A stretch of 64,000 nt of DNA from Botryobacter ruber (GTDB lineage Bacteria; Bacteroidota; Bacteroidia; Cytophagales; Hymenobacteraceae): positions 1-64,000 of the forward strand of contig NZ_QCZK02000043.1 of assembly GCF_003347595.2 (NCBI RefSeq), given 5' to 3'. Within the stretch, counting starts at the first letter, position 1. The number at the start of each line of letters is the position of its first letter. A program made the translations under genes and the position numbers. This document shows, piece after piece, positions 1-64,000 of this stretch. The notes under the pieces were generated by a model. The model was not told the origin of the DNA, did not search any database, and saw nothing but the letters and a program-made list of their open reading frames with translations.

Positions 1-84
1 TGCCACTGCCTAACTGGGCCTTGACTTTCTCTCAGCTTTTTATCATGTTTGAGGAAAGACTCAGGACCCACCTGAGGGTTTGAC

Positions 85-121
85 TTTTTTGATGTTAGGC
101 TAAAGCCGTAACATCAAAAAA
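85..121. terminator. Hairpin with T/A flanks next to the intron 3' end
   Basis: A 13-base arm (85-97) and its complement (109-121) enclose an 11-base loop containing a small GGCT/AGCC pair. A T-run in one arm and an A-run in the other make it look like a bidirectional rho-independent terminator. It lies in the 3' exon side of the group II intron. No gene that it would serve is visible within the window. Confidence 0.5.
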
Positions 122-162
122 GCCATTAAAAAAATGAGTGACACAGTTTCGTTTACACTCCC

Positions 163-2012
163 GTAGACGGCCCCGCCAGCGTTAACTGACGGGGAGCGCC
201 TCTCACACCACTGTACGTACGGGTCTCGTATACAGCGGTTCGTTAAGTTGTGGAGCTACTTTCCTGTAGTAGTCGAGCATCGATTCATACCCCCTCCTGA
301 CAAGCCGTTTCACCGTTACCGTCGTTATCAGCATCGGACTTTGAGCTACAGCCCAGCCTCCTTTCCTGGTCCTGCTCCAGGCATACGCCTGGCCTTTCGG
401 AACTCCCAGCCGAATCAGGTTCTTCCTTTTCCGTTCCGGTCGCTTCCAGTCATGCCAGATGCAGTGCCTTAATCTGTTGCGTATCCAGCTGTCGACTTCT
501 TTGAGTTTGCCCTGTATACTTGCCAACCGGAAGTAATGGATCCATCCTCGTTGCGCCTCTTTCAGTTCCTGAATACGTTCGTCAAAAGAGCAGGGCGTCG
601 TTTTCCGGGTGATGCTCTTTAGTTTCTGCTTTAACCTGTCCCAACCCTTCTTTGTCACCACCAGCTGGTATTTGCCTTTGTCGCCCTTCTTGTAGGTAGG
701 CACGAATCCGTGACCCAGAATTTGAAAGTCCACAGGACGCCTGATACCAGACTTCTCCCTGTTGATAGGCAGCTTGAGCCTGTCCCTGAGGAACAGGAAG
801 ACAGTGTTACCTACCTTCCGGGCTGTCGCTTCACTTTTGGTGTAGATACTGAAGTCATCGGCATAGCGGACGTAGCGCAGCTCTTGCTTTTCCAGCTCCT
901 TGTCAAGCTCGTGGAGCATGATGTTGGAGAGGAGCGGTGAGAGCGGGCTTCCCTGTGGCACACCTTTCCGGCGTTTGACCAGTCTCCCGTTGATAAGGAT
1001 GGGAGCCCGGAGCCATTTGCGGATGAGGCGAAGGGTGAGGGGGCATTTTACCTTGCGGTAGAGCAGTTGCAGCAGGATGCAGTGGTCCACTTCGTCAAAG
1101 AAGTTCTGAAGGTCTATATCCACCATATACTGGTAGCCTTCATGGATGTACTTATGCGCCTGCTGCACTGCCTGGTGGGCATTGCGGTTGGGGCGGAAGC
1201 CGTAGCTGTGCTCTTTGAACTCAAGCTCGAAGAGCGGTGCTATCACCTGGCTGACGGCCTGTTGCAGTGTTCGGTCGGTAACGGTGGGAATGCCCAGCAG
1301 GCGATTCTTACCGTTGCTCTTGGGTATGGCTACCCCTAAGATGGGTTGAGGAAAGTACCTGCCGTTGCAGATGTCGGTGGCGATGGCGTCCCTGTTTTGT
1401 TTCAGGTGCGCCGCCAGCTCTTTCACAGACATACCGTCCACACCGGCCGAACCTTTGTTGGCCAGTACGTGCGTGTATGCCTTGAGCATGTTGCCCCGGT
1501 GGAGTACCCTCTCTATCATCTTTACTACTTTTACTGTATTCTCTGCCCCGCTTAAGGCAAGGCTGGCTAGGCCTCCTTACCGAATTTGGAGCAACTTAAC
1601 GTTCGGCCCTTGAGTAGCTTGTGAGGCCTCCGGGGGAAGGGTTTAGCTATTCCGGCTCGTTTCCACTACCTACTATGGCTTCTGCTGACTCCTTGGCTCA
1701 TAGAAAACAAATCTATTCCAAGGTATCCCCAGGTAAGAGCACATTCCTTCCTCCGATTCCTGCTGCATCTACACAAAGTCGTTTGTTGGTCAGGGGCATC
1801 GCAAAGGGGTGCTTGCTTACCCACGACTTCCTGCCTCTTATGCAGTTTCTGTCCGTCAGTACCGGATTTTGCAGTCCCGCTTTCTTCACTGCACGCCTCA
1901 CGACGAACCAGCTTGCGGCTTGCTAACAGGCTTCACCAACTCGCCTGCAAGGGACTTGCACTCTCTGGAATAATTTGGTACCTTCAGTACCAGGTGCCCA
2001 TACTGGGCGCAC
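163..2012 (-). mobile_element. Group II intron, class IIC type
   Basis: On the minus strand the element begins GTGCGCCC at 2012 (GTGTGCGCCC if taken from 2014), a typical bacterial group II 5' end. It ends ...GTCTAC near 163. Domain V lies at about 199-241 and closely resembles the class IIC domain V I know from the Oceanobacillus intron (GAACCGC...GTATAC...GTACGTAC...GTGAGAGG). A GC-rich domain VI hairpin follows at about 170-198. Domain IV carries a maturase with no endonuclease domain. The 5' exon just outside (2017-2047) is an inverted repeat, as expected for class IIC introns, which insert after hairpins. Exact ends are uncertain by a few bases. Confidence 0.85.
203..1519 (-). CDS. ltrA: Group II intron reverse transcriptase/maturase
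   Basis: A 438-residue intron-encoded protein that helps the intron splice and copies it into new sites. RT fingers/palm motifs are in order: YGFRPNRNAHQA (about 106-117), GVPQGSPLSPLLSN (about 186-199) and the catalytic YADD (about 219-222). A maturase (GIIM/X-type) domain with QRGWIHYF follows at about 310-330. There is no HNH endonuclease domain, and the length matches class C maturases. The ORF is intact, so the intron may still be mobile. The C-terminal codons run through domain V of the intron RNA, so the stop lies inside the ribozyme core. Confidence 0.95.
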   Translation of the reverse strand: MIERVLHRGNMLKAYTHVLANKGSAGVDGMSVKELAAHLKQNRDAIATDICNGRYFPQPILGVAIPKSNGKNRLLGIPTVTDRTLQQAVSQVIAPLFELEFKEHSYGFRPNRNAHQAVQQAHKYIHEGYQYMVDIDLQNFFDEVDHCILLQLLYRKVKCPLTLRLIRKWLRAPILINGRLVKRRKGVPQGSPLSPLLSNIMLHELDKELEKQELRYVRYADDFSIYTKSEATARKVGNTVFLFLRDRLKLPINREKSGIRRPVDFQILGHGFVPTYKKGDKGKYQLVVTKKGWDRLKQKLKSITRKTTPCSFDERIQELKEAQRGWIHYFRLASIQGKLKEVDSWIRNRLRHCIWHDWKRPERKRKNLIRLGVPKGQAYAWSRTRKGGWAVAQSPMLITTVTVKRLVRRGYESMLDYYRKVAPQLNEPLYTRPVRTVV

Positions 2013-2016
2013 ACCC

Positions 2017-2047
2017 TAGCTATAATATAGCTACGCCACATTATAGC
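2017..2047. repeat. Inverted repeats at the intron insertion site
   Basis: Two overlapping palindromes sit in the 5' exon directly beside the intron: TAGCTATA-A-TATAGCTA (2017-2033), and arms GCTATAAT (2019-2026) / ATTATAGC (2040-2047). A DNA hairpin here would fit the known target preference of class IIC introns for terminator or attC stem-loops. Which kind of hairpin this was cannot be decided from the sequence. Confidence 0.6.
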
Positions 2048-2131
2048 CCAATCCGTCAAGCAAGTAAAACCTTTTAAATTTAGAATACGTCCAGAAATTA
2101 CGATATTGGCTTATAAACAGAACAAAAGAAG

Positions 2132-2356
2132 ATGGGACTTGAAGCTCTAAAATTGGAATTGATAGAATGGCTGGCTCAATTAGATGATGAGGACACCATT
2201 GAATATTTAAAAGTTGTAAAGGACTCTAAAACAGAAGGAGACTGGTGGGAAGATTTAACCCCGGAACAAAGAACAGGAATAGGAAGAGGTCTGAAAGATA
2301 TAGATGAAGGAAGGGTTACGCCACATGAAGAAATAAAGAAGCGATTCGGGTTATGA
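2132..2356 (+). CDS. Probable antitoxin of a ParE/RelE-type module
   Basis: A small acidic protein of 74 residues (DDEDTIEYLK near 19-28, then DLTPEQRTGIGRGLKDIDEGRVTPHEE). The central helix and the T-HEE C-terminal pattern resemble Bacteroidota antitoxins encoded ahead of ParE/RelE toxins. The stop codon overlaps the ATG of the downstream toxin frame (ATGA, 2353-2356), typical of translational coupling. The antitoxin would bind and neutralise the toxin and repress its own promoter. The gene is AT-rich relative to the housekeeping genes, and the downstream toxin is frameshifted, so this may be an orphan antitoxin. Family assignment is from pattern only. Confidence 0.75.
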   Translation: MGLEALKLELIEWLAQLDDEDTIEYLKVVKDSKTEGDWWEDLTPEQRTGIGRGLKDIDEGRVTPHEEIKKRFGL

Positions 2357-2645
2357 GTTTTCCGATTTTATGGACTGACGAAGCCGTAGAAAATTTGAGA
2401 ACATCCTCAGCTATATTTCCACAAAATGGACAGAAAGAGAAGTCAATAAATTTAAGGCTAAACTATCCGAGCAACTAACTATCATATCCAGGTTTCCCAA
2501 CGTTTTTCCTGCCTCGACCATAAGTCCACGTTTAAGAAAAGCTGTATTGTCTAAGCAAACAATAATTTTCTATGAATTTAAAGAACAAGTAATTTATATC
2601 ACGTACTTGTTTGACAGCAGACAGAACCCAAATAAGATAAAATAG
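2353..2645 (+). pseudogene. ParE/RelE-family toxin, frameshifted
   Basis: The frame opens MSFPILWTDEAVEN but leaves homology after about 14 codons and stops early. Skipping to the next frame near 2391-2400 gives ENILSYISTKWTEREVNKF and a full ParE-like remainder (RFPNVFPAS, then LRKAVLSKQTIIFYEF) ending at the TAG at 2643-2645. The total is 293 nt, one base short of 98 codons, so a single-base deletion in an A/T-rich stretch is the simplest explanation. An intact toxin would be about 97 residues, the family norm. It could be an inactivated toxin, a sequencing error or, less likely, programmed frameshifting. Confidence 0.85.
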
Positions 2646-2674
2646 ACACAGGCCGGTTTGCCAGGTATGTTACC

Positions 2675-2695
2675 TGCTTCGGCTAATGCCTCGCA
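2675..2695 (+). repeat. TGCTTCGGCT-type hairpin motif (copy 1)
   Basis: Sequence TGCTTCGGCTaatGCCTCGCA lies downstream of the first toxin-antitoxin pair, between short arms GGTAT (2664-2668) and ATACC (2704-2708). The same 20-21 nt motif recurs at 3399-3419 and, on the minus strand, at 35525-35544, each time just downstream of an accessory gene. See the cassette findings. Confidence 0.6.
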
Positions 2696-2781
2696 AGTCG
2701 TAGATACCAGCCCATTGTCGGGAAAATAATAAAAGTGAAAAGTTTTCCAGCTATTTTTGATTAATAAAAGTAAACTAAGAC

Positions 2782-3018
2782 ATGCAAGAAGAACTTATCA
2801 ACAGAATAACAATAGACCCCAATATTTGTCACGGTAAACCTACTATTCGTGGATTGCGATACCCTGTCGATAATATGCTTGAACTTTTAGCTTCTGGTAT
2901 GACCATAGAAGAACTTCTTGAGGATTATCCTGATTTAGAGAAAGAAGATTTTCTTGCCTGCCTTGCGTATGCGGCTAAACTGACTCAAATAAAAAGTATC
3001 TACAGAATAGCTTCATGA
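2782..3018 (+). CDS. DUF433 family antitoxin
   Basis: A 78-residue protein with the DUF433 signature ITIDPNICHGKPTIRG (about 9-24), followed by a helix-turn-helix region (MTIEELLEDYPDLEKEDFLACLAYAA). DUF433 proteins are small DNA-binding antitoxin-like partners of PIN-like DUF5615 proteins. The stop overlaps the start of the DUF5615 gene (ATGA at 3015-3018), so the two are translationally coupled. It probably neutralises that partner and autoregulates the pair. Both genes are intact. Confidence 0.9.
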   Translation: MQEELINRITIDPNICHGKPTIRGLRYPVDNMLELLASGMTIEELLEDYPDLEKEDFLACLAYAAKLTQIKSIYRIAS

Positions 3019-3368
3019 AGTTCCTTGTTGATGCACAGTTGCCAAAAGCACTTTCTGACTTCATTAACTACAAAGGAATTGTTTCCATTCATATCCTTGA
3101 GCTGCCAGATAAGAATAAGACGCAAGACGGATACATCACTCGGTTAGCCACTGATGAGCATTTCATAGTTATCACAAAAGATGCCGATTTTCTGGAGTCG
3201 TATGTACTAAAAAAAGAGCCTCCTAAGCTGTTGATTGTAAGAACAGGAAATATCCGAAATAGCGAGTTAATCCACCTGTTTGACAAGAATTTAGAATTGA
3301 TTGTAAGACTATTTTCAGAGCATTCGTTAGTGGAGATGTCAAAAACAGAAATTGTGGTACACGCATGA
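3015..3368 (+). CDS. DUF5615 PIN-like toxin
   Basis: A 117-residue protein starting MKFLVDAQLPKAL, with the acidic residue of a PIN-like fold at Asp6 and the second conserved segment VITKDADFLE (about 53-62). PPKLLIVRTGNI and a C-terminal helix follow. DUF5615 proteins are presumed ribonucleases related to Mut7-C/PIN toxins and pair with DUF433 antitoxins, as here with a four-base overlap. Length is normal for the family. The pair is AT-rich and is followed by the TGCTTCGGCT motif, which suggests acquisition as a mobile unit. Confidence 0.9.
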   Translation: MKFLVDAQLPKALSDFINYKGIVSIHILELPDKNKTQDGYITRLATDEHFIVITKDADFLESYVLKKEPPKLLIVRTGNIRNSELIHLFDKNLELIVRLFSEHSLVEMSKTEIVVHA

Positions 3369-3398
3369 AGTGTCTTCCCCTAACCCAGCTACAAGGTA

Positions 3399-3419
3399 TG
3401 CTTCGGCTAACGCCTCGCA
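3399..3419 (+). repeat. TGCTTCGGCT-type hairpin motif (copy 2)
   Basis: TGCTTCGGCTaacGCCTCGCA lies downstream of the DUF433/DUF5615 pair, with AAC (3382-3384) to the left and GTT (3425-3427) to the right, the triplets expected at attC ends. No clear outer stem is visible, so this could be a decayed site. Confidence 0.55.
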
Positions 3420-3426
3420 AACCAGT

Positions 3427-3954
3427 TCATTTATAATACTTCTCCCGAAACACCGCCTTCTGCTTCAGGTACTCCGGGTGGTCTTTGGCTTTAAACCAAT
3501 AGTTTTTAAACACCGCAGCAGCACGGGCTTTTTCGTTTGTTAGCGTATCAGGCTCCTGCTCCAGCACTGTGTTGCCTTTGTGCCTGCTTCCGGAGGAGTA
3601 GGGATAGGCCAGGTTTTCAGTTTTGTCTTCCGCGCCGGGTTTGTATTTGCGGCCGCTTTGGTGGTTGGCGTAACGGCGGGCACGGGTAAAGCCCATCTGC
3701 AGGAACTTGCGGGCCATGTCGGCGCCTACAAAATCGTGCTGCTGCAGGTACTCTTCAAACAGCGCAAATATTTTTTCGGCAGAAGCTTTTGCTACTGCTT
3801 CGGTCTTAAACCTCCAGTGCGGCAGCAATTCCGACTTGTACGGCTGCACCAGCAAAACCCCCTGCTCGCCCACACCAATCCGGTATAATTCCGGGTGTTT
3901 CCTGAAATCGGTGTTGTCGAAATCAAGCTCATAATTAAATGCGTTGCCTGCCAT
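3427..3954 (-). CDS. DUF4385 domain protein
   Basis: A 175-residue protein beginning MAGNAFNYELDFDN. The conserved DUF4385 core is clear: FRKHPELYRIGVGEQGVLLV, then PHWRFKT, DMARKFLQMGFTRARRYANH and GRKY. Function is unknown, and it is predicted cytoplasmic. An in-frame ATG exists further upstream at 4119, but that extension runs through two copies of the GCAGCAG intergenic repeat and is Ala-rich and unlike the family. I chose the ATG at 3952-3954, preceded by AGGAA. It stands alone on this strand. Confidence 0.88.
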   Translation of the reverse strand: MAGNAFNYELDFDNTDFRKHPELYRIGVGEQGVLLVQPYKSELLPHWRFKTEAVAKASAEKIFALFEEYLQQHDFVGADMARKFLQMGFTRARRYANHQSGRKYKPGAEDKTENLAYPYSSGSRHKGNTVLEQEPDTLTNEKARAAAVFKNYWFKAKDHPEYLKQKAVFREKYYK

Positions 3955-4025
3955 AGTGTTCCTATACCCGCTAACGACAGCGAATGTTGCTGCAAAACAA
4001 AACCCCAGCCTCATCATAAAAAATA

Positions 4026-4060
4026 CAGCAGCAGAGGCAATGGTGGCAGCTGCAGCAGAT
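4026..4060 (+). repeat. GCAGCAG intergenic repeat, copy 1 (+)
   Basis: One of about 20 related copies in the window. Family core: AGCAGMGGSWRTGGTGGCAG then STGCAGCAGAA. This copy is the GAGGCAATGGTGGC variant, followed by an A-run. Confidence 0.8.
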
Positions 4061-4100
4061 AAAAAAAGAACTTTTTCTGCTGCATACAGGCAAAAATTAT

Positions 4101-4133
4101 TTGCTGCTGCAGTCACCATTCCCGCTGCTGCTG
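4101..4133 (-). repeat. GCAGCAG intergenic repeat, copy 2 (-)
   Basis: Inverted relative to copy 1 about 40 bases away, so the two can pair as a fold-back. Minus-strand variant GCAGCGGGAATGGTGACTGC. Confidence 0.75.
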
Positions 4134-4217
4134 GTGCAGGTTAATTTACGTCATTCCTCCTTAACCTTCAGCAGCTATTTTCAGTTATAGGGGAGAATAC
4201 CTCAACATCTAACCAGA

Positions 4218-5405
4218 ATGGCGGAAGAATGGATTAACTGGTCAGGCAGTGTACGGTTTACGCCTGAGAAAATAAAAAAACCGGATAGCGAAACGGCGCT
4301 TCAGAAGCTTGTGTTGCAGGCCCTGGCTGATAAAAAACAGCTACGCATTGTGGGAGCAGGACATTCTTCCATGCCCCTGGTAAAAACAGACCAGTTGCTG
4401 GTGTCGCAGGAAAAACTGAAAGGGATCACAGGGTTCGAGGAAGATAAGCTGCGGGTAAAACTTTTGCCGGGTACTTCTATTCGCGAAGCTTCTGAAGGGC
4501 TGATCAAACTGAACACGAGCCTGCACAACACGGGCGATATCGACATGCAGTACCTGGCCGGTGCTTTCGGAACAGGCACCCACGGCTCTGGCCGGAAGCT
4601 GAAAAATCTGTCAAGTATGCTGGTGGGGTGCCGCCTGGTGGATGGCAGAGGCGACCTGAAAACCTACACCCTGGAAGAGCATCCGGAAATGATACGGGCG
4701 GCAAGGGTGTCGCTGGGCAGCCTGGGTTTTATGACCGAGCTGACGATACAGGTGGAACCGGCGCAGCAGTTTTTACGGAAAGAATACTGCACCCATACCG
4801 ATACCAGCCTGGCGCACCTGCACGAACTGATAGAAACCAACCGCATGTTCGACCTGTACTGGTACCCGCGCAGCGACCTGACCAAGCTGCGGATCTGCAA
4901 TCCGGTAGGGGAGGGCATGCAGGATATTCCGTTCGGCGACCTGGTGAAAGAACAGGAAGGCTGGCTGTACGAAGTGCTGCCACGGTTCCGGTACCTGAAG
5001 TACGAAGAAATGGAGTATGCCGTCCCGTTTGAGGCGGGGCCGGAGTGTTTCCGGGAAATACGGAAGCGCATCAAGGAAAAGCACCGGCACTATGTGGGCT
5101 GGCGCGTGCTGTACCGGACGATTGCGGCAGACGATGCCTGCCTGAGCCCGTTTTACAACCGCGATTCGGTAACCATTGCCGTGCTGCAGAATCATGAACT
5201 GGAGTACAAAAAATATTTCGACGACCTGGAGCCAATTTTCAGAGCCTACGACGGAAGGCCACACTGGGGTAAAAAACATACCCTGAAAGCCCCCGAACTG
5301 AAGCAGTTATACCCGGAGTGGGACAGGTTCCTGGAAATCAGGAAGCAAATGGACCCGGAGGGTATATTCCTGAACGATCATTTAAAGGAAATTTTTGGCC
5401 TGTAA
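4218..5405 (+). CDS. FAD-linked oxidase, ALO/gulonolactone-oxidase-like
   Basis: A 395-residue flavoprotein. The N-terminal PCMH-type FAD-binding domain shows RIVGAGHSS (about 43-51), LLPGTSIREAS and the GTGTHGSG stretch near 119-126. The C-terminal half is D-arabinono-1,4-lactone oxidase-like, ending with GRPHWGKKH (about 349-357), the His-Trp-X-Lys motif that contacts flavin and substrate. It should oxidise a sugar or sugar lactone with O2 or a dehydrogenase acceptor; the substrate cannot be read from sequence. No signal peptide, so cytoplasmic. The short gap to the next gene suggests co-transcription. Confidence 0.9.
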   Translation: MAEEWINWSGSVRFTPEKIKKPDSETALQKLVLQALADKKQLRIVGAGHSSMPLVKTDQLLVSQEKLKGITGFEEDKLRVKLLPGTSIREASEGLIKLNTSLHNTGDIDMQYLAGAFGTGTHGSGRKLKNLSSMLVGCRLVDGRGDLKTYTLEEHPEMIRAARVSLGSLGFMTELTIQVEPAQQFLRKEYCTHTDTSLAHLHELIETNRMFDLYWYPRSDLTKLRICNPVGEGMQDIPFGDLVKEQEGWLYEVLPRFRYLKYEEMEYAVPFEAGPECFREIRKRIKEKHRHYVGWRVLYRTIAADDACLSPFYNRDSVTIAVLQNHELEYKKYFDDLEPIFRAYDGRPHWGKKHTLKAPELKQLYPEWDRFLEIRKQMDPEGIFLNDHLKEIFGL

Positions 5406-5431
5406 GCCAGCAAAACAAACTATTTTTACAC

Positions 5432-5818
5432 ATGAAAGACAAGCGCTACGGCAAAAAATATTGGGCGTTTTCGGGTGGTTACATTCCAGTCGACAGTACC
5501 GGAAAAGAACCGGAGTATGTGAGTAAAGATATTATTTCGATATTGAACACCACCAGCGAAGAAGCAACTGTAAGCATGACTTTTTATTTTACCGACACCG
5601 AACCTGCCGGCACTTACCAGGTAAAGGTGAAAGCGCAGCGGGTAAAGATGTTCAGCGTGAACGACCTGATAGAACCGTTTGCGCTTCCGCTGGGCGTGCC
5701 GTATGGGGGAGTGCTGGAGAGCGATGTGCCGGTGGTAGTGCAGCTGACCAAACAACACACCGGGCAAAGTGCACTGGCTTTGATGGGCATAACGGCTTAC
5801 CCCGCCGACAATACTTGA
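5432..5818 (+). CDS. Sensory rhodopsin transducer (ASRT) family protein
   Basis: A 128-residue soluble protein resembling the Anabaena sensory rhodopsin transducer: YWAFSGGYIP, GKEPEYVSKDIISILNT, TEPAGTYQV, VNDLIEPFALP and ESDVPVVVQLTK. ASRT is a beta-sandwich tetramer that couples a microbial rhodopsin to gene expression, but most homologues occur without rhodopsin and may bind sugars or DNA. No rhodopsin gene is in the window. The neighbour upstream is a sugar-lactone-type oxidase, so a carbohydrate link is possible. I chose ATG 5432, which matches the family N terminus, over an upstream start inside the oxidase gene. Confidence 0.85.
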   Translation: MKDKRYGKKYWAFSGGYIPVDSTGKEPEYVSKDIISILNTTSEEATVSMTFYFTDTEPAGTYQVKVKAQRVKMFSVNDLIEPFALPLGVPYGGVLESDVPVVVQLTKQHTGQSALALMGITAYPADNT

Positions 5819-5831
5819 AACCTCTGTCTGT

Positions 5832-6341
5832 ATGATGACTGATTTAAAAGTTTTATCAGCCATGATTACGCCTGTGGTGCTTATTTTAGCCACCGGGCAA
5901 CTCATCCTGACTACCTCGCAACGCCTGGCCAGAAGCATTGAGCGGGCACGAAAGCTCTCCGATCAGTTCGAAGAACTGGTACGGAAAGAGGAAGATCAAA
6001 TCAATGCGGAAAAAAAAGAGCTGTTGTACCAGCTTCTGTACCGTGCGGCCTATCGCTCCCGTAAGCTGCAGCACACCATTAGTTTGCTGTATGTGGCGCT
6101 GTCTACGTTTGTGGCTACCAGTATTTCCATTGGTCTGCTGGAAGCGCTGGGAATTCTGACGCTTTGGGTGCCGGTGGTATTGGGTATTTTCGGGACCGTA
6201 TTTCTGTTCTACGCCACCATCCTGCTGATTGCCGAAACCCGGATAGCCTTAGCGGCTGTTGATGTTGAAATGAATTACCTGGTCCGGAATTTCCGGAGAG
6301 ATATCCCTAAAACGGCGGAGGAAAAAGGCGAAATCAAATAA
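5832..6341 (+). CDS. DUF2721 membrane protein
   Basis: A 169-residue membrane protein with the DUF2721 pattern: N-terminal helix AMITPVVLILATGQLILTTS, a charged stretch RLARSIERARKL followed by a predicted coiled coil (about 35-75), then two more membrane helices (about 90-140). Function is unknown. It starts 13 bases after the ASRT homologue and may be the last gene of that three-gene unit. Either of two adjacent Met codons (5832 or 5835) could be the start. Confidence 0.85.
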   Translation: MMTDLKVLSAMITPVVLILATGQLILTTSQRLARSIERARKLSDQFEELVRKEEDQINAEKKELLYQLLYRAAYRSRKLQHTISLLYVALSTFVATSISIGLLEALGILTLWVPVVLGIFGTVFLFYATILLIAETRIALAAVDVEMNYLVRNFRRDIPKTAEEKGEIK

Positions 6342-6352
6342 CACTGCTTCAG

Positions 6353-7240
6353 TTAAACAGCTTCGCTTGCTTGCGCTCCTTGCATGGCCTGTCGTTTTAG
6401 CTGGCGGCTTTTGAACCGCATGTTCAGAAAAACCCCCAGCAGCACCAGTGCCATACCCGAATAGGTGAGCAGGCTGAATTCTTCCCCAAAAAGAAAATAC
6501 CCCAGCACAAGCGCGTAAATAATGCCGATATAGTTCAGGTTGGCCACTTTCGAAATTTCTTCGGCCTGGTACGACATGGTCATGTAATACTGCCCGAGCT
6601 GTGTGAGCACGCCCACCAGCAGCAGCAATGCCCAGTCCCAACCCTCCGGCCTCACCCAGTTGAACATGGTATAAGTGCCCACAATGGGAATGGTAACGAG
6701 CGGAAAGTAAAAAATTATGACCAGTGGATGTTCCTTCGTATTCAGTTTCCGGATGATGGTATACGCCAGTCCGGAGAACAAGGAACTAAGGACGCCAAGC
6801 CACAGGTAGAAGGTATCGATTTCGGTTTCGATGCCATTGATCACGATTATTCCGGCAAACGAGATCAGGAAAAAGACCCACTGCCAGGGCTTTACATGCT
6901 CCTTTACCAGGAAAATGCCCAGGATGGCGGTGAAGATAGGAGAGATGTATTGCACCGTGGCCGCCGTAGCCAGCGGGATGTGCTGCAGCGTGTTAAAGAA
7001 AAGCAGCAGTGCCGTGGCGCCTGTTGCCCCGCGTGCTACCAGCCACCAGCGGTTACGTTTGCTGCCCAACACACTTAAATGCGCCCTGCGCAGCACCACA
7101 AAGCTCATGATCAGCGAAACCACAGATCGGAACAGGATTACTTCTGCTGCCGGAATATGCGGCACTGCCTTCACGCAGACATTCATCAGCGAGAAAAACA
7201 ACGTTGACAGCAGCATGTACCTTACCCCTTTCGAGAACAT
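6353..7240 (-). CDS. EamA (DMT superfamily) transporter
   Basis: A 295-residue inner-membrane protein with about ten hydrophobic segments arranged as two EamA repeats. The first starts MLLSTLFFSLMNVCVKAVP; the second includes FYLWLGVLSSLFSGLAYTII. It probably exports a metabolite; substrates in this family vary and cannot be inferred. It converges on the DUF2721 gene with an 11-base gap. Confidence 0.9.
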   Translation of the reverse strand: MFSKGVRYMLLSTLFFSLMNVCVKAVPHIPAAEVILFRSVVSLIMSFVVLRRAHLSVLGSKRNRWWLVARGATGATALLLFFNTLQHIPLATAATVQYISPIFTAILGIFLVKEHVKPWQWVFFLISFAGIIVINGIETEIDTFYLWLGVLSSLFSGLAYTIIRKLNTKEHPLVIIFYFPLVTIPIVGTYTMFNWVRPEGWDWALLLLVGVLTQLGQYYMTMSYQAEEISKVANLNYIGIIYALVLGYFLFGEEFSLLTYSGMALVLLGVFLNMRFKSRQLKRQAMQGAQASEAV

Positions 7241-7334
7241 AATTTCATTCTGGTTATGGCTGTAAAGGTCCGCTTTTTAAGCCGGAAAAGAAATTATACG
7301 CAGATAATCGGGCAATGCTGCCGCTGTAAAAAAA

Positions 7335-7380
7335 GAGGCAGCGCTTTTATAACCAAATACGATTACAAAAGCGCTGCCTC
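7335..7380 (-). terminator. Rho-independent terminator
   Basis: Perfect 14-bp arms (GAGGCAGCGCTTTT at 7335-7348, complement at 7367-7380), followed on the minus strand by a T-run (7334-7328). It terminates the minus-strand gene ending at 7416. Confidence 0.9.
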
Positions 7381-7415
7381 AGAAAAAATGACAGGAAAAA
7401 TCAGGTATCGGTTGG

Positions 7416-9227
7416 TTAAGCCATGGCCGGTTTGTGTTGGTGTACCAGCAGTTCTTCTTCAGCCTGCAACAGCTCCTCCAGCATGCGTGTCAGCTGCTCG
7501 GGTTTGTTCGGGAACAGCGAGGGCAGCAGTTGTTTGTAGTAGCTGATGCCTTCCTGCAGGTTCTGCCAGAAGTTCTGCAGGTACTTCTGCTGCTTATCGG
7601 TAATAGCGGCAGCCTGTTCGGCTTTGGTTTTTTTCCAGTAGTCGATGTACATGCCAAGCTCATTAATGAACATGTGCGGACGATACGTCTGGTTGAGCAG
7701 GTTTAGGCGACCGTAGATGTGGTCGACCATTTCCTGCAGCTTAAAGATACCTGAAAAATAAGCCAGGTTAGGGCCGGGGCAGATGGTAACCGTCTGGTTG
7801 ATGGCTCTGCGGCTGAGGTCGAACTTCAGGAGTGCGGAATTGGAAAGCCCTTCGCAGAGGCATTCTTTTGCCAGCACCTTTGCTTCTTCTGCCTGGTATT
7901 CCGCCAGTGGCAGATCCTGGGCCTTCAGCTGCTCCAGTTTCCGGCGCTGGTATTTGCGCGAGGCGGTGCAAATGGGCTCATCGGTAAATTCCGTGTTAGA
8001 TACCAGGTGCTTTTTCTCGCACGGACTGCCCGGTTTTCCTTTAGCGGCCCGCTCGAATTTCATGGCTTCGCTGGAAGTGCCGCGCAAGGCATTAAAAGGA
8101 ACGCCAAGCGGCGAAATCGGGCTCAGGTAGAGGTCTTTTTTCCTGGCTGAAGCCAGCTTCTGCAGTGTTTCTTCATCCACGGTAGTTGCCTCCGGCACCA
8201 GCAGGAAGGGGGTGCCCCAGCCCGTGGCTTCCACACCGTAATACTCCAGCAGGAAATTGTGTTCGTCGGCTGTGCCAATGCCGCCCTGTACCGTTACGCG
8301 CATGGCTGGCGCCTCTGCCGGTACCTGCTTGCCTTTGGCAGCCAGGGCTGCGCTGTAGAGCGAATAAAGTTCTGCTACCAGTGCCTCCTTGTTTTTCTTG
8401 AACTCCTCCAGGATCGGGCCCAGCAGGTAGCCGTCGGTGGCAAAGGCGTGGCCGCCGCAGTTAAGCCCGGACTCAATCCGGAATTCCGACACCCACAGCC
8501 CCTTCTTCGCCAGGATTTTGCCCTGTACCAGTGCCGAGCGGTAGTCGCTTACTTTTATGATGATTTTCTTATCAAAAGTGCCTTGCTCGTTCAGTCCAAA
8601 GCAGGCGAACTGGTCGAGGTAGCTGTAGAGGCGCATGTTCATACCTGCCGAGAACACAATAGAAGAGTGCACCGTGCTGTTGGCATAGCCGCGCAGTGCA
8701 GCCAGCGCATCGGTATATTCCGAAGGCAGCGCTTCCCCGCTTTTGCTGTAGTTGGTCTTGTCGAGCTTGGTCATGATGTTTACATCGATGCTGCCGGGCA
8801 CAACCAACTTGCGCAGTTCATCCTGCATCATCTGTTGCTGCGCTGCCTTCTCTTCGAGCAGCATCTCGTTGTAGAGCGACTTCAGGTAAGAGTTCTCAGG
8901 CAGCAGCTCAAAGTATTTTGTGAGTTCGGTGCCGGGAGCAAAAGCCTCCTGCCGCAGCGTTTCTACCTGTTCGTTTACCAGCTCGTTTACCAGGTCGAGG
9001 TAAGCGGTTATTCTTCTGGCCCTGTAGTCGTCTTCGTGCTCGGTAATAGGCGTAAATGGTTTTTGATTGAGGTGGCTGTAATAGTCACGCATTTGCTCGA
9101 TAAGCTGATCGGTGCTGAGCGAAAGTACCGAAGAAATCCCAAAACGGGCTACCTTCAGGGGAGTATCGATGGAAAAAGACAGCCCCATGACAGGTATATG
9201 AAAATTGTGCGGTGTAAACTGTTGCAT
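7416..9227 (-). CDS. Conserved protein, possibly nitronate-monooxygenase-like TIM barrel
   Basis: A 603-residue soluble protein without signal peptide. The N terminus HIPVMGLSFSIDTPLKVARF looks like the first strand of a TIM barrel. GLNCGGHAFATDG (about 255-267), VTVQGGIGTADEH (about 312-324) and TGWGTPFLLVPE resemble FMN/phosphate-binding loops of nitronate monooxygenase or IMPDH-type barrels. A Cys-rich C-terminal part (CLCEGL about 456, TICPGPNLAYFS about 480) might bind metal or an Fe-S cluster. The enzyme assignment is tentative. Divergent from a lipoprotein, with two CRP/FNR-type palindromes between them, and near nrdJ and the NO-stress operon, which suggests a role in anaerobic or nitrosative conditions. 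Confidence 0.6.
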   Translation of the reverse strand: MQQFTPHNFHIPVMGLSFSIDTPLKVARFGISSVLSLSTDQLIEQMRDYYSHLNQKPFTPITEHEDDYRARRITAYLDLVNELVNEQVETLRQEAFAPGTELTKYFELLPENSYLKSLYNEMLLEEKAAQQQMMQDELRKLVVPGSIDVNIMTKLDKTNYSKSGEALPSEYTDALAALRGYANSTVHSSIVFSAGMNMRLYSYLDQFACFGLNEQGTFDKKIIIKVSDYRSALVQGKILAKKGLWVSEFRIESGLNCGGHAFATDGYLLGPILEEFKKNKEALVAELYSLYSAALAAKGKQVPAEAPAMRVTVQGGIGTADEHNFLLEYYGVEATGWGTPFLLVPEATTVDEETLQKLASARKKDLYLSPISPLGVPFNALRGTSSEAMKFERAAKGKPGSPCEKKHLVSNTEFTDEPICTASRKYQRRKLEQLKAQDLPLAEYQAEEAKVLAKECLCEGLSNSALLKFDLSRRAINQTVTICPGPNLAYFSGIFKLQEMVDHIYGRLNLLNQTYRPHMFINELGMYIDYWKKTKAEQAAAITDKQQKYLQNFWQNLQEGISYYKQLLPSLFPNKPEQLTRMLEELLQAEEELLVHQHKPAMA

Positions 9228-9448
9228 GAGTGTGTTAAATAACTATAATTTGGTTTAAATAAGTATGTCTGAGACAGCTTGTGCCCGGGTGAACCAGCAC
9301 GAGAGCGGTAATGCGCTCCAGGCTGTTGGGTGCCATAACTTTCGCCAAATGTTCCGGATGCCGCTGCTTGTCTAAAGCAACAGCTTAGCACAGTACAAGT
9401 GTAGGGAGAAAAATGCAGCAGGAGGATGAGTAGTATCAGCTGAAAAAG

Positions 9449-9460
9449 TGATAAATATCA
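9449..9460. promoter_or_regulatory. CRP/FNR-type box TGATAAATATCA
   Basis: A perfect 12-bp palindrome with TGAT-N4-ATCA half-sites, the core of FNR/NnrR-family operators. It lies in the divergent region between the 603-residue gene and the lipoprotein gene. The same core occurs upstream of nrdJ and the RIC gene at 18467. Confidence 0.6.
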
Positions 9461-9517
9461 GTTTTTTTCTGAAAGGTCTAGGAAGTGCGCAATATCATCT
9501 TAATATCCTTTTTAGGG

Positions 9518-9529
9518 TGACCTGAGTCA
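9518..9529. promoter_or_regulatory. Possible CRP/FNR-type box TGACCTGAGTCA
   Basis: TGAC-N4-GTCA half-sites about 70 bases before the lipoprotein start. The same half-sites occur at 23862-23873 upstream of nadA. The adjoining CCTGA/TCAGG pair (9521-9535) could instead form a small hairpin. Confidence 0.4.
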
Positions 9530-9598
9530 TTTCAGGAACAGGCAGCAACTGGTAACTTGCAGCTACTTAAATGTTTGATATGTAGCCTGTTTTTACCC

Positions 9599-10027
9599 AT
9601 GAAAACCATTTTTTCAGTAGCCCTTGCTTTGCTGCTCCTGGCTGCCTGTTCACCCGGTCCGGAAGCCGAAGTGCACAGCGTAATCATCTATTCCGAAGCC
9701 CCTGAGCTAACCCTGAACCTGGGCGAGCGCTGGCAAACCGACGACTACACCGACCTGGGTATCCGCATCATCCAGGAGACTGCCTGGCAGCATGATGGCC
9801 GCACCCTGGATACCTATAACACCCTGGGCCGCAACCTGGAAGAAGTAATTATGCAGGTGTTTAAGAACACCACCATGAAAGGCGAATCCAACGATATGCT
9901 GCACGTGTTCCTGATGCCGGTTGCCCAGGATGTGAAGATGCTGGAGCGGAAGGATCTGGAAGAGGCCAGGGCAGCGTATGAACGCATCTGCTTACGGCTG
10001 ACCTTGTACGAGCATTATTTTAAGTGA
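9599..10027 (+). CDS. Small lipoprotein of unknown function
   Basis: A 142-residue protein with a lipoprotein signal: MKTIFSVALALLLLAAC, lipobox LAAC with Cys at 17. The mature part is mixed alpha/beta with no domain I recognise (IIYSEAPELTLNLGERW near 28-44). I chose ATG 9599 because it begins the signal peptide; an upstream in-frame start would precede it with an unlikely extension. CRP/FNR-type palindromes upstream suggest regulation together with the divergent 603-residue protein. Confidence 0.8.
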   Translation: MKTIFSVALALLLLAACSPGPEAEVHSVIIYSEAPELTLNLGERWQTDDYTDLGIRIIQETAWQHDGRTLDTYNTLGRNLEEVIMQVFKNTTMKGESNDMLHVFLMPVAQDVKMLERKDLEEARAAYERICLRLTLYEHYFK

Positions 10028-10056
10028 TAGATGATACACGTAAAATAGTAGGAAAA

Positions 10057-10180
10057 GTCCCCCTTTGAAGGGGGTAAGGGGGATGATACACGGGCTGTGA
10101 AGAAAATCAGGTTCTGCAGCCAGTACAATATATATTGTCCGCTGGTGTAAATCATCCCCCTGCCCCCTTCAAAGGGGGAC
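10057..10180. repeat. Fold-back (MITE-like) element, GTCCCCCTTTGAAGGGGG type
   Basis: Imperfect terminal inverted repeats of about 33 bases (10057-10094 and 10148-10180) around a roughly 50-base centre, with no coding capacity. A related element with CTTGGCGAAGGGGG arms is at 26771-26910. Confidence 0.8.
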
Positions 10181-10228
10181 AAAATACCGCCTGCGTAGCT
10201 TCAGTAAGCGAATTTGGTCTGCGCAGAT

Positions 10229-10276
10229 ACGAAAGTTGAAAACTTTCGTCATAGTTAGCTCCAAGTTGAAAACTTG
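10229..10276. repeat. Two GTTGAAAAC small palindromes
   Basis: Perfect hairpin ACGAAAGTTGAAAACTTTCGT (with its flanking base) at 10229-10249 and CAAGTTGAAAACTTG at 10262-10276. Related GTTGAAAATTTTCAAC palindromes lie in the repeat regions near 44100 and 56290. Confidence 0.6.
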
Positions 10277-10339
10277 AAGCAGTAATTATTTAGTCAAAGG
10301 AGGACAAATCTACTTGCGGAACATAAGTGAAAAAAGCCC

Positions 10340-11656
10340 ATGCTACAGGTAAAGAAGAGAAGGAATATAGTCGAGCAACGCCGCGAGTCGGTGGTGCGGG
10401 TACGGCTGGCGCTAGGGTATTTTGTGCTGGTAGCTGTGCTGGGCCTGCTGCTGCGCTGGTTGCTGGTGGCACCTGTCAGCTGGCTGAATTACAAAAATAT
10501 TCTCCATGCACACTCGCATGTGGCGCTGCTGGGCTGGCTGTATTGCGCTTTTTTTGCGACACTGCTATACGCCTACAAACCCCAATCAGAACAGGCGCGA
10601 AAATCGTTCCGGCTGCAGTTCTGGCTTACGCAGGTGGCGGTGCAGGGCATGCTGCTGTCGTTTCCGGTGCAGGGGTATGCCTTGTTCTCGATTACCTTTT
10701 CTACGCTGCAAATCCTGCTTACTTATTGGTTTGCGTGGCGTTTCTGGCGGCATGTGAAAGATGATCAGCTCCTGTGGCACCGGCACTACATCTCGCTGCG
10801 ATTTGTGCTGCTGAGTTTGGTGTTCCTGGTGTTGTCGAGCTTTGGCCCCTGGGCACTTGGTCCTGTGATGGCAACCGGAGGAGCGGGAGGCGAGCTTTAC
10901 TATTCGGCTATCTATTTTTACCTGCACTTCCAGTACAACGGCTGGTTTACTTTTGCGGCGCTTGGCCTGCTGTTCTGGTTTCTTGAAAACAGGAACATCA
11001 CCTATAACAAAAGCTATGCGAGCCGGGTGTTCTGGCTGCTAACCCTTGCCTGCGTACCTGCCTTTGCCCTGTCGGTGCTCTGGACAAAGCCTGCCGCTGC
11101 TATTTACTGGACGGGAGGGGTAGCAGCTGTGCTGCAGATTGTGGCGCTGGGATACCTGCTCCGGCTGCTGTGGGCAGTACGACTGAAACTGGCGCGGCAG
11201 CTGCAGCCCTGGGTGAAGTTCCTGTCCCTGCTGGCCCTGGTATCGCTGGTGGTTAAACTGGCAATGCAGCTGGTTTCGGCTTTCCCGTATTTCGCCGACC
11301 TGGCGTACCGGCTGCGTTACTTCGTTATCGGGTACCTGCACTTGTCGCTCATTGGCTTTGTGTCGCTTTTTGTGCTGGGCTTTTTCCTGCAGCAACGACT
11401 CCTCAGGCTTTCCGCTATGGGTAGAGCCGGAATGGTGTTGCTCTTGGTTTGCTTCTTCCTGACCGAAGCGCTCCTGTTCGGGCAGGGGACGCTGTTGTGG
11501 CAGGGGCTCCCGGCAGTTCCTGCTTTTAACCTCGTGATGTTTATCGCCAGCATCGGCATGCCCGTAGGTGTGCTGCTCCTGTTCCTGGACCAGCCCGGCC
11601 TTTACCTGTACAAACGGCCAATAGCTGCAGCTGAGGCTGACAAAGCGTGCGCGTGA
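10340..11656 (+). CDS. Polytopic membrane protein, heme-copper-oxidase/NnrS-like
   Basis: A 438-residue inner-membrane protein with about 12 hydrophobic helices. His residues cluster at helix edges in ILHAHSHVALLGWLY (about 54-68), IYFYLHFQYNGWF (about 191-203) and YLHLSLIGF. This HxHxxxxGW arrangement recalls heme-binding helices of the heme-copper oxidase subunit I and NnrS families, but the full oxidase ligand set is not evident. The protein at 21173-22480 has a similar plan. Position beside the anaerobic/NO genes suggests a respiratory or NO-related role. Function is inference. Confidence 0.7.
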   Translation: MLQVKKRRNIVEQRRESVVRVRLALGYFVLVAVLGLLLRWLLVAPVSWLNYKNILHAHSHVALLGWLYCAFFATLLYAYKPQSEQARKSFRLQFWLTQVAVQGMLLSFPVQGYALFSITFSTLQILLTYWFAWRFWRHVKDDQLLWHRHYISLRFVLLSLVFLVLSSFGPWALGPVMATGGAGGELYYSAIYFYLHFQYNGWFTFAALGLLFWFLENRNITYNKSYASRVFWLLTLACVPAFALSVLWTKPAAAIYWTGGVAAVLQIVALGYLLRLLWAVRLKLARQLQPWVKFLSLLALVSLVVKLAMQLVSAFPYFADLAYRLRYFVIGYLHLSLIGFVSLFVLGFFLQQRLLRLSAMGRAGMVLLLVCFFLTEALLFGQGTLLWQGLPAVPAFNLVMFIASIGMPVGVLLLFLDQPGLYLYKRPIAAAEADKACA

Positions 11657-12002
11657 AGCAGTTTTATTCACCTTCGGGTATCAATTTTGTTTGCTGCACC
11701 TGCCACCATTCCCGCTGCTGCTAAAGAATTTCCTTTCTTAATATTTATCTTCAGGCCTTTCCCTGTAAGGCTGTGGTGGCTATGGGAGAACCCAAGTTGC
11801 CTATGTGCAGCGGCTGTGGTGGCAGGTGCAGTGATACTTTTTTGGGGTATGAAAGCGCTTTCAGCGAAAGGTGCCGGGAAAGTGACCAGAAAAGTAGGAT
11901 GTCGTATCTGTCTTAGAATTATTTCCTTATCTTGCTATACGAATGCCACTCCGGGAAACGGGCTGATTTCCGCTGTTCCGAGGCTGAAAAAACCATAGCC
12001 GG
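11657..12002. other. Intergenic stretch with two GCAGCAG repeats
   Basis: No supported gene. It carries a minus-strand repeat copy at 11692-11723 and a plus-strand copy at 11806-11832 (CAGCGGCTGTGGTGGCAGGT). Open frames here are low-complexity readings of the repeats. Confidence 0.7.
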
Positions 12003-12114
12003 AGCAAAAAGGAATCTACTCTGCATATAGTGCAGATAACCGTATGTTTGTAAACCGTAGGTTGGGTGGTATTACGTTTATACTATAGTTCTGTGTAATA
12101 TGAAATAATGAAAG
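12003..12114 (+). promoter_or_regulatory. Shared cassette leader, copy 1
   Basis: About 85% identical over 61 bases (12003-12063) to the reverse complement of 36257-36317, then similar again just before the start codon (TTATACTATAGTT, and a TGAAATAATGAAAG ribosome-binding region). Both copies sit in the same orientation directly before an AT-rich gene, yet the two genes are unrelated. It contains the hairpin CTGCATATAGTGCAG (12021-12035). Confidence 0.7.
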
Positions 12115-12699
12115 ATGACCCCAGCAGAGTTAAAGCAGATTTGGCCTGAAGAAGATTTAATAAAAGTTAATATAGACTCAGTTAATAATTTTTCACTTCA
12201 ATCAAGTACTAAAGATTTATTGACTATTTCAGGTATTCCAAAAGGCTTCGAAGAAATAAGCTTTGATGATTTAAGTGAAGGGTTAAATACTGTTAATAAA
12301 TCTTGGAACTTGGAAGACACGTTCTTTGACCAATATTTAGCTATTGGCTCAAATGGTTCTGGTGACCCAGTAGCCATAAATTTGAATAACAAAGAATGTA
12401 TCGTCTACTTAAACCATGATAATGGTTTTCAGGAAGTATTTATTAATACAAATATTGAAAAGCTCGTTGAGACTATTGTAAGGCTTAGGGAGTTCTCAAA
12501 GGTAAAACATCCACTAAAAGAAGATTCCTTCTGGATTACAGAATTTACTGATGAAGAATATGAAAGACTTAAAGCCGACCTCAGCAGAATAGATAATAAT
12601 ATATTTGAAAATGAAGGCTCCCATTGGAAAGACACAATTGATTACTACCTATGGGAACGGGAAGAAGAAAGAAAAAATACAGCACAGAACACTATATAG
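12115..12699 (+). CDS. SUKH (SMI1/KNR4) family immunity-like protein
   Basis: A 194-residue acidic protein. The SUKH signature is in the middle: FDQYLAIGSNGSGDPVAINL (about 63-82), then CIVYLNHDNGFQEVFI, plus an N-terminal FEEISFDDL turn. SUKH proteins commonly act as immunity proteins against polymorphic toxins. No toxin is next to it, so it may be an orphan immunity gene guarding against toxins of neighbouring cells. It is markedly AT-rich compared with flanking genes. It follows the shared leader, and its 3' end runs into an attC-like hairpin, so it looks like the first cassette of an array. Confidence 0.8.
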   Translation: MTPAELKQIWPEEDLIKVNIDSVNNFSLQSSTKDLLTISGIPKGFEEISFDDLSEGLNTVNKSWNLEDTFFDQYLAIGSNGSGDPVAINLNNKECIVYLNHDNGFQEVFINTNIEKLVETIVRLREFSKVKHPLKEDSFWITEFTDEEYERLKADLSRIDNNIFENEGSHWKDTIDYYLWEREEERKNTAQNTI

Positions 12700-12747
12700 C
12701 ATAGAGCCTTCGGCTTTGCCTCAGTTCCTATGCTATACCACACCGTT
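12688..12747 (+). repeat. attC-like stem-loop A
   Basis: AAC (12688-12690) and GTT (12745-12747) flank a perfect 10-bp stem TATAGCATAG (12695-12704) / CTATGCTATA (12728-12737). The spacers are unequal (4 and 7 bases) and a small AGCC/GGCT hairpin fills the loop. This geometry resembles integron attC sites. The next gene starts 17 bases after the GTT, as in cassette arrays. A second hairpin TACCACA/TGTGGTA overlaps the right end. Confidence 0.55.
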
Positions 12748-12763
12748 ATGTGGTATTTGAATT

Positions 12764-13444
12764 ATGAATACAGAAGAGCACAAAGCCATTTTCAAGAATG
12801 ATTTCTTTAGAATAATACAGGAACAATCATTTATAAGGAAACAAATGATTGGGAAAGGTATTGATGCTATCTATTATGCTCCTAAAGTTGAGGGATGGGA
12901 GGAAATTAAAGATAAAGAAGTCATTCATGTGCCAATGGGTTTCTTGACGATTCAATTGTCTGACACAACATTCTATAAACTGAATACTGATTATCAATCA
13001 TGGTGTGGTGGCATTTTCGGTATTCAAATAGAGAGAATTCAAGCAAAGGAATTCTTTGAAAACAAATATGTGCAAGACGAAAACAATCTGAATGTTAATA
13101 AAAATTGGCAAGCAATAGCTGGGCAAAGGATTAGAAATATTAAATGGTACTGGAAAACAGATTCAAATGAGGTATTAGATGGTACAGTTCTAAATGATGA
13201 AGATGCATTAGAATTTTTATTTGAAGATTTATTTCTGCCTGAAAGCATAGTGTTTACATTCGAAAATAACAAAAAAGTCTATTTTTCCGCCTTTGCTCCT
13301 GATTCGGATTACAAGCTAATTACTGGTGCCGAGGAAATAATGATATTTTTTGATGAGGCAAAACTTCTGCAATGGGGAATTGCCAGCAAAGGGTTTGAAA
13401 TAGAACAAAAAAGCAAAACACCACATAACAAAGTTCAGCCTTAA
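12764..13444 (+). CDS. Hypothetical cassette-like protein
   Basis: A 226-residue cytoplasmic protein with no domain I recognise. Segments: IDAIYYAPKVEGWEEIKDKE near 34-53, WCGGIFGIQIERI near 80-92, IRNIKWYWKTDSNEVLDG near 119-136, and a C-terminal ITGAEEIMIFFDE. The alternating strand pattern would suit an immunity-type fold, but that is a guess. It begins 17 bases after attC-like site A and ends inside attC-like site B, giving the tight spacing of an integron cassette. AT-rich like its neighbours. Confidence 0.75.
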   Translation: MNTEEHKAIFKNDFFRIIQEQSFIRKQMIGKGIDAIYYAPKVEGWEEIKDKEVIHVPMGFLTIQLSDTTFYKLNTDYQSWCGGIFGIQIERIQAKEFFENKYVQDENNLNVNKNWQAIAGQRIRNIKWYWKTDSNEVLDGTVLNDEDALEFLFEDLFLPESIVFTFENNKKVYFSAFAPDSDYKLITGAEEIMIFFDEAKLLQWGIASKGFEIEQKSKTPHNKVQP

Positions 13445-13491
13445 CCCTACTAGCTACGCTACGGGCTTCGGCTGCACAAATAACGTTGGTG
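13419..13491 (+). repeat. attC-like stem-loop B
   Basis: CACCACATAAC (13419-13429) and GTTGGTG (13485-13491) are partly complementary ends carrying the AAC and GTT triplets. Inside are CAGCC (13436-13440) / GGCTG (13470-13474) and a TAGC/GCTA hairpin. Weaker than site A. Confidence 0.45.
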
Positions 13492-13540
13492 TACATTTCA
13501 ATAACAAAAAGTAATATTCTAACTTTACAAGAAATTACTT

Positions 13541-13855
13541 ATGCCAAAGCTTTATGAATATTTCTGACTAATCATTTTGTTTTATTCAAATGAGCATGAA
13601 CCAATTCACGTGCATGGCAAGTACCAAGGGCAGGAAAGCAAAGCTGAATTAATTTTTGAAAATGGAGAATTTGAAAAAGTTCGAATATCAGCAGTGAAAG
13701 GTAAAGAACCTCTTGAAAGTAAAAATGAAAAAAGGCTAAGGAAGTTAGTTGAGCACTTTAGGGAAGATATTGTGAAGAAATGGGTAGACTTCTTCGTATA
13801 TAATAAAGAAGTAAAATCTGAAGTAATCACTAAAAAAATTGATGAAGCATGGTAG
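13541..13855 (+). pseudogene. DUF4160 protein interrupted by an in-frame stop
   Basis: The natural ATG at 13541 opens MPKLYEYF, then a TGA (13565-13567) where, from memory, the family has a Gly. The frame continues with LIILFYSNEHEPIHVHGKYQ, the DUF4160 signature, to the stop at 13853-13855. A GGA-to-TGA substitution would explain it. A shorter product from TTG 13577 would lack the first strand. DUF4160 proteins pair with DUF2442 proteins in toxin-antitoxin-like modules, and the DUF2442 gene overlaps here. The rest is intact, so inactivation is recent or the stop is an error. Confidence 0.8.
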
Positions 13856-14091
13856 TTTCAATTGACAAGGCTGTATATCTTGACGGGTATAAAATTAAAT
13901 TTGAATTCTCAGATGGTGTTAACAAAACCATCGATTTTGAAAGCTTTTTAAAGTCAGCGAAAAATCCGATGACTAAGAAGTACCTGGATAAGGAAAAATT
14001 TAAAAACTTTAACTTGGAATATGGGGATATAGTCTGGAATGACTATGAGTTATGTTTTCCCATATGGGACTTACATGAAGGAAGCATTTAA
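13849..14091 (+). CDS. DUF2442 domain protein
   Basis: An 80-residue protein with DUF2442 features: AVYLDGYKIKFEFSDGVNKT (about 8-27), IDFESFLKS and IVWNDYELCFPIWDLHEG. It overlaps the DUF4160 frame by seven bases. DUF4160/DUF2442 pairs behave like toxin-antitoxin gene pairs, though the mechanism is not established to my knowledge. Intact and AT-rich. Confidence 0.85.
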   Translation: MVVSIDKAVYLDGYKIKFEFSDGVNKTIDFESFLKSAKNPMTKKYLDKEKFKNFNLEYGDIVWNDYELCFPIWDLHEGSI

Positions 14092-14150
14092 AGAAACATG
14101 CACCAATCCAGCACCGCCTTAATCCTCGCTTTGCTTCGAATTCATGCAAT

Positions 14151-14267
14151 ATAAGATTTGAGGGAGGTCCATTTCGGGAACAGGAGTTTGAAGTCGTTAA
14201 ATTTGAAGGAGAGAGTTTATATTTAAAAGAAGAGGGCTACCTGTATAAACTCAAGAAAGAAAAATAA
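14151..14267 (+). pseudogene. C-terminal remnant of an unknown gene
   Basis: An open frame without a start reads IRFEGGPFREQEFEVVKFEG and continues for another 18 residues ending YKLKKEK before TAA at 14265-14267. It has coding-like composition matching the cassette genes. It follows a degenerate hairpin region (14100-14150) and may be the tail of a further cassette whose 5' part was lost. Confidence 0.45.
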
Positions 14268-14542
14268 CTCATACCCTAATTGCTGCAATAGATTATCAAA
14301 GCATTTTCTGCTCAACTCCTTTAGCCCTACCAGTTTAAGCCTGTTGCCTGTATTACCCTTCCAGTACCAACCCCGCCTCTGAACATCAACAGGCAAGCCC
14401 AGTTTTAGAAAAAATACAGAAAATTTAAAGCAGCTTTTGCAAGGAACTGTAACTGCACAGCCTGAAAAAATAACGCTATCGCCGCTAAATCCCGTATACT
14501 GTCATAAATTCTGCAAAAGCCATGCTATACGGGCAGTCCATC

Positions 14543-14878
14543 ATGTCTTATTTAAAAACAATAAAGCGTTACATCTACATTGCACTGGATGCGCACCGCA
14601 ACGAGCGCTTTATGCTGTTTGCGTTTTTGCTGACCATTTTTGTGGTGGGCACCAACATAAATGAGCAGGTAATTCCGGATGTGGTGCTTCTGCCACTAAG
14701 CGTAATCCTGTGCCTGGTTGGCGTGGTATGTTTTGCCGCTTTCATTTACTGGACCATCTTTTTCTGGAACAAATACTCCACCGAACATCGAATCCTCATC
14801 CTGATAAAAGGCATCATTTATACCTTCCTGTTCCTGCTGGCCGGAAGCTTTACCTACTCCATTTATTTTTATGGTTGA
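14543..14878 (+). CDS. Small membrane protein of unknown function
   Basis: A 111-residue protein (MSYLKTIKRYIYIALDAHRN) with three hydrophobic segments: FMLFAFLLTIFVVGT (about 25-39), VVLLPLSVILCLVGVVCFAAF (about 48-68) and IIYTFLFLLAGSFTY near the end. No domain recognised. An in-frame ATG at 14522 is possible, but the second Met gives a more usual charged N terminus. It converges with nrdJ. GC content is back to the chromosomal level. Confidence 0.7.
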   Translation: MSYLKTIKRYIYIALDAHRNERFMLFAFLLTIFVVGTNINEQVIPDVVLLPLSVILCLVGVVCFAAFIYWTIFFWNKYSTEHRILILIKGIIYTFLFLLAGSFTYSIYFYG

Positions 14879-14914
14879 TGCTGCAGGTGTAGCCGTTTCC
14901 TGTGTGAAAAATAA

Positions 14915-14948
14915 TTCTGCTGTAGCTGCCACCACACCCTCTGCTCTT
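14915..14948 (-). repeat. GCAGCAG intergenic repeat (-)
   Basis: Copy of the dispersed family between the small membrane protein and the nrdJ terminator, slightly degenerate (GTAGCTGCCACCACACCCTC on the plus strand). Confidence 0.7.
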
Positions 14949-14950
14949 CA

Positions 14951-15000
14951 AAAAAGAAAAGCGGAAGCCGCTGCCATTACAGCAGTTGCTCCCGCTTTTT
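14951..15000 (-). terminator. Terminator of nrdJ
   Basis: Arms AAAAGCGG (14957-14964) and CCGCTTTT (14992-14999) around a second inner pairing, with A/T runs on both sides so that a T-run follows the stem on the minus strand. It sits 15 bases beyond the nrdJ stop. Confidence 0.75.
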
Positions 15001-15014
15001 TAGAAGATGAAATT

Positions 15015-18000
15015 TTAGCTACAGCCGAGGCTGTTGCCGCAGTTCAGGCATTTGTAACAGGTGCCGGAGCGGATGGTAATGTGGCCGCACACGTTGCAGA
15101 TCGGGGCATCGCCCATCATGCTGGCCAGCGCCTGCTGCGACTGCTCCAGGTGCAGGCCTTTGTTAGCGGCCGCTACCGCTTTTTGGCTGTTCCCGTTCAC
15201 GCCGTTTACCAGCCGCCCGTTCTGTGGTGCTTTGGGCTGTGTAGGTTTTTCCGCTTCCGGAGCAGCCCTATTCACTTCCTTTGGCGGGTCCTGCACATGC
15301 ACCAGGTCGGTACGGTTCAGGTACTCGTAGCCCAGCAAACGGAACATGTAATCGAAAATCGAAGTGGCAGACTTGATGTTCGGATGCTCCACACGCCCCG
15401 CCGGTTCGAAGCGGGTGAAGGTGAAGCGGCTCACGAACTCTTCCAGCGGCACCCCGTGCTGCAGCCCCAGCGATACGGCAATGGCAAAGCAGTTGAGGAT
15501 AGAGCGGAACGAAGCCCCTTCCTTGTACATATCGATGAACACTTCGCCCAGCGTGCCGTCCGGGTACTCGCCGGTGCGGAGGTAGATGGTATGGCCGTCG
15601 ATTTTGGCTTTCTGCGTAAACCCGTTGCGTTTGTCCGGAAGCTTGCGGCGCTCCACCATGTACGCCAACTGCTGCCGGAAAGCAGGATTGTCCGATTCGG
15701 CGAGAATGGCCTTGGCAGCCTTCAGAATCTGGTCGGCGTTATAGGTCAGTTCCTCTTTCTGTGGCGCTTCCTGTTTCTTTGCCTCCAGCTTCACTTCTTC
15801 CTGCTTCACCTCTTCCTGCTGCTCTTCTTTCTCATCATCGCTGCTGCTGTTCTTGGCCGACAGCGGCTGCGAGAGTTTGCTGCCGTCGCGGTAGAGCGAG
15901 CAGGCTTTCAGACCCAGTTCCCATGACAACTCGTAGCAGTGTGCCACTTCTTCCGGAGCGGTTTCCTGCGGCAGGTTTATGGTTTTGGAAATAGCTCCTG
16001 AAATGAAAGACTGAACAGCAGCCATCATCCGGATGTGGCCCTGGGGCAGTATATAGCGCCTGCCTTTGTTGCCACAGCGGTTGGCACAATCGAATACCGG
16101 GTAGTGTTCCGCTTTCAGGTAAGGCGCGCCTTCGATGGTCATGGTGCCGCAGACGTAGTCGTTGGCTTCTTCGAGTTGCTTAGTTGTGTAGCCCAGCGCA
16201 CGCAGCAGGTTAAAGCCGGGCTGGTTGTAGTGAGCAGCCGTAAAGCCCAGCCGCTGCAGGCTGGCCTCGCCCAGGGTATACACACTGAACAGCGAAACCA
16301 GGTCATAAGCCGTTGGCAGGACTTCTTCCACCCGGTCAACTTCCGCCTCCAGCAGGCCATGCTGCAGCAGCGACTCCCTGTTTACATGCGGTGCACCAGC
16401 TAAGGTCGCATGCCCTTTGGCATAGTTTACAATGGCCTGGGTTTGCTCCGGCGTGTAGTTCAGCTTCTGCAGCGCCAGCGGAATAGATTGGTTGATGATT
16501 TTGAAGTAGCCGCCACCGGCCAGCTTTTTATATTTTACCAGCGCAAAATCCGGCTCCACGCCGGTGGTGTCGCAGTCCATGAGCAGGCCGATGGTACCGG
16601 TCGGGGCGATAACGGTAGCCTGTGCATTGCGGTAGCCGTATTTTTCACCGAATGCCAGGGCATCATCCCAGGCCTGGCAGGCGGCAGCGTGCAGCTGCTT
16701 GGGGCAGCGCACCGGGTCCAGCGGAACAGGCTTGATGCTGAGGTGGCTGTAGTTTTCCGGTTGGTTATGGGCAGCCGCATGGTGGTTGCGGATCACGCGC
16801 AGCATGGCCTCTTTGTTCTGCTCGTACTTCGGAAAAGCGCCCAGCACAGCGGCCATTTCGGCGGATGTTTTGTAGGCCACACCGGTCATGAGGGCGGTAA
16901 TGGCACCGGCCATGGCACGGGCATCGTCGCTGTCGTAGGGGAGGCCCTGTATCATGAGCAGTGCGCCCAGGTTGGCGTAGCCCAGGCCGATGGTGCGGTA
17001 GTCGTAGGAGCGTTGCGCCACAGCCTCCGATGGGAACTGCGCCATCAGCACCGATATTTCCAGCACGATCGTCCAGAGGCGGCAGGCGTGCTCAAACGCA
17101 GCCACATCAAACGACTGCTCCTGCTCGTTAAAAAACTTGCTCAGGTTCAGCGACGCCAGGTTACAGGCTGTGTTGTCGAGGAACATGTATTCCGAGCAGG
17201 GGTTCGAAGCCCGGATAGGTCCTTCGGCCGGGCAGGTGTGCCACTCGTTAATGGTGGTGTCGAACTGCACGCCGGGGTCGGCGCAGGCCCAAGCGGCGTC
17301 TGCTATTTCATCCCAGAGTTTTTGTGCCGGTATCTCCTTTACTACACTGCCATCGGTACGGGCCACCAGGTTCCAGTTTTCGCCTTTGCGGAGTGCCTCA
17401 AAAAAGGAGTTCGGAATGCGCACCGAGTTGTTGGAGTTCTGCCCCGACACGGTCTGGTACGCCTCGCCGTTGTAATCGGAGGAGTAGCCTTCTTTAATAA
17501 GTGCCGCTACCTTTTTCTCTTCGTCTTTTTTCCAGTTGATAAAATCTTCGATTTCGGGGTGGTCCAGGTCGAGGCACACCATCTTAGCCGCACGGCGGGT
17601 AGTGCCGCCCGACTTGATGGCACCGGCTGCACGGTCGCCGATCTTCAGGAACGACATCAGGCCCGAGGAAGAGCCACCGCCGCCAAGGGGCTCGTCTTTG
17701 CCCCGGATGCTGGAGTAATTGGTGCCTACACCCGAGCCATATTTAAAGATGCGGGCTTCCTGCACCCACAGGTCCATGATGCCGCCTTTGTTCACGAGGT
17801 CGTCTTCTACAGCCAGGATAAAACAGGCATGCGGCTGCGGCCGCTCGTACGCCGACTCCGACTCCTTCAGTTCACCGGAGTTCGGGTCTACATAATAATG
17901 TCCCTGGGGTTTGCCGGTTAAGCCGTAGCTCTCGTGGAGGCCGGTGTTAAACCACTGCGGGGAATTGGGCGCAGCCTGCTGGTCCAGGAGCATGTAAGCC

Positions 18001-18365
18001 AGCTCATCGTAAAAGGCCTGCGCATCGTCTTCCGATGCAAAATAGCCGTAGCGTTTGCCCCAGTTGGTCCAGCAGTTCACCATGCGGTGCACCACCTGCT
18101 TTACCGACGTTTCGGAACCGGTGCCTCCCGATGGCAGCGGCACGCCTGCTTTGCGCAGGTATTTCTGGGCTAAGATATCCGTCGCGATCTGCGACCAGCC
18201 TGCCGGCACTTCCACATCTTTTATCTCGGCAACCACATCACCCGACGGGTTCCGGATAGTGGAGGAACGGCGCTCGTAACGGAACAGATCATACGGGTTT
18301 GCGTCCTTCCTGGAGAAGTGGCGGGAGACGGTCAATCCTTTTCGCTCTGCGTGTTTTTTTTTCAT
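15015..18365 (-). CDS. nrdJ: Adenosylcobalamin-dependent (class II) ribonucleotide reductase
   Basis: A 1116-residue enzyme that makes deoxyribonucleotides without oxygen, using vitamin B12 instead of a tyrosyl radical. Visible features: the NPCSE active-site motif, with the N-C-E triad, before [14 protein letters not shown]; the [11 protein letters not shown] stretch; and a C-terminal Cys-rich tail (CNVCG, then [14 protein letters not shown]) that would shuttle electrons and bind zinc. A Glu/Gln/Lys-rich insertion (about residues 830-870) is unlike the rest and is probably a disordered linker. Single-gene transcription unit with its own terminator. An FNR-like box lies about 105 bases upstream, shared with the divergent RIC gene. 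Confidence 0.96.
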
Positions 18366-18466
18366 AAGTAAAGTCTAAATATTTATAAACGAGATTGTTA
18401 GGCCAGTGTTCGGGTGGCGGGAAGATATTCTATTGTAAAGGTACTATATAGGGCTTTCCTAAAAAG

Positions 18467-18478
18467 TGATATATATCA
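18467..18478. promoter_or_regulatory. CRP/FNR-type box TGATATATATCA
   Basis: A perfect palindrome TGAT-N4-ATCA flanked by G and C (GTGATATATATCAC), midway between the starts of nrdJ (18365) and the RIC gene (18596). It suits oxygen- or NO-responsive control of both. Same core as 9449-9460. Confidence 0.65.
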
Positions 18479-18595
18479 CCTGTTTTAGAATAAAAAAAGA
18501 TCTTTTACTCTTTTGTTTTCTGGATTCCGTTTCTACTTTTACATCGGCAATCATTTACAACCTGACAGTATTAGTATCACGCAAAGCAAAAAACA

Positions 18596-19546
18596 ATGGA
18601 AACCTTAGAAAAACTAGATGTAACCGTTATAGAACCCCGCCTGAAACACCCCACCATCTTCAGTAAGTTTGATGCGCTGGCTGGTGGCCAGGCGTTCATC
18701 ATCCACAACGACCACGACCCCAAGCCGCTGTACTACCAACTGCTGGGCGAGCGCGGCAATATCTTTAAATGGGAGTACCTGGAAGAGGGGCCGGAAGTAT
18801 GGGAAGTGCGCATTTCGAAGCTGACTCCCGCCGAGGGCGAAACAGTAGGAGAGCTGGTAGCAAAGGATTACCGCAAGGCGCAGGTGTTTAAGAAGTATGG
18901 CATCGACTTCTGCTGCGGCGGGAAAAAATCGGTCGCACAGGTTTGCGAAGAAAAAGGAGTTGACCAGGAGCAACTGGAGCAGGAACTGAACGCAACCGGG
19001 CAGGTAAGCAACGCCCGCGAAAACGACTACAGCAGCTGGGATCTTTCTTTCCTGGCCGACTACATCGTGAACATGCACCATAAATATGTGCGGGAGTCGC
19101 TGCCTGCACTGTATGAATATACCACCAAACTGGCCCGCGTGCACGGACAGCGCCACCCGGAGCTGGTGGAAATCGCCAAACACTTTGTGAATGTGGCCAA
19201 CGAGCTAGAGGCGCACATGCCGAAAGAGGAGCGCGTGCTGTTCCCGTACATCAAGCAGCTGGAAGAGGCGAAGAAGCGTGGCCTGCAAATGGATACGCCG
19301 CCTTTCGGCTCTATTCAGAACCCGATTAACATGATGGAGATGGAACACGAAAATGCAGGCGGCGAACTGGAAGCCATCCGCAGACTCAGCAGCAACTATA
19401 CGGTGCCGGCCGACGGCTGCGCTACCTACCAGGTTGGTTTTGCCAAGCTGAAGGAGTTTGAAGAAGACCTGCACCGCCACATCCACCTCGAAAACAACAT
19501 CCTGTTCCCGAAAGCCCTGGAGCTGGAGAAAGAGGTGCTGAAGTAA
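18596..19546 (+). CDS. scdA: Iron-sulfur cluster repair di-iron protein (RIC/ScdA/YtfE) with N-terminal DUF2249-like domain
   Basis: A 316-residue protein that repairs Fe-S clusters damaged by NO or oxidants. Residues 1-80 form a DUF2249-like domain (FDALAGGQAFIIHNDHDP, then KWEYLEEGPEVWEVRI). Residues 85-135 are the ScdA_N domain with KYGIDFCCGGKKSVAQVC. Residues 150-310 are a hemerythrin-like di-iron domain with His/Glu ligands in MHHKYVRES, HMPKEERVLFPYI, MEHENAGGELEAI and HIHLENNILFPKA. First gene of a NO-stress operon ending in an NsrR-like regulator. An FNR-type box lies upstream. Confidence 0.95.
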   Translation: METLEKLDVTVIEPRLKHPTIFSKFDALAGGQAFIIHNDHDPKPLYYQLLGERGNIFKWEYLEEGPEVWEVRISKLTPAEGETVGELVAKDYRKAQVFKKYGIDFCCGGKKSVAQVCEEKGVDQEQLEQELNATGQVSNARENDYSSWDLSFLADYIVNMHHKYVRESLPALYEYTTKLARVHGQRHPELVEIAKHFVNVANELEAHMPKEERVLFPYIKQLEEAKKRGLQMDTPPFGSIQNPINMMEMEHENAGGELEAIRRLSSNYTVPADGCATYQVGFAKLKEFEEDLHRHIHLENNILFPKALELEKEVLK

Positions 19547-19553
19547 AACCTCC

Positions 19554-19580
19554 TGTCATTTCGAACGCAGTGAGAAATCT
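19554..19580 (+). repeat. TGTCATTTCGAACGCAGTGAG repeat, single arm
   Basis: A 27-base copy of the motif that forms both arms of the fold-back element near 23534-23618. It lies just after the RIC gene, within a 299-base gap that also holds a degenerate GCAGCAG repeat at 19695-19720. Confidence 0.7.
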
Positions 19581-19845
19581 GATACAGTAAAAACCTAAGC
19601 TAACCCAGATATCTCCCTGCGGTCGAGAAGACAGCTTCAAAAGACCTCGCAGTGTGCGCAGGTCCAGCGAGTGTCTGACAGCAGAAAGAGCTAAGACAAT
19701 GGTCGCAGCTGCAGAAAAATTTTCCTGCCGGATGAACATCAAAGGAGAACAGTAATAACTACATGTACAATAGGAGGAAGTAAGCAGCGGGTTGGTAAGG
19801 CTGACCCTGCTGTTTCAAAACAAACGGGTTAACCCCACCATCGCC

Positions 19846-20349
19846 ATGAAAACTGAAACCAAACCACAGAAAAGAGATAAAAGCCTGGTGCCGTTGTCGC
19901 GGGAGCACCACTTTGGCCTGCTGTTTTGCTGGAAGCTGCGCCAGGGCCTGAAAAACGGTACCGACCTGGAGGTGCTGCGGGATTACGTGCGCTACTTCTG
20001 GGAAAACATCCTGAAGGCGCATTGCGACGAAGAAGAATGGGTGCTGAAAAGGCTGTTGCCAAAACACGATACCCAACGGATGCGGCTGGAGGAAGAACAC
20101 AGGCTGTTGGAAGCCATTATTCAGCTTATTGACGATGGCAGTCCCCGGAACAAAGACCTGTTCCAGGTGCTGGAAAAAGACCTGGTGGACCATATCCGTT
20201 GGGAAGAGCGGGAGTTGTTTAATTACCTGCAGTCGGTGGTGCAGCCCGACGAGCTGGAGCTGACCGGAAAACTGCTGGAGCACCGCCACGCACCCAGCAC
20301 CGATAATTTTCAGCCGGAATTCTGGACCAAAACCGATAAGATTGAATAG
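19846..20349 (+). CDS. Hemerythrin-domain protein
   Basis: A 167-residue protein made almost entirely of a four-helix hemerythrin-like bundle. Likely iron ligands are in SREHHFG (His at about 17-18), AHCDEEEW, EEHRLLE and VDHIRWEERELF. It probably binds a di-iron centre that senses or handles O2 or NO. I chose ATG 19846; the upstream extension lacks family similarity. Only two bases separate it from the next gene, so they are co-transcribed and perhaps translationally coupled within the NO-stress operon. Confidence 0.88.
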   Translation: MKTETKPQKRDKSLVPLSREHHFGLLFCWKLRQGLKNGTDLEVLRDYVRYFWENILKAHCDEEEWVLKRLLPKHDTQRMRLEEEHRLLEAIIQLIDDGSPRNKDLFQVLEKDLVDHIRWEERELFNYLQSVVQPDELELTGKLLEHRHAPSTDNFQPEFWTKTDKIE

Positions 20350-20351
20350 CC

Positions 20352-21170
20352 ATGAACATTGCCGCCACAACCAAAATTTCGGCGCTGATCAAAGCCAATC
20401 CTGACGCCATCGAAGCGATTGCTTCTATTAACAGGCGCTTTGAAAAGCTGCGTAACCCGGTGCTCCGGAAGGTGCTGGCCTCCCGGGTAACCATCGCTGA
20501 TGCCGCCCGCATTGGCGGCTGTGCTGTCGAGGATTTTTATGAGAAGCTGGCGCCGCTTGGCTTTAATAGCGGTAACACAACAGAACCAAACACGATGCAA
20601 ACAACCGAAACCAAAATTGCCCTGCCCGCATTCCTGTCACAACTCGACGAAGCGCAGGTGCTCACGCTGGATGTGTGCGAAGACATCGCCACCGGCAACG
20701 ATCCATTCCTGAAAATCATGGCGGCCGTAGAGCAGCTTGATGGCAGCAATGCCCTGCTGATAATAAACACCTTCGAGCCGACGCCGCTCATTTCCATCCT
20801 GGCCAAAAGAGGCTACAACTACTACACCGTGGTAAAATCGGAAGACCTGGTGCATACCTACTTCTGGCTGCAGACAGCAGTAGGAGCAGCGGCTGTGGTG
20901 ACAGCAGCAGCAGAACTTTCGTTTGACGAAGCGCTGCAAACTTATGGCCAAAACATCCGGAAGATTGACGTACGGCACCTGGAAATGCCGCAGCCGATGG
21001 TTACCATCCTCAACGAACTGGAACAGCTGCCACCGGAGGAGGCACTGTATGTGACGCACCGCCGCGTGCCGCAGTTCCTGCTGCCGCAACTGCAGGAGCG
21101 CGGTTTCAGCATAAAGGCAAAAGAGGCCGGACCAGCCGAAGTGTATTTACTCATCTATAAAGAAACCTGA
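20352..21170 (+). CDS. DUF1858-DUF2249-DUF2249 protein
   Basis: A 272-residue cytoplasmic protein. Residues 5-65 match DUF1858 (KISALIKANPDAIEAIASIN, then RKVLASRVTIADAA). Two DUF2249 (TusA/SirA-like) domains follow: about 93-175 (LTLDVCEDIATGNDPF, FEPTPLI) and about 195-272 (IDVRHLEMPQP, RRVPQFLLPQL). The linker VGAAAVVTAAAEL (about 178-190) is encoded by a copy of the GCAGCAG repeat. The RIC protein of this operon also carries a DUF2249-like domain. These proteins may pass sulfur or bind small ligands in Fe-S repair, which is inference. Confidence 0.85.
   Translation: MNIAATTKISALIKANPDAIEAIASINRRFEKLRNPVLRKVLASRVTIADAARIGGCAVEDFYEKLAPLGFNSGNTTEPNTMQTTETKIALPAFLSQLDEAQVLTLDVCEDIATGNDPFLKIMAAVEQLDGSNALLIINTFEPTPLISILAKRGYNYYTVVKSEDLVHTYFWLQTAVGAAAVVTAAAELSFDEALQTYGQNIRKIDVRHLEMPQPMVTILNELEQLPPEEALYVTHRRVPQFLLPQLQERGFSIKAKEAGPAEVYLLIYKET
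20885..20914 (+). repeat. GCAGCAG repeat inside coding sequence
   Basis: AGCAGCGGCTGTGGTGACAG then CAGCAGCAGAA in the DUF1858-DUF2249 gene. It is read in the Ala/Val frame (AAAVVTAAAE) as a linker between domains. Confidence 0.65.
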
Positions 21171-21172
21171 CC

Positions 21173-22480
21173 ATGAGTACCGCCACCGTCTCCAACTCGC
21201 CTGCAAAATGGGTAGTGCTGCCACACTATGCCTTTGCAGCCCTTGCGTTTGTGGCACTGAGCGTGATGCTGCTCTTTTCCACCGATGCCTTCAGCGGGCA
21301 TTATTTTCATCCCAAGCTGCTGGCCCTCACGCACGTGGCGGCGCTGGGCTGGGCTACCATGACCATTTTCGGTGCGCTGTACCAGCTGCTGCCGGTGGTG
21401 CTGGAGGGGAGGCTGTACAGTGAGCGGATGGCGGTCTGGGCTTTCGGGCTGCTGGGTGCCGGTACGATGCTGCTGGCCTACTGTTTCTGGAATTTTCAGG
21501 TGGGATGGCTACTGCACGCGGCGGCCTGTATGCTGTTCCTGTCGTTTCTGTTCTTTACCATCAACGTTGTCCAGACGGCCCGGCAGGCACCTAAGTGGAC
21601 CATCGAAGCTGATTTTATTGTGACCTCGGCCATCTGGCTGTTGCTGACCGGGCTCATCGGGCTGCTGATGGCGCTGAACTTTACGCTTGCTTTTCTGCCG
21701 CAGGAGCATGTGCACTACCTCAAGCTGCACGCGCACCTGGGCATGGCCGGCTGGTTTCTGCTCCTGATCATTGGTGTAGGGGCCAAGCTGATCCCGATGT
21801 TCCTGCTCGCGCACCATACCGACACGCAGCACCTGAGCAAAGCCTATTACCTGATCAACGCCGCGCTGGTTTTCTTTACGTTCGATCACCTGTTTTTCCA
21901 CTCAGATTTGTTGCCGCTTTATGCCGCCATGGTGGCTGCCGGAATTGTCTTGTTCCTGCTCTACCTGCGCCAGGCCTACAAAGCAAAGCTGCGTCCGGCA
22001 ACCGACCCGGGCATGAAGCAGACGTTTGTCGCGCTAGGCTTGTTGCTGCTGCCGCTCGTGCTGGTGTTCGTGGTAAGCAGCAGGCTGGGGCTGCCGCAGG
22101 CCTTGCTCTCGTCCGTGTACCTGGTGTATGGCGTTTCAATTTTCCTGGGCTTTTTATCGGCGATCATCCTGGGGCAGACGTTCAAGACCCTGCCGTTCAT
22201 CGTTTGGATGCATGCTTATGAAAACCAGGTGGGCCGCTTTAAAACGCCGCTGCCCAAGGACCTGTTCAGCGAGGGACTGCTGCGCTGGCAGAATGCCAGC
22301 TACCTGCTTGGATTTGTGCTGCTGGTGGCGGGGGTGCTGCTGAACCGGCAGGAACTGCTGCTGGGCGGCGCCATCGGGTTTACGATTACTTCGCTGCTCT
22401 TTACTGCCAATGTCTTTCAACTGCTACTGCACAAAACTCAAGAATTAAAACCGTTTACCTATGGAAGCGCCAACAACTGA
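21173..22480 (+). CDS. Polytopic membrane protein, heme-copper-oxidase subunit I-like
   Basis: A 435-residue inner-membrane protein with about 12 helices. Candidate heme-ligating His residues occur in LLALTHVAALGWATM (about 43-57), HYLKLHAHLGMAGWF (about 178-192) and FLLAHHTDT (about 206). The spacing resembles NnrS and cytochrome-oxidase subunit I-like proteins often found in NO-response operons, but not a full catalytic set. It starts two bases after the DUF1858 gene, and its end overlaps the next gene by 20 bases. It is likely to handle NO or protect cells under NO. The specific activity is inference. Confidence 0.75.
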   Translation: MSTATVSNSPAKWVVLPHYAFAALAFVALSVMLLFSTDAFSGHYFHPKLLALTHVAALGWATMTIFGALYQLLPVVLEGRLYSERMAVWAFGLLGAGTMLLAYCFWNFQVGWLLHAAACMLFLSFLFFTINVVQTARQAPKWTIEADFIVTSAIWLLLTGLIGLLMALNFTLAFLPQEHVHYLKLHAHLGMAGWFLLLIIGVGAKLIPMFLLAHHTDTQHLSKAYYLINAALVFFTFDHLFFHSDLLPLYAAMVAAGIVLFLLYLRQAYKAKLRPATDPGMKQTFVALGLLLLPLVLVFVVSSRLGLPQALLSSVYLVYGVSIFLGFLSAIILGQTFKTLPFIVWMHAYENQVGRFKTPLPKDLFSEGLLRWQNASYLLGFVLLVAGVLLNRQELLLGGAIGFTITSLLFTANVFQLLLHKTQELKPFTYGSANN

Positions 22481-22775
22481 AACCGGAAATGAAGTACTGG
22501 AGACCTTAAAGTTTATCATAGACCCGGAGATAGGCATAAACATTGTAGACCTGGGGCTTGTATACAAGGTAAGCCACGAAGCTAACAGGCTGCACGTAGA
22601 GCTTACCCTCACCACGCCGGGCTGCCCCATGAGCAGCACGATCGTAACAGCGGCAGAGCAGATCCTGCAGAACCGCTTTCCGGAGCTGGCGGTAGCGGTG
22701 GAGCTGGTGTGGGTGCCCATGTGGACACCGGAAAGAATAACCGAAGCCGGATTGCTGCAGATGAACAGTATCTGA
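22461..22775 (+). CDS. MIP18/SufT-like (DUF59) metal-sulfur cluster protein
   Basis: A 104-residue protein with the DUF59 pattern LKFIIDPEIGINIVDLGLVY (about 15-34) and LTLTTPGCPMSSTIV (about 49-63), whose Cys is the conserved one. It probably helps assemble or mature Fe-S clusters, consistent with co-location with RIC. Overlaps the upstream gene by 20 bases; an Rrf2 regulator follows after 35 bases. Confidence 0.9.
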   Translation: MEAPTTETGNEVLETLKFIIDPEIGINIVDLGLVYKVSHEANRLHVELTLTTPGCPMSSTIVTAAEQILQNRFPELAVAVELVWVPMWTPERITEAGLLQMNSI

Positions 22776-22810
22776 TATCTTCGCGGCTGAAAATTACAGG
22801 AGAGAGAATT

Positions 22811-23269
22811 ATGTTATCGAAGACAACTGAATATGCCTTGCGTTCCATTGTGTACATCGCCATGAACGATGAAAAAGGAAGCAAAGTAGGGATAAAGGAA
22901 ATAGCCAAGGAACTGGAACTGCCGGTACATTTTATCGGCAAAATATTGCAGGACCTGGTACGGAAAGGCGTGATCGCTTCGGTGAAAGGGCCAAACGGTG
23001 GGTTTTACCTGCACCGCCCGGCCAGCGAGATCAACCTGATGGAAGTGGTGCGGATTATCGACGGGCTGGAAACATTTAAAAAGTGCGGCATGGGCATGAA
23101 ACACTGCTCAGACACACATCCCTGTCCGCTGCACAACGATATAAAAGCCTGGCGCAACCATATGCTCAAAACCTTCAGCACCCGCACCATCCAGGACCTG
23201 GTAGACAGCATCAACGCCGGGAAATCCTATATCACCAACGTACACGAAGAGCTGACCACCAGCAGCTGA
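22811..23269 (+). CDS. Rrf2-family regulator, NsrR-like
   Basis: A 152-residue DNA-binding repressor. The winged helix-turn-helix is in residues 1-75 (KTTEYALRSIVYIAM, ELPVHFIGKILQDLV, KGPNGGFYLHR). Three Cys in KKCGMGMKHCSDTHPCPLH (about 93-111) match the Fe-S ligand pattern of NsrR/IscR-type sensors. In NsrR, NO destroys the cluster and releases repression. Last gene of the RIC-hemerythrin operon and followed by a strong terminator, so it probably regulates its own operon. ATG 22811 is preceded by an AGGAGAGAG ribosome-binding site. Confidence 0.92.
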   Translation: MLSKTTEYALRSIVYIAMNDEKGSKVGIKEIAKELELPVHFIGKILQDLVRKGVIASVKGPNGGFYLHRPASEINLMEVVRIIDGLETFKKCGMGMKHCSDTHPCPLHNDIKAWRNHMLKTFSTRTIQDLVDSINAGKSYITNVHEELTTSS

Positions 23270-23314
23270 CCGGTAGCTGATAACGTGTGGCTGGATCCTT
23301 CAGGGCCTGCCTGC

Positions 23315-23366
23315 AATTCCGCGGTCTCTGGTTGAAGTAAAATAAACAACCTCAGGTCGCGGAATT
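23315..23366 (+). terminator. Terminator of the NO-stress operon
   Basis: Arms AATTCCGCG (23315-23323) / CGCGGAATT (23358-23366) with inner GGTTG/CAACC pairing, followed by TTTTG. Confidence 0.85.
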
Positions 23367-23373
23367 TTTGTTT

Positions 23374-23408
23374 AGCAGCAGCGGCTGTGGTGGCAGCTGC
23401 AGCAGAAT
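23374..23408 (+). repeat. GCAGCAG intergenic repeat (+)
   Basis: Near-consensus copy (AGCAGCGGCTGTGGTGGCAG variant with CTGCAGCAGAATAA end) right after the operon terminator. Confidence 0.85.
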
Positions 23409-23421
23409 AAAAACAGCGCTT

Positions 23422-23471
23422 ATTCGGATGTTTTCATCCGAATGTAATCTGCCGGGGATCTCCAGATCCCC
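23422..23471. repeat. Two small perfect hairpins
   Basis: ATTCGGATG/CATCCGAAT (23422-23443) and GGGGATCT/AGATCCCC (23454-23471). No gene attached; part of a repeat-rich gap. Confidence 0.6.
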
Positions 23472-23481
23472 GTGAACCAAT

Positions 23482-23640
23482 AGGGCCGTTTCATTCTAAT
23501 TTTTTGCTATTCAAAATGAAAAATAAAAGTAACTGTCATTTCGAACGCAGTGAGAAATCTGAATTATTACAAGCATTTGTGTTTGTACCAGATTTCTCAC
23601 TGCGTTCGAAATGACACAAAAGATTAGATAAAACAGCCCT
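23482..23640. repeat. Fold-back (MITE-like) element with GAACGCAGTGAGAAATCT arms
   Basis: Central arms of about 27 bases (TGTCATTTCGAACGCAGTGAG ... and its complement, 23534-23618) are nested within imperfect outer ends AGGGCCGTTT / AAACAGCCCT. The left 59 bases (23482-23540) recur almost unchanged, inverted, at 28812-28870. No coding capacity. Confidence 0.8.
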
Positions 23641-23724
23641 ACGTGAACCAGGATCAGAAGAAGCATAAAGTATTGCGGTGAACTTCTAATTTATATAAAG
23701 CCAGCTGTTTAGTTTCCTGTAGCG

Positions 23725-23758
23725 AGCAGCAGCGGCAGTGGTGGCAGGTGCAGCAGAA
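23725..23758 (+). repeat. GCAGCAG intergenic repeat (+)
   Basis: Copy AGCAGCGGCAGTGGTGGCAG followed by GTGCAGCAGAATAAAA. Confidence 0.85.
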
Positions 23759-23860
23759 TAAAAGAGACCAAATTATGCGCTGGAGCCGGAGTGGGTAGAG
23801 GTTTTCAGGTCTTACTTCCGGTGCAGCATTAAGATAAACGTTAAAACATCAATCCATTTG

Positions 23861-23874
23861 ATGACAAATGTCAT
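23861..23874. promoter_or_regulatory. Perfect palindrome ATGACAAATGTCAT upstream of nadA
   Basis: A 14-bp perfect palindrome with TGAC-N4-GTCA half-sites, about 185 bases upstream of nadA. It has the same half-sites as 9518-9529. Candidate operator for a CRP/FNR-type or other dimeric regulator. Confidence 0.45.
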
Positions 23875-24054
23875 TCTCCTGCTCAGCAGCAGGTAATACC
23901 TTTGTAATGTTGATAATCTTACACTTAGCTAACAGGGCAGGTGAAGCGGCTTTTTCAAAGCTTTTTTACCTGTCGGGAGCTGGCTGACAAAACCGGAATC
24001 TGAATGACCGGTTGCGCAAAGACATTTTTTTGACTTTCATAACCATATTTCCGC

Positions 24055-25098
24055 ATGCTTGAAACACAAACACAGGGTGCTTTCTCTGAAAAACTCAGAG
24101 CAATGGATCCCTTTGCCTTATTCACGGAAGATGCCTCGCTGCTGGAGGCTGTAGAAGAGATACGCGAACTGAAACGGCAGAAGAATGCTGTCATCCTGTC
24201 GCATTACTACATGGCGCCCGAGCTGCAGATAACTGATGCGGATGGCGGTATTGCCGACTTTGTGGGAGACTCGCTGGGCCTGAGTGTGGCGGCGAAAAAG
24301 ACAGGTGCTGAGAACATCATTTTCTGTGGTGTGAAGTTTATGGCCGAAACAGCCAAGATATTGAACCCGGAGAAACGGGTGCTGCTGCCAAGTTTTGAGG
24401 CAGGCTGCTCGCTGGCCGAAAGTATTACAGCGTCCGATGTGCGTCAGCTCAAAGCGCTGCACCCGGAGGTGCCGGTGGTGGCCTATATCAACACCTATGC
24501 CGAAACAAAAGCGGAAGCCGACATCTGCTGCACCTCGCGCAACGCCATGGACATTGCCCGTTCCTTTCCCGGGAACAAACTTATTTTCCTGCCCGATGTT
24601 TTTATGGGTCGCAACTTGCAGGCTAAAATCGCTGCCGAAACCGGCAAAGAGTTAATCCTGTGGGAAGGCCGTTGCGAAGTGCATGAGCAGTTTACGCCGC
24701 AGCGCATCAACGGCCTGAAACTGGTGCACCCCGATGCGCAGGTGCTCGTGCACTGGGAAGTGCCGGACGATACGGTGCTGGAAGCCATGAAAGGTTCCGG
24801 TGGTATTGTAGGCAGTACGTCAGATATTATCCGCTTCGTGGGCGAGAGCAGTTCCCGCAAATTTATCCTGGGTTCCGAGTGCGACCTGGGTGCTACGCTG
24901 CGCGGGATGTATCCTGAAAATGAATTTGTGGTGCCCTGCATCAAGTGTCCGCATATGAAACAGATAACAGTGCAGCGTACGCTGCAGGCCCTGCGTGCGA
25001 TTGGTACGGAAGAGGAGCGTGTGTTTGAAGTGAACCTGGAAGCAGACATCCTGCAGCGGGCGCTGCTGCCGATCGAGCGGATGCTGGAGTTCTCTTAA
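24055..25098 (+). CDS. nadA: Quinolinate synthase A
   Basis: A 347-residue Fe-S enzyme that condenses iminoaspartate with dihydroxyacetone phosphate to quinolinate in de novo NAD synthesis. The three expected [4Fe-4S] Cys ligands are visible in SFEAGCSLAES, WEGRCEVHEQF and CIKCPHMK. The ILSHYYMAPELQITDADGGI segment (about 43-62) is characteristic. Length is normal. nadB follows ten bases after the stop, so the two genes form an operon; nadC is not in the window. A perfect palindrome lies upstream. Confidence 0.97.
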   Translation: MLETQTQGAFSEKLRAMDPFALFTEDASLLEAVEEIRELKRQKNAVILSHYYMAPELQITDADGGIADFVGDSLGLSVAAKKTGAENIIFCGVKFMAETAKILNPEKRVLLPSFEAGCSLAESITASDVRQLKALHPEVPVVAYINTYAETKAEADICCTSRNAMDIARSFPGNKLIFLPDVFMGRNLQAKIAAETGKELILWEGRCEVHEQFTPQRINGLKLVHPDAQVLVHWEVPDDTVLEAMKGSGGIVGSTSDIIRFVGESSSRKFILGSECDLGATLRGMYPENEFVVPCIKCPHMKQITVQRTLQALRAIGTEEERVFEVNLEADILQRALLPIERMLEFS

Positions 25099-25108
25099 TC
25101 CTATTGTC

Positions 25109-26665
25109 ATGGAAGCGCGGTTTTACGACTATGTGGTGCTCGGAAGCGGTATTGCAGGACTTACCTTTGCCCTGCATGCCGCCCGGCATGGGACGGTGGC
25201 GGTGGTCTGTAAAGCCGGCGCAGCCGAAACGAATACTGCCTACGCCCAGGGCGGCATAGCTGCCGTACTCAGCACCCTGGATTCCTTTGAGGAGCATGTG
25301 CAGGATACCTTAACAGCCGGTGCCGGTCTGTGCGACGAGGCGGCGGTTCGCTTCCTTGTGGCACAGGCCCCGGAGGCAATTCAATGGCTGCAACAGCAGG
25401 GGGTGGTATTCGACAGCAACGGGAACAGCGAAATTGCGCTGGGGCTGGAAGGCGGCCACAGCCGCAAACGCATTGCCCACGTGAAAGACCACACCGGCCT
25501 GAGCATACAGCAGGTACTGGTAGCGGCAGCGCAAAGGCAGGAGAACATCACCTTCCTGGAGCACCGCATGGGAACGGAGTTGCTGACGAGCAGAGGCAAT
25601 GGTGGCAGCTGCTGTTACGGTGTTCGGGTGCTGGATCTGAACACAGACACGCAGCAAACTCTCCTGGCAAAAGCAGTGGTACTGGCAACAGGTGGCGCAG
25701 GCCAGGTTTTTCAGCACACCACCAACCCGGCTATTGCGACAGGCGATGGCCTGGCCATGGCTTACCGTGCCGGTGCAGCTGTTAGTGACATGGAGTTTTT
25801 CCAGTTTCACCCCACGGCGCTCTACCAGCCCGACAGCAACGAAACTTTTTTAATTACGGAGGCTTTACGGGGAGCAGGAGCAGAGCTGGTGCTGCCCGAT
25901 GGCTCCCGCTTTATGCACGAAGTGCACCCGCTCGGCTCGCTGGCACCGCGCGACATTGTAGCCCGTGCCGTGTACCGGCAGATGCAACTGCACAACAGTC
26001 CCTGCCTGTACCTGGATGCCCGTCACCTGCCCGCGGATCACGTCCGGAAACAGTTTCCTTCTATCAATGCCAAATGCAAAAGTATCGGGATTGCGGTGGA
26101 GCAGGACCTGATTCCCATCGTACCGGCAGCACACTACCAGTGCGGCGGCCTGCAAACTGACCTTCACGGCTGCACTACGATCGCAGGGCTTTATGCGATT
26201 GGCGAAGTTGCCTGTACGGGCGTGCACGGTGCCAACCGGCTGGCAAGTAATTCCCTGCTGGAAGGGGTGGTGTTTGGCCGCAGCGCGGCGCGTCATTCCC
26301 TTCGATGGCAGCAGGCGCAGCTGGGGCCACAGCCTGAGCTACCACCAGTTATTCCAGGTGTTCTACAACCTGCTGCTATGGCGCAGCCTGATGTCGCACA
26401 CCTCCGCACCAGGTTGCGGGAGCTGCTGTGGGAAAAGGTAGGCATTGTCCGGAATCCGGATAAACTGGAGCAGGCGCTGCATCAGGTTGCGGAACTGGAA
26501 GAGCAGCTTGAGAATGAATCTGCCCTTTCCACCGCGACTGCTGCTGTGCAGGAACTGAGAAACCTGCTGACGGTGGCCACGCTGGTGATACAGGCATGTT
26601 TGCGCCGGAGCGAATGCGTAGGCGGGCATTATGTAGAGGCTGATTCGGTGGTAGCTGTGTGTTAG
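25109..26665 (+). CDS. nadB: L-aspartate oxidase
   Basis: A 518-residue FAD enzyme that oxidises L-aspartate to iminoaspartate for NadA. Evidence: the dinucleotide-binding VLGSGIAGLTFALHAA (about 10-25), TNTAYAQGGIAAVL, the GGHSRKRIAH substrate loop, HPTALY and HGANRLASNSLLEG near 375. Helical C-terminal domain complete. A GCAGCAG-type repeat lies within the gene (25588-25615, read as SRGNGGSCC), between strands near residue 165. Co-transcribed with nadA. Confidence 0.97.
   Translation: MEARFYDYVVLGSGIAGLTFALHAARHGTVAVVCKAGAAETNTAYAQGGIAAVLSTLDSFEEHVQDTLTAGAGLCDEAAVRFLVAQAPEAIQWLQQQGVVFDSNGNSEIALGLEGGHSRKRIAHVKDHTGLSIQQVLVAAAQRQENITFLEHRMGTELLTSRGNGGSCCYGVRVLDLNTDTQQTLLAKAVVLATGGAGQVFQHTTNPAIATGDGLAMAYRAGAAVSDMEFFQFHPTALYQPDSNETFLITEALRGAGAELVLPDGSRFMHEVHPLGSLAPRDIVARAVYRQMQLHNSPCLYLDARHLPADHVRKQFPSINAKCKSIGIAVEQDLIPIVPAAHYQCGGLQTDLHGCTTIAGLYAIGEVACTGVHGANRLASNSLLEGVVFGRSAARHSLRWQQAQLGPQPELPPVIPGVLQPAAMAQPDVAHLRTRLRELLWEKVGIVRNPDKLEQALHQVAELEEQLENESALSTATAAVQELRNLLTVATLVIQACLRRSECVGGHYVEADSVVAVC
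25588..25615 (+). repeat. GCAGCAG-like repeat inside nadB
   Basis: AGCAGAGGCAATGGTGGCAG then CTGCTG: matches the GAGGCAATGGTGGC variant of the intergenic family. Here read in a different frame from the other coding copies. Confidence 0.5.
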
Positions 26666-26686
26666 TCAGGAAGTTTTTGTCCTCAC

Positions 26687-26998
26687 AAAGCTAATCTTGT
26701 AGAGAAAAATTATCTGCTGGTGCCACCATTGCCTTAGCTCCTGGGTAAGATAATTTGGTGAACAACTTCATCCCCCTTGGCGAAGGGGGCAGGGGGATTG
26801 ATGGTTACTGCTAATCAATAGTTGTTTGCATTGCTTCCAGTAAATCATCTTATAGCTTTGATTCTTCTGCTATACCGGGCCAATCCCCCAACCCCCTTCG
26901 CCAAGGGGGATTAATTCCGTCGCACTACCTTCTACTGCCTTCTCTTGCATTGCAACCAAATTTCACTGATCCGCTTTTTCTCTACAAAATTTAGCTTT
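26687..26998. repeat. Nested fold-back element (CTAATCTTGTAGAGAAAA ends)
   Basis: Outer inverted ends AAAGCTAATCTTGTAGAGAA (from 26687) and a complementary TCTCTACAAAATTTAGCTTT (to 26998). Inside is a second inverted-repeat element, 26771-26910, with TCCCCCTTGGCGAAGGGGGC arms. A degenerate GCAGCAG copy is at 26713-26744. The outer end motif recurs in the element at 33232-33408. This explains most of the gap between nadB and the next gene. Confidence 0.75.
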
Positions 26999-27127
26999 AA
27001 AGTGGAATATGCAACTCCCGGTTTTACCCGTTAGTCAAAATATAAAATCCAGGTAGAAAGCATCTTAGCAGTACGCTAACCGTAAAGACTATAAGACTTG
27101 TGTTTGTATTACCTAAACACGAAACGT

Positions 27128-27757
27128 ATGGCCTTTGAAAACAGAGAAGAAGCAGCACAGTTGCTGGCGCAGGAGCTGAAAAAGTATAAGCAGACCAATG
27201 CTGTTGTTCTTGCCCTGCCCCGTGGAGGCGTACCCCTCGGCTACATCATCGCGAAAGAGCTGGACCTTCCCCTCGATGTTATCCTCATCAAAAAAATAGG
27301 CTACCCCACCCATCCCGAATACGCCATCGGGGCCGTCAGCCTGGAGAGCCGGGTCCTTAACCCGGATGTAAAGGTGCCACAGGAATATTTCGACGAGCAG
27401 ACCGAGGAGATCAGGTACCAGCTGCGGGAGCGCTACAAACGTTTCAGGGGCAGTCGTAGTCCCGTCATTATCAAAGACAAAACCGTTATTCTGGTAGATG
27501 ACGGCATTGCGACGGGCTATACCATGATGGCGGCTGCCCAGCTGGTACGCGATTCGCACCCGGCTAAAGTGGTCATTGCCGTTCCCGTCGCCTCACCCCG
27601 CGTGCTCGACAAGCTCGCTGTCTGTTCCGAAGATATTGTTTGCCTCTCGGCGCCTGAGTCTTTCCAGGCGGTAGGACAGTTTTATCATGATTTTTCTGAA
27701 GTGACGGATGAGGAGGTAATCCAGATGCTGCAGGACCCCACTATCCAGAGCCGGTAA
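27128..27757 (+). CDS. Phosphoribosyltransferase-family protein
   Basis: A 209-residue cytoplasmic protein with a type I phosphoribosyltransferase fold. LALPRGGVPLGYIIAKEL lies near 30-47. The PRPP-binding loop is VILVDDGIATGYTMMAAAQL (about 123-142). The substrate is unknown; this family is often found beside, or fused to, dienelactone-hydrolase-like proteins, as here. I chose ATG 27128, which matches the usual N terminus FENREEAAQLLA. 17 bases to the next gene. Confidence 0.88.
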   Translation: MAFENREEAAQLLAQELKKYKQTNAVVLALPRGGVPLGYIIAKELDLPLDVILIKKIGYPTHPEYAIGAVSLESRVLNPDVKVPQEYFDEQTEEIRYQLRERYKRFRGSRSPVIIKDKTVILVDDGIATGYTMMAAAQLVRDSHPAKVVIAVPVASPRVLDKLAVCSEDIVCLSAPESFQAVGQFYHDFSEVTDEEVIQMLQDPTIQSR

Positions 27758-27774
27758 TTTAAAACAACTGAGGT

Positions 27775-28428
27775 ATGCCAGAATATCAAATACAGGAAGA
27801 AGTGGAAATCCGCATCGGCGATAAGCGCCTGATGGGAAATTTGAATTTACCTGCCGGGGCAACCGGTATGGTTATTTTTTCGCATGGCAGTGGCAGCAGC
27901 CGGCACAGCTCCCGCAACCGCTATGTAGCCCGTGTGCTCGAAGAAGAGGGCCTTGCCACCCTGCTGTTCGACCTGCTTACCGAGGAGGAGGACAGCGTGT
28001 ACGAGAACCGGTTTGACATTCCGTTGCTTATCCGGCGCCTGATAAGTGTAACGGAGTGGGTGCAGCACCAAAAAGCTTTACAGCAGTTGCCACTGGGTTT
28101 CTTTGGTTCGAGTACAGGAGCTGCTTCGGCGCTGGGAGCGGCTGCAGAACTAGGCAATACAATTAAAGCCGTCGTATCCAGGGGTGGCCGGCCCGACCTG
28201 GCTATTCCGGTGCTGCCCAAAGTTACGGCACCAACCCTGCTGCTGGTCGGCGGCCTCGATGGCCCGGTAATCGGCATGAACGAAGAGGCTTACGCTGAAC
28301 TGAAATCGGTACGAAAACTTACCATAGTGCCGGGCGCGACGCACCTGTTCGAAGAACCCGGGAAGCTGGAGGAAGTGGCGCACCTGGCTATGCAGTGGTT
28401 CAAAGAGTACCTGAAGAAGCAGGAGTAG
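27775..28428 (+). CDS. Alpha/beta hydrolase, dienelactone-hydrolase-like
   Basis: A 217-residue protein. VIFSHGSGSSRHSSRN (about 33-48) forms the oxyanion region. The nucleophile elbow is GFFGSSTGAASAL (about 108-120, Ser in GSSTG). The acid is in LLVGGLDGPV and the His in GATHLFEE (about 197-204), so the triad is complete. No signal peptide. Same operon as the phosphoribosyltransferase; the two families often co-occur in stress-related loci. Substrate unknown. Confidence 0.88.
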   Translation: MPEYQIQEEVEIRIGDKRLMGNLNLPAGATGMVIFSHGSGSSRHSSRNRYVARVLEEEGLATLLFDLLTEEEDSVYENRFDIPLLIRRLISVTEWVQHQKALQQLPLGFFGSSTGAASALGAAAELGNTIKAVVSRGGRPDLAIPVLPKVTAPTLLLVGGLDGPVIGMNEEAYAELKSVRKLTIVPGATHLFEEPGKLEEVAHLAMQWFKEYLKKQE

Positions 28429-28557
28429 CTGTCGGGACCGTTGGTGGAAATGTTACTTACTCTTAGTGTATGTTCATCTGTATCTTCTTGCTCCCTTTTT
28501 CATTGTTAACTTTCGCGCTCCTCGGCTGGGGAAGGGGCCCTATTTAAGCGCGGCCGC

Positions 28558-28672
28558 GTTTTCGCATCCGTCGCTGTCTACGTGAACCTGCCCTTCGCTG
28601 CACTGCGGGCTGCTGAGCAGAGCTCAGCACCGGAACACGTAGAAGGCTCCTCCTGCGAAAACTGGAAAGGTT
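28558..28672. repeat. Imperfect fold-back element
   Basis: Arms GTTTTCGCA / TGCGAAAAC and TCTACGTG / CACGTAGA nest around a GC-rich centre. Non-coding. Together with the next element and unremarkable sequence it fills the 778-base gap 28429-29206. Confidence 0.55.
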
Positions 28673-28700
28673 TTCTCTTCGAGCCAACTGTTGCAAAATC

Positions 28701-28870
28701 TGTCATTGGTAGCCCTGTGAGAAATGACACTAAAAATTAGAATGCTTGAAATAATTCAGATTTCTCACAGCTACGCTGGCTCCCTTCGGCTCTCGCCTCG
28801 GGAATGTTACCAATGACAGTTACTTTTGTTTTTTATTTTGAATAGCAAAAAATTAGAATGAAACGGCCCT
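28701..28870. repeat. Fold-back element sharing 59 bp with 23482-23540
   Basis: Inverted arms TGTCATTGGTA (28701-28711) / TACCAATGACA (28808-28818). The right part 28812-28870 is an inverted near-copy of 23482-23540. Non-coding mobile-repeat remnant. Confidence 0.75.
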
Positions 28871-29206
28871 ACCTGATAACGGGAAGAACAGGGGGAAATG
28901 GTTTGGTAGCTGAGTTGAAAAGAAGATGAACCATTCTTCCGGATACAGGTAGTAAACTACAATAAAATAATTTTCAATTTTAGGGAATCAAAATTGCACT
29001 TTAAAGGTTTTGGCTGGAAATAACTAAAACTTTATGGCAAAAAATTACAATAGAGGTGTTTTTACTGCCTCTAAAGGCCTGTTGGCTTTGTACCACGCGA
29101 AGCAGCTTAACTCCTGCTCCGGAAATAGTACGTTTCTGCAATTGTGCCGGCTTCTGTAGTCGCCATTTTTCTAAAATAAATACTGATCCATTTTTGAATT
29201 TATTTT

Positions 29207-32200
29207 ATGCAGTTCGCACAACTCCGACGTTCCTTTGCAGCTGTTGCTGCACTTTGCTGTTTCCTTAGTTACCCCGCGTTTGCCCAGACCAGTTACACCT
29301 GGAACGGCAGTAGTTCTTCGGACTGGAACCAACCTGCCAACTGGACGCCAAACGGAGTTCCCGCTGCTGCAGACAATGTTTCCATTACCACTGCCACTCC
29401 AAACCAACCGGTGCTCCAGGCTTCCGGCAGCGTCGCCAACTTTACAATCAGTACCGGTAACCTCAACTTAAATGGCTTCACGCTGACAGTTGCAGGAGCA
29501 ACAGGTACTTTCTCCGGCGGAACAATCTCCAACGGCACCCTACAGCTGTCGCTCACGAACAGTGCCACCTTTTCAGGCACTACCTTTGGCGTCCTGCTAA
29601 ATGGTAACGCAGGCGGGTTGCTTTTTAACGGCTCTACTTTCAACAACACCGTAAGCCTGACCAAAACCGGCAGTACCACAGATCTCTGCACCGGGAACAA
29701 CACCTTTAACGGCGTCACTTCCATCACGAACAACGGCACCAACTATATCCGGCTTGCCAATTCTACCCGCGATATCTTTAATGGAAACGTCACGTTCAGC
29801 AACACCGGCACCAGCTACATCGACGTGGCCCGCCACGATGCCAGCGGCACATTGTTCAATGGCAACGTCCTAATCAACAGTATTAGCGGCACAGGCGTCA
29901 ACTTCGGGCAGGGAACAGGCATGGCTATACTGGCAGCAGGAAAGACGATTAGCGTGGGTGCTTCCGGTTTCACAGCGGGTACGCTGGCGCTGCGAAATTT
30001 TATTCAAACAGGCACAACCGCACAAAATCTTAGCCTGAGCGGCACCAGCACCTTATCTTTCCAGACAGGCAGCGTTTTTGAAGGTCCGCTCACCACTGTC
30101 GCTCCAAATATGGCCTTGAACGGCTCCACCTTTAACAACACAACTGTTATTGAGAAGACCGGCAGTGCGAGCAATACCTTTACTGGCGGCAACACCTTCA
30201 ACGGCACCACCACCATCGTCAACAGTGGCACCAACTATATTCGACTAGCCAATTCCACCCGCGATATTTTCAATGCTGATGTTACTTTTACGAACACCGG
30301 CTCCAGTTATATTGACGTGGCACGTCACGATGCTACCGGCACCGAATTTTACGGGAACATTTTTGTAAACAGTACAGCCGGAACAGGCGTGCAGTTTTGC
30401 CAGGGAGCGGGTGTGGCTACGCTGGCAGCTGGAAAAGTAATGCAAGTGGGCAGTATGGGTTTTACGGCAGGCACCCTGATGCTGCGAAATTTCACCCAAA
30501 CCGGCAATACGGCCCAGAACATCCGGCTTACCGGTACCGGCATCGTCTCGTTCCAGAGCGGCAACACGTTTAACGGTCCGGTAGCAGTAACAGCACCGGG
30601 TATCGTGGTTGGCGGAACAGTATTTAATGCAACAGCTTCCTTTGAAAAAACCGGCACAAGCACCAACAACGGAACCGGCGGCAATAGCTTCAACGGCCTT
30701 ACCACCTTTACCAATACCAGCACCGGGGCTTTCCACCTGAACAACACCGGCACCGATGTCTTTAACGAGAACATCATTGTTAACTGCACTGCCAGCGGCG
30801 GCATCCGCTTCGGACAGTCAACCGGTTCTGCAACACTGGCAGCCGGTAAAACGATCAGTATTGGCAGTACAGGCTTTAGCAGCGGCAGTTTGCTGCTCCG
30901 TAACTTCACGCAGCTTGGCAGCGCGCCTATCAGCTTTTCAGCAACCGGCACAGGTACTATCTCTTTTCAGGCAGGCACCACCCTGGGCGGCAATGTTACA
31001 GTCGTGTCACCGGGCCTTGCGCTGGATGGCGCGACTTTCAATGGAACGGCTTCTTTTGTAAAAACGGCTGCAGGCAGTACCTCCGCCGGCGGGAATACCT
31101 TCAGAGGAGTAACAAGCTTTACCAACAGCGGCAGCAGTTTTCTGCGGCTGGCCAACGTTACCCGCGACATTTTTTATGCCGATGTCACTTTCACCAACAG
31201 CGGCACCAGCACCAGCTATACCGAAGTTGCCCGCAACGATGCCTCCGGCACGCTGTTCTATGGCAATGTGTACGTGAACAACACCAGCGGCTCCGGAATT
31301 CATATCTGTCCGGCAGGAAACACAGGCACGGCTGTACTGGCAGCAGGAAAAACCATTGCTGTAGGCAGCTCCGGCTTTACGACCGGCGGTTTATACCTCC
31401 GCAATTTCGTGCAGGAAGGAACTGCTCCGCAACTAGTAACGCTGGGCGGAACGGCAAGCCAGCTTCATTTCCTGGCAGGAACGGTGTTCAACGGTGACCT
31501 CAGCGCCACGGCTCCATCGCTGCTCCTGAGCGGCTCTGTCTTTAACGGCACCACTTCGCTTACGAAAACAGGCAGCGCTGCCAATGCGGGAACCGGCGGA
31601 TGTACCTTCAACGGCCCCACCACCATCACCAACAGCGGCACCGGTGCGCTGACCCTGGCCAGCACCACCGGCGACGGCTTCAACAGCTCCGCGCATTTCA
31701 TCCAGCGCAGTACGGGAGCGCTGCAACCGGCCTCTTCCGGCACCACCACTTTTGCAGGAGATGTTTCTACAGCAGGTTCTGCAGCCGCTATTACCTTTGG
31801 CAGCACAACAGGGAAGGTAGTGATGGACGGATCTGCTCCACAAAACCTGCGTGGCGACGCAGCCTTTCCGCCACAAATTCAGCAGCTCCAAGTGGCAACG
31901 ACCGAGCAGGGAAAACTGGTACTCCACGTAAACCTGAGCGTGCTGCAAGACCTTGCCTTTACTTCGGGCATCATCGAAGCCAGCAGCACCGGCTCTGCAG
32001 CCAATGGACTGCTCATCCTGCAGAATGGTGTCAGCTTCAGCGATGCGCCCGATAACGGCAGTCATGTTACCGGCTATGTGCGCAAAGTTGGGGACAGTGC
32101 CTTCACCTTCCCGACCGGCAGCGGCACGGCGTACAGGCCAATCGTCATATCGGCGCCCGCACTAACCACCGATCACTTCACGGCAGCCTATTTCAGAACC

Positions 32201-33091
32201 GATCCAAACACCTACTACCCCAGAACTTCCCTGAAAGATGGCCTGAACTACATCAGTCACCTGGAGTACTGGATGCTGGACCGGACTGGTGGGAGTTCTG
32301 CGGCTACTGTTTCCCTTTCCTGGGATGCGCAAAGTAGCATCTCTGATTCCAAAGGACTGCTGATAGCTCGCTGGGACGGTACCGGCTGGGTAAACGAAGG
32401 CCACGGTATGATTTCAGAAAACGGACAAAGCGGATTTCTTTTTTCCGGGTCAGATGTCAGCTCCTTTAGCCCCTTTACCTTTGGTTCTGTCTATACACCA
32501 TTCGAATCAAACGCTCCTGTTGCGCAGGGTGCCTTACCGGTAGAACTGATCAGCTTTGTTGCCACACCCAAAGCTGCAGGGGTGTGGCTACAATGGAAAA
32601 CAGCTACCGAAAAAGATAACAACTACTTCACCGTAGAACGCTCACCGGATGGAATTCATTTTGAGGAAGTAACCCGCGTGAAAGGCAGTGGCAACAGCAG
32701 CACCGCCCGGAGCTACGAAGCTGCAGACCAACACCCGCTGCCAGGCACGAGCTATTATCGTTTAAGGCAAACAGATCTGGATGGCAGCTTCAGCTATTCC
32801 GCTGTCGTGCCGGTAAACTTCCGGGGAAGCCTTCAGCAGGACATGCAGGTGTATCCGAATCCTTCTGCCGGTGCCACCATTGCCATAGCTGTTCCTGCAG
32901 CAGCGGGCAAGGAGTTGGCCGTTACAATCGTGGATGTGCAGGGGCGGGTTGTGTATGCTACCATCGTTCCGGAACATGCCGCTGAACGTCTGCTGAAAAT
33001 TGAGCCGGTGCAACCGCTGAAAGCAGGCGTTTATATGGTGCATGTTACCGGCAGCAACAGCGCTTACAGCAAAAAGCTGATCGTGCAGTAG
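29207..33091 (+). CDS. Large secreted repeat protein with T9SS sorting domain
   Basis: A 1294-residue exported protein. Signal peptide MQFAQLRRSFAAVAALCCFL then ...PAFAQ (cleavage about 27). Residues about 100-900 hold several long imperfect repeats of roughly 130-170 residues, each with LAAGKTISVG, FTAGTLALRNF and NYIRLANSTRDIF-type segments rich in Thr, Asn, Gly and Ser, suggesting a beta-helix. A fibronectin-like region (LPVELISFVATPKAAGVWLQ) lies near 1105-1195. The end is a type A T9SS sorting domain (VYPNPSAGATI ... KAGVYMVHV ... KKLIVQ). Likely cell-surface or matrix protein. Confidence 0.93.
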   Translation: MQFAQLRRSFAAVAALCCFLSYPAFAQTSYTWNGSSSSDWNQPANWTPNGVPAAADNVSITTATPNQPVLQASGSVANFTISTGNLNLNGFTLTVAGATGTFSGGTISNGTLQLSLTNSATFSGTTFGVLLNGNAGGLLFNGSTFNNTVSLTKTGSTTDLCTGNNTFNGVTSITNNGTNYIRLANSTRDIFNGNVTFSNTGTSYIDVARHDASGTLFNGNVLINSISGTGVNFGQGTGMAILAAGKTISVGASGFTAGTLALRNFIQTGTTAQNLSLSGTSTLSFQTGSVFEGPLTTVAPNMALNGSTFNNTTVIEKTGSASNTFTGGNTFNGTTTIVNSGTNYIRLANSTRDIFNADVTFTNTGSSYIDVARHDATGTEFYGNIFVNSTAGTGVQFCQGAGVATLAAGKVMQVGSMGFTAGTLMLRNFTQTGNTAQNIRLTGTGIVSFQSGNTFNGPVAVTAPGIVVGGTVFNATASFEKTGTSTNNGTGGNSFNGLTTFTNTSTGAFHLNNTGTDVFNENIIVNCTASGGIRFGQSTGSATLAAGKTISIGSTGFSSGSLLLRNFTQLGSAPISFSATGTGTISFQAGTTLGGNVTVVSPGLALDGATFNGTASFVKTAAGSTSAGGNTFRGVTSFTNSGSSFLRLANVTRDIFYADVTFTNSGTSTSYTEVARNDASGTLFYGNVYVNNTSGSGIHICPAGNTGTAVLAAGKTIAVGSSGFTTGGLYLRNFVQEGTAPQLVTLGGTASQLHFLAGTVFNGDLSATAPSLLLSGSVFNGTTSLTKTGSAANAGTGGCTFNGPTTITNSGTGALTLASTTGDGFNSSAHFIQRSTGALQPASSGTTTFAGDVSTAGSAAAITFGSTTGKVVMDGSAPQNLRGDAAFPPQIQQLQVATTEQGKLVLHVNLSVLQDLAFTSGIIEASSTGSAANGLLILQNGVSFSDAPDNGSHVTGYVRKVGDSAFTFPTGSGTAYRPIVISAPALTTDHFTAAYFRTDPNTYYPRTSLKDGLNYISHLEYWMLDRTGGSSAATVSLSWDAQSSISDSKGLLIARWDGTGWVNEGHGMISENGQSGFLFSGSDVSSFSPFTFGSVYTPFESNAPVAQGALPVELISFVATPKAAGVWLQWKTATEKDNNYFTVERSPDGIHFEEVTRVKGSGNSSTARSYEAADQHPLPGTSYYRLRQTDLDGSFSYSAVVPVNFRGSLQQDMQVYPNPSAGATIAIAVPAAAGKELAVTIVDVQGRVVYATIVPEHAAERLLKIEPVQPLKAGVYMVHVTGSNSAYSKKLIVQ

Positions 33092-33124
33092 CTGTCCTGG
33101 CTGGGTAGATAATCGTAGTGTCTT

Positions 33125-33175
33125 GATGTTGTGCTATAAAGAAAGGATATGTAGCCTTCTTTATAGCACAACATC
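33125..33175 (+). terminator. Strong hairpin after the T9SS gene
   Basis: Arms of about 21 bases (GATGTTGTGCTATAAAGAA at 33125 and complement to 33175), nearly perfect. No long T-run follows (ATTTA), so it may be a terminator or an mRNA-stabilising stem. Confidence 0.6.
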
Positions 33176-33231
33176 ATTTACTCCCGTTCTCTAAAAACAT
33201 TGATACATTTTCAAGTTTAATAAAGAAGAAA

Positions 33232-33408
33232 AAACTCCCCTCCTTGGACCTAATCTTGTAGGGAAAAATGGAATAATAAAATGATTCCTGCCACCAGTTA
33301 CCGCTGCGCTCAAACTGGCGGTAGAAAATACTTATGAAAAACAATTCATATTTTTATAATACAAAGTTATCTCTACAAGATTAGCCTTGGACAAGGAGGG
33401 GAGTTTTT
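33232..33408. repeat. Fold-back element AAACTCCCCTCCTTGG
   Basis: Inverted ends AAACTCCCCTCCTTGG... and ...CCTTGGACAAGGAGGGGAGT, with inner CTAATCTTGTAG/CTACAAGATTAG arms. The right end plus about 50 flanking bases recurs at 58805-58880. Non-coding. Confidence 0.75.
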
Positions 33409-33468
33409 ACTGACTTGAAATTGTATCTATTATTCAGTAAAAAGGGAGTAAACCCACTTCCACTGAAG

Positions 33469-33503
33469 AGCAGCAGAGGCTGTGGTGGCAGGTGCAGCAG
33501 AAC
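33469..33503 (+). repeat. GCAGCAG intergenic repeat (+), consensus copy
   Basis: AGCAGCAGAGGCTGTGGTGG followed by CAGGTGCAGCAGAACAAAAA, the best representative of the family. Confidence 0.9.
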
Positions 33504-33592
33504 AAAAACTGCGAAATCAGCACTTGCTAATGTCGAAAATCCCGAAGAATTTCGGGGGAAGCAAATGTGGTTGATTTAAAACTAAATCCTGT

Positions 33593-35440
33593 CTATCGCC
33601 CTGGCACTTTCTCTTCCTTAAAATTAAACCGGTAGTGAAGCCCCAGCAGGAACTGCCTTTGTTTATAATCTACCGTTCCTGTTGCAAACGGTACGGTAGA
33701 AACACCCCACAGGTAAAGCGGCTCCAGCACAAACTGCTGCCCCAGTACAAAATGGCCAGCCACGTAACTATCCGGTCCCGTGGAACCTCCCCGCAGGTAG
33801 CTTCCGTTCCGGATACCAAAGCCACTGCCCAAACTAACCTGGTGCCGCAGCCCGGGCAAGCCTGATGGAAACTGATCTGCCAGCCTGTATTCCGCAAACA
33901 GTAAACGGGTTGCCCCGAACCGCACATACAGCTGCGGGTAAACAGCAACTTTCCGGCCACCACTCTGTGGTATTCCGCTTCCTTCTTTCTGTAAGTTTTC
34001 GGTGGTGTAAAACAGGTTGCCCAGGTGCAGCCCGCCCCCTATACCTGCCCATTTCTGATCGTACAAGATGTATGGATTTACCCCAAACAAGGTAAGATCG
34101 TTTGCGGTTCTGAAAACAGGCGCATGGGTGATATCGGTTTCCTGGTGAGAGCCGCCATAGACATTGACGCCATACGTAAGGGTTTCTTTCTCTTTTTCTT
34201 TTGTGATGGCGTAACCTGCGCCGCCCACTTTGTATTCCTGGTGAAAATAGCGGGTGTTGCTCACCCGGCTGCACCCGCTGCCCGTGCCAATGTCGTGGGA
34301 GTTGTAGTAATCGCCGGAGCCGTAACCGACTTTAAAGCTGTGGTAGGTTTTAACCTGGGCAGAGTCGTTCTGTTCTTCTGTTGGAAATGTCTGGCTCATG
34401 AGCAGCAGCGGCACTACCAGTATGCCGGCCGTGAGCCAGCGGTAGCGCGGCACCGTAACTGTCCTGAAAATATGCACGCCCGCCATGGCAATAGCAGGAA
34501 GTATGGAAATATGCAGCGCCACCAGCTCGGCGTAGGTAAACCAGTTGCGCAGGCTCCACGATGCCAGCACCAGGGCGAGCAGCAGCACCAGCGTGGTAAA
34601 GAGGTCAGGAGCAGGACCAGTCTGTACCGGCGCCTGCACTTTGCTGAACTTTCGCTCGCGGTACATCACCACCGCCCCCAGCACCAGGATCATCACCAGG
34701 ATTATCCATTGCACCACTTTCAGTCCGCCAAGGGGCGTGCCACCTGCTGCATGTGCGGCAGCATCTCTGAAAAACTCAATGAAGAACCGGAAGAAGCTAT
34801 ACAGCAGGATAGACAACATAAACAGGTTACCAGCAACCTTCAGGCGCTTCCTGAAAAAGAGCAACAAGCCCGCCACCGCCACACTGGCCACTACTTCGTA
34901 GAGTTGCGTCGGGTGAACCGGCAGGGAGTAGTACTGCCCGTCCGGCAGCAGCCTGGCTTCGAACTGGTGGAAGTGGGGCAGCGTGTAGGGCTTGTACTGC
35001 ATGCCCCAGGGCAGCATCGTTATTTTTCCGTGGCAGCAGCCTGCCAGCCAGCACCCGAAGCGCTGCACGCCAATCCCGATGGGCAGCATGATGGCAAAGG
35101 CATCGAGGGCATCGTTTTTCAGGGAGAGCAGTTTCTTCAGGGGCCAGTACACTGCCATCGACAGCAGCAGTCCGCCAAACAGGAGCTTGTCGTTTGTTGC
35201 AGGCAGGTAGAAATCCGTTACCAGCGCCTGCCACTCTGCATCGGAATAGGTGAACAGCTTGGTGCCAGCAATAAACAGAAACCGGGAACAGGCCAGCGCC
35301 AGCAGCCACGCCACAAAATGATACTTCCGCCGGTGCCCTTCCACCAGCAGCCACACAAAGCCCAGCAGGAACGCCAGGATGTAAAACAGGTCGAAGAAGT
35401 AGTTTCCCGGCAGGTCGATAATGAATAACAGGCTGTTCAT
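33593..35440 (-). CDS. Lgt-like membrane protein fused to a C-terminal beta-rich domain
   Basis: A 615-residue protein. Residues 1-265 resemble prolipoprotein diacylglyceryl transferase, with about seven helices, a GCWLAGCCHG motif (129-138) typical of a divergent Lgt branch, and the conserved HPTQLYE (176-182). Additional helices follow to about 350. Residues 355-615 are non-membrane-helical, rich in Gly, Tyr and Phe, with alternating patterns (VNVYGGSHQ, YPQLYVRFGATRL, LLGLHYRFNF at the end) like an outer-membrane beta-barrel or all-beta domain. This fusion is unusual. The catalytic role is uncertain because key Lgt residues differ; it may modify a special substrate. Confidence 0.75.
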   Translation of the reverse strand: MNSLLFIIDLPGNYFFDLFYILAFLLGFVWLLVEGHRRKYHFVAWLLALACSRFLFIAGTKLFTYSDAEWQALVTDFYLPATNDKLLFGGLLLSMAVYWPLKKLLSLKNDALDAFAIMLPIGIGVQRFGCWLAGCCHGKITMLPWGMQYKPYTLPHFHQFEARLLPDGQYYSLPVHPTQLYEVVASVAVAGLLLFFRKRLKVAGNLFMLSILLYSFFRFFIEFFRDAAAHAAGGTPLGGLKVVQWIILVMILVLGAVVMYRERKFSKVQAPVQTGPAPDLFTTLVLLLALVLASWSLRNWFTYAELVALHISILPAIAMAGVHIFRTVTVPRYRWLTAGILVVPLLLMSQTFPTEEQNDSAQVKTYHSFKVGYGSGDYYNSHDIGTGSGCSRVSNTRYFHQEYKVGGAGYAITKEKEKETLTYGVNVYGGSHQETDITHAPVFRTANDLTLFGVNPYILYDQKWAGIGGGLHLGNLFYTTENLQKEGSGIPQSGGRKVAVYPQLYVRFGATRLLFAEYRLADQFPSGLPGLRHQVSLGSGFGIRNGSYLRGGSTGPDSYVAGHFVLGQQFVLEPLYLWGVSTVPFATGTVDYKQRQFLLGLHYRFNFKEEKVPGR

Positions 35441-35502
35441 AGGTTTATGATTGCTGTGAAATAAACTCTTGGTATTTCGCTTTTTGATTGGTTTTGGCTA
35501 TG

Positions 35503-35562
35503 AACGGATTTGCCTAATTAGGTGTGCGAGGCGAAGCCGAAGCATAACTTATAGGCAGGGTT
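35503..35562 (-). repeat. attC-like stem-loop C
   Basis: AAC (35503-35505) and GTT (35560-35562) flank the stem TGCCTA (35511-35516) / TAGGCA (35552-35557) with unequal spacers (5 and 2 bases). The loop holds the motif that reads TGCTTCGGCTTCGCCTCGCA on the minus strand. It lies 14-73 bases beyond the stop of the minus-strand gene, as attC does in a cassette. Confidence 0.55.
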
Positions 35563-35575
35563 ATGGGATTGTTTT

Positions 35576-36172
35576 TCACAAATCGTATTCTAATATAGCT
35601 AATGGCATGGGCTTTTCATCTTCTAAACTTCTATGATACCAAAGTGTACCTTTATGAGTATCTGTGGCAACACTATCCAATTCAACAATTCCATAAGCAA
35701 CTTTAGAGTTGAAAGGAGATTTATCATCATAAAGAAGTTTTATTGTGTCTCCCACTATTTCGTATGTACCATTGTAATCATCAAATCCGAAACAGACTGA
35801 AGTATAAGAAAATCGATTTTCCTTCCTTATCTTCAAAGATGATGTACAATTTGCAGTACTTTCAAGTCGAGCAAAAATTAGATTCGGTTCTTCAAAATGA
35901 TTTGGATTATATACACCAAAAGGAAAAATAACAGTAATCAAAAGTACGAATGCGAGAACGGCTGTACTTATGTTTTTCTTTTTGCTTTTAAACTTCCCAA
36001 ATATTAGAAGAGTAAATTGTACAAGTAACACAACAGCCAAAGCTAAAAAAGCAATTACCAATACTGCGATAATTCCCAAGTCCCATAGCCCTGGCAACTT
36101 TTGCCATAAAAAGGAAGTGTTAAAAAGCAAAAAGAACAGGATTGATGATATAATTATTGATTTATTCTTCAT
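35576..36172 (-). CDS. Hypothetical membrane protein, cassette-like
   Basis: A 198-residue protein with two hydrophobic helices (about 5-20 and 30-60), a short basic linker, a third helix (VLAFVLLITVIFPFGVY), then an extracytoplasmic domain of about 110 residues with FDDYNGTYEIVGDTIKLLYD and KGTLWYHRSLED. No family recognised. AT-rich, unlike its neighbours. It follows the shared leader (36173-36317) and precedes attC-like site C, so it looks like a single-gene cassette. Confidence 0.75.
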   Translation of the reverse strand: MKNKSIIISSILFFLLFNTSFLWQKLPGLWDLGIIAVLVIAFLALAVVLLVQFTLLIFGKFKSKKKNISTAVLAFVLLITVIFPFGVYNPNHFEEPNLIFARLESTANCTSSLKIRKENRFSYTSVCFGFDDYNGTYEIVGDTIKLLYDDKSPFNSKVAYGIVELDSVATDTHKGTLWYHRSLEDEKPMPLAILEYDL

Positions 36173-36317
36173 CTCTTTATTTCAACTTACCCATAACTAT
36201 ACTATAAAAGTAATTATTACGTCTACACTCCCAATACTGGAGGATAAGCGTACCCCCTAAACCTACAGTTTCCAAACATACGCTTATCTGCACTATGTGC
36301 GGAGTAAATTCTTTACT
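36173..36317 (-). promoter_or_regulatory. Shared cassette leader, copy 2
   Basis: Homologous to 12003-12114, in the same orientation relative to its gene. The distal 61 bases (36257-36317) are about 85% identical, and the proximal TTATAGTATAGTTATG and TGAAATAAAGAG before the ATG also match. In this copy an inverted repeat GATAAGCGTA / TACGCTTATC (36243-36252 and 36285-36294 on the plus strand) brackets the core. The proximal part may hold the promoter and ribosome-binding site. Confidence 0.7.
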
Positions 36318-36424
36318 GCTACTGCTCTAAATTTCTTATCAGAGCAACACCTTTCAAAGTCATTTTCTTACACAGCAAGATAAAAAAATATTCCAATAAT
36401 TTAATATCTCAGTTAAACTTTTTC

Positions 36425-36456
36425 ACTGCTGCAGTCACCATTCCCACTGCTGCTTC
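36425..36456 (-). repeat. GCAGCAG intergenic repeat (-)
   Basis: Plus-strand reading CTGCTGCAGTCACCATTCCC then ACTGCTGCTTCAAGG. Same variant as 4101-4133. The rest of 36318-36602 shows nothing further. Confidence 0.75.
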
Positions 36457-36602
36457 AAGGACACTGTTCATTGCACCTACTATCGGAGTTTCAGCTGCCA
36501 AAACCGAATGCCTAATAGGTTTTATATATAAAAATGGTATTTATCAAAAAATATCATAATCTTACAAGTGCCTTAAACCTAACAAACAACAATTACTTCC
36601 CA

Positions 36603-37433
36603 ATGCGCTTACACCTGCTCCTTTGCCTGCTGTTGCTCCTGCTTGCCGGCACAACGGCTTTTCCTCAGAAAGTTAAACTCACCGAGGCAAACTGGCATGG
36701 CGTGGGCTGCTACAAAATAGAAATGCCGATGGGTACGGTGTACTTCGAGAAAGACAACGGCGTATCGGGCTTCAAAAGCTTCATCGACAAGGAAGGCAAC
36801 GACTGGATTGCGTCGTACCTGGAGCCCGGACCAAACGGCGACTTCCGCGGCTTCCCGAACAGCAACGGCAACTTTGGCCATGCCGGGCGCAACAGTAATT
36901 CCTTTACCACGGTAGTGGACGGCAAAACAGCAGGCGACCTCGTTATCCTGGAGTCGTCGAACCCGGATTTTACGTTTCAGTACTGGTTTTTTCCGGAGCA
37001 CATCGCCCTGAAAGTGCTGCGCTCCAAAGGCGATTACAGCTTCCTGTACGAAGGTGTGATTGGCGGCACCGCCGATGCGGAAGACTACTTTGTTACCGCC
37101 GACGGGCAGAAGCACATCCCCAGCGGCGAATTTTTCGATTTCACGCCGGAATGGTTTTACCTCGGCGACCCCAAAGCAAAAAGCTACCTGTTCCTGGCCA
37201 AAACACCCAACGACGATGCCCCAAACGAGAACCACCGCCAGATTCGCAAAGGCAACGTGCACAACATGGACCTCTACAGCTTTGGCCGTACCGGTCCCGA
37301 AAACGGCTACAAAGTCTACGGCATGAGCGGCAACGAACACGTCTGCATCATCGGCTTCGCTGACAGCTCCAAAAGTCATAAGCAAATGCAAAAGATGATT
37401 GAAAAGCGCTTGAAGTCGCCTTTTAATAAATAA
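36603..37433 (+). CDS. Secreted protein of unknown function
   Basis: A 276-residue exported protein: signal peptide MRLHLLLCLLLLLLAGTTAF then PQ. The mature part is beta-rich with Gly/Asn-rich turns (FRGFPNSNGNFGHAGRNSNS near 83-102, QYWFFPEHIALKVLRS, SGEFFDFTPEWFYLGD). It resembles carbohydrate-associated hypothetical proteins, but no family is certain. I chose ATG 36603 because it begins the signal peptide. The next gene, a DUF5060 glycoside hydrolase lipoprotein, starts about 50 bases later on the same strand, so the pair may act on the same polysaccharide. Confidence 0.8.
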   Translation: MRLHLLLCLLLLLLAGTTAFPQKVKLTEANWHGVGCYKIEMPMGTVYFEKDNGVSGFKSFIDKEGNDWIASYLEPGPNGDFRGFPNSNGNFGHAGRNSNSFTTVVDGKTAGDLVILESSNPDFTFQYWFFPEHIALKVLRSKGDYSFLYEGVIGGTADAEDYFVTADGQKHIPSGEFFDFTPEWFYLGDPKAKSYLFLAKTPNDDAPNENHRQIRKGNVHNMDLYSFGRTGPENGYKVYGMSGNEHVCIIGFADSSKSHKQMQKMIEKRLKSPFNK

Positions 37434-37485
37434 GAAGTTTACATTGAATCCTGTTGAAAATAGCTCATCAGCCAAACCACTACCC

Positions 37486-39231
37486 ATGCGACATCCCCTG
37501 ACACTCTTCGCCCTGCTCCTGCTCTTTGCCTGCAGCCACCCAAAGCAACTACAAGGCACTGCTTCAACCGGCAACCCGGAACAACAGGCACCCTATGTTA
37601 CACAGCAGCAACAGAACACATCAGAAGCCATTACAGCAACCGGAAAAGTAGGGCAATACAGGTTATTCGAAGCAGCACTGATCAACAACAAAAACTACAA
37701 CAACAAATTTACCGATGTGGAGCTGCTCGTGCAGTACCAGGCGCCTTCCGGTCGGTTGGTCGACTTCCGGGGCTTTTATGACGGCGATGGCAAAGGGGCA
37801 GGGAACATAACGTCTGGCAATGTCTGGAAGATGCGCTTTATGCCCGACGAGCCCGGCACCTGGCGCTACGTGTACCGCTGGACCGACGGCACCAAAGGCG
37901 GCGCCGGAAGTTTTGAATGTACAGCCGAAAACGCTGGCAAGGGCGTTTTGCAGCCCTACACGCAGAACCCGCACTGGTTTGCCTACAACGGCACCGACCC
38001 CGTCTGGCTCAAATCCTACTACGAAACCGGCCACGGCTCCATCGGTCAGGATTTTGACTGGGTGGTGAACAACGTGTACAGCAAGTTTGTGGAAAATGGC
38101 TACAACCACCTGCAGGTAAACTGGCTGCTCTCGCTCTGCTGCTTTAAACAATACTACCTCGACGGTCCCGAACCCGAAACGCTGGACCTGGCGCTGTACC
38201 AGGAAGGCAAGGCCACCACTACCATGAACCTGGATGTGTGGCGGCGCATGGAGCAGCACCTGGGCTGGCTGAACGAGCGCGACATCAGCGTGCACATGTT
38301 CCTGGGCGTGGACGGCAGCCAGAACGAAGGACCTGCCTGGGAAAAGCTTTCTACTGAAGAAAAGGAATTTTACGTACGTTACATGGTGGCGCGCCTGGCG
38401 CCCTACGCCAACCTGGCCGGCTGGAATTTTGTGTGGGAAGTGGATGGCAACCGCGAAAGCCACGAACTGGGTTTTGTGCGGCTGGTTGCCAAATACGATG
38501 TGTTCAACCACCTCCGCACCTACGAAGACGAATTCCCCCGCGAGAACTACTACCACCTGCCCGAATACACTTTTGCCGCCGTGGAAAACCATCAGGTAGC
38601 TGCTCCTACAAAACCCCTGGAACGTCACCTTTGGCGCGACGCCTGGACGCACCACATGGCCTGCCTGCTGGGCTATGCCGGAAAACCGGTCTTCATGAGC
38701 GAAGGCAACGCGCTCTGGCGCCGCTTCTGGCACGAGCGTGTGGGCGCAACCCAGGACGACCTGCGCCGCGCTGCCTGGGCCTGTGCCACCGCTGGCGCCT
38801 CCTTCACCTGGAACGGCCACGAAAAAGAATACGAACTCTACGCCGGCGGCCCTTCCGGCCTGCCTTTCAACGACAAAAATCCTTTCCGTACCTCAGAGCG
38901 TTACATCGACATCCTGACCCAGGTGTTGCGCAACGAAGTGGCATTTCACAACATGAAGCCGCACGACGAGCTGCTGGCCCATCACCAGGCACTGCGCGTG
39001 TATGCCCTGGCCGAGCCCGATCGGCAGTATCTTGTTTTCGCACCCGATGGCGAGTCGTTTGCGCTGAAACTAAAGGAGGGCACCCGCTACACCCGCAACA
39101 CCTGGATAGATACCAAAACCGGGAAACAAGTAAAAGCAGCTGCCGTACGCGGACAGGGTGAGGAAAAGCCTATTGCCTTTAAAGCGCCTACTACAGCTAC
39201 TGACTGGGTATTGGTGCTGCGGGCTGAGTAG
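37486..39231 (+). CDS. DUF5060 glycoside-hydrolase-like lipoprotein
   Basis: A 581-residue lipoprotein: MRHPLTLFALLLLFAC with Cys16 as lipidation site. An N-terminal DUF5060 beta-sandwich (about 55-150: QYRLFEAALINNKNYNNKFT, FMPDEPGTWRYVYRW) precedes a TIM-barrel-like catalytic region (WLKSYYETGHG, GYNHLQVNWLL, NLAGWNFVWEVDGNRE, PVFMSEGNALWRRFW). A C-terminal small beta domain ends at WVLVLRAE. Glu in WEVD and MSEGN are candidate catalytic acids. Related proteins cleave glycosidic bonds; the substrate is not deducible. Periplasmic or surface-anchored. Confidence 0.85.
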   Translation: MRHPLTLFALLLLFACSHPKQLQGTASTGNPEQQAPYVTQQQQNTSEAITATGKVGQYRLFEAALINNKNYNNKFTDVELLVQYQAPSGRLVDFRGFYDGDGKGAGNITSGNVWKMRFMPDEPGTWRYVYRWTDGTKGGAGSFECTAENAGKGVLQPYTQNPHWFAYNGTDPVWLKSYYETGHGSIGQDFDWVVNNVYSKFVENGYNHLQVNWLLSLCCFKQYYLDGPEPETLDLALYQEGKATTTMNLDVWRRMEQHLGWLNERDISVHMFLGVDGSQNEGPAWEKLSTEEKEFYVRYMVARLAPYANLAGWNFVWEVDGNRESHELGFVRLVAKYDVFNHLRTYEDEFPRENYYHLPEYTFAAVENHQVAAPTKPLERHLWRDAWTHHMACLLGYAGKPVFMSEGNALWRRFWHERVGATQDDLRRAAWACATAGASFTWNGHEKEYELYAGGPSGLPFNDKNPFRTSERYIDILTQVLRNEVAFHNMKPHDELLAHHQALRVYALAEPDRQYLVFAPDGESFALKLKEGTRYTRNTWIDTKTGKQVKAAAVRGQGEEKPIAFKAPTTATDWVLVLRAE

Positions 39232-39289
39232 CAACCGTACCGGAGAAGACCAGTTCAGGACTTTTGCTTTGGTTGCTTTCTGGTGATAG

Positions 39290-39330
39290 GGAGCAGGTAA
39301 AGCTGTGGTGGCTGTGGCTGCAGAAAAAGT
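39290..39330 (+). repeat. Degenerate GCAGCAG repeat (+)
   Basis: GCAGGTAAAGCTGTGGTGGC then TGTGGCTGCAGAAAAAG, a shortened copy in the gap after the hydrolase. Confidence 0.55.
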
Positions 39331-39415
39331 TTATCCATATTGCGCAAATACCGGTTTACGAACCCAACTTATCAGCTGAAAATCAGGTAAAATATGCAAC
39401 GCAGCTTGCAGCCTG

Positions 39416-39844
39416 ATGAGCAGTAGATTCAAAAATAACTTTAAACAGGTTAAATCCACTTACGACAGCTATGTACGGGAACTGAGGCAGGAAGACTCCC
39501 TGATCAAAGTCCGCCTGGGCTGGTTTATTCTGTTCGAAGGGTTGCTTTTTAATATGTATACACAGGCCAGTATCCAGATCCGGTACATTATCCTGGTGCT
39601 GGGTTCTATTGTCGCCTGCCTGGTGCTGGTGTCGTTATTAGCTGCAGTTTTTGCCTGGAATGATAACTTCAGAATTCTGAACACCGAGTTTGTGAGGAGG
39701 TTCAATATTTCGGAAGAGGAAAGAATAAATTTTCCGCAGCTAAACCGGGACAAAAAGTTCATCTGGTTAGGCCACACATTTGCCTTACTTATTCCTACTG
39801 TTGTGGTTGGCGTCTGGATATTTATTTACATCTATGTCTTCTAA
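39416..39844 (+). CDS. Small membrane protein of unknown function
   Basis: A 142-residue protein with a charged N-terminal helix (FKQVKSTYDSYVRELRQEDS) and three hydrophobic stretches: LGWFILFEGLLF (about 33-44), YIILVLGSIVACLVLVSLLAAVFAW (about 58-82) and FALLIPTVVVGVWIFIYIYVF at the C terminus. No family recognised. Stands alone on this strand. Confidence 0.75.
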   Translation: MSSRFKNNFKQVKSTYDSYVRELRQEDSLIKVRLGWFILFEGLLFNMYTQASIQIRYIILVLGSIVACLVLVSLLAAVFAWNDNFRILNTEFVRRFNISEEERINFPQLNRDKKFIWLGHTFALLIPTVVVGVWIFIYIYVF

Positions 39845-39849
39845 AGCTT

Positions 39850-39882
39850 TCTGCAGCAGCTACCATAGCCTCTGCACCTGCC
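39850..39882 (-). repeat. GCAGCAG intergenic repeat (-)
   Basis: Plus-strand CTGCAGCAGCTACCATAGCC then TCTGCACCTGCC; diverged copy. The rest of 39845-40119 shows no gene. Confidence 0.6.
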
Positions 39883-40119
39883 TGGCGGCGACTTCCCCTC
39901 AGCAATCGGCTGGAAAATTTACAAGCTAAAGCATAAATTTTATAAATAAAATCACTTACCGCAACCTCCTTTACGTATAGGATAAAGCCCTCTTTTCCAG
40001 TAGCTTTCAGCTTCTGTAGCGACGAGTGCGGCACCAGCTGGCGCACCGGGTGGCTGCTTCAGGAAACAGGAGAATTCACGAGTACTTTTGCTTTTACCGT
40101 CACACAAAAATCCCAGGCC

Positions 40120-40572
40120 ATGGAAACAACCACAAAACTAAGTCTGCAACTGCAAAGCCCTGCCTTTGAGGCAGGAAGCAACATTCCGTCCCGTTTCACC
40201 TGCGACGGCGAAGATATAAGTCCGGCACTGGAAATAAGCGGACTGCCGGAAGATACCAGGAGCCTTGCCCTGATCCTGGACGACCCCGATGCCCCCCACG
40301 GCACCTGGACGCACTGGCTGGTGTGGAACATAGCCCCAACCGACAAAATAGCCGAAGGAAGCACACCGGGCATAGTTGGCCGGAACAGCTCCGGCAAGAA
40401 AAGTTACAGCGGCCCATGTCCTCCGGGCGGCACGCACCGCTATTATTTTAAACTGTATGCCCTCGACAGCATGATAAGCCTGCGGGAGGGTGCCACGAAG
40501 CAGGAACTGGTACGCGTGATGGAGCCCTATATACTGGCTACCGGCGAACTGATGGGCAGGTACAGCAGGTAA
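40120..40572 (+). CDS. PEBP / YbhB-YbcL family protein
   Basis: A 150-residue cytoplasmic protein of the phosphatidylethanolamine-binding (Raf kinase inhibitor-like) family. Both signatures are intact: LDDPDAPHGTWTHWLVW (about 50-66) and PCPPGGTHRYYFKLYAL (about 93-109), which form the anion-binding pocket. The bacterial role is unclear. Full length. Confidence 0.93.
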   Translation: METTTKLSLQLQSPAFEAGSNIPSRFTCDGEDISPALEISGLPEDTRSLALILDDPDAPHGTWTHWLVWNIAPTDKIAEGSTPGIVGRNSSGKKSYSGPCPPGGTHRYYFKLYALDSMISLREGATKQELVRVMEPYILATGELMGRYSR

Positions 40573-40583
40573 AGCCACGCTGG

Positions 40584-40709
40584 CTAAGGCCAGAAATGGT
40601 CATAAAACCTGCGTTTCCGTTTGCGTGGCTTCCCCTTTACATAAACCTCATACACCAGGTAAAATACGCCGGCCAAGGCCAGGGCAGCTGCTATGATCAA
40701 TCCTTCCAT
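40584..40709 (-). CDS. Predicted 41-residue single-span membrane protein
   Basis: A short frame on the minus strand from ATG at 40709 to TAG at 40584: MEGLIIAAALALAGVFYLVY, then a basic tail with KGKPRKRKRR and an aromatic end. One membrane helix followed by strong positive charge is a typical small-protein topology with the C terminus inside. No Shine-Dalgarno is visible, which is common in Bacteroidota. It converges on the PEBP gene. Function unknown. Confidence 0.5.
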   Translation of the reverse strand: MEGLIIAAALALAGVFYLVYEVYVKGKPRKRKRRFYDHFWP

Positions 40710-40804
40710 ACACGTTTATACGTATGCGGCAGCATAGCTGTGGCTGCTCTAAACAGCGAATGGTTTTCCGTTTCCGGAGCCATATACATACCCTGAAAAT
40801 GCAT

Positions 40805-40836
40805 ACTGCTGCAGCCACCACAGCCGCTGCTCAAGG
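40805..40836 (-). repeat. GCAGCAG intergenic repeat (-)
   Basis: Plus-strand CTGCTGCAGCCACCACAGCC then GCTGCTCAAGG. Confidence 0.75.
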
Positions 40837-40920
40837 AAGCAGGGCAGCTACACGACAGGTGTTTGCGCACCTTTTCTGCTGTGCTGCCAATACATCGTGC
40901 GGCAAATTACGTTTAACAGG

Positions 40921-41316
40921 ATGATGCATCAAAAAAACAGAACTATGGAACATAACACGGAAACAGAGATGATGGTTTTTCATCAGATTTGTGAGATAAA
41001 CGAACTCGACCCACAGACCATCATACAGGAAGCACACCAAAACTGTCCTGACAGGTTCAGCAACGGAAACGATGTGGATGCCCTGATTCGAACAGCCTAC
41101 GAACACCGCGCCAACGATTTACTGAAAGGTGCAAACGTTGATCTTACCAAACAAAGCAATGCCAACGCAGGCGGCAAGCCGTACCGGATTGATGCAGATC
41201 CTGCCGGTCCGGCCTTTACCGTAAATGAAGAGTACATCCGGAGGGCCTACAGCAAAGAAGCAGCAGCTAGCATCATAGAAGCACTCGGGCATGTGAAAAT
41301 GCCTGTAACGGGGTGA
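40921..41316 (+). CDS. Hypothetical cytoplasmic protein
   Basis: A 131-residue hydrophilic protein. The conserved-looking core is FHQICEINELDPQTIIQEAH, FSNGNDVDALIRTAYEHRAN and DPAGPAFTVNEEYIRRAYS. No domain recognised. The start is uncertain: ATG 40921 or ATG 40945 (MEHNTETEMM), neither with a clear ribosome-binding site. It ends 13 bases before the converging molybdenum-hydroxylase gene. Confidence 0.65.
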   Translation: MMHQKNRTMEHNTETEMMVFHQICEINELDPQTIIQEAHQNCPDRFSNGNDVDALIRTAYEHRANDLLKGANVDLTKQSNANAGGKPYRIDADPAGPAFTVNEEYIRRAYSKEAAASIIEALGHVKMPVTG

Positions 41317-41329
41317 CAGGAATATTCGG

Positions 41330-43504
41330 CTAGCCGCCAGCTTTCCCCAGCATACCAGACAGCCCGTTTGGCACCAAAGGCAAAGCTTTTAACCGAACGC
41401 CCGTAGCAGCGGCAATAGCATTGCGAATGGCAGGAGCGATGCCTACAATGGGCGCTTCGCCGGCTCCGGCAGGTGGCAGGTCTTTGCGGTTCAGCTGGAT
41501 GATTTCGATGGCGGGCATGTCGCGGAAGCGGGGCACACGGTACTGCGCGAAACGCGGGTTCAGGATCTTTCCGTTTTCAAAATCCACTGCCTCAAACAAG
41601 GCACCGCCAAGGCCCTGCACAATCGAACCAAGGATCTGGTTTTCGAGGTGCTCCGGGTTAATGATGGTGCCGCACTCGAAAGCCGTAACAGCGCGTACTA
41701 CTTTTACCTCGCCGGTCTTTCTGTCCACGGCTACTTCGGCACAGGTGGCGGTATAGCCGCCTTTCTCGGTGCCGCCGCCTATCCCGAACCCATGATCGGT
41801 GGCAGGTTTTGTTTTGTTCCACCCGAAGGCCTGTGCAGCGGCTTCAAAAGCAGCTTTCAGACGCGCATCCTGCAGGTTCTTCAGCCGGAAGGCCAGCGGG
41901 TCCATGCCCACCAGCGCTGCCATGTCGTCCATCTGCGACTCCAGCACAAAAATGTTTGCCGTGGAGGCCAGTCCGCGGTAAGAACCCTGCCGTAGCGGCG
42001 ACTCCACCGGGTGGTACTGAATCAGCTGGTTCGGCACCTCGTAGGGTGTGCGGATGCCGGCGGGGCCGGAGTTGTAGTTATGAAATTCCCAGGAAGTAAG
42101 GGTGCCATCGTTTTTCACGCCGCTGCTCGCCTCTATCACACCAGCCGGACGGAAGTAGGCCCAAATAAATTCCTCTTCGCGGGTCCAGGTCAGCTTTACG
42201 GGTTTCTGCGCGGCTTTCGCCAGGCGGGCAGCTTCGATGGCAGCTTCTCCGGAGTGTTTGCCGCCGTAAGCTGAACCCGTATCGGGCATGATCACCCGTA
42301 CATTTTCTTTTGAAATAGTAAACTCCTTCGCCAGTTCCTCCTGCACCCCAAAAGGGCGTTGCGTGCCGGTCCAGACGGTGAGTTTGCCGTTTTCCCAATG
42401 TGCCAGCGCTGCGCGTGGTTCCATGGGCGCATGGGCAATATAATCGATGTGGTACGTTTCCTGAAGTGTTTTAGCGGCAGCGGCCATTCCGTCCATTACA
42501 CTTCCTTTTACGGTGTTGCCACGGCCACCACGGCTGCCACTGTTATAGACGTTCTTTTTCAGATAAGAGAAAATACCGGAACGGGAAGGCTGCTGCGGCG
42601 CGGCGCTCCACTGCACCTTAACTGCGTCTGCAGCCTTTGCAACTGTTGCCCGGTTGGGTGCTGCCACCCCGATAAAGTCTTTTTCGTGCACCACGACCAC
42701 ACCCGGTATAGCCCTGGCAGCAGACACGTCTGCTGACGTAACGGTAGCGCCATAGGCAGGAGGACGCAGGATTTTACCGTACAACATGCCCGGCAGCTTC
42801 ATATCCGACACATACTTGTGCCTGCCGGTGATTATGTCTCGTCCATTCACTTTGGGCACTGAGGTACCGGCCACTTTCCACTCCTCCACCGGCGTCAGCG
42901 CTACATCATTCACCACGGCCTGCTGCAGTTCTTTTCCCCGCGTCAGCTGCCCGTAACTTAACGCTTTCTTATTTTTTGAATGGACGACTTTGCCATCAGC
43001 CAGTTTTAAAGTACTCTTAGCGGTTTTCCATTCCTGCGCCGCCATGTCCAGCAGCATACCACGGGCCGTGGCAGCTGCTCTTCGGAGTTGCGGGCCCATC
43101 TGGGGTGTGGTGCGGCTGCCGAAGGTGCCGGCATCGTAGGGCACCAGATCCGTATCGCCCATCACCATTTTAATTGAATTTACCGGCACCCGCAGTTCCT
43201 CCGCCACTACCTGCGCCAGCGACGTCCGGATGTTCTGGCCTACCTCTACCTTGCCCGTGAAAACCGTGATCACATCATCCTGCCCGATGTGCAGCCAGCC
43301 GCCTACCTCTTTTGAATCTGCTGCACGCAAAAGCACAGGTTCCGCAGGCCCGGGAACGAACGCAGAAACATCCTGCAGCACAAAGGCAACGGCAATACCA
43401 CCGCCAAACAATTTCAGGAACCTGCGCCTGCTGTTACTGAAAGCACGCTGTTGCTCCGCTTCGGGCTCCTGCAGCTTAGTTACTTCAAATATTTCTTCTT
43501 TCAT
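41330..43504 (-). CDS. Xanthine-dehydrogenase-family molybdenum hydroxylase, large subunit (IorB-like)
   Basis: A 724-residue exported enzyme. The twin-arginine signal SRRRFLKLFGGGIAVAF (about 25-41) implies periplasmic export in folded form. The molybdopterin-cytosine-dinucleotide binding regions follow: GQNIRTSLAQVVAEEL (about 93-108), GTFGSRTTPQMG, YGGKHSGEAAIEAARLA and GAGEAPIVGIAPAIRNAI with the likely active-site Glu near 690. This is the isoquinoline-1-oxidoreductase beta-type layout, without an FAD subunit. It oxidises an aldehyde or N-heterocycle of unknown identity. The small 2Fe-2S subunit is encoded just upstream. Confidence 0.92.
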   Translation of the reverse strand: MKEEIFEVTKLQEPEAEQQRAFSNSRRRFLKLFGGGIAVAFVLQDVSAFVPGPAEPVLLRAADSKEVGGWLHIGQDDVITVFTGKVEVGQNIRTSLAQVVAEELRVPVNSIKMVMGDTDLVPYDAGTFGSRTTPQMGPQLRRAAATARGMLLDMAAQEWKTAKSTLKLADGKVVHSKNKKALSYGQLTRGKELQQAVVNDVALTPVEEWKVAGTSVPKVNGRDIITGRHKYVSDMKLPGMLYGKILRPPAYGATVTSADVSAARAIPGVVVVHEKDFIGVAAPNRATVAKAADAVKVQWSAAPQQPSRSGIFSYLKKNVYNSGSRGGRGNTVKGSVMDGMAAAAKTLQETYHIDYIAHAPMEPRAALAHWENGKLTVWTGTQRPFGVQEELAKEFTISKENVRVIMPDTGSAYGGKHSGEAAIEAARLAKAAQKPVKLTWTREEEFIWAYFRPAGVIEASSGVKNDGTLTSWEFHNYNSGPAGIRTPYEVPNQLIQYHPVESPLRQGSYRGLASTANIFVLESQMDDMAALVGMDPLAFRLKNLQDARLKAAFEAAAQAFGWNKTKPATDHGFGIGGGTEKGGYTATCAEVAVDRKTGEVKVVRAVTAFECGTIINPEHLENQILGSIVQGLGGALFEAVDFENGKILNPRFAQYRVPRFRDMPAIEIIQLNRKDLPPAGAGEAPIVGIAPAIRNAIAAATGVRLKALPLVPNGLSGMLGKAGG

Positions 43505-43516
43505 CGGCTACTAGAC

Positions 43517-43966
43517 TTACGCTTTTGAAGCTTCTTTTATGGCACTGATAACACGTGGGTAGGTACCGCAACGGCAGATGTTACCGTTCATCGCAGTTAT
43601 GATCTCTTCGTCGGTTGGTTTGGGCTTGTCGTTCAGCAAAGCAACTGCCGACATAACCATGCCGGAGGCGCAGTACCCGCACTGGAAAACATCCACTTTC
43701 AGAAACGCTTCCTGCACCGGGTGCAGACGCCCGTCTTTTTCCAGCCCTTCGATGGTGGTTATCTTTTTGCCTTGCGCAGCCGTGGCAGGCACACGGCAGG
43801 AGCGCACCGCTTTCCCGTCCAGCAGCACAGTACAGGCGCCGCACTGGCCTTCCCCGCAGCCATACTTGCTACCGGTAAGGTCCAGCTCGTCGCGCAGCAC
43901 CATGAGCAGACTAGTTCCGGCGGCGGGATTCACCGTATAATTCATACCATTTATCAGCAGTTCCAT
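43517..43966 (-). CDS. 2Fe-2S small subunit of the molybdenum hydroxylase (IorA-like)
   Basis: A 149-residue protein with two [2Fe-2S] clusters: a plant-type motif YGCGEGQCGACTVLLDG (about 36-52) plus Cys near 61, and an alpha-helical motif QCGYCASGM (about 95-103) with GNICRCGTYPR (about 129-139). It passes electrons from the large subunit to an unidentified acceptor. It has no signal of its own and presumably hitchhikes with the Tat substrate. Gap of 12 bases to the large-subunit gene, so one operon. Confidence 0.95.
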   Translation of the reverse strand: MELLINGMNYTVNPAAGTSLLMVLRDELDLTGSKYGCGEGQCGACTVLLDGKAVRSCRVPATAAQGKKITTIEGLEKDGRLHPVQEAFLKVDVFQCGYCASGMVMSAVALLNDKPKPTDEEIITAMNGNICRCGTYPRVISAIKEASKA

Positions 43967-44034
43967 AAAATTTCAGAATAGATGAGCAGATAACTAAACT
44001 TAGGAAAATTTATACGCAAAGGCAAGGAGTTTGG

Positions 44035-44410
44035 GAGTTAGAGAGTTTAGGAGTTAGAGAGGTAGAGAGGTAGAGAGGTAGTTATTTTGTAGGGGTTAAA
44101 GATTTTCAACCCTGTAACAGAAAGGTAGTAAGGTTAAGGGTATGGCTGTAGAGACGCGGTGCCCGCGTCTCCTGTACGAACCACGATCCTGCACAAGCCA
44201 CAGACAAATCTAATCCTGTTATTCCTTAAATCTTCTTAATCGTGTTCAGACAAAATTCCTGTAAATCCTTTAATCTGACGAATCCGAATTCAGACAAAAT
44301 AATCCTGATTTAGACAAGAAAATCAAGTAAATCACTTTAATCACAAAAATCAACGGTTCAGACAATTCAGCTTCACAATAAGCAACTTCAGCAAAATTCC
44401 GTATCTTTTG
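44035..44410. repeat. Repeat-rich gap with GAGTTAGAGAG and TTCAGACAAAAT motifs
   Basis: Contains GGAGTTAGAGAG/GGTAGAGA tandem runs (44035-44085), a GTTAAAGATTTTCAAC palindrome (about 44095-44110) and several AATCCTGATTTAGACAAGAA-type repeats (44260-44350). The same succession of motifs occurs at 56215-56455, indicating a shared composite repeat. No gene supported. Confidence 0.65.
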
Positions 44411-44435
44411 ATCATCGCAAAAAAAGAAAGAGACT

Positions 44436-45431
44436 ATGAAATTAAACTGGGGAATACTGGGAGCCGCAAAAATTGCCATCGAGAAAGTGGTGCCGGCCAT
44501 GGCAGGCAGCGAGCAGTTCCAGGTGCTGGGAATTGCCTCCCGCGAGCTGGCTAAAGCAAAAGCAGCCGCACAAAAGCTTCATCTCAAGAAAGCTTATGGC
44601 TCTTACGAAGAACTTATTGCCGACCCGGATATTCACATTGTTTACAACCCGCTTCCGAACCACCTGCACGCGGAATACACCCTTAAATGCATAGAGGCGG
44701 GCAAGCATGTGCTTTGCGAAAAACCTATCGCGCTGAGCAGTGCCGATGTGCAGCGCCTGATCGCAGCGCGCGACAAGTACCAGGTAAAGGTTGGCGAAGC
44801 CTTCATGGTGAAGTCGCATCCGCAGTGGCTGAAAGTGCGGGAATTTGTACAGCAGGGAAGCTTAGGCAAAGTAAAGCTGGTGCAAGGGGCGTTCAGCTAC
44901 TTCAATGTTATCCCGGAAAACATCCGCAACATAGAGGCGTACGGGGGCGGGGCTATGTGGGACATCGGCTGTTACCCCGTTACCACTACACGCTTTGTGC
45001 TGGGTGAAGAGCCGCTGCGCGTGATGAGCCTGATGCAAAAAGATCCGGCGTTTGGTACCGATACGCTTTCGTCGGTTATCATGCAGTTTCCTTCCGGACA
45101 AGCTGTTTTCTCGGTCAGCACGCAGCTGGCGCCCTACCAGCGCATGACGTTTTTCGGAGAGAAGAAACAGTTGGAAGTGCAGATCCCTTTTAATGCCCCA
45201 ATCGATATGGCCTGTGAAATAAAAATCAACCCGGGCGACATACTTCAGCAGCAGGTCGAAACGCTGCAGTTCGAGGTGTGCGACCAGTACCAGTTGCAGG
45301 CAGAAGCTTTTACCCAGGCAGTTCTGAACAACACCGAAGTGCCCGTAACCCTGGAAGATGCGCTGGCCAACACAAAAGTGCTGGAAGCTATTTTCCAGTC
45401 AGCCCGCGAAGGAGGATGGGTGGAGGTTTAA
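44436..45431 (+). CDS. Gfo/Idh/MocA family oxidoreductase
   Basis: A 331-residue NAD(P)-dependent dehydrogenase. The Rossmann motif is GILGAAKIAIEKVVPAM (about 5-21). The family signature CEKPIALS (about 93-100) carries the catalytic Lys, and YGGGAMWDIGCYPV (about 169-182) lies at the substrate pocket. It acts on a sugar, inositol or similar polyol; the substrate is not deducible. No signal peptide. Stands alone. Confidence 0.93.
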   Translation: MKLNWGILGAAKIAIEKVVPAMAGSEQFQVLGIASRELAKAKAAAQKLHLKKAYGSYEELIADPDIHIVYNPLPNHLHAEYTLKCIEAGKHVLCEKPIALSSADVQRLIAARDKYQVKVGEAFMVKSHPQWLKVREFVQQGSLGKVKLVQGAFSYFNVIPENIRNIEAYGGGAMWDIGCYPVTTTRFVLGEEPLRVMSLMQKDPAFGTDTLSSVIMQFPSGQAVFSVSTQLAPYQRMTFFGEKKQLEVQIPFNAPIDMACEIKINPGDILQQQVETLQFEVCDQYQLQAEAFTQAVLNNTEVPVTLEDALANTKVLEAIFQSAREGGWVEV

Positions 45432-45460
45432 GGTGCTGTACAACCAGGGCAGGTGGCGCC

Positions 45461-46006
45461 TTATTTCTCCGGTATGGTCCAGAGGTAGATGGTGGAGCCG
45501 TTTACCAGAACAGTCTGCTCCGGCTCCCAGTCGCCCATGTCGAAGGCATGCGATACGATGCGGGTGCCGGGTTTCAGCTGCTCGAGGAGCCTGGGGCGCA
45601 GCTTCAGGTTAACGGAAGGTAACAGGTACATTGTTACCACGGTGGCATCGCTCAGGTCCATCTCGAACAGGTTGCCTTCCACGAATTTTACTTTATCGGT
45701 TACTTCTTCTGTGCGGGCATTTTCGTTTGCTTCGTGAATGCGTTGCGGATCAATGTCCACGCCTGTGCCGGTGGCGCCGTACTTTTTGGCGGCAGTTATG
45801 ACAATGCGCCCGTCGCCGCAGCCTAAATCGTAAAGCACATCATCCTGCGTTACGTTTGCCAGTTTTAGCATGGCATCCACCACAGCCCTGCTGGTCGGAA
45901 CGTAGGGTACATCCAGTTTGGGTTTGGAGTACATTTGCGCATCAGCTACAGCCGTTGCACCCAAAAAGAGTAACAAAACGAGGAAAAAGGATCGGAATGT
46001 TTTCAT
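45461..46006 (-). CDS. Exported class I SAM-dependent methyltransferase
   Basis: A 181-residue protein: signal peptide MKTFRSFFLVLLLFLGATAV ending VADAQ, then a compact methyltransferase domain with SAM motif I VLYDLGCGDGRIVITAA (about 57-73), acidic VDID (about 83-86) and NLFEMDLSDATVV. The export signal is odd because SAM is cytoplasmic; I know of similar signal-bearing proteins in other bacteria, so it is not an assembly artefact. I chose ATG 46006; the longer frame runs into the neighbouring permease gene. Function unknown. Confidence 0.85.
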   Translation of the reverse strand: MKTFRSFFLVLLLFLGATAVADAQMYSKPKLDVPYVPTSRAVVDAMLKLANVTQDDVLYDLGCGDGRIVITAAKKYGATGTGVDIDPQRIHEANENARTEEVTDKVKFVEGNLFEMDLSDATVVTMYLLPSVNLKLRPRLLEQLKPGTRIVSHAFDMGDWEPEQTVLVNGSTIYLWTIPEK

Positions 46007-46038
46007 AGCATTTAAGCAGTTTGTCAGGAAAGAAGTTT

Positions 46039-47448
46039 TCAAAGTTTGCTGTTCCGGGATGCATGATGTTCCAGGAGGGGCAGGGTCAGTAACAAGAGGG
46101 CGCCTGCCAGTAAAACGCCTGCTCCCACCAGGGCTCCCAAACCAGTATATACGAGACTTGAATAAAGCAGGTAAGCGCTGGTGAGGCAAAACAGCAGCGG
46201 GGTAACAGGGTAGAAAGGAACCGGAAACGGCCGTTCCCGCTGCGGCTCTTTCCGGCGCAGCACAAAAACAGCAACACCCACCAGCAGCAGGAAAAACCAG
46301 AAGACGGGAGCTGTGTACTCTACCATGGTTTTAAAGCCGTCGCGGGTAAAAAGCGCCAGCCCGATAAGCGCCAGCGATATAGCACACTGTACCAGAAAAG
46401 CGTTAACGGGCGAAGACGTTTGCGCATTCCACCTGCCCAGGAATCTGAAAACAGGAAAGTCGCGGCCGAGGGCATAATTGGTACGGGCGCCTGTAAAAAT
46501 GGTGGCATTGGCAGAGGTAAGGGCAGCAACAGCCACAATAACGCCGATAAGCACGACACCACCTTCACCAAAAACAGTGCGCATCAGGTCACTGGCCACC
46601 GCATCGGATTGTGCCATGCCGCCGAGGTGGAGCACCCGGAGGTAAGCCACGTTGATGAGCAGGTAAATGGCCGTGATAAGCAGGATGCTCACAATCATAA
46701 CCCAGGCCATACCCCTGCGACCGGAACGCAACTCGGCGGAAATGTAAGCGGCTTCGTTCCACCCTCCGAAGGTAAGCAGCACGAATACCATGGCCAGGCC
46801 CAGCGAGGTGGCTGGAGCAGCCGTGGAGCTTGCTGCACCTGCCACCACAGCCTCTGCAGGTGAGAACAACAGGCCGGCTGCAACGATGAGCAGCAGACCT
46901 GCAGCTTCCAGTGCCAGCAGGAATTTCTGGGTTCCCGTGCCTACATTCAGGCCGATGATGTTGAGGGCAGTGAGCAGGATAACGACCAGCGCTGCATAAA
47001 CAACAGACGTATAGGTGCCGATGCTGTAAATCTGCGCCACATAATCGCCGATAATAAAAGCCAGCAGCGCAATAGAACCTGTCTGGATAACACTCATGCG
47101 GGCCCAGGCAAACAGGAAAGCGAGTTTTTTCCCGAAGGCCCTGTTCAGGAAATGGTAATCGCCGCCTGTGTTGGGGTAGGTGGTGGTAAGTTCGGCATAA
47201 CAAAGCGCCCCGATCAGCGAAATAACACCGCCCAATATCCAGGTAAACAAAAACATGTCGCCACTTGTGGTGTTAGCAGCTACCAGCGACGGGGTTCTGA
47301 AAATACCGGCTCCGATCACGATCCCGACGATCACCGCGATGGCATCAATTTTCCGGAGAGCAGGCTTCGGTTCAGCGGGAGATTCCGTTCCTGTACTGCC
47401 AGGAAGTATTCGTTCGTCAGTTTTATGCAGGCCGGATTTCTGAGGCAT
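46039..47448 (-). CDS. APC-family amino acid permease
   Basis: A 469-residue inner-membrane transporter with about 12 helices. The first, DAIAVIVGIVIGAGIFRTPS (about 34-53), contains the unwound GIVIGAGIF motif that binds the amino-acid backbone. YAELTTTYPNTGGDYHFLNRAFG is also characteristic. In the loop near residues 200-215, AEAVVAGAASSTAAP is encoded by a GCAGCAG repeat. Probably uptake or exchange of an amino acid. Same strand as the exported methyltransferase, 32 bases upstream of it. Confidence 0.93.
   Translation of the reverse strand: MPQKSGLHKTDERILPGSTGTESPAEPKPALRKIDAIAVIVGIVIGAGIFRTPSLVAANTTSGDMFLFTWILGGVISLIGALCYAELTTTYPNTGGDYHFLNRAFGKKLAFLFAWARMSVIQTGSIALLAFIIGDYVAQIYSIGTYTSVVYAALVVILLTALNIIGLNVGTGTQKFLLALEAAGLLLIVAAGLLFSPAEAVVAGAASSTAAPATSLGLAMVFVLLTFGGWNEAAYISAELRSGRRGMAWVMIVSILLITAIYLLINVAYLRVLHLGGMAQSDAVASDLMRTVFGEGGVVLIGVIVAVAALTSANATIFTGARTNYALGRDFPVFRFLGRWNAQTSSPVNAFLVQCAISLALIGLALFTRDGFKTMVEYTAPVFWFFLLLVGVAVFVLRRKEPQRERPFPVPFYPVTPLLFCLTSAYLLYSSLVYTGLGALVGAGVLLAGALLLLTLPLLEHHASRNSKL
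46831..46860 (-). repeat. GCAGCAG repeat inside the permease gene
   Basis: Plus-strand TGCTGCACCTGCCACCACAG then CCTCTGCAGG, a near-consensus copy read in the frame AEAVVAGAA within an extramembrane loop. Confidence 0.75.
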
Positions 47449-47572
47449 GTTCCAGTGGTGAGGTCGTGCTATTTTACGTTATCTACCACCTTTCGTTGAC
47501 GGAAGGCAGGCGCCATATTCCAGGTGCTCCCGTTGCTTTTTCTGCAGGAGGATAACTCAATTTGATAGCCCG

Positions 47573-49129
47573 TCAGGAACTGCAGGACAACATGGAACAA
47601 CCAGCTTTCTTGCTGGCCCAGTCGGGTCGTTTGGCGAAGAACTCATCGAAGTTTCGGGAATAAGGATCTTTCATGGCTTCCTGTAGTTTCAGGAAAAGCT
47701 GGTTTTCGCCGCGCTCCAGTTCTTCGATGGCCTGGTGCAACAGGTAGTTTCGTAAAATAAAGCGCGGATTGGCCTGGCGCATGCGCTTAACTGCTTCTTC
47801 GCGGGTACAGGTGTTCTGCTTTATTCGCTCCTGGTAGGCCTTTATGAGTTTTTGCAGTTTCTCGCGCTCTTCCTGATTCAGTTCCTCATAAAAGCTCTCC
47901 TGGAAATGGTTTACTACATCCTGCTCTGCTGCGAGTTCGGCCGGCAGGTCCATGAGGAGCTGGTAGAAGATGGTCATGTCGGGTTTGATGGTGGCGAGTG
48001 TTTCCTCCAGGTTTTTAATTAACTGTACGTCTTCTGCTTTTACCTTATCCAGGCCCAGCTTATTGCCCATCATGGCGAGGTACTTTCTGGAGTAGCTGTC
48101 GCCATAGGTTTCCAGCGCTGCCACAAGTTCTTCTGTTCCTGGGAATAAAGGGGCGATGGCGCTGGCCAGGCAGCCGAGGTTCCAGTAAGCAACAGAAGGT
48201 TGTCTGCCGAAGGCGTAACGGCGGCCCGGCAGGTCGGTGGTGTTGGGGGTGAAATAGGGGTCGTAATCGTCGACGAAGGAGTAGGGGCCGTAGTCGATGG
48301 TGAGGCCGAGGACGGACATGTTATCGGTATTCATTACGCCATGTACAAAGCCCACACGCTGCCATTCTACCATCAGGCTTGCCGTACGCTCCACCACCTC
48401 TTTGAACCAGGTCAGCACTTTGTCCTCGCCCTGGATATGCGGGTAGTAGCGTGCTATGGTCCAGTCGACGAGCTTTTTCAGGTTATCCGTTTCTTTCCGG
48501 GCGGCCGGCATTTCGAAATTCCCGAAACGCAGGAAGCTGGGCGACACCCGCATCACGATGGCGCCCGGTTCGTAGGCAGCATTCCCGTTGTAGAACATGT
48601 CGCGCAGCACCGGCTCGCCGGTTGTTACCAGGCTCAGGGCCCTGGTGGTGGGTACGCCCAGGTAATACATCGCTTCGCTCATCAGGTACTCCCGCACCGA
48701 CGACCGGAGCACAGCCCTTCCGTCGGCGCGGCGGGAGTAGGGGGTAGGGCCGGCGCCTTTGAGTTGCAGCTCCCAGCTGTTGCCATCCGGTGCTTCCCAT
48801 TCGCCAAGTGTAATGGCACGGCCATCGCCTAACTGGCCTGCCCAGTTGCCGAACTGATGCCCGGCATAACAGGCCGCGTAGGGGTACATGGTGGGGGTAA
48901 CCAGGTTTCCGCCCAGGATTTTTACATCGTGCTCATCCGGTTTTTCTATTCCCAGCTCCTCTGCCAGTTCCTCCGACCACGCCACCAGCTTTGGATCTTT
49001 GACTGGAGTTGGCGTCGCCTTGCTGTACAGCACGCCGGGTGTCTGGCGTGGTTTCAGATCGCCGCTGTCGTCGCCATCGAAGGCCGTTACAAATTCGTTC
49101 TTATATTCTTTTTCGCTTAATTTCTGCAT
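47573..49129 (-). CDS. selO: Protein adenylyltransferase SelO
   Basis: A 518-residue pseudokinase-fold enzyme that transfers AMP to protein hydroxyls, linked to redox homeostasis. Signatures: FGNWAGQLGDGRAITLGEWE, GPTPYSRRADGRAVLRSSVREYL, HGVMNTDNMSVLGLTIDYGPY (metal-binding Asn and Asp) and a conserved RRYAFGRQPSVAYWNL. The C terminus GCSMLSCSS has Cys where eukaryotic SelO carries selenocysteine (CSUSS), as usual in bacteria. Complete length. Single gene. Confidence 0.96.
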   Translation of the reverse strand: MQKLSEKEYKNEFVTAFDGDDSGDLKPRQTPGVLYSKATPTPVKDPKLVAWSEELAEELGIEKPDEHDVKILGGNLVTPTMYPYAACYAGHQFGNWAGQLGDGRAITLGEWEAPDGNSWELQLKGAGPTPYSRRADGRAVLRSSVREYLMSEAMYYLGVPTTRALSLVTTGEPVLRDMFYNGNAAYEPGAIVMRVSPSFLRFGNFEMPAARKETDNLKKLVDWTIARYYPHIQGEDKVLTWFKEVVERTASLMVEWQRVGFVHGVMNTDNMSVLGLTIDYGPYSFVDDYDPYFTPNTTDLPGRRYAFGRQPSVAYWNLGCLASAIAPLFPGTEELVAALETYGDSYSRKYLAMMGNKLGLDKVKAEDVQLIKNLEETLATIKPDMTIFYQLLMDLPAELAAEQDVVNHFQESFYEELNQEEREKLQKLIKAYQERIKQNTCTREEAVKRMRQANPRFILRNYLLHQAIEELERGENQLFLKLQEAMKDPYSRNFDEFFAKRPDWASKKAGCSMLSCSS

Positions 49130-49216
49130 AAAATTATTTTTCTGATTCGCTGCTGGTGTGGCAGCAGTTATTCTTCCGCTACCTCTATTAAACCGGAACC
49201 GGAGGCAAATGGTTAG

Positions 49217-49250
49217 CGCAGCAGCGGGAGTGGTGGCAGCTGCAGCAACG
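49217..49250 (+). repeat. GCAGCAG intergenic repeat (+)
   Basis: GCAGCAGCGGGAGTGGTGGC then AGCTGCAGCAACG, between selO and asnA. Confidence 0.75.
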
Positions 49251-49296
49251 TTTTTTCGTGCAATTCAGGCTGCTACCGGACCTGAACCGCAGAAAA

Positions 49297-49325
49297 AAAG
49301 CCACAAGTTTGCGCTTGTGGCTTTT
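49297..49325 (-). terminator. Terminator of asnA
   Basis: Perfect arms AAAAGCCACAAG (49297-49308) / CTTGTGGCTTTT (49314-49325) with A/T runs on both sides, 25 bases after the asnA stop. Confidence 0.85.
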
Positions 49326-49349
49326 GCTGTATTTTCTGAAAGTTCCTGG

Positions 49350-50390
49350 TTAAAATAAATGGATCTGGTTTTTGGTACAGGCTTCCATCATCTCGTCCGG
49401 CCAGATGCTGGCCTGTACTTCGCCGATGTGGGCTTTGCGCAGGAAAAACATGCACAACCTGGACTGGCCGATACCGCCCCCAATGGTTTGCGGCAGCTCG
49501 TCGTTTAGCAGCATCTGGTGCCACATTAAGTTTGCGCGCTCTTCGCAACCGGCCAGGGCTAACTGCTTCAGCAGCGCTTCCTTGTTTACCCGGATGCCCA
49601 TCGATGAAATTTCGAAAGCACGTTGCAGCACATCATTCCAGACCACAATATCGCCGTTCAGCCCCTTGTGGCCGTCTCCGGTAGGGGTGGTCCAGTCGTC
49701 GTAGTCGGGGGCGCGGCCGTCGTGTTTCTCGCCGTTGGCCAGCGAGCCGCCAATGCCTATGATAAAGATCGCGCCGTACTCTTTTGCCGCCTGGTCCTCC
49801 TTCTCTTTTGCACTCAGGCCCGGGTACCGGTCGTGCAGGTCCTGGGCATGGATGAAGGTGATTTCTTCGGGAAGCTGCGGCACCAGTTCCGGGTATTCTT
49901 CATGAAGCAGGTATTCTGTGCGCTTCATCACCGAATAAATTTTAGTGACAATGTGCTTGAGGAAGGCCAGGTTCCTGTCTTCGTCCCGGATCACGCGTTC
50001 CCAATCCCACTGGTCTACGTACAGCGAGTGGATGTTATCCAGGTCTTCGTCCGGGCGAATGGCGTTCATGTCCGTATACAAACCATAGCCTGCCGGAATG
50101 TTCAGTCGCTTCAGGTTCCATCTTTTCCACTTTGCCAGCGAATGCACGATTTCGGCATGCGTCTCGTTCATGAATTTTATCGGGAAGCTTACCGGCCGTT
50201 CAATCCCATTTAAGTCATCGTTAATCCCGGTGCCTTTTAATACAAAAAGAGGTGCTGTTACCCGGCGCAACCGCAGTTCTGCCGAAAGCTGGTGTTCAAA
50301 ATAATCTTTTGTTATTTTGATCGCTTTTTCGGTTAGCGTTGGGTTTAAAACAGGTTGATAATTAGGCGGTATAAACAAATGGGTACTCAT
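49350..50390 (-). CDS. asnA: Aspartate-ammonia ligase
   Basis: A 346-residue class-II-synthetase-like enzyme making asparagine from aspartate, ammonia and ATP. Characteristic segments: FVLKGTGINDDLNGIERPVS (about 49-68), HSLYVDQWDWERV (about 121-133), GRAPDYDDWTTPTGDGHKGL (about 225-244) and the C-terminal IGGGIGQSRLCMFFLRKAHIGE. Full length. Flanked by a good terminator; a candidate Bacteroidota promoter lies about 120 bases upstream. Confidence 0.97.
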   Translation of the reverse strand: MSTHLFIPPNYQPVLNPTLTEKAIKITKDYFEHQLSAELRLRRVTAPLFVLKGTGINDDLNGIERPVSFPIKFMNETHAEIVHSLAKWKRWNLKRLNIPAGYGLYTDMNAIRPDEDLDNIHSLYVDQWDWERVIRDEDRNLAFLKHIVTKIYSVMKRTEYLLHEEYPELVPQLPEEITFIHAQDLHDRYPGLSAKEKEDQAAKEYGAIFIIGIGGSLANGEKHDGRAPDYDDWTTPTGDGHKGLNGDIVVWNDVLQRAFEISSMGIRVNKEALLKQLALAGCEERANLMWHQMLLNDELPQTIGGGIGQSRLCMFFLRKAHIGEVQASIWPDEMMEACTKNQIHLF

Positions 50391-50507
50391 GAAAAACTCC
50401 GGTTAAAATCGTATGGGAAATAATAAATATGTTTGAAATTTTGTAACGCCTGCAAAAAGCTTTTTTACTTTTTAATAACCTCTGGCTGTAAGCTATTGAA
50501 AAGTGGA

Positions 50508-50515
50508 CAAAGTTA
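50508..50515 (-). promoter_or_regulatory. Candidate -7 element TAACTTTG of asnA
   Basis: On the minus strand TAACTTTG matches the Bacteroidota -7 consensus TAnnTTTG. The -33 region is AT-rich but lacks a clear TTTG. It implies a leader of about 110 bases. The gap 50391-50642 also holds two direct repeats AAAAGCTTTTT(T)ACTTTT (about 50455 and 50531) and a degenerate GCAGCAG copy near 50585-50615. Confidence 0.35.
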
Positions 50516-50642
50516 ATAAAAGTTTAACGAAAAGCTTTTTACTTTTAAATAGTAATAAATTATTTTGACTTGCTTTAGCACAATAGCAGCGGAAGGAGGT
50601 GGTGTTGCCGTGGCTTTTTATGTGCCGCCTGCAATGCCACTG

Positions 50643-51083
50643 TTACTTTTTATTTTCGAGCAGTTGTTTAAGTAAAGCCAGGTCTTTGTTGTTGGCCCTT
50701 CTCATGGCTGATTTCATAAAGGGAGCCAGTAATTTTGAAAAACCGCTTGGTTTTCCGGTGTTGCGTAACGTCATGTGGGTTTGTCCGTTGGCCACCGTGC
50801 TCCAGGTATAGGTTGTTTCCATCGGGAAAGGACCTTCGGAAGTGCGCATCACAAGCTTTTCCCCCGGAACATATGCTACAATTTCGTAGGTGTAGACCAG
50901 TTCCCGTCCCAGAAAATGAGCTTTAAACAGAACCTGTGAACCAACTTGTAGCGGTTTGGGGGTTTTCCATTCAACGGATTTAATGTTCACATACCACGCC
51001 GGTGCATTGTCGGGGTTGGCCGCATATTCCGACACCATGTTTTGCGGTCGGTCAATTGTTGTTTCTGTTACGATATCTACCAT
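50643..51083 (-). CDS. SRPBCC (START-like) family protein
   Basis: A 146-residue soluble protein with the polyketide-cyclase/START-like pattern: VTETTIDRPQNMVSEYAANP at the N terminus, W(Y)VNIKSVEWKTPKPLQVGS, YTYEIVAYVPGEKLVMRTSE and a long C-terminal helix. These proteins bind hydrophobic ligands; the ligand is unknown. Complete and apparently monocistronic. Confidence 0.88.
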   Translation of the reverse strand: MVDIVTETTIDRPQNMVSEYAANPDNAPAWYVNIKSVEWKTPKPLQVGSQVLFKAHFLGRELVYTYEIVAYVPGEKLVMRTSEGPFPMETTYTWSTVANGQTHMTLRNTGKPSGFSKLLAPFMKSAMRRANNKDLALLKQLLENKK

Positions 51084-51176
51084 AAGATGTGTTGGCGTTG
51101 TAGTGTGTTCAGTTAAAATCAGTTAGGCAAACGTCTGCGGTACGAGAGCAGTAATGCAGGACGGGACAAGGAAAAC

Positions 51177-51213
51177 AAAAAGCCGCTGACCCGGTAACGG
51201 ACAGCGGCTTTTT
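51177..51213 (-). terminator. Rho-independent terminator
   Basis: Perfect arms AAAAAGCCGCTG (51177-51188) / CAGCGGCTTTTT (51202-51213), just beyond the stop of the minus-strand coiled-coil gene. Confidence 0.88.
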
Positions 51214-51229
51214 GTATGGATTCCTGTTC

Positions 51230-52171
51230 TTATTTCAGCACAAAAGAGGTTTTGCCAATCATCACGCCATCGGCATACAGTTCTACGGTATGCGCGCCTT
51301 TTTTGTATTCGGCTCCCTTGTCGTATATAAAGCTGATTTGCTGCTGCGTATTATCAAATACGAAATCGCGTTTGGCGGTATAGTACATGTCTTCACCATC
51401 TATCTGGAAAGTACCCGATCCGGTAGAAAGGTTGTAAAGGGCGGCGCCATCAGGTTCGATCAAGCGCATGTAAACCGTTTTTGGCTCTTTAGGGGCTACC
51501 TCGTTTTTGGCAAGTTTAAACGCTACCCTGATCTTCTCGACCGTCCTGGCCCGGAACTCATTTTCCTTGTCGTCTTTCTCTTTGCCGCGTTTGTTTAACA
51601 CGTTTACCCCGATGTTCTCGGCTTCCAGTTTGGAGGCTACCTTAACCTTTTCAACCAGGTCGAGGTTGGTGGTTTTCATGGTGGTCAGGCTGTCGGCAAG
51701 TTGATTCTGCGTGGTCTTGAGGGTCGTGTTCTCGGTGTACAGCACCTCGTTGTCCTTTTTCAGGCTGGCAATCTGCTGGTCTTTTTCTTTCAGCTGCTGC
51801 TCAAAGGCCTTGGCACGTTCCTGGTACCTGCGCTGGTCGGAAAGCGAAAAGCTCCTGTTCCGGAAACCACGCAGCTCGTTCAGGTCTGCATTAATAGACA
51901 CAATTTTCGCCTCCAGCGAGTCGTTTTCCAGTCCCATGGCCTGCAGTTCCTGGCTCTGGCGTTCGAAGTCTGCCTTCAGGGCTTCGTACACTTTTATCTG
52001 GTTTTCCAGTTCGCTGTTTTTTACCCGGATTACTTCCTGCTGTTCTTCTGCCTGTTCTTTTTTCTGGTAGTTACTGTAAAGTAGTATGCCGTTAATACTT
52101 AGCAGGATGACAAACAGGCCACCGATAAGCAATTTTCTGTTTCCTCTGTTTTCAGGAGTTTGTGTGGACAT
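51230..52171 (-). CDS. Membrane-anchored coiled-coil protein
   Basis: A 313-residue protein with one N-terminal membrane helix (LLIGGLFVILLSINGILLYS, about 14-33), a long coiled coil (about 35-195, rich in Glu, Gln and Lys heptads), and a beta-rich C-terminal domain (KTVYMRLIEPDGAALYNL ... FQIDGEDMYYT ... HTVELYADGVMIGKTSFVLK). Topology suggests a periplasmic structural or envelope protein. I recognise it only as a conserved Bacteroidota hypothetical. Own terminator. Confidence 0.8.
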   Translation of the reverse strand: MSTQTPENRGNRKLLIGGLFVILLSINGILLYSNYQKKEQAEEQQEVIRVKNSELENQIKVYEALKADFERQSQELQAMGLENDSLEAKIVSINADLNELRGFRNRSFSLSDQRRYQERAKAFEQQLKEKDQQIASLKKDNEVLYTENTTLKTTQNQLADSLTTMKTTNLDLVEKVKVASKLEAENIGVNVLNKRGKEKDDKENEFRARTVEKIRVAFKLAKNEVAPKEPKTVYMRLIEPDGAALYNLSTGSGTFQIDGEDMYYTAKRDFVFDNTQQQISFIYDKGAEYKKGAHTVELYADGVMIGKTSFVLK

Positions 52172-52270
52172 AATAATTAAAGTTTGTTAGTATTGCCGGT
52201 TTAAATATATTGTAGTTTTAATACAAAAACGGCTTTTATGCGCGTATCAAATATAATAGTTTACTTTTAA

Positions 52271-52870
52271 ATGTATAGCTTGATGACTGAAGATTTTAAT
52301 GCTGCATACTGGCAGGACCGGTACCAGACCGCCCGGACAGGTTGGGATACAGGTACTATAACGACCCCGTTAAAAGAATATTTTGACCAGCTGGATAATA
52401 AAAACCTGCGCATCCTGGTGCCCGGTTGTGGGAACGCCTATGAAGCCGAATACCTGTTCCGGCACGGCTTTAAGCAGGTGTATCTGGTTGATATTGCAGC
52501 GGCTCCCCTGGAAAATTTTGCCGCCCGCGTGCCGGACTTCCCGAAGGAGCAGCTCCTGCACCAGGATTTCTTCTCGCTTGCTGGCAGCTACGACCTGCTC
52601 GTGGAGCAGACGTTTTTCTGTGCGCTTTCGCCGGAGCTGCGATTTGCCTATGCTAAGAAATGCGCCGACCTGCTGGCGCCGGGCGGAAAGCTGGTGGGGC
52701 TGTTGTTTGATACCATCTTCGAGCAGCCGGGGCCGCCATTCGGCGGGAGCAGGGAAGAGTACCGGACTTATTTTGAGCCTTACTTTAATTTTCTTCATTT
52801 CGAAACAGCCTATAATTCCATTCAGCCAAGGCAGGGGAGGGAGCTGTTTATTTGCCTGCAAAAGAAGTAA
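52271..52870 (+). CDS. Thiopurine-methyltransferase-like SAM methyltransferase
   Basis: A 199-residue class I methyltransferase. The TPMT-like start is FNAAYWQDRYQTARTGWDTG; SAM-binding LRILVPGCGNAYEAEYLF (about 46-63), VDIA (about 73) and LLVEQTFFCALSPELR (about 109-124) follow. TPMT-family proteins methylate S, Se or Te compounds or thiocyanate/halides. Start could be ATG 52271 or the in-frame ATG 52283. Divergent from the coiled-coil gene; kdsA lies 58 bases downstream with its own candidate promoter. Confidence 0.88.
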   Translation: MYSLMTEDFNAAYWQDRYQTARTGWDTGTITTPLKEYFDQLDNKNLRILVPGCGNAYEAEYLFRHGFKQVYLVDIAAAPLENFAARVPDFPKEQLLHQDFFSLAGSYDLLVEQTFFCALSPELRFAYAKKCADLLAPGGKLVGLLFDTIFEQPGPPFGGSREEYRTYFEPYFNFLHFETAYNSIQPRQGRELFICLQKK

Positions 52871-52892
52871 GCCATATCAGGCGCTAATTTGT

Positions 52893-52900
52893 ACATTTGC
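52893..52900 (+). promoter_or_regulatory. Candidate -7 element TACATTTG of kdsA
   Basis: Matches TAnnTTTG and lies 29 bases before the kdsA ATG, giving a short leader. No good -33 element is visible. Confidence 0.35.
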
Positions 52901-52928
52901 GTCCTGTAAACCACAACTGAAACCGACT

Positions 52929-53738
52929 ATGTTTGAGATACCTAAATTAAAGCACACCGACTCCGGCAACTTCTTTTTAATGGCTGGCCCCTGCGCCATC
53001 GAAGGCGAAGAAATGGCGCTGCGTATAGCAGAACACCTGAAAGAACTGACCGACAGGCTGCAGGTGCCGCTGATCTTTAAAGGCTCTTACCGCAAAGCCA
53101 ACCGCTCAAGGCTGGACTCTTTCCAGGGCATTGGTGACGAAAAAGCGCTGCGTATTCTGCAAAAAGTAAGCGAAACATTTGAGGTGCCCACGGTTACCGA
53201 TATTCACGAAACACACGAAGCGGCCATGGCTGCCGCGTATGTCGATGTGCTGCAGATCCCGGCTTTCCTGTGCCGCCAGACCGACCTGCTGGTTGCGGCT
53301 GCCGAAACGGGTAAAGTAGTGAACATCAAAAAAGGCCAGTTTTTGTCTGGTGCCGCCATGCGCTTTGCCGTGGAAAAAGTACGCGAATCCGGGAACGAAA
53401 AAGTAATCCTGACCGACCGTGGCAACAGCTTCGGCTACTCCGACCTGGTAGTGGATTTCCGGAACATCCCCGAAATGCAGGCCAACCAGGTGCCGGTGGT
53501 GATGGACGTAACGCACTCGCTGCAGCAGCCTAACCAAAGTTCCGGCGTTACCGGTGGCAAACCCGCCCTCATCGAAACCATTGCCAAAGCAGCGATAGCC
53601 GTAGGCGCTGACGGCCTTTTTATCGAAACGCATCCCGAACCCGCAACTGCTAAATCGGACGGAGCGAACATGCTGCCGCTGGCACAGCTGGAAAACCTGC
53701 TGCAGAAGCTTATCCGGGTGAGGCAGGCGGTGCGGTAA
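52929..53738 (+). CDS. kdsA: 3-deoxy-8-phosphooctulonate synthase
   Basis: A 269-residue TIM-barrel enzyme condensing arabinose-5-phosphate with phosphoenolpyruvate to Kdo-8-phosphate, for lipopolysaccharide core. Signatures: FFLMAGPCAIEG (about 15-26), FKGSYRKANRSRLDSFQG (about 51-68), PAFLCRQTDLL, NIKKGQFLSG and DVTHSLQQPNQSSG near 197. I chose ATG 52929, which gives the normal N terminus; a longer in-frame extension lies inside the upstream gene. An outer membrane with Kdo-containing LPS is implied. Confidence 0.97.
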   Translation: MFEIPKLKHTDSGNFFLMAGPCAIEGEEMALRIAEHLKELTDRLQVPLIFKGSYRKANRSRLDSFQGIGDEKALRILQKVSETFEVPTVTDIHETHEAAMAAAYVDVLQIPAFLCRQTDLLVAAAETGKVVNIKKGQFLSGAAMRFAVEKVRESGNEKVILTDRGNSFGYSDLVVDFRNIPEMQANQVPVVMDVTHSLQQPNQSSGVTGGKPALIETIAKAAIAVGADGLFIETHPEPATAKSDGANMLPLAQLENLLQKLIRVRQAVR

Positions 53739-53837
53739 GTTCGTTTTCTATTCTCATCATGTGATGGTTGTTTGTAGGTTTCTATAGATAACCGTAGGTT
53801 AGTTATAGATAGGAGGTTGATGTAAAAAATTAGAAAA

Positions 53838-54869
53838 ATGAACAAAGCGTTCTTCATGCTTTTTGTGATTCTTGTATCTTCCTGCACATCGGAAAGCAAC
53901 TGGTCAGATTTCAAAGCTAAGGGTTTGCCAAATGATAGCGAGACCTACAACGATTTGGTATTTGTAAATGACTCTTTAGGCTACTTGGGTGGGGCAAGGT
54001 TAAATATTTCAGGAACTATTGAAGACCATAATTTACAGCATCATGCTGTTTTATATGAAACAACAGATGCAGGAAATTCATGGCAGAAAATTCCTGTAAG
54101 TTATTATGGAGGTGTTGAAAGAGTGTTTTCTTTCAAAGATACTTTAGTTTTGCTCATACAGCACGTTACTGCAGACACTATCTACATCCTGAAGTATTCT
54201 AAGCCTGGAAAAGAAGTGGAACAGATACTTAGCTACCCTAATAGCCATTTTGTGAGGGGAATCCATTTTGAGAGTCCAACATCAGGCAAAGTCATTCTTG
54301 ATGACAGAAAAGAGCAGAGCCTGCTAAGCTATAACGGTAGTAAATGGGACACGCTCCTAGCGCTTCCCAAGAATCACTACCGCCACACGATTTATGAGGA
54401 TAGAGTAGTTTCCTTAATTCCAGAAAGAGGGACAGGACTTACAAAAGGTATTTTAGTAACTGATATACTAACCCAAGAAAAGAAGGAGGTTCTGTTTGCC
54501 ACACCTTATGCTATTGCCTCGCAAGCAAAAGCTCGCGAGGAGCTTTATTTGGCAGCAAGTAGTGGTGAAAAAGGAAAAATCATCAAGTACTCAGGAGGCA
54601 AGATAAGTGAGATTGAGTTAGGCGAATATGCAGAGTATAGACCTGATGAAGTGTTTGCTTTTGGAAATACAATTGCGGTAGTTGGAAACAGACAAAAGGA
54701 TGTAGCTTTTCTTGGTGTAGCTCATTCTTTCCTGCTTTCAAAAGATGGTGGAAAAACATGGGTGTTGGAAGAACTACCTAACCCACTATCCTTTAGCCCT
54801 GCTTTCTTGTACCGTGACCAATTCTTCATCAGTAGTGAGTTTACTGGTCATTTTCAGATTAGAAAATAA
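53838..54869 (+). CDS. Lipoprotein with Asp-box (BNR) beta-propeller
   Basis: A 343-residue lipoprotein: MNKAFFMLFVILVSSCTSES, lipobox SSC with Cys16. Asp-box motifs LYETTDAGNSWQKIP (about 73-87) and LLSKDGGKTWVLEELP (about 298-313) point to a sialidase-like or YCF48-like beta-propeller, though without catalytic sialidase motifs I can name. Surface or periplasmic protein of unknown role. AT-rich relative to kdsA and ung, so perhaps acquired. Upstream, GATAACCGTAGGTT (53788-53801) echoes part of the cassette leader. Confidence 0.75.
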   Translation: MNKAFFMLFVILVSSCTSESNWSDFKAKGLPNDSETYNDLVFVNDSLGYLGGARLNISGTIEDHNLQHHAVLYETTDAGNSWQKIPVSYYGGVERVFSFKDTLVLLIQHVTADTIYILKYSKPGKEVEQILSYPNSHFVRGIHFESPTSGKVILDDRKEQSLLSYNGSKWDTLLALPKNHYRHTIYEDRVVSLIPERGTGLTKGILVTDILTQEKKEVLFATPYAIASQAKAREELYLAASSGEKGKIIKYSGGKISEIELGEYAEYRPDEVFAFGNTIAVVGNRQKDVAFLGVAHSFLLSKDGGKTWVLEELPNPLSFSPAFLYRDQFFISSEFTGHFQIRK

Positions 54870-54955
54870 AATCGGTAATAATCAAATCTTTACGGTAGCT
54901 ATACTACCGCAAAGCCAAAATCTATTGTCCCTTAGAACAAAAATCATCCACTCTC

Positions 54956-55249
54956 CTAATACTCCACCTGAACCGTTAATGGGCTGTAGATTCCTAACGT
55001 CATGGCATTGAGGAGTACATCTTTGAACGTGAGTTTAACCGTGATTTTATAATCTGTTGCGTCATGGCTCATCGCTTTCGGGTCGGGGGCTGTGCCGACG
55101 TGGATTAATCCCAGGAAAAGAAATTTATTCCGCTTTACGGTTACCTGTTCCCGCGGCTTTTCCTGTCCGACTACGAATTGGGTGGGATGGCAGGCGCTCA
55201 TCCCCAGAACTAACAGCACCAGGTAAGTGAGTTTAAGGCTGCATTTCAT
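54956..55249 (-). CDS. Bor-like small lipoprotein
   Basis: A 97-residue lipoprotein: MKCSLKLTYLVLLVLGMSAC with the lipobox MSAC. The mature part has TQFVVGQEK, FLFLGLIHVGTAP and LTLGIYSP-type (AMTLGIYSPLTVQVEY) segments resembling the Bor family of phage and bacterial surface lipoproteins, some of which affect serum resistance. I chose ATG 55249 as the signal peptide start. Family assignment is moderate. Confidence 0.7.
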   Translation of the reverse strand: MKCSLKLTYLVLLVLGMSACHPTQFVVGQEKPREQVTVKRNKFLFLGLIHVGTAPDPKAMSHDATDYKITVKLTFKDVLLNAMTLGIYSPLTVQVEY

Positions 55250-55396
55250 ATTCTTCAGTATTTGAGGACAAGATGCAGCTATTGCTTTACATGGAAAATG
55301 AGCTGGATCATTTTCAGAAAATTTACCTGTGATTTTCAGCAACCCGCACTGCTATTGAAAGGACAGCAACACCACGGGAAGCAGTCAAAATCCTGG

Positions 55397-55428
55397 CTGC
55401 ACCTGCCACCACAGCCTCTGCTGCTAAT
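55397..55428 (-). repeat. GCAGCAG intergenic repeat (-)
   Basis: Plus-strand GCTGCACCTGCCACCACAGC then CTCTGCTGCTAA, the exact complement of the consensus; it overlaps the last codon and stop of the next gene by five bases. Confidence 0.85.
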
Positions 55429-56209
55429 AGTAAAGCGTAAAATTCTCCTTAGGCTGCGTTTCCCGGAAAAAGACCAGTCCCACATAAAACAAATCTACCG
55501 TCTGGCGCACCTGCGGGTGCTTTTTAATTTCGAGCCAGGCCTTTTTCATTTCCTGTGACCAGTACAGGTCGTCAACTACAAACACGCTGTGCTCGTGGTG
55601 CTTTTGCAGGCAAGCGTTAAAGTAGCGCATGGTGGGCTCGTAGCGGTGGTTGCCGTCGAAGAACACAAAGTCCAGTTGCTGTACCTGTTGCAGCTGCTGT
55701 TCGAGGGTTTCATCCAGGTTGCCTTGTACTAAGTTTACCTGTTTGAGAGAGAGTTGCTTCAGGTTTTCGCGGGCAGCGCGGGCAATGTTGGGGCAACCTT
55801 CGAACGTGTAAATAGCGGCCTGTTTACGGGCTTCGGCCAGGTAGCAGGTGGTAACGCCGAGCGAGGTGCCTAAATCAAAAATAGTGGCAGGCTGAAAATG
55901 GTTGACCAGCCGGAAGAGCAGCTGCCCATATTTGGCTGGTTTGGCAGAGGTGCGTGCGATCTCTTTTACTTTCCGGGTTTTGTGGCTGCCGCTTTTCGGG
56001 CCAGCGCCAAAGTCGGTTACCTGCAGTGCTCGGTTGTCGCGCAGCAGTTTTTTGCGAAGCTGCTCTACTCTGGCATAAGCATAATAATGGCCGGTGTGGC
56101 GAATTACGTTGTGGTACAGGTTAAAGACAAAGGGGGAGTGTACACCATGAAGTTTAAAAGCCCGGAGCCTGTAGAGCAGGTATTCAGCCGCTAGTCGAAA
56201 AGGAAGCAC
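55424..56209 (-). CDS. Class I SAM-dependent methyltransferase
   Basis: A 261-residue protein with an N-terminal helical part (FRLAAEYLLYRLRAFKLHGV, HSPFVFNLY) and an O-methyltransferase-like domain: ATIFDLGTSLGVTTCYLAEA (about 108-127), IYTFEGCPNIARAARENL and LDFVFFDGNHRYEPTMRYF (about 179-197). No signal peptide. Substrate unknown. The last two codons lie in a GCAGCAG repeat, so the C terminus (NFTLYY) may have been shaped by repeat insertion. Confidence 0.88.
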   Translation of the reverse strand: MLPFRLAAEYLLYRLRAFKLHGVHSPFVFNLYHNVIRHTGHYYAYARVEQLRKKLLRDNRALQVTDFGAGPKSGSHKTRKVKEIARTSAKPAKYGQLLFRLVNHFQPATIFDLGTSLGVTTCYLAEARKQAAIYTFEGCPNIARAARENLKQLSLKQVNLVQGNLDETLEQQLQQVQQLDFVFFDGNHRYEPTMRYFNACLQKHHEHSVFVVDDLYWSQEMKKAWLEIKKHPQVRQTVDLFYVGLVFFRETQPKENFTLYY

Positions 56210-56214
56210 GGTTT

Positions 56215-56455
56215 GAGTTAGAAAGTTAGAGAGTTTGGGAGTTCGAAAGTTTAGGAGTTAGAAAGTTGGGGAATTTTTGTAGGGGTTGAAAATTTTCAAC
56301 CCTAAATTATATAAAATTTAATTTCTGCTCCTGCCACCATTGCCTCTCATCCTGGTAATCAACAAATCTTTTTCATCTTGTTCAGACAAAATAATCCTGA
56401 TTCAGACAAAAAAATCATAGTCATCAGTTTAATCACCGTTAATCAAAGGTTCAGG
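56215..56455. repeat. Composite repeat matching 44035-44410
   Basis: GAGTTAGAAAGTT/GTTTGGGAGTT tandem run (56218-56270), a GTTGAAAATTTTCAAC palindrome (56285-56301), a minus-strand GCAGCAG-like copy (56323-56355) and TTCAGACAAAATAATCCTGA repeats (56378-56410). Same order of motifs as the gap before 44436. Confidence 0.65.
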
Positions 56456-56462
56456 CAAATAA

Positions 56463-56849
56463 TCAGTTCAGCTTATAAGGCACCACCAGGGTAAATTCGG
56501 GAATGGTCACATAAAAATTTTTGCCGTCGAGCAGGCGCTCCATCAGGTAGTTGCCGCGCATTTTGCCCATGCCTGTTTTCAGGTTGCAGCCCGATACGTA
56601 CTCGTGTGTCTCGCCCGGTTCCAGCACCGGTTGCTGGCCAACAACGCCTTCGCCTTCCACTTCGCGCACCACACCGGCTGAATCGTGGATGTACCAGTGG
56701 CGGCGCAGCAGTTTCACGGTAAATTCACTGTGGTTCTCGATTCTTATTTTGTAAGCAAATACATAATGCTGCTGAACCGGACTGGAGTAATCGGGAAGGT
56801 AGTTGGTGGTAACGGTAACTTTTACGCCTTCGGTAGTTTTTGTATCCAT
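56463..56849 (-). CDS. apaG: ApaG protein
   Basis: A 128-residue protein with a fibronectin-III-like fold: VTVTTNYLPDYSSP, YVFAYKIRIENHSEFTVKLL (about 29-48), RRHWYIHDSAGVVREVEGEGVVG (in two parts, about 49-71) and QPVLEPGETHEYVSGCNLKT. ApaG is implicated in Co2+/Mg2+ homeostasis and nucleotide signalling in enteric bacteria; its biochemical role is not settled. Full length. Confidence 0.93.
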   Translation of the reverse strand: MDTKTTEGVKVTVTTNYLPDYSSPVQQHYVFAYKIRIENHSEFTVKLLRRHWYIHDSAGVVREVEGEGVVGQQPVLEPGETHEYVSGCNLKTGMGKMRGNYLMERLLDGKNFYVTIPEFTLVVPYKLN

Positions 56850-56949
56850 GTTTCAGACTTTTTTGTATACTTAGAAATTGTTTCAGGCAGGAGCTAATTT
56901 ACCTGAAGCTGATTCCGTGATCATCTAACTCAAATTTACGAACTAAGCC

Positions 56950-57612
56950 ATGACTGTAAAGATAGAAGAAAGCTGGCAAAAAGTATTACAAGATGAATTT
57001 GAAAAGCCGTATTTCAAAAATCTTGTCGCTTTTGTTAAAGACGAATACGCTACCCAAAAAGTTTACCCTGCGGGTAACGAGATTTTCAATGCCTTCCAGA
57101 TGTGCCCGTTTGATGAGGTAAAAGTAGTGATTCTGGGGCAGGACCCTTACCACGGGCCACGGCAGGCAAACGGGCTGGCTTTTTCTGTTCATGATGATGT
57201 ACGCACGCCGCCATCTCTTGTTAATATCTTCAAGGAAATTAAAAACGACCTGGGCAAAGACCTGCCACCCACCGGTAATCTGGAGCGCTGGGCCAAGCAG
57301 GGGGTGCTGTTATTAAATGCAACTTTAACCGTACGGGCAGGAGCCGCCGGTTCGCACCAGCGCAAAGGCTGGGAAGAATTTACCGATGCCGTGGTGCAGA
57401 AAGTTAACGAACTGAAGGAGCATGTGGTGTTTATGCTGTGGGGCGCCTACGCCCAGAAAAAAGGGGCTTTTATCGACGAAAAAAAACACCTGGTGCTCAA
57501 AGCAGCGCACCCTTCACCGTTTGCCGCCGACCGGGGTTTTTTCGGCAGCAGGCACTTCAGCAAAGCCAACGCTTACCTGGAGTCGGTAGGGAAGGAGCCG
57601 ATAGACTGGTAA
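56950..57612 (+). CDS. ung: Uracil-DNA glycosylase
   Basis: A 220-residue family-1 UDG that removes uracil from DNA. The water-activating loop is VVILGQDPYHGPRQANGLAF (about 58-77; catalytic Asp in GQDPYH). Uracil recognition lies in LLLNATLTV (Asn), and the DNA-intercalating loop HPSPFAADRGFFGSRHFSKAN (about 186-206) follows. Full length. Divergent from apaG. Confidence 0.97.
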   Translation: MTVKIEESWQKVLQDEFEKPYFKNLVAFVKDEYATQKVYPAGNEIFNAFQMCPFDEVKVVILGQDPYHGPRQANGLAFSVHDDVRTPPSLVNIFKEIKNDLGKDLPPTGNLERWAKQGVLLLNATLTVRAGAAGSHQRKGWEEFTDAVVQKVNELKEHVVFMLWGAYAQKKGAFIDEKKHLVLKAAHPSPFAADRGFFGSRHFSKANAYLESVGKEPIDW

Positions 57613-57764
57613 AATTCTTTCGCTATTTTTTGCTTTCCATGCAACTATGGCAGCCGGATTTGGGTCAGACAAGCAGTTGATACTATCTTTGGCGTTGTAA
57701 CGTTAGTTTACAAAGCCAGCAGTTCCTGTTGTGTTTTTTAATTTTTTCACATTTAAAATTTTCT

Positions 57765-58484
57765 ATGCAGATTTTCTTAAGTAAACAACCGCTTAAAACT
57801 TTACTGCTGCTTTTGAGCAGTGTGATCGCTTTTTCGTTAACCGGGTGCAAGGACGATGAGCCAACACCCCAGCCTGAGCAGGAACCCGTTGCCTACCTTG
57901 CGCTCTACCATACTGCTCCTGATGCACCTGATTTGGATTTGCTGTTCAACAACCAGCTACAGTCGCAGGTGTTCAAATACCCGAATTCTTACCCTTACCA
58001 GGCATTAGCGCCAGGAGACTACAGGTTCAGTTTTAATACTGTAAATGCTACTACTTCTGTCGTCGATTCAACGATTGCCCTCGAGGAAAATAAAATTTAT
58101 ACCTTGTTTCTTGTAGGCCGCAACCAGGACCTGGATCTGCTTGTGCTAAAGGACACCCTGGAAGCACCAGCTGCCGGAAAGGCGGATATCCAGTTTCTGA
58201 ATCTTGCGCCCGATGCACCTGAAGTTAAGTTGGAAACAACCGGAACATCCGGTGCTACGCTCTTTAATGAAGTGGCTTTTAAAGAAAGTACCAGCTTTAC
58301 CGAAGTAGATCCAGGTACACTTACCTTTCAGGTGAAGGAAGCAGGAGGAACAGGAGAACTTCTTCGCGAATTGCGTAACTACCAGATCGTGGCAGGCCGG
58401 AAGTATATCTTTGTACTGAGAGGCTTACAGAATCCGCCTGCAGGTAATACAAACACGCTGAACATACAGGTTATTCAAATTTAA
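57765..58484 (+). CDS. DUF4397 lipoprotein
   Basis: A 239-residue lipoprotein with signal region MQIFLSKQPLKTLLLLLSSV and lipobox SLTGC (Cys at about 28). It has two DUF4397-like beta-sandwich halves, each opening with a hydrophobic strand and APDAPDLDL or APDAPEVKL (about 50 and 140). Usually envelope-associated in Bacteroidota; function unknown. I chose ATG 57765 as the start of the signal. Confidence 0.88.
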   Translation: MQIFLSKQPLKTLLLLLSSVIAFSLTGCKDDEPTPQPEQEPVAYLALYHTAPDAPDLDLLFNNQLQSQVFKYPNSYPYQALAPGDYRFSFNTVNATTSVVDSTIALEENKIYTLFLVGRNQDLDLLVLKDTLEAPAAGKADIQFLNLAPDAPEVKLETTGTSGATLFNEVAFKESTSFTEVDPGTLTFQVKEAGGTGELLRELRNYQIVAGRKYIFVLRGLQNPPAGNTNTLNIQVIQI

Positions 58485-58507
58485 TCTGATTGAGCTGTTA
58501 CAGCAAA

Positions 58508-58543
58508 ACAAAACGGCTGCTCCAATTCGGGCAGCCGTTTTGT
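58508..58543 (+). terminator. Terminator after the DUF4397 gene
   Basis: Arms ACAAAACGGCTGC (58508-58520) / GCAGCCGTTTTGT (58531-58543), followed by TTTAC. Confidence 0.88.
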
Positions 58544-58546
58544 TTT

Positions 58547-58578
58547 ACTGCACCTGCCACCACCCCCTCTGCTGCTGT
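58547..58578 (-). repeat. GCAGCAG intergenic repeat (-)
   Basis: Plus-strand ACTGCACCTGCCACCACCCC then CTCTGCTGCTGT, immediately after the terminator. Confidence 0.8.
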
Positions 58579-58675
58579 CTGAACCGTTGATTTACGGTGA
58601 TGATGATATAGGTTGATTATCAGTATATTATTATATTTAACCAAACAGTAAAAACTTCTTCCATTGTTAGATTTG

Positions 58676-58790
58676 CTAGTGCGAGCTTGTAGCTCGTACT
58701 TACTTACCACGGTAAAAAGCATAGTGGTTAGTAGATAGGCAGCATTTTAGCTTGGGAAATGAAAGTACGAGCTGCAAGCTCGTACCAGCG
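58676..58790. repeat. Fold-back element with CGAGCTTGTAGCTCGTAC arms
   Basis: Arms GCGAGCTTGTAGCTCGTACT (58681-58700) and its near-complement (58763-58785). Each arm is itself a partial palindrome. The following 58805-58880 matches the flank of the element at 33232-33408. No gene in 58485-59015. Confidence 0.7.
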
Positions 58791-59015
58791 CACCCGTTTC
58801 CCGACAAAATTAGGTCCAAGGAGGGGAGTTTAACTGACTTGAGTTTGTAGTAATTGTTCAGTAAAAAGGAAGTAAAAACCTCTTGTAGCAGACTTTGATG
58901 CAGCTCGCCCACAAGTTCCTTTCAGGATGACAGAAGGTGGAGATATTTAGCTGTAAACGAGTAAGTGCTTTTTAAAATTAACACATGAGCACATTAAAAA
59001 ATTAGCACATTAACC

Positions 59016-60557
59016 TTACTTCAGCTGGTGGTGCCGGCGGTGCATGATTTCCTGTACCGGCAGGTTCTCAATTTTACTGTCGAGCCACGAGAGGATGTCG
59101 AGGTAGAGGAACGGGCGACGTTCAAACGGATTTTCGGCGATGGCAGAAAGTTTGTTCCGGAGCGAGACAAATGCATCTTTGAGCTCGTGCGGGGCAATGT
59201 TGCCCAGGTTGCGCAGGAACCGGAAAATCTCTACCTGCATCTGCTGCTGGTCGTTCATTTTGCCCAGGAAACGGTAAACGGATTTAATCTGGTATTCCAG
59301 GCTTTCGTCTTCGCCGGCTTCGTAGTGGGCAATCAGGTTCAGGATGCGGGCAAAGCACTGCAGGTCTTCGCGCAGGCTGGTGTCTTTGTAGTGGATGATC
59401 TTGTTCAGGTAGTGAATGCACATCTGGTTATCGCCGCTGCCAAAGTACAGGCTGGCAATCTTGAAGTAAAACACCAGCATGCGGTGCGAGTCGAGTTGCG
59501 GCTGAAATTCCTTTAGCTTTTCCAGCAGCTCTGGTACCAGCTTTACCCCCTCCGAAAAAGTACCCTGCATAAAATGCACGTTTATCCGGTTGGTGTAGAT
59601 GTACTGGAACAGGAGCAGTTCGATGTTTGGGTTAGTGCGCCTTGATTCGTCGTTGGCGAAATCTTCCAGCTTTTGCAGTACATCTTTAAATCTGCTGTAA
59701 TACAGCAGGTTGTACAGCGAAGCGAGCAGGTTGTGCAGTCCCTTTATATAATGGGTGCTCTGCTTGTGCTTCATGCCCGGGTTTTCCTCGAACAGGTCTA
59801 CCCACTTCTGGGCATAGCGGTAGCAGGCTTTAAAGTTGAGCAGGATGTTGTAGTACCACACATGCGACTGGTAATAATAAAGCTTCTCAAAAAAGCTTCC
59901 CTTCGAAATATTTGTCTCCGGAAGGCTGCTTTTAAAAAAAGCGGTAATATTTTTGTAGTCTTCCAGGTTACGCGCGTGCCCCAGCTTGAGGTACAGCCCG
60001 TACAGGCCCAGCGCCACATTGGAAAGTTCGTGCGTGAGCGACACCCGTTTGGCCAGCTTCATGGCTTCTTCCGACAGGCTTTCGGCCCTGCCGCGGAGGC
60101 TGCGGGTAATGTACTGCGACTCGATCAGCTTCTCGAAATCGATAGCGGCCAGGGCAATATGCTGCAGCTCCGCCTGCTGGGCTGCCACCTTTACCTTTTC
60201 CAGCATTTTCAGGCTTTGCTGGTAAAAACCTTTGTTGTAGAGCACACGCGCGTAATCGAGCTGCTCGTGCAGCTGTATGTCGGGGTTCTGATTGGATTGG
60301 TAGAGGCGCAGGCTCGAGAGCAGGTGCTTGTAGAGGTTGGCTTTCAGGTTGGCCAGCTGCGAACGTTTAATAGAAGGTACCTGCGAGAGAATTTTTTCGT
60401 CGTTGTAAACGTTCTGGTTATCGAGGGCGTCGAAAAGCTGCAGAAACTTCAGGTCCTCGCCGGGGCCGCGGCTGGTCGTTAAACGGAAGTGCCGCTTCTC
60501 GGATCGGGTCAGTGATTTAACCAATTGAAAAACAGGATCGATGTTTTCGTTAGACAT
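59016..60557 (-). CDS. Alpha-helical repeat (TPR-like) protein
   Basis: A 513-residue all-helical cytoplasmic protein. Paired amphipathic helices resemble degenerate tetratricopeptide repeats (LDYARVLYNKGFYQQSLKML about 101-120; RINVHFMQGTFSEGVKLVPE about 322-341; YFKIASLYFGSGDNQMCIHY about 361-380). No enzyme motif. Likely a scaffold or regulator; I recognise it only as a conserved Bacteroidota hypothetical. Divergent from the leucine operon. Confidence 0.8.
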   Translation of the reverse strand: MSNENIDPVFQLVKSLTRSEKRHFRLTTSRGPGEDLKFLQLFDALDNQNVYNDEKILSQVPSIKRSQLANLKANLYKHLLSSLRLYQSNQNPDIQLHEQLDYARVLYNKGFYQQSLKMLEKVKVAAQQAELQHIALAAIDFEKLIESQYITRSLRGRAESLSEEAMKLAKRVSLTHELSNVALGLYGLYLKLGHARNLEDYKNITAFFKSSLPETNISKGSFFEKLYYYQSHVWYYNILLNFKACYRYAQKWVDLFEENPGMKHKQSTHYIKGLHNLLASLYNLLYYSRFKDVLQKLEDFANDESRRTNPNIELLLFQYIYTNRINVHFMQGTFSEGVKLVPELLEKLKEFQPQLDSHRMLVFYFKIASLYFGSGDNQMCIHYLNKIIHYKDTSLREDLQCFARILNLIAHYEAGEDESLEYQIKSVYRFLGKMNDQQQMQVEIFRFLRNLGNIAPHELKDAFVSLRNKLSAIAENPFERRPFLYLDILSWLDSKIENLPVQEIMHRRHHQLK

Positions 60558-60652
60558 TGTATTTGTTAATTAGTTAAGTAGCTGACGCACAATGAATTTA
60601 TTGTGGCTTATCTGCGTTAGAAATAGTATAAATAATTAAAAAAAGTTTTTTT

Positions 60653-60672
60653 AACAGGGGATTAACCCTGTT
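60653..60672. other. Small hairpin in the leuA leader
   Basis: AACAGGG (60653-60659) / CCCTGTT (60666-60672), preceded by an A/T-rich run. Too small to call attenuation. No Leu-rich leader peptide was seen in the 164-base gap. Confidence 0.35.
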
Positions 60673-60721
60673 CTTGCAATTCAAATTAAAGATTAATTCT
60701 GCTAAAAAGACCAAAGTAACG

Positions 60722-61888
60722 ATGTCGGTTCAGAAAATACAAATATTCGATACAACGCTGCGTGATGGAGAGCAGGTGCCCGGCTGCAAGCTGGACATGG
60801 ATGAGAAGTTGGTGATTGCCAGGCAGTTGGAATTACTCGGTGTGGACGTGATAGAGGCAGGTTTTCCTATCTCCAGTCCCGGTGATTTCGAAGCGGTAAA
60901 GGCAATAGCTGCGCAAACCAAACAAGCTACTGTTTGTGGTCTTTCACGGGCCGTGGAGCAGGATATCCTGACAGCCGCTGAAGCGCTGAAAGGTGCCCGT
61001 TTCCCACGCATCCATACCGGAATAGGTACTTCCGATTCCCATATCAAGTTCAAGCTGCGCACTACCCAGGAGAAAGTGCTGGAGCGTGCCGTAGAAGCCG
61101 TTAAGCTGGCGAAGAAGTATGTGGAAGACGTGGAGTTCTATGCCGAAGATGCCGGCCGAACCGACAACGAGTTCCTTGCCCGCGTATGCGAAGCCGTGAT
61201 CAAAGCAGGTGCTACCGTACTCAACATTCCGGATACCACTGGTTACTGCCTGCCCGAAGAGTACGGTGCTAAAATAAAGTACCTGGTAGAAAACGTAAAC
61301 GGTGTGGATCGTGTGCGTCTGTCTACGCACTGCCACAACGACCTTGGACTGGCTACTGCCAACTCCATAGCCGGTGTGATCAACGGCGCCCGCCAGATCG
61401 AGTGTACCATCAACGGCGTGGGCGAGCGTGCAGGTAACACGGCTTTGGAAGAAGTCGTCATGATCCTGCGCCAGCATCCGTACCTGAACCTGGACACGAA
61501 TATCAATACAAAATTATTAACCGAGACCTCCGCAATGGTGTCGCAGATGATGCGCATGCCGGTACAGGCGAACAAAGCTATTGTGGGGTCGAATGCATTT
61601 TCACATTCAAGCGGCATTCACCAGGACGGCGTTATCAAGCACCGCGAAACGTACGAGATCATCGATCCGAAAGATGTGGGCGTAAACGATTCCTCTATTG
61701 TGCTGACGGCCAGATCAGGACGTGCAGCGCTGGCATACCGTTTGCAGAAACTCGGATACGATTTCGACAAGGCAACACTGGATAAAGCGTATGCTTCCTT
61801 CCTTCAGATTGCAGATCGTAAGAAAGAGGTGGTCGACGAAGACCTTCATCAGTTAGTTGAACAGGAAAACCTGATAGCCGCAAACTAA
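60722..61888 (+). CDS. leuA: 2-isopropylmalate synthase, short form
   Basis: A 388-residue enzyme condensing acetyl-CoA with 2-oxoisovalerate, the first step of leucine synthesis. Signatures: [12 protein letters not shown] (about 9-20), the metal-binding HCHNDLGLA (about 202-210) and [16 protein letters not shown] (about 228-243). The usual C-terminal allosteric domain (about 120 residues, leucine feedback) is absent, so leucine may not inhibit it, or it belongs to the short LeuA/homocitrate-synthase-like clade. A different substrate is possible, but leuCDB follow directly. ATG 60722 matches the family start. Confidence 0.93.
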
Positions 61889-61891
61889 ATC

Positions 61892-63285
61892 ATGGCAAAA
61901 TCATTATTTGATAAAATCTGGGATGCCCACGTCGTGCGGTCCATCCCGGGCGGATTAGATGTGTTTTATATTGACAAGCACCTGATCCATGAAGTTACCA
62001 GTCCGCAGGCATTCGCTGAATTAGAAGAGCGACACCTGCCGCTTTACAGGAAAAACCAGATAGTAGCCACCGCAGATCATAACGTGCCTACTAAAAACCA
62101 GCACCTGCCAATCCAGGACCCACTTTCCCGTACGCAGGTAGATCAGCTTACAGCCAACTGCGAGCGTTTTGATATCGAGCTTTTCGGGCTCGGACATCAG
62201 AACCAGGGCATTGTGCACGTAATGGGACCGGAGCTGGGCATCACACAACCCGGCATGACGCTGGTTTGCGGCGACAGCCACACCTCTACGCATGGTGCTT
62301 TCGGTGCGATTGCGTTTGGTATTGGTACCAGCCAGGTAACACAGGTAATGGCCTCTCAGTGTCTGCTGCTGAGCCGCCCCAAGCGCATGCGCATTACCGT
62401 TGACGGCGAGCTGAAGCCGGGTGTAACAGCCAAAGACGTTATCCTTTATATCATCGCCCAGTTAGGAACCGGAGGCGCCACAGGTTATTTTGTGGAGTAT
62501 GCCGGCAGCGCCATCCGCTCTTTGAGCATGGAAGGCCGCATGACCGTGTGTAACATGAGCATCGAAATGGGTGCCCGTGGCGGCATGATTGCACCAGACG
62601 AAACCACCTTCGAATACCTGAAAGGCCGTCCGTATGCGCCGAAAGGGGAGAAGTGGGAGCAGGCGGTAGCTTACTGGAAAACGCTTCATTCCGACGAAGG
62701 AGCAACTTTTGAGAAAGAGTATACTTACAAAGCCGAAGACATTGCCCCGATGATTACCTATGGTACCAATCCGGGAATGGGTATCGCCATAACAGACGCT
62801 ATCCCTTCGGAGGTGCCGGCAGGCGAGACTGTCAGCTTTGAGAAGTCGCTGAAGTACATGGGCTTTAAGCCGGGTGAATCGTTGCTGGGCAAAGAGATCA
62901 GCCACGTGTTTATCGGTTCCTGCACCAACTCCCGTATCGAGGATCTGCGCACGGTAGCCAACTATGTGAAAGGCAAGCACAAAGCCGACAACGTAGAAGC
63001 TATCATCGTACCGGGTTCCAAGCAGGTTGAAAAGCAGGCGAAGGAAGAAGGACTGGACAAGATACTGGCCGAAGCAGGTTTTGAGCTTCGTGAGCCGGGC
63101 TGCAGCGCCTGCCTTGCCATGAACGACGATAAAATTCCGGCCGGCGCCTACTGCGTTTCTACTTCGAACAGGAACTTTGAAGGCCGCCAGGGCCCGGGCT
63201 CCAGAACCTTGCTGGCCAGCCCGTTGGTAGCAGCCATTACGGCAGTAGAAGGAAAGATTGTAGACGTAAACCGTTACCTGAACTA

Positions 63286-63286
<1 letters not shown>
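61892..63286 (+). CDS. leuC: 3-isopropylmalate dehydratase large subunit
   Basis: A 464-residue aconitase-family enzyme isomerising 2- to 3-isopropylmalate with LeuD. [4Fe-4S] ligands: Cys in [13 protein letters not shown] (about 343-355) and the pair in [11 protein letters not shown] (about 403-413). [20 protein letters not shown] (about 128-147) is the substrate region. Three bases after leuA, one-base overlap with leuD. Confidence 0.97.

Positions 63287-64000
<714 letters not shown>

Follow-up and report, generated by a model that had tools for sequence, protein, structure and literature searches.

The window analysed here, a stretch of 64,000 nucleotides from a Pontibacter-like genome (62 contigs, 5.84 Mb), carries at two distant places much the same short leader in front of two different genes, which raises the question of why a fixed leader should precede unrelated coding sequences. 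A preliminary description made from the letters alone had proposed an attI-like junction of a cassette system. We searched the rest of the genome, its relatives and known protein and site models for the leader, for what follows it and for an enzyme that could act on it, and found that the leader is very probably the attI site of an integron-like system, whose cassettes appear to be moved by a XerA-like integrase devoid of the insert I2.

The resemblance of the two leaders, and their common orientation relative to the next gene, were confirmed by alignment: a search of the own genome with leader 1 matched leader 2 at 84% identity across 67 bases (E 1.1e-13). Allowing up to two mismatches, the 16-base core CAYATAGTGCAGATAA is present exactly twice in the window, both times at the leaders (0.06 expected; 0 of 100 shuffles reached two). 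Both sites described earlier are thus real, but their bounds had to be corrected to 12019-12090 (+) and 36304-36195 (-):

12019 to 12090, + strand: attI-like site 1 (leader core), GTT end at 12088-12090; attI profile E 1.5e-11, the site being one of the 24 behind that profile
36195 to 36304, - strand: attI-like site 2, GTT end at 36197-36195; attI profile E 7.4e-10, the site being absent from the 24

A typical leader ends in ...TATACTATAGTT, with a terminal GTT. Leader 2 has some 38 additional bases, by eye an imperfect palindrome, ahead of ...TATAGTATAGTT, and between leader 1 and a copy on contig C54 homology extends upstream to about 11913 (85%, 193 bp), taking in a -7-like TATCTTG at 11928-11934. 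The genes that follow are, as had been claimed, unrelated: a SUKH-4 protein in one case and, in the other, a 198-aa protein with two strongly hydrophobic stretches and no Pfam match. An inverted repeat rich in G and C, of the CTGCACCTGCCACCACAGCCTCTGCTG type, lies at about 11695-11840 of the window; by eye it recurs upstream of several leaders, and it is probably a separate dispersed repeat family. Elsewhere in the window, positions 163-1177 are 88% identical over 1015 bp to one locus around another species' integrase (L073), and positions 1572-1977 are 80% identical over 408 bp to a second such locus (L060).

The window does hold two leaders, as first described, but the genome holds more. BLAST with leader 1 found nine places, and a profile built from 24 sites of the own and related genomes gave 24 matches at E≤1, 14 of them at E≤1e-4 and spread over 11 contigs; of these 14, two are in the window and another is on its contig, just beyond it. 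Different open reading frames follow the copies. The leader is not spaced at random with respect to them: it holds a fixed position relative to the start of what follows, an AT-rich cassette that begins directly at the terminal GTT and has an attC-like hairpin at its far end. The cassettes of the window are:

12091 to 12744, + strand: cassette 1, SUKH-4 immunity-like gene (CDS 12115-12699; Pfam SUKH-4 E 7.8e-10)
12745 to 13484, + strand: cassette 2, 226-aa protein without Pfam match (CDS 12764-13444); ends exactly complementary
13485 to 14130, + strand: cassette 3, DUF4160-like frame and DUF2442 (13849-14091; DUF2442 E 1.8e-6)
35505 to 36194, - strand: cassette of site 2, 198-aa protein (CDS 35576-36172); ends exactly complementary

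Cassette boundaries follow a common logic. Cassette 1 opens GTT|CTGTG, its 5' GTTCTGTG being complementary to 3' CACAGAAC; cassette 2 opens GTT|ATGTG and the cassette of site 2 opens GTT|ATGGG, with exact matches between 5' GTTATGTG and 3' CACATAAC and between 5' GTTATGGG and 3' CCCATAAC, respectively. The attC end of cassette 3 is decayed, and both the end of this cassette and the name DUF4160-like were assigned by eye; between 13500 and 14105 it is 89.8% identical (606 bp) to the second cassette of an array on contig C17, so that like cassettes are found at different leaders. Its DUF4160-like frame (13541-13850) has an in-frame stop after eight codons, at which the near-copy on C17 is open. 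Such complementarity between the 5' end of a cassette and the beginning of its attC, known as the R'/R'' relation, is a hallmark of integron cassettes.

We examined this relation at 38 leaders from three genomes (including 8 of the 13 attI matches of genome G030 and 11 of the 18 of G032), searching for a partner 120-3000 bp downstream. The first eight bases from the GTT were the exact reverse complement of a hairpin start in 23 of the 35 junctions that had a GTT at the profile end, compared with 47 of 1164 trials (4.0%) in a cross-locus control with the 8-mers of other sites. The three sites left out for want of a GTT at the profile end were weak matches on contigs C23 and C49 and site 2 of the window, which does have an exact partner; a leader on contig C19 was also left out of the count, its contig ending 92 bp further on. 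Longer arrays follow the same rule. All six consecutive cassettes on a complete plasmid of P. kalidii have exactly matched ends, and nine cassettes stand in a row at locus L068, eight exact and one with a single mismatch. Walking along the arrays gave 84 steps, of which we kept the 59 with an exact partner, a CGTT end and a length of 45-79 bases, a filter that drops false steps past the ends of arrays but also true sites with a mismatch; cassettes in these 59 cases measure 401-2341 bp (median 583).

The hairpins at the cassette ends resemble attC sites. Those in the window, all three of which belong to the attC model's own set, are:

12683 to 12752, + strand: attC-like site of cassette 1 (attC model E 4.3e-6; hairpin z -4.65, closed form)
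13422 to 13492, + strand: attC-like site of cassette 2 (attC model E 7.1e-7)
35498 to 35567, - strand: attC-like site of site 2 (attC model E 2.7e-6)

In an alignment of 34 long-class sites, 87.7% of cells were paired (20-44% in slid versions), a percentage that leans towards the model because the pairing was taken from the consensus of the same sites. Cells changed on both sides numbered 122 against a shuffled mean of 44.7, and one of five measures was unfavourable (further pair types, 20 vs 23.0). A single G-U cell occurred among the pairs, which suggests a structure of DNA rather than RNA. The inner hairpin was more stable on the bottom than on the top strand, with mean z -2.57 vs -1.53 in 45 long sites and -3.34 vs -1.71 in 14 short ones, the bottom strand folding better by an average of 2.6 and 3.2 kcal/mol, respectively. 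The core reads GTTR in 57 of 59 sites and the full GTTRRRY in just 12. Most attC matches of the own genome (15 of 25 at E≤1) are preceded by a leader match at a distance of up to about 2 kb, weak leaders (to E 0.013) included; the other ten, away from leaders, comprise six on contig C20 and one each on C2, C17, C35 and C37.

Having both kinds of site, we looked for an enzyme. In the own genome the IntI profile is best matched by a tyrosine recombinase of 488 aa encoded on contig C41, also the only place in this genome where the integrase was matched at E≤1e-40. On C41, a leader has its GTT 147 bp past the stop codon of the integrase and is followed by two end-matched cassettes up to the contig end; the final 92 or so bases, the start of a third cassette, recur behind the lone leader on C19, and the assembly thus has both leaders running into one and the same cassette. 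The same arrangement was found in all 17 named near-full-length homologues from Pontibacter, Rufibacter and Adhaeribacter, where the leader's GTT follows the integrase stop by 136-152 bp; left out of this set were a partial homologue at a contig end (L095), one from a Bacteroidales metagenome-assembled genome at 38% (L075) and distant matches in Clostridia and Planctomycetota. Since the leader adjoins the integrase in the own genome and in 17 of 17 homologues, we identify it as attI. In 12 of the 17 loci, one or more cassettes whose ends match exactly come next; of the remaining five, three are cut off by the contig end after 0-207 bp and two (L063 and L073) have no exact partner. The residues that we take to be catalytic are invariant across the 17. 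Together with the covarying hairpin ends and the like cassettes at different leaders, the neighbouring integrase bears out the earlier suggestion of an attI-like junction, and we hold the reading of leader and following units as attI and cassettes with high confidence. To that suggestion the present analysis adds the integrase with its unusual type, the attC sites and dispersal across a genus.

The catalytic half of the integrase scored best against XerA, with 219.4 bits (cut-off 220), and reached 208.7 bits against IntI, under the cut-off of 265. The IntI-model match of the integrases of the genus breaks at about positions 179 and 241, and alignment to VchIntIA (PDB 2a3v) leaves chain residues 206-247 unmatched. 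None of the 41 genomes of the genus has a canonical IntI above the TIGR02249 cut-off, the own genome having sub-threshold matches only, nor do any of ten distant homologues exceed it. As judged from these alignments, the integrase is XerA-like and without the IntI-specific insert I2 (also called additional domain or patch III). Its N-terminal extension of about 200 aa forms a tandem domain with weak resemblance to HARP/XPB-DRD. According to the literature, I2 is necessary for cassette capture and present in no other protein (PMC7790495), has served two surveys as the mark of an integron integrase (PMC2426708, PMC9668308) and is carried by archaeal IntIs (PMC9668308).

Leaders and cassettes alone do not identify the enzyme that moves them, and four leader-bearing genomes have no integrase match at E≤1e-40; both facts would suit a canonical integron served by an I2-bearing IntI situated elsewhere (lost, on a missing plasmid or in another host), with the XerA-like gene as a bystander. 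We regard this explanation as very unlikely, given that 0 of 41 genomes of the genus reach the IntI cut-off and that the XerA-like gene, its presumed catalytic residues unchanged, stands at a near-constant distance before attI in each of the 17 homologues. We have good confidence that the XerA-like integrase would be the enzyme moving the cassettes.

The integrase is also present, over at least 80% of its length, on two complete plasmids. In that of P. kalidii it is followed by attI and the six cassettes described above, and in that of Rufibacter tibetensis by an attI-like end; many genes downstream are annotated as hypothetical in both. IS110-family transposases are found within or adjoining the cassette regions of the two plasmids (L235 15177-16532 and L236 19274-20332). 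Some elements of the IS1111/IS110 group target attC. In P. beigongshangensis, two contigs (L059 and L066) stop exactly at the GTT of attI, as if the assembly had branched at the point of recombination, which could reflect several platforms or variation of cassettes in culture. Clusters of CGGATATATCCGAATAATTCGGATA-like palindromes occur at L024 (about 7020-7095) and on contig C19 (L012), one of them directly upstream of an integrase gene.

We then analysed how the sites are distributed. Matches to the attI profile at E≤1e-4 are present in all 41 genomes of the genus (3-20 each) and in none of 117 others drawn from the order; attC matches at the same threshold are present in all 41 (9-55 each) and in one of the 117, the order-wide searches having scored 46-48 candidates per genome compared with 135-138 in the genus. 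The integrase (E≤1e-40) was found in 33 of 37 genomes of the genus and, as read from the table, is full length without stops in 26. The single-contig genome G030 has one integrase match and 13 attI matches. Genomes G006, G014 and G032 have 13-20 attI matches and no integrase match at E≤1e-40, and docking sites thus appear to outlive the enzyme. The lone leaders might be decayed whole platforms; upstream of the 16 in the own genome, no integrase remnants were found at E≤0.1, so this idea is unsupported for those leaders. Truncated integrases do adjoin attI in other genomes, for example G031, G009 and G034.

This distribution also bears on whether the host's own XerC/XerD could move cassettes at the leaders, as for IMEX, the adjacent recombinase only helping. 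The inverted arms of attI resemble dif by eye, and phage CTX is integrated by Xer enzymes in the form of a single-stranded hairpin (PMC7790495). Against this, attI and attC of this type were found in all 41 genomes of the genus but in 0 and 1, respectively, of the 117 others, and the genus has the integrase in 33 of 37, while XerC and XerD are near-universal. We give this alternative little credence.

Comparison of genomes provided evidence that cassettes have been exchanged at lone attI sites. Among the leaders compared (8 of 13 matches in G030 and 11 of 18 in G032), four orthologous pairs were found, and the cassettes differ in all four. In the first pair, the clearest, one cassette stands opposite two, and homology resumes 4 and 2 bases past the final GTT; upstream, it stops about 110 bp before attI, while in the other three it runs into or through attI. 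Homology resumes after 16 and 19 bases in the second pair (where the last repeat ends in ATT in G030), after 4 bases in G032 and about 1.2 kb in G030, with another gene between, in the third, and after about 70 and 610 bases in the fourth. Two sites within G030 share 97.7% identity over 612 bp, a stretch that includes attI; other cassette likenesses between species are at 75-86%.

The history of leader 1 was approached through its flanking genes (window 10340-11656 and 15015-18365). Relatives gave 35 matches, of which 29 loci were examined, each extending just 1.5 kb past the gene. The two genes are convergent and 84-1238 bp apart in 15 of these 29 loci, and a further small gene may intervene where the gap is longer. 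None of the 29 loci has an attI at these flanks, and there was one weak attC match (E 0.0017). With the flanks close together in 15 of 29 and attI in 0 of 29, it is most likely that this lineage acquired leader 1 and its cassettes together. The downstream flank of leader 2 has relatives in three other genomes, with no attI within 1.5 kb, and the other flank was not found there.

The leader probably also carries the cassette promoter. Candidate Pc elements were read from the sequence at both sites of the window:

11928 to 11934, + strand: -7-like element TATCTTG, candidate Pc of leader 1
36376 to 36382, - strand: -7-like element TATCTTG, candidate Pc of leader 2

The -7 consensus of Bacteroidota is TAnnTTTG. 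A motif TA(T/C)(A/C)TTN, chosen after looking, is present 40-120 bp upstream of 12 of the 16 lone attI sites of the own genome (mean 2.5, maximum 6 in 500 shuffles), and TA(T/C)ATT(A/G) occurs 8-9 nt past the integrase stop in 15 of the 17 homologues. No -33 element was identified at the leaders.

Such an element upstream of 12 of 16 lone sites, and the dispersal of the copies ahead of different genes, would also suit an element that precedes AT-rich islands by chance, either a promoter or RNA leader scattered over the genome or one end of a non-autonomous transposon, an explanation that we find hardly credible in view of the exact complementarity between the bases after the GTT and a distal hairpin, arrays of up to nine cassettes behind one leader, Watson-Crick covariation with one G-U cell, homology that resumes 2-4 bases past the last attC GTT in the clearest orthologous pair and, for a transposon end in particular, the boundary logic and the neighbouring integrase. 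At the end of contig C39 (L010 5002-5033), about 700 bp past a lone leader, lie the first 10 codons of what by eye resembles an IS256-type transposase; this has been counted in favour of a transposon.

Returning to the attI reading, the parts suggest the following mechanism. Cassettes would insert at the terminal GTT of attI, each bringing its own attC-like hairpin at the 3' end; the integrase would recombine the folded single-stranded attC into attI, one integrase serving both its own platform (in cis) and the dispersed attI sites (in trans); and Pc in the leader would express the first cassette. The N-terminal HARP/XPB-DRD-like domain may do the work of I2 by recognizing the fold, a replacement that we propose with low to moderate confidence.

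The general layout of integrons (PMC8618304) is largely shared. There are an integrase gene, attI, small tandem cassettes on one strand and a GTT core; the 5' end of a cassette is complementary to the start of its own attC; the attC hairpin combines a conserved fold with variable sequence and folds better on the bottom strand; attI adjoins the integrase gene (17/17), with exchange seen at lone copies (4/4 pairs); and both chromosomes and a plasmid that has transfer genes carry the system. It differs in that the integrase lacks I2 and has the N-terminal extension of about 200 aa, is transcribed in the direction of the cassettes and is accompanied by 3-20 attI matches per genome, and in that the core is GTTR and seldom GTTRRRY (12/59). 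Considering these integron-like parts and an integrase that is not of the I2-bearing kind, we call the system an integron variant with many dispersed attI sites, in which recombination itself is deduced from the sequences. CALINs likewise have cassettes away from an integrase, and window site 1, with two attC sites, formally fits their definition; here, however, an attI-like leader stands in front, and 15 of 25 attC matches of the own genome are behind a leader. Unlike XerA and other Xer recombinases (NF040815; PDB 5hxy, 4a8e), the enzyme has a tandem N-terminal domain and is associated with attI and cassette arrays. Integron-like simple tyrosine recombinases include insert-less members, which an excerpt of Smyshlyaev et al. 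(2021; PMC8138268) does not tie to cassette arrays, attI or dispersed sites. For Bacteroidetes proper, one complete integron is reported with IntegronFinder 2.0 (PMC9024848), in Salinibacter ruber, compared with attI and attC matches at E≤1e-4 in 41 of 41 genomes of one genus here. A search of PMC, preprints aside, for integrons of Pontibacter and relatives or for I2-less integron integrases returned no such report among the matches listed.

Surveys based on I2 would miss cassette systems whose integrase lacks it. Such systems would represent either a second solution for handling folded single-stranded DNA or a living relative of a state before I2, and in the latter case the origin of integrons would become testable; the many dispersed attI sites alter the picture of one platform per integrase.

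Homologues of the integrase at 40-52% identity, matching mostly in the C-terminal half, are present in other families of the order. Integrase-adjacent arrays with the same boundary logic are convincing in two genomes, G039 and G045, judging by chains of matched ends of seven each against a maximum of three in controls (20 base shuffles of each strand per locus), and their attC sites are different and often longer. The integrase of G045 is short and has an in-frame stop within the match. An array in G055 is suggestive (chain of four against three in its shuffles, shuffles of other loci having reached four), and in nine of the 13 loci first examined (L222-L227, L229, L231 and L232) the chain was no better than in shuffles; the 13th, L233, is an array of the genus itself, with a chain of four against three and two. 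A broader proposal would make of all this a separate integron class of Bacteroidota, defined by a XerA-type integrase without I2 that would recombine single-stranded attC hairpins, recognize them through an N-terminal tandem HARP/XPB-DRD-like fork-binding domain and serve in trans many promoter-plus-attI slots spread over the chromosome, with divergent forms in G039, G045 and possibly G055. We consider this quite possible, a little short of probable; if true, each cell would have a set of parallel expression slots.

Three further observations concern these distant relatives. At L226, L230 and L221 (G037, G039 and G055), a putative gene for a single-stranded-DNA-binding protein, recognized by eye, directly follows the integrase, which would suit a single-stranded substrate. 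The related recombinases at L231 and L232 (G055 and G025) lack the N-terminal extension, and the genes behind them resemble, by eye, IS91-type transposases. Acinetobacter plasmids have annotated relatives that share 52% identity across residues 255-488.
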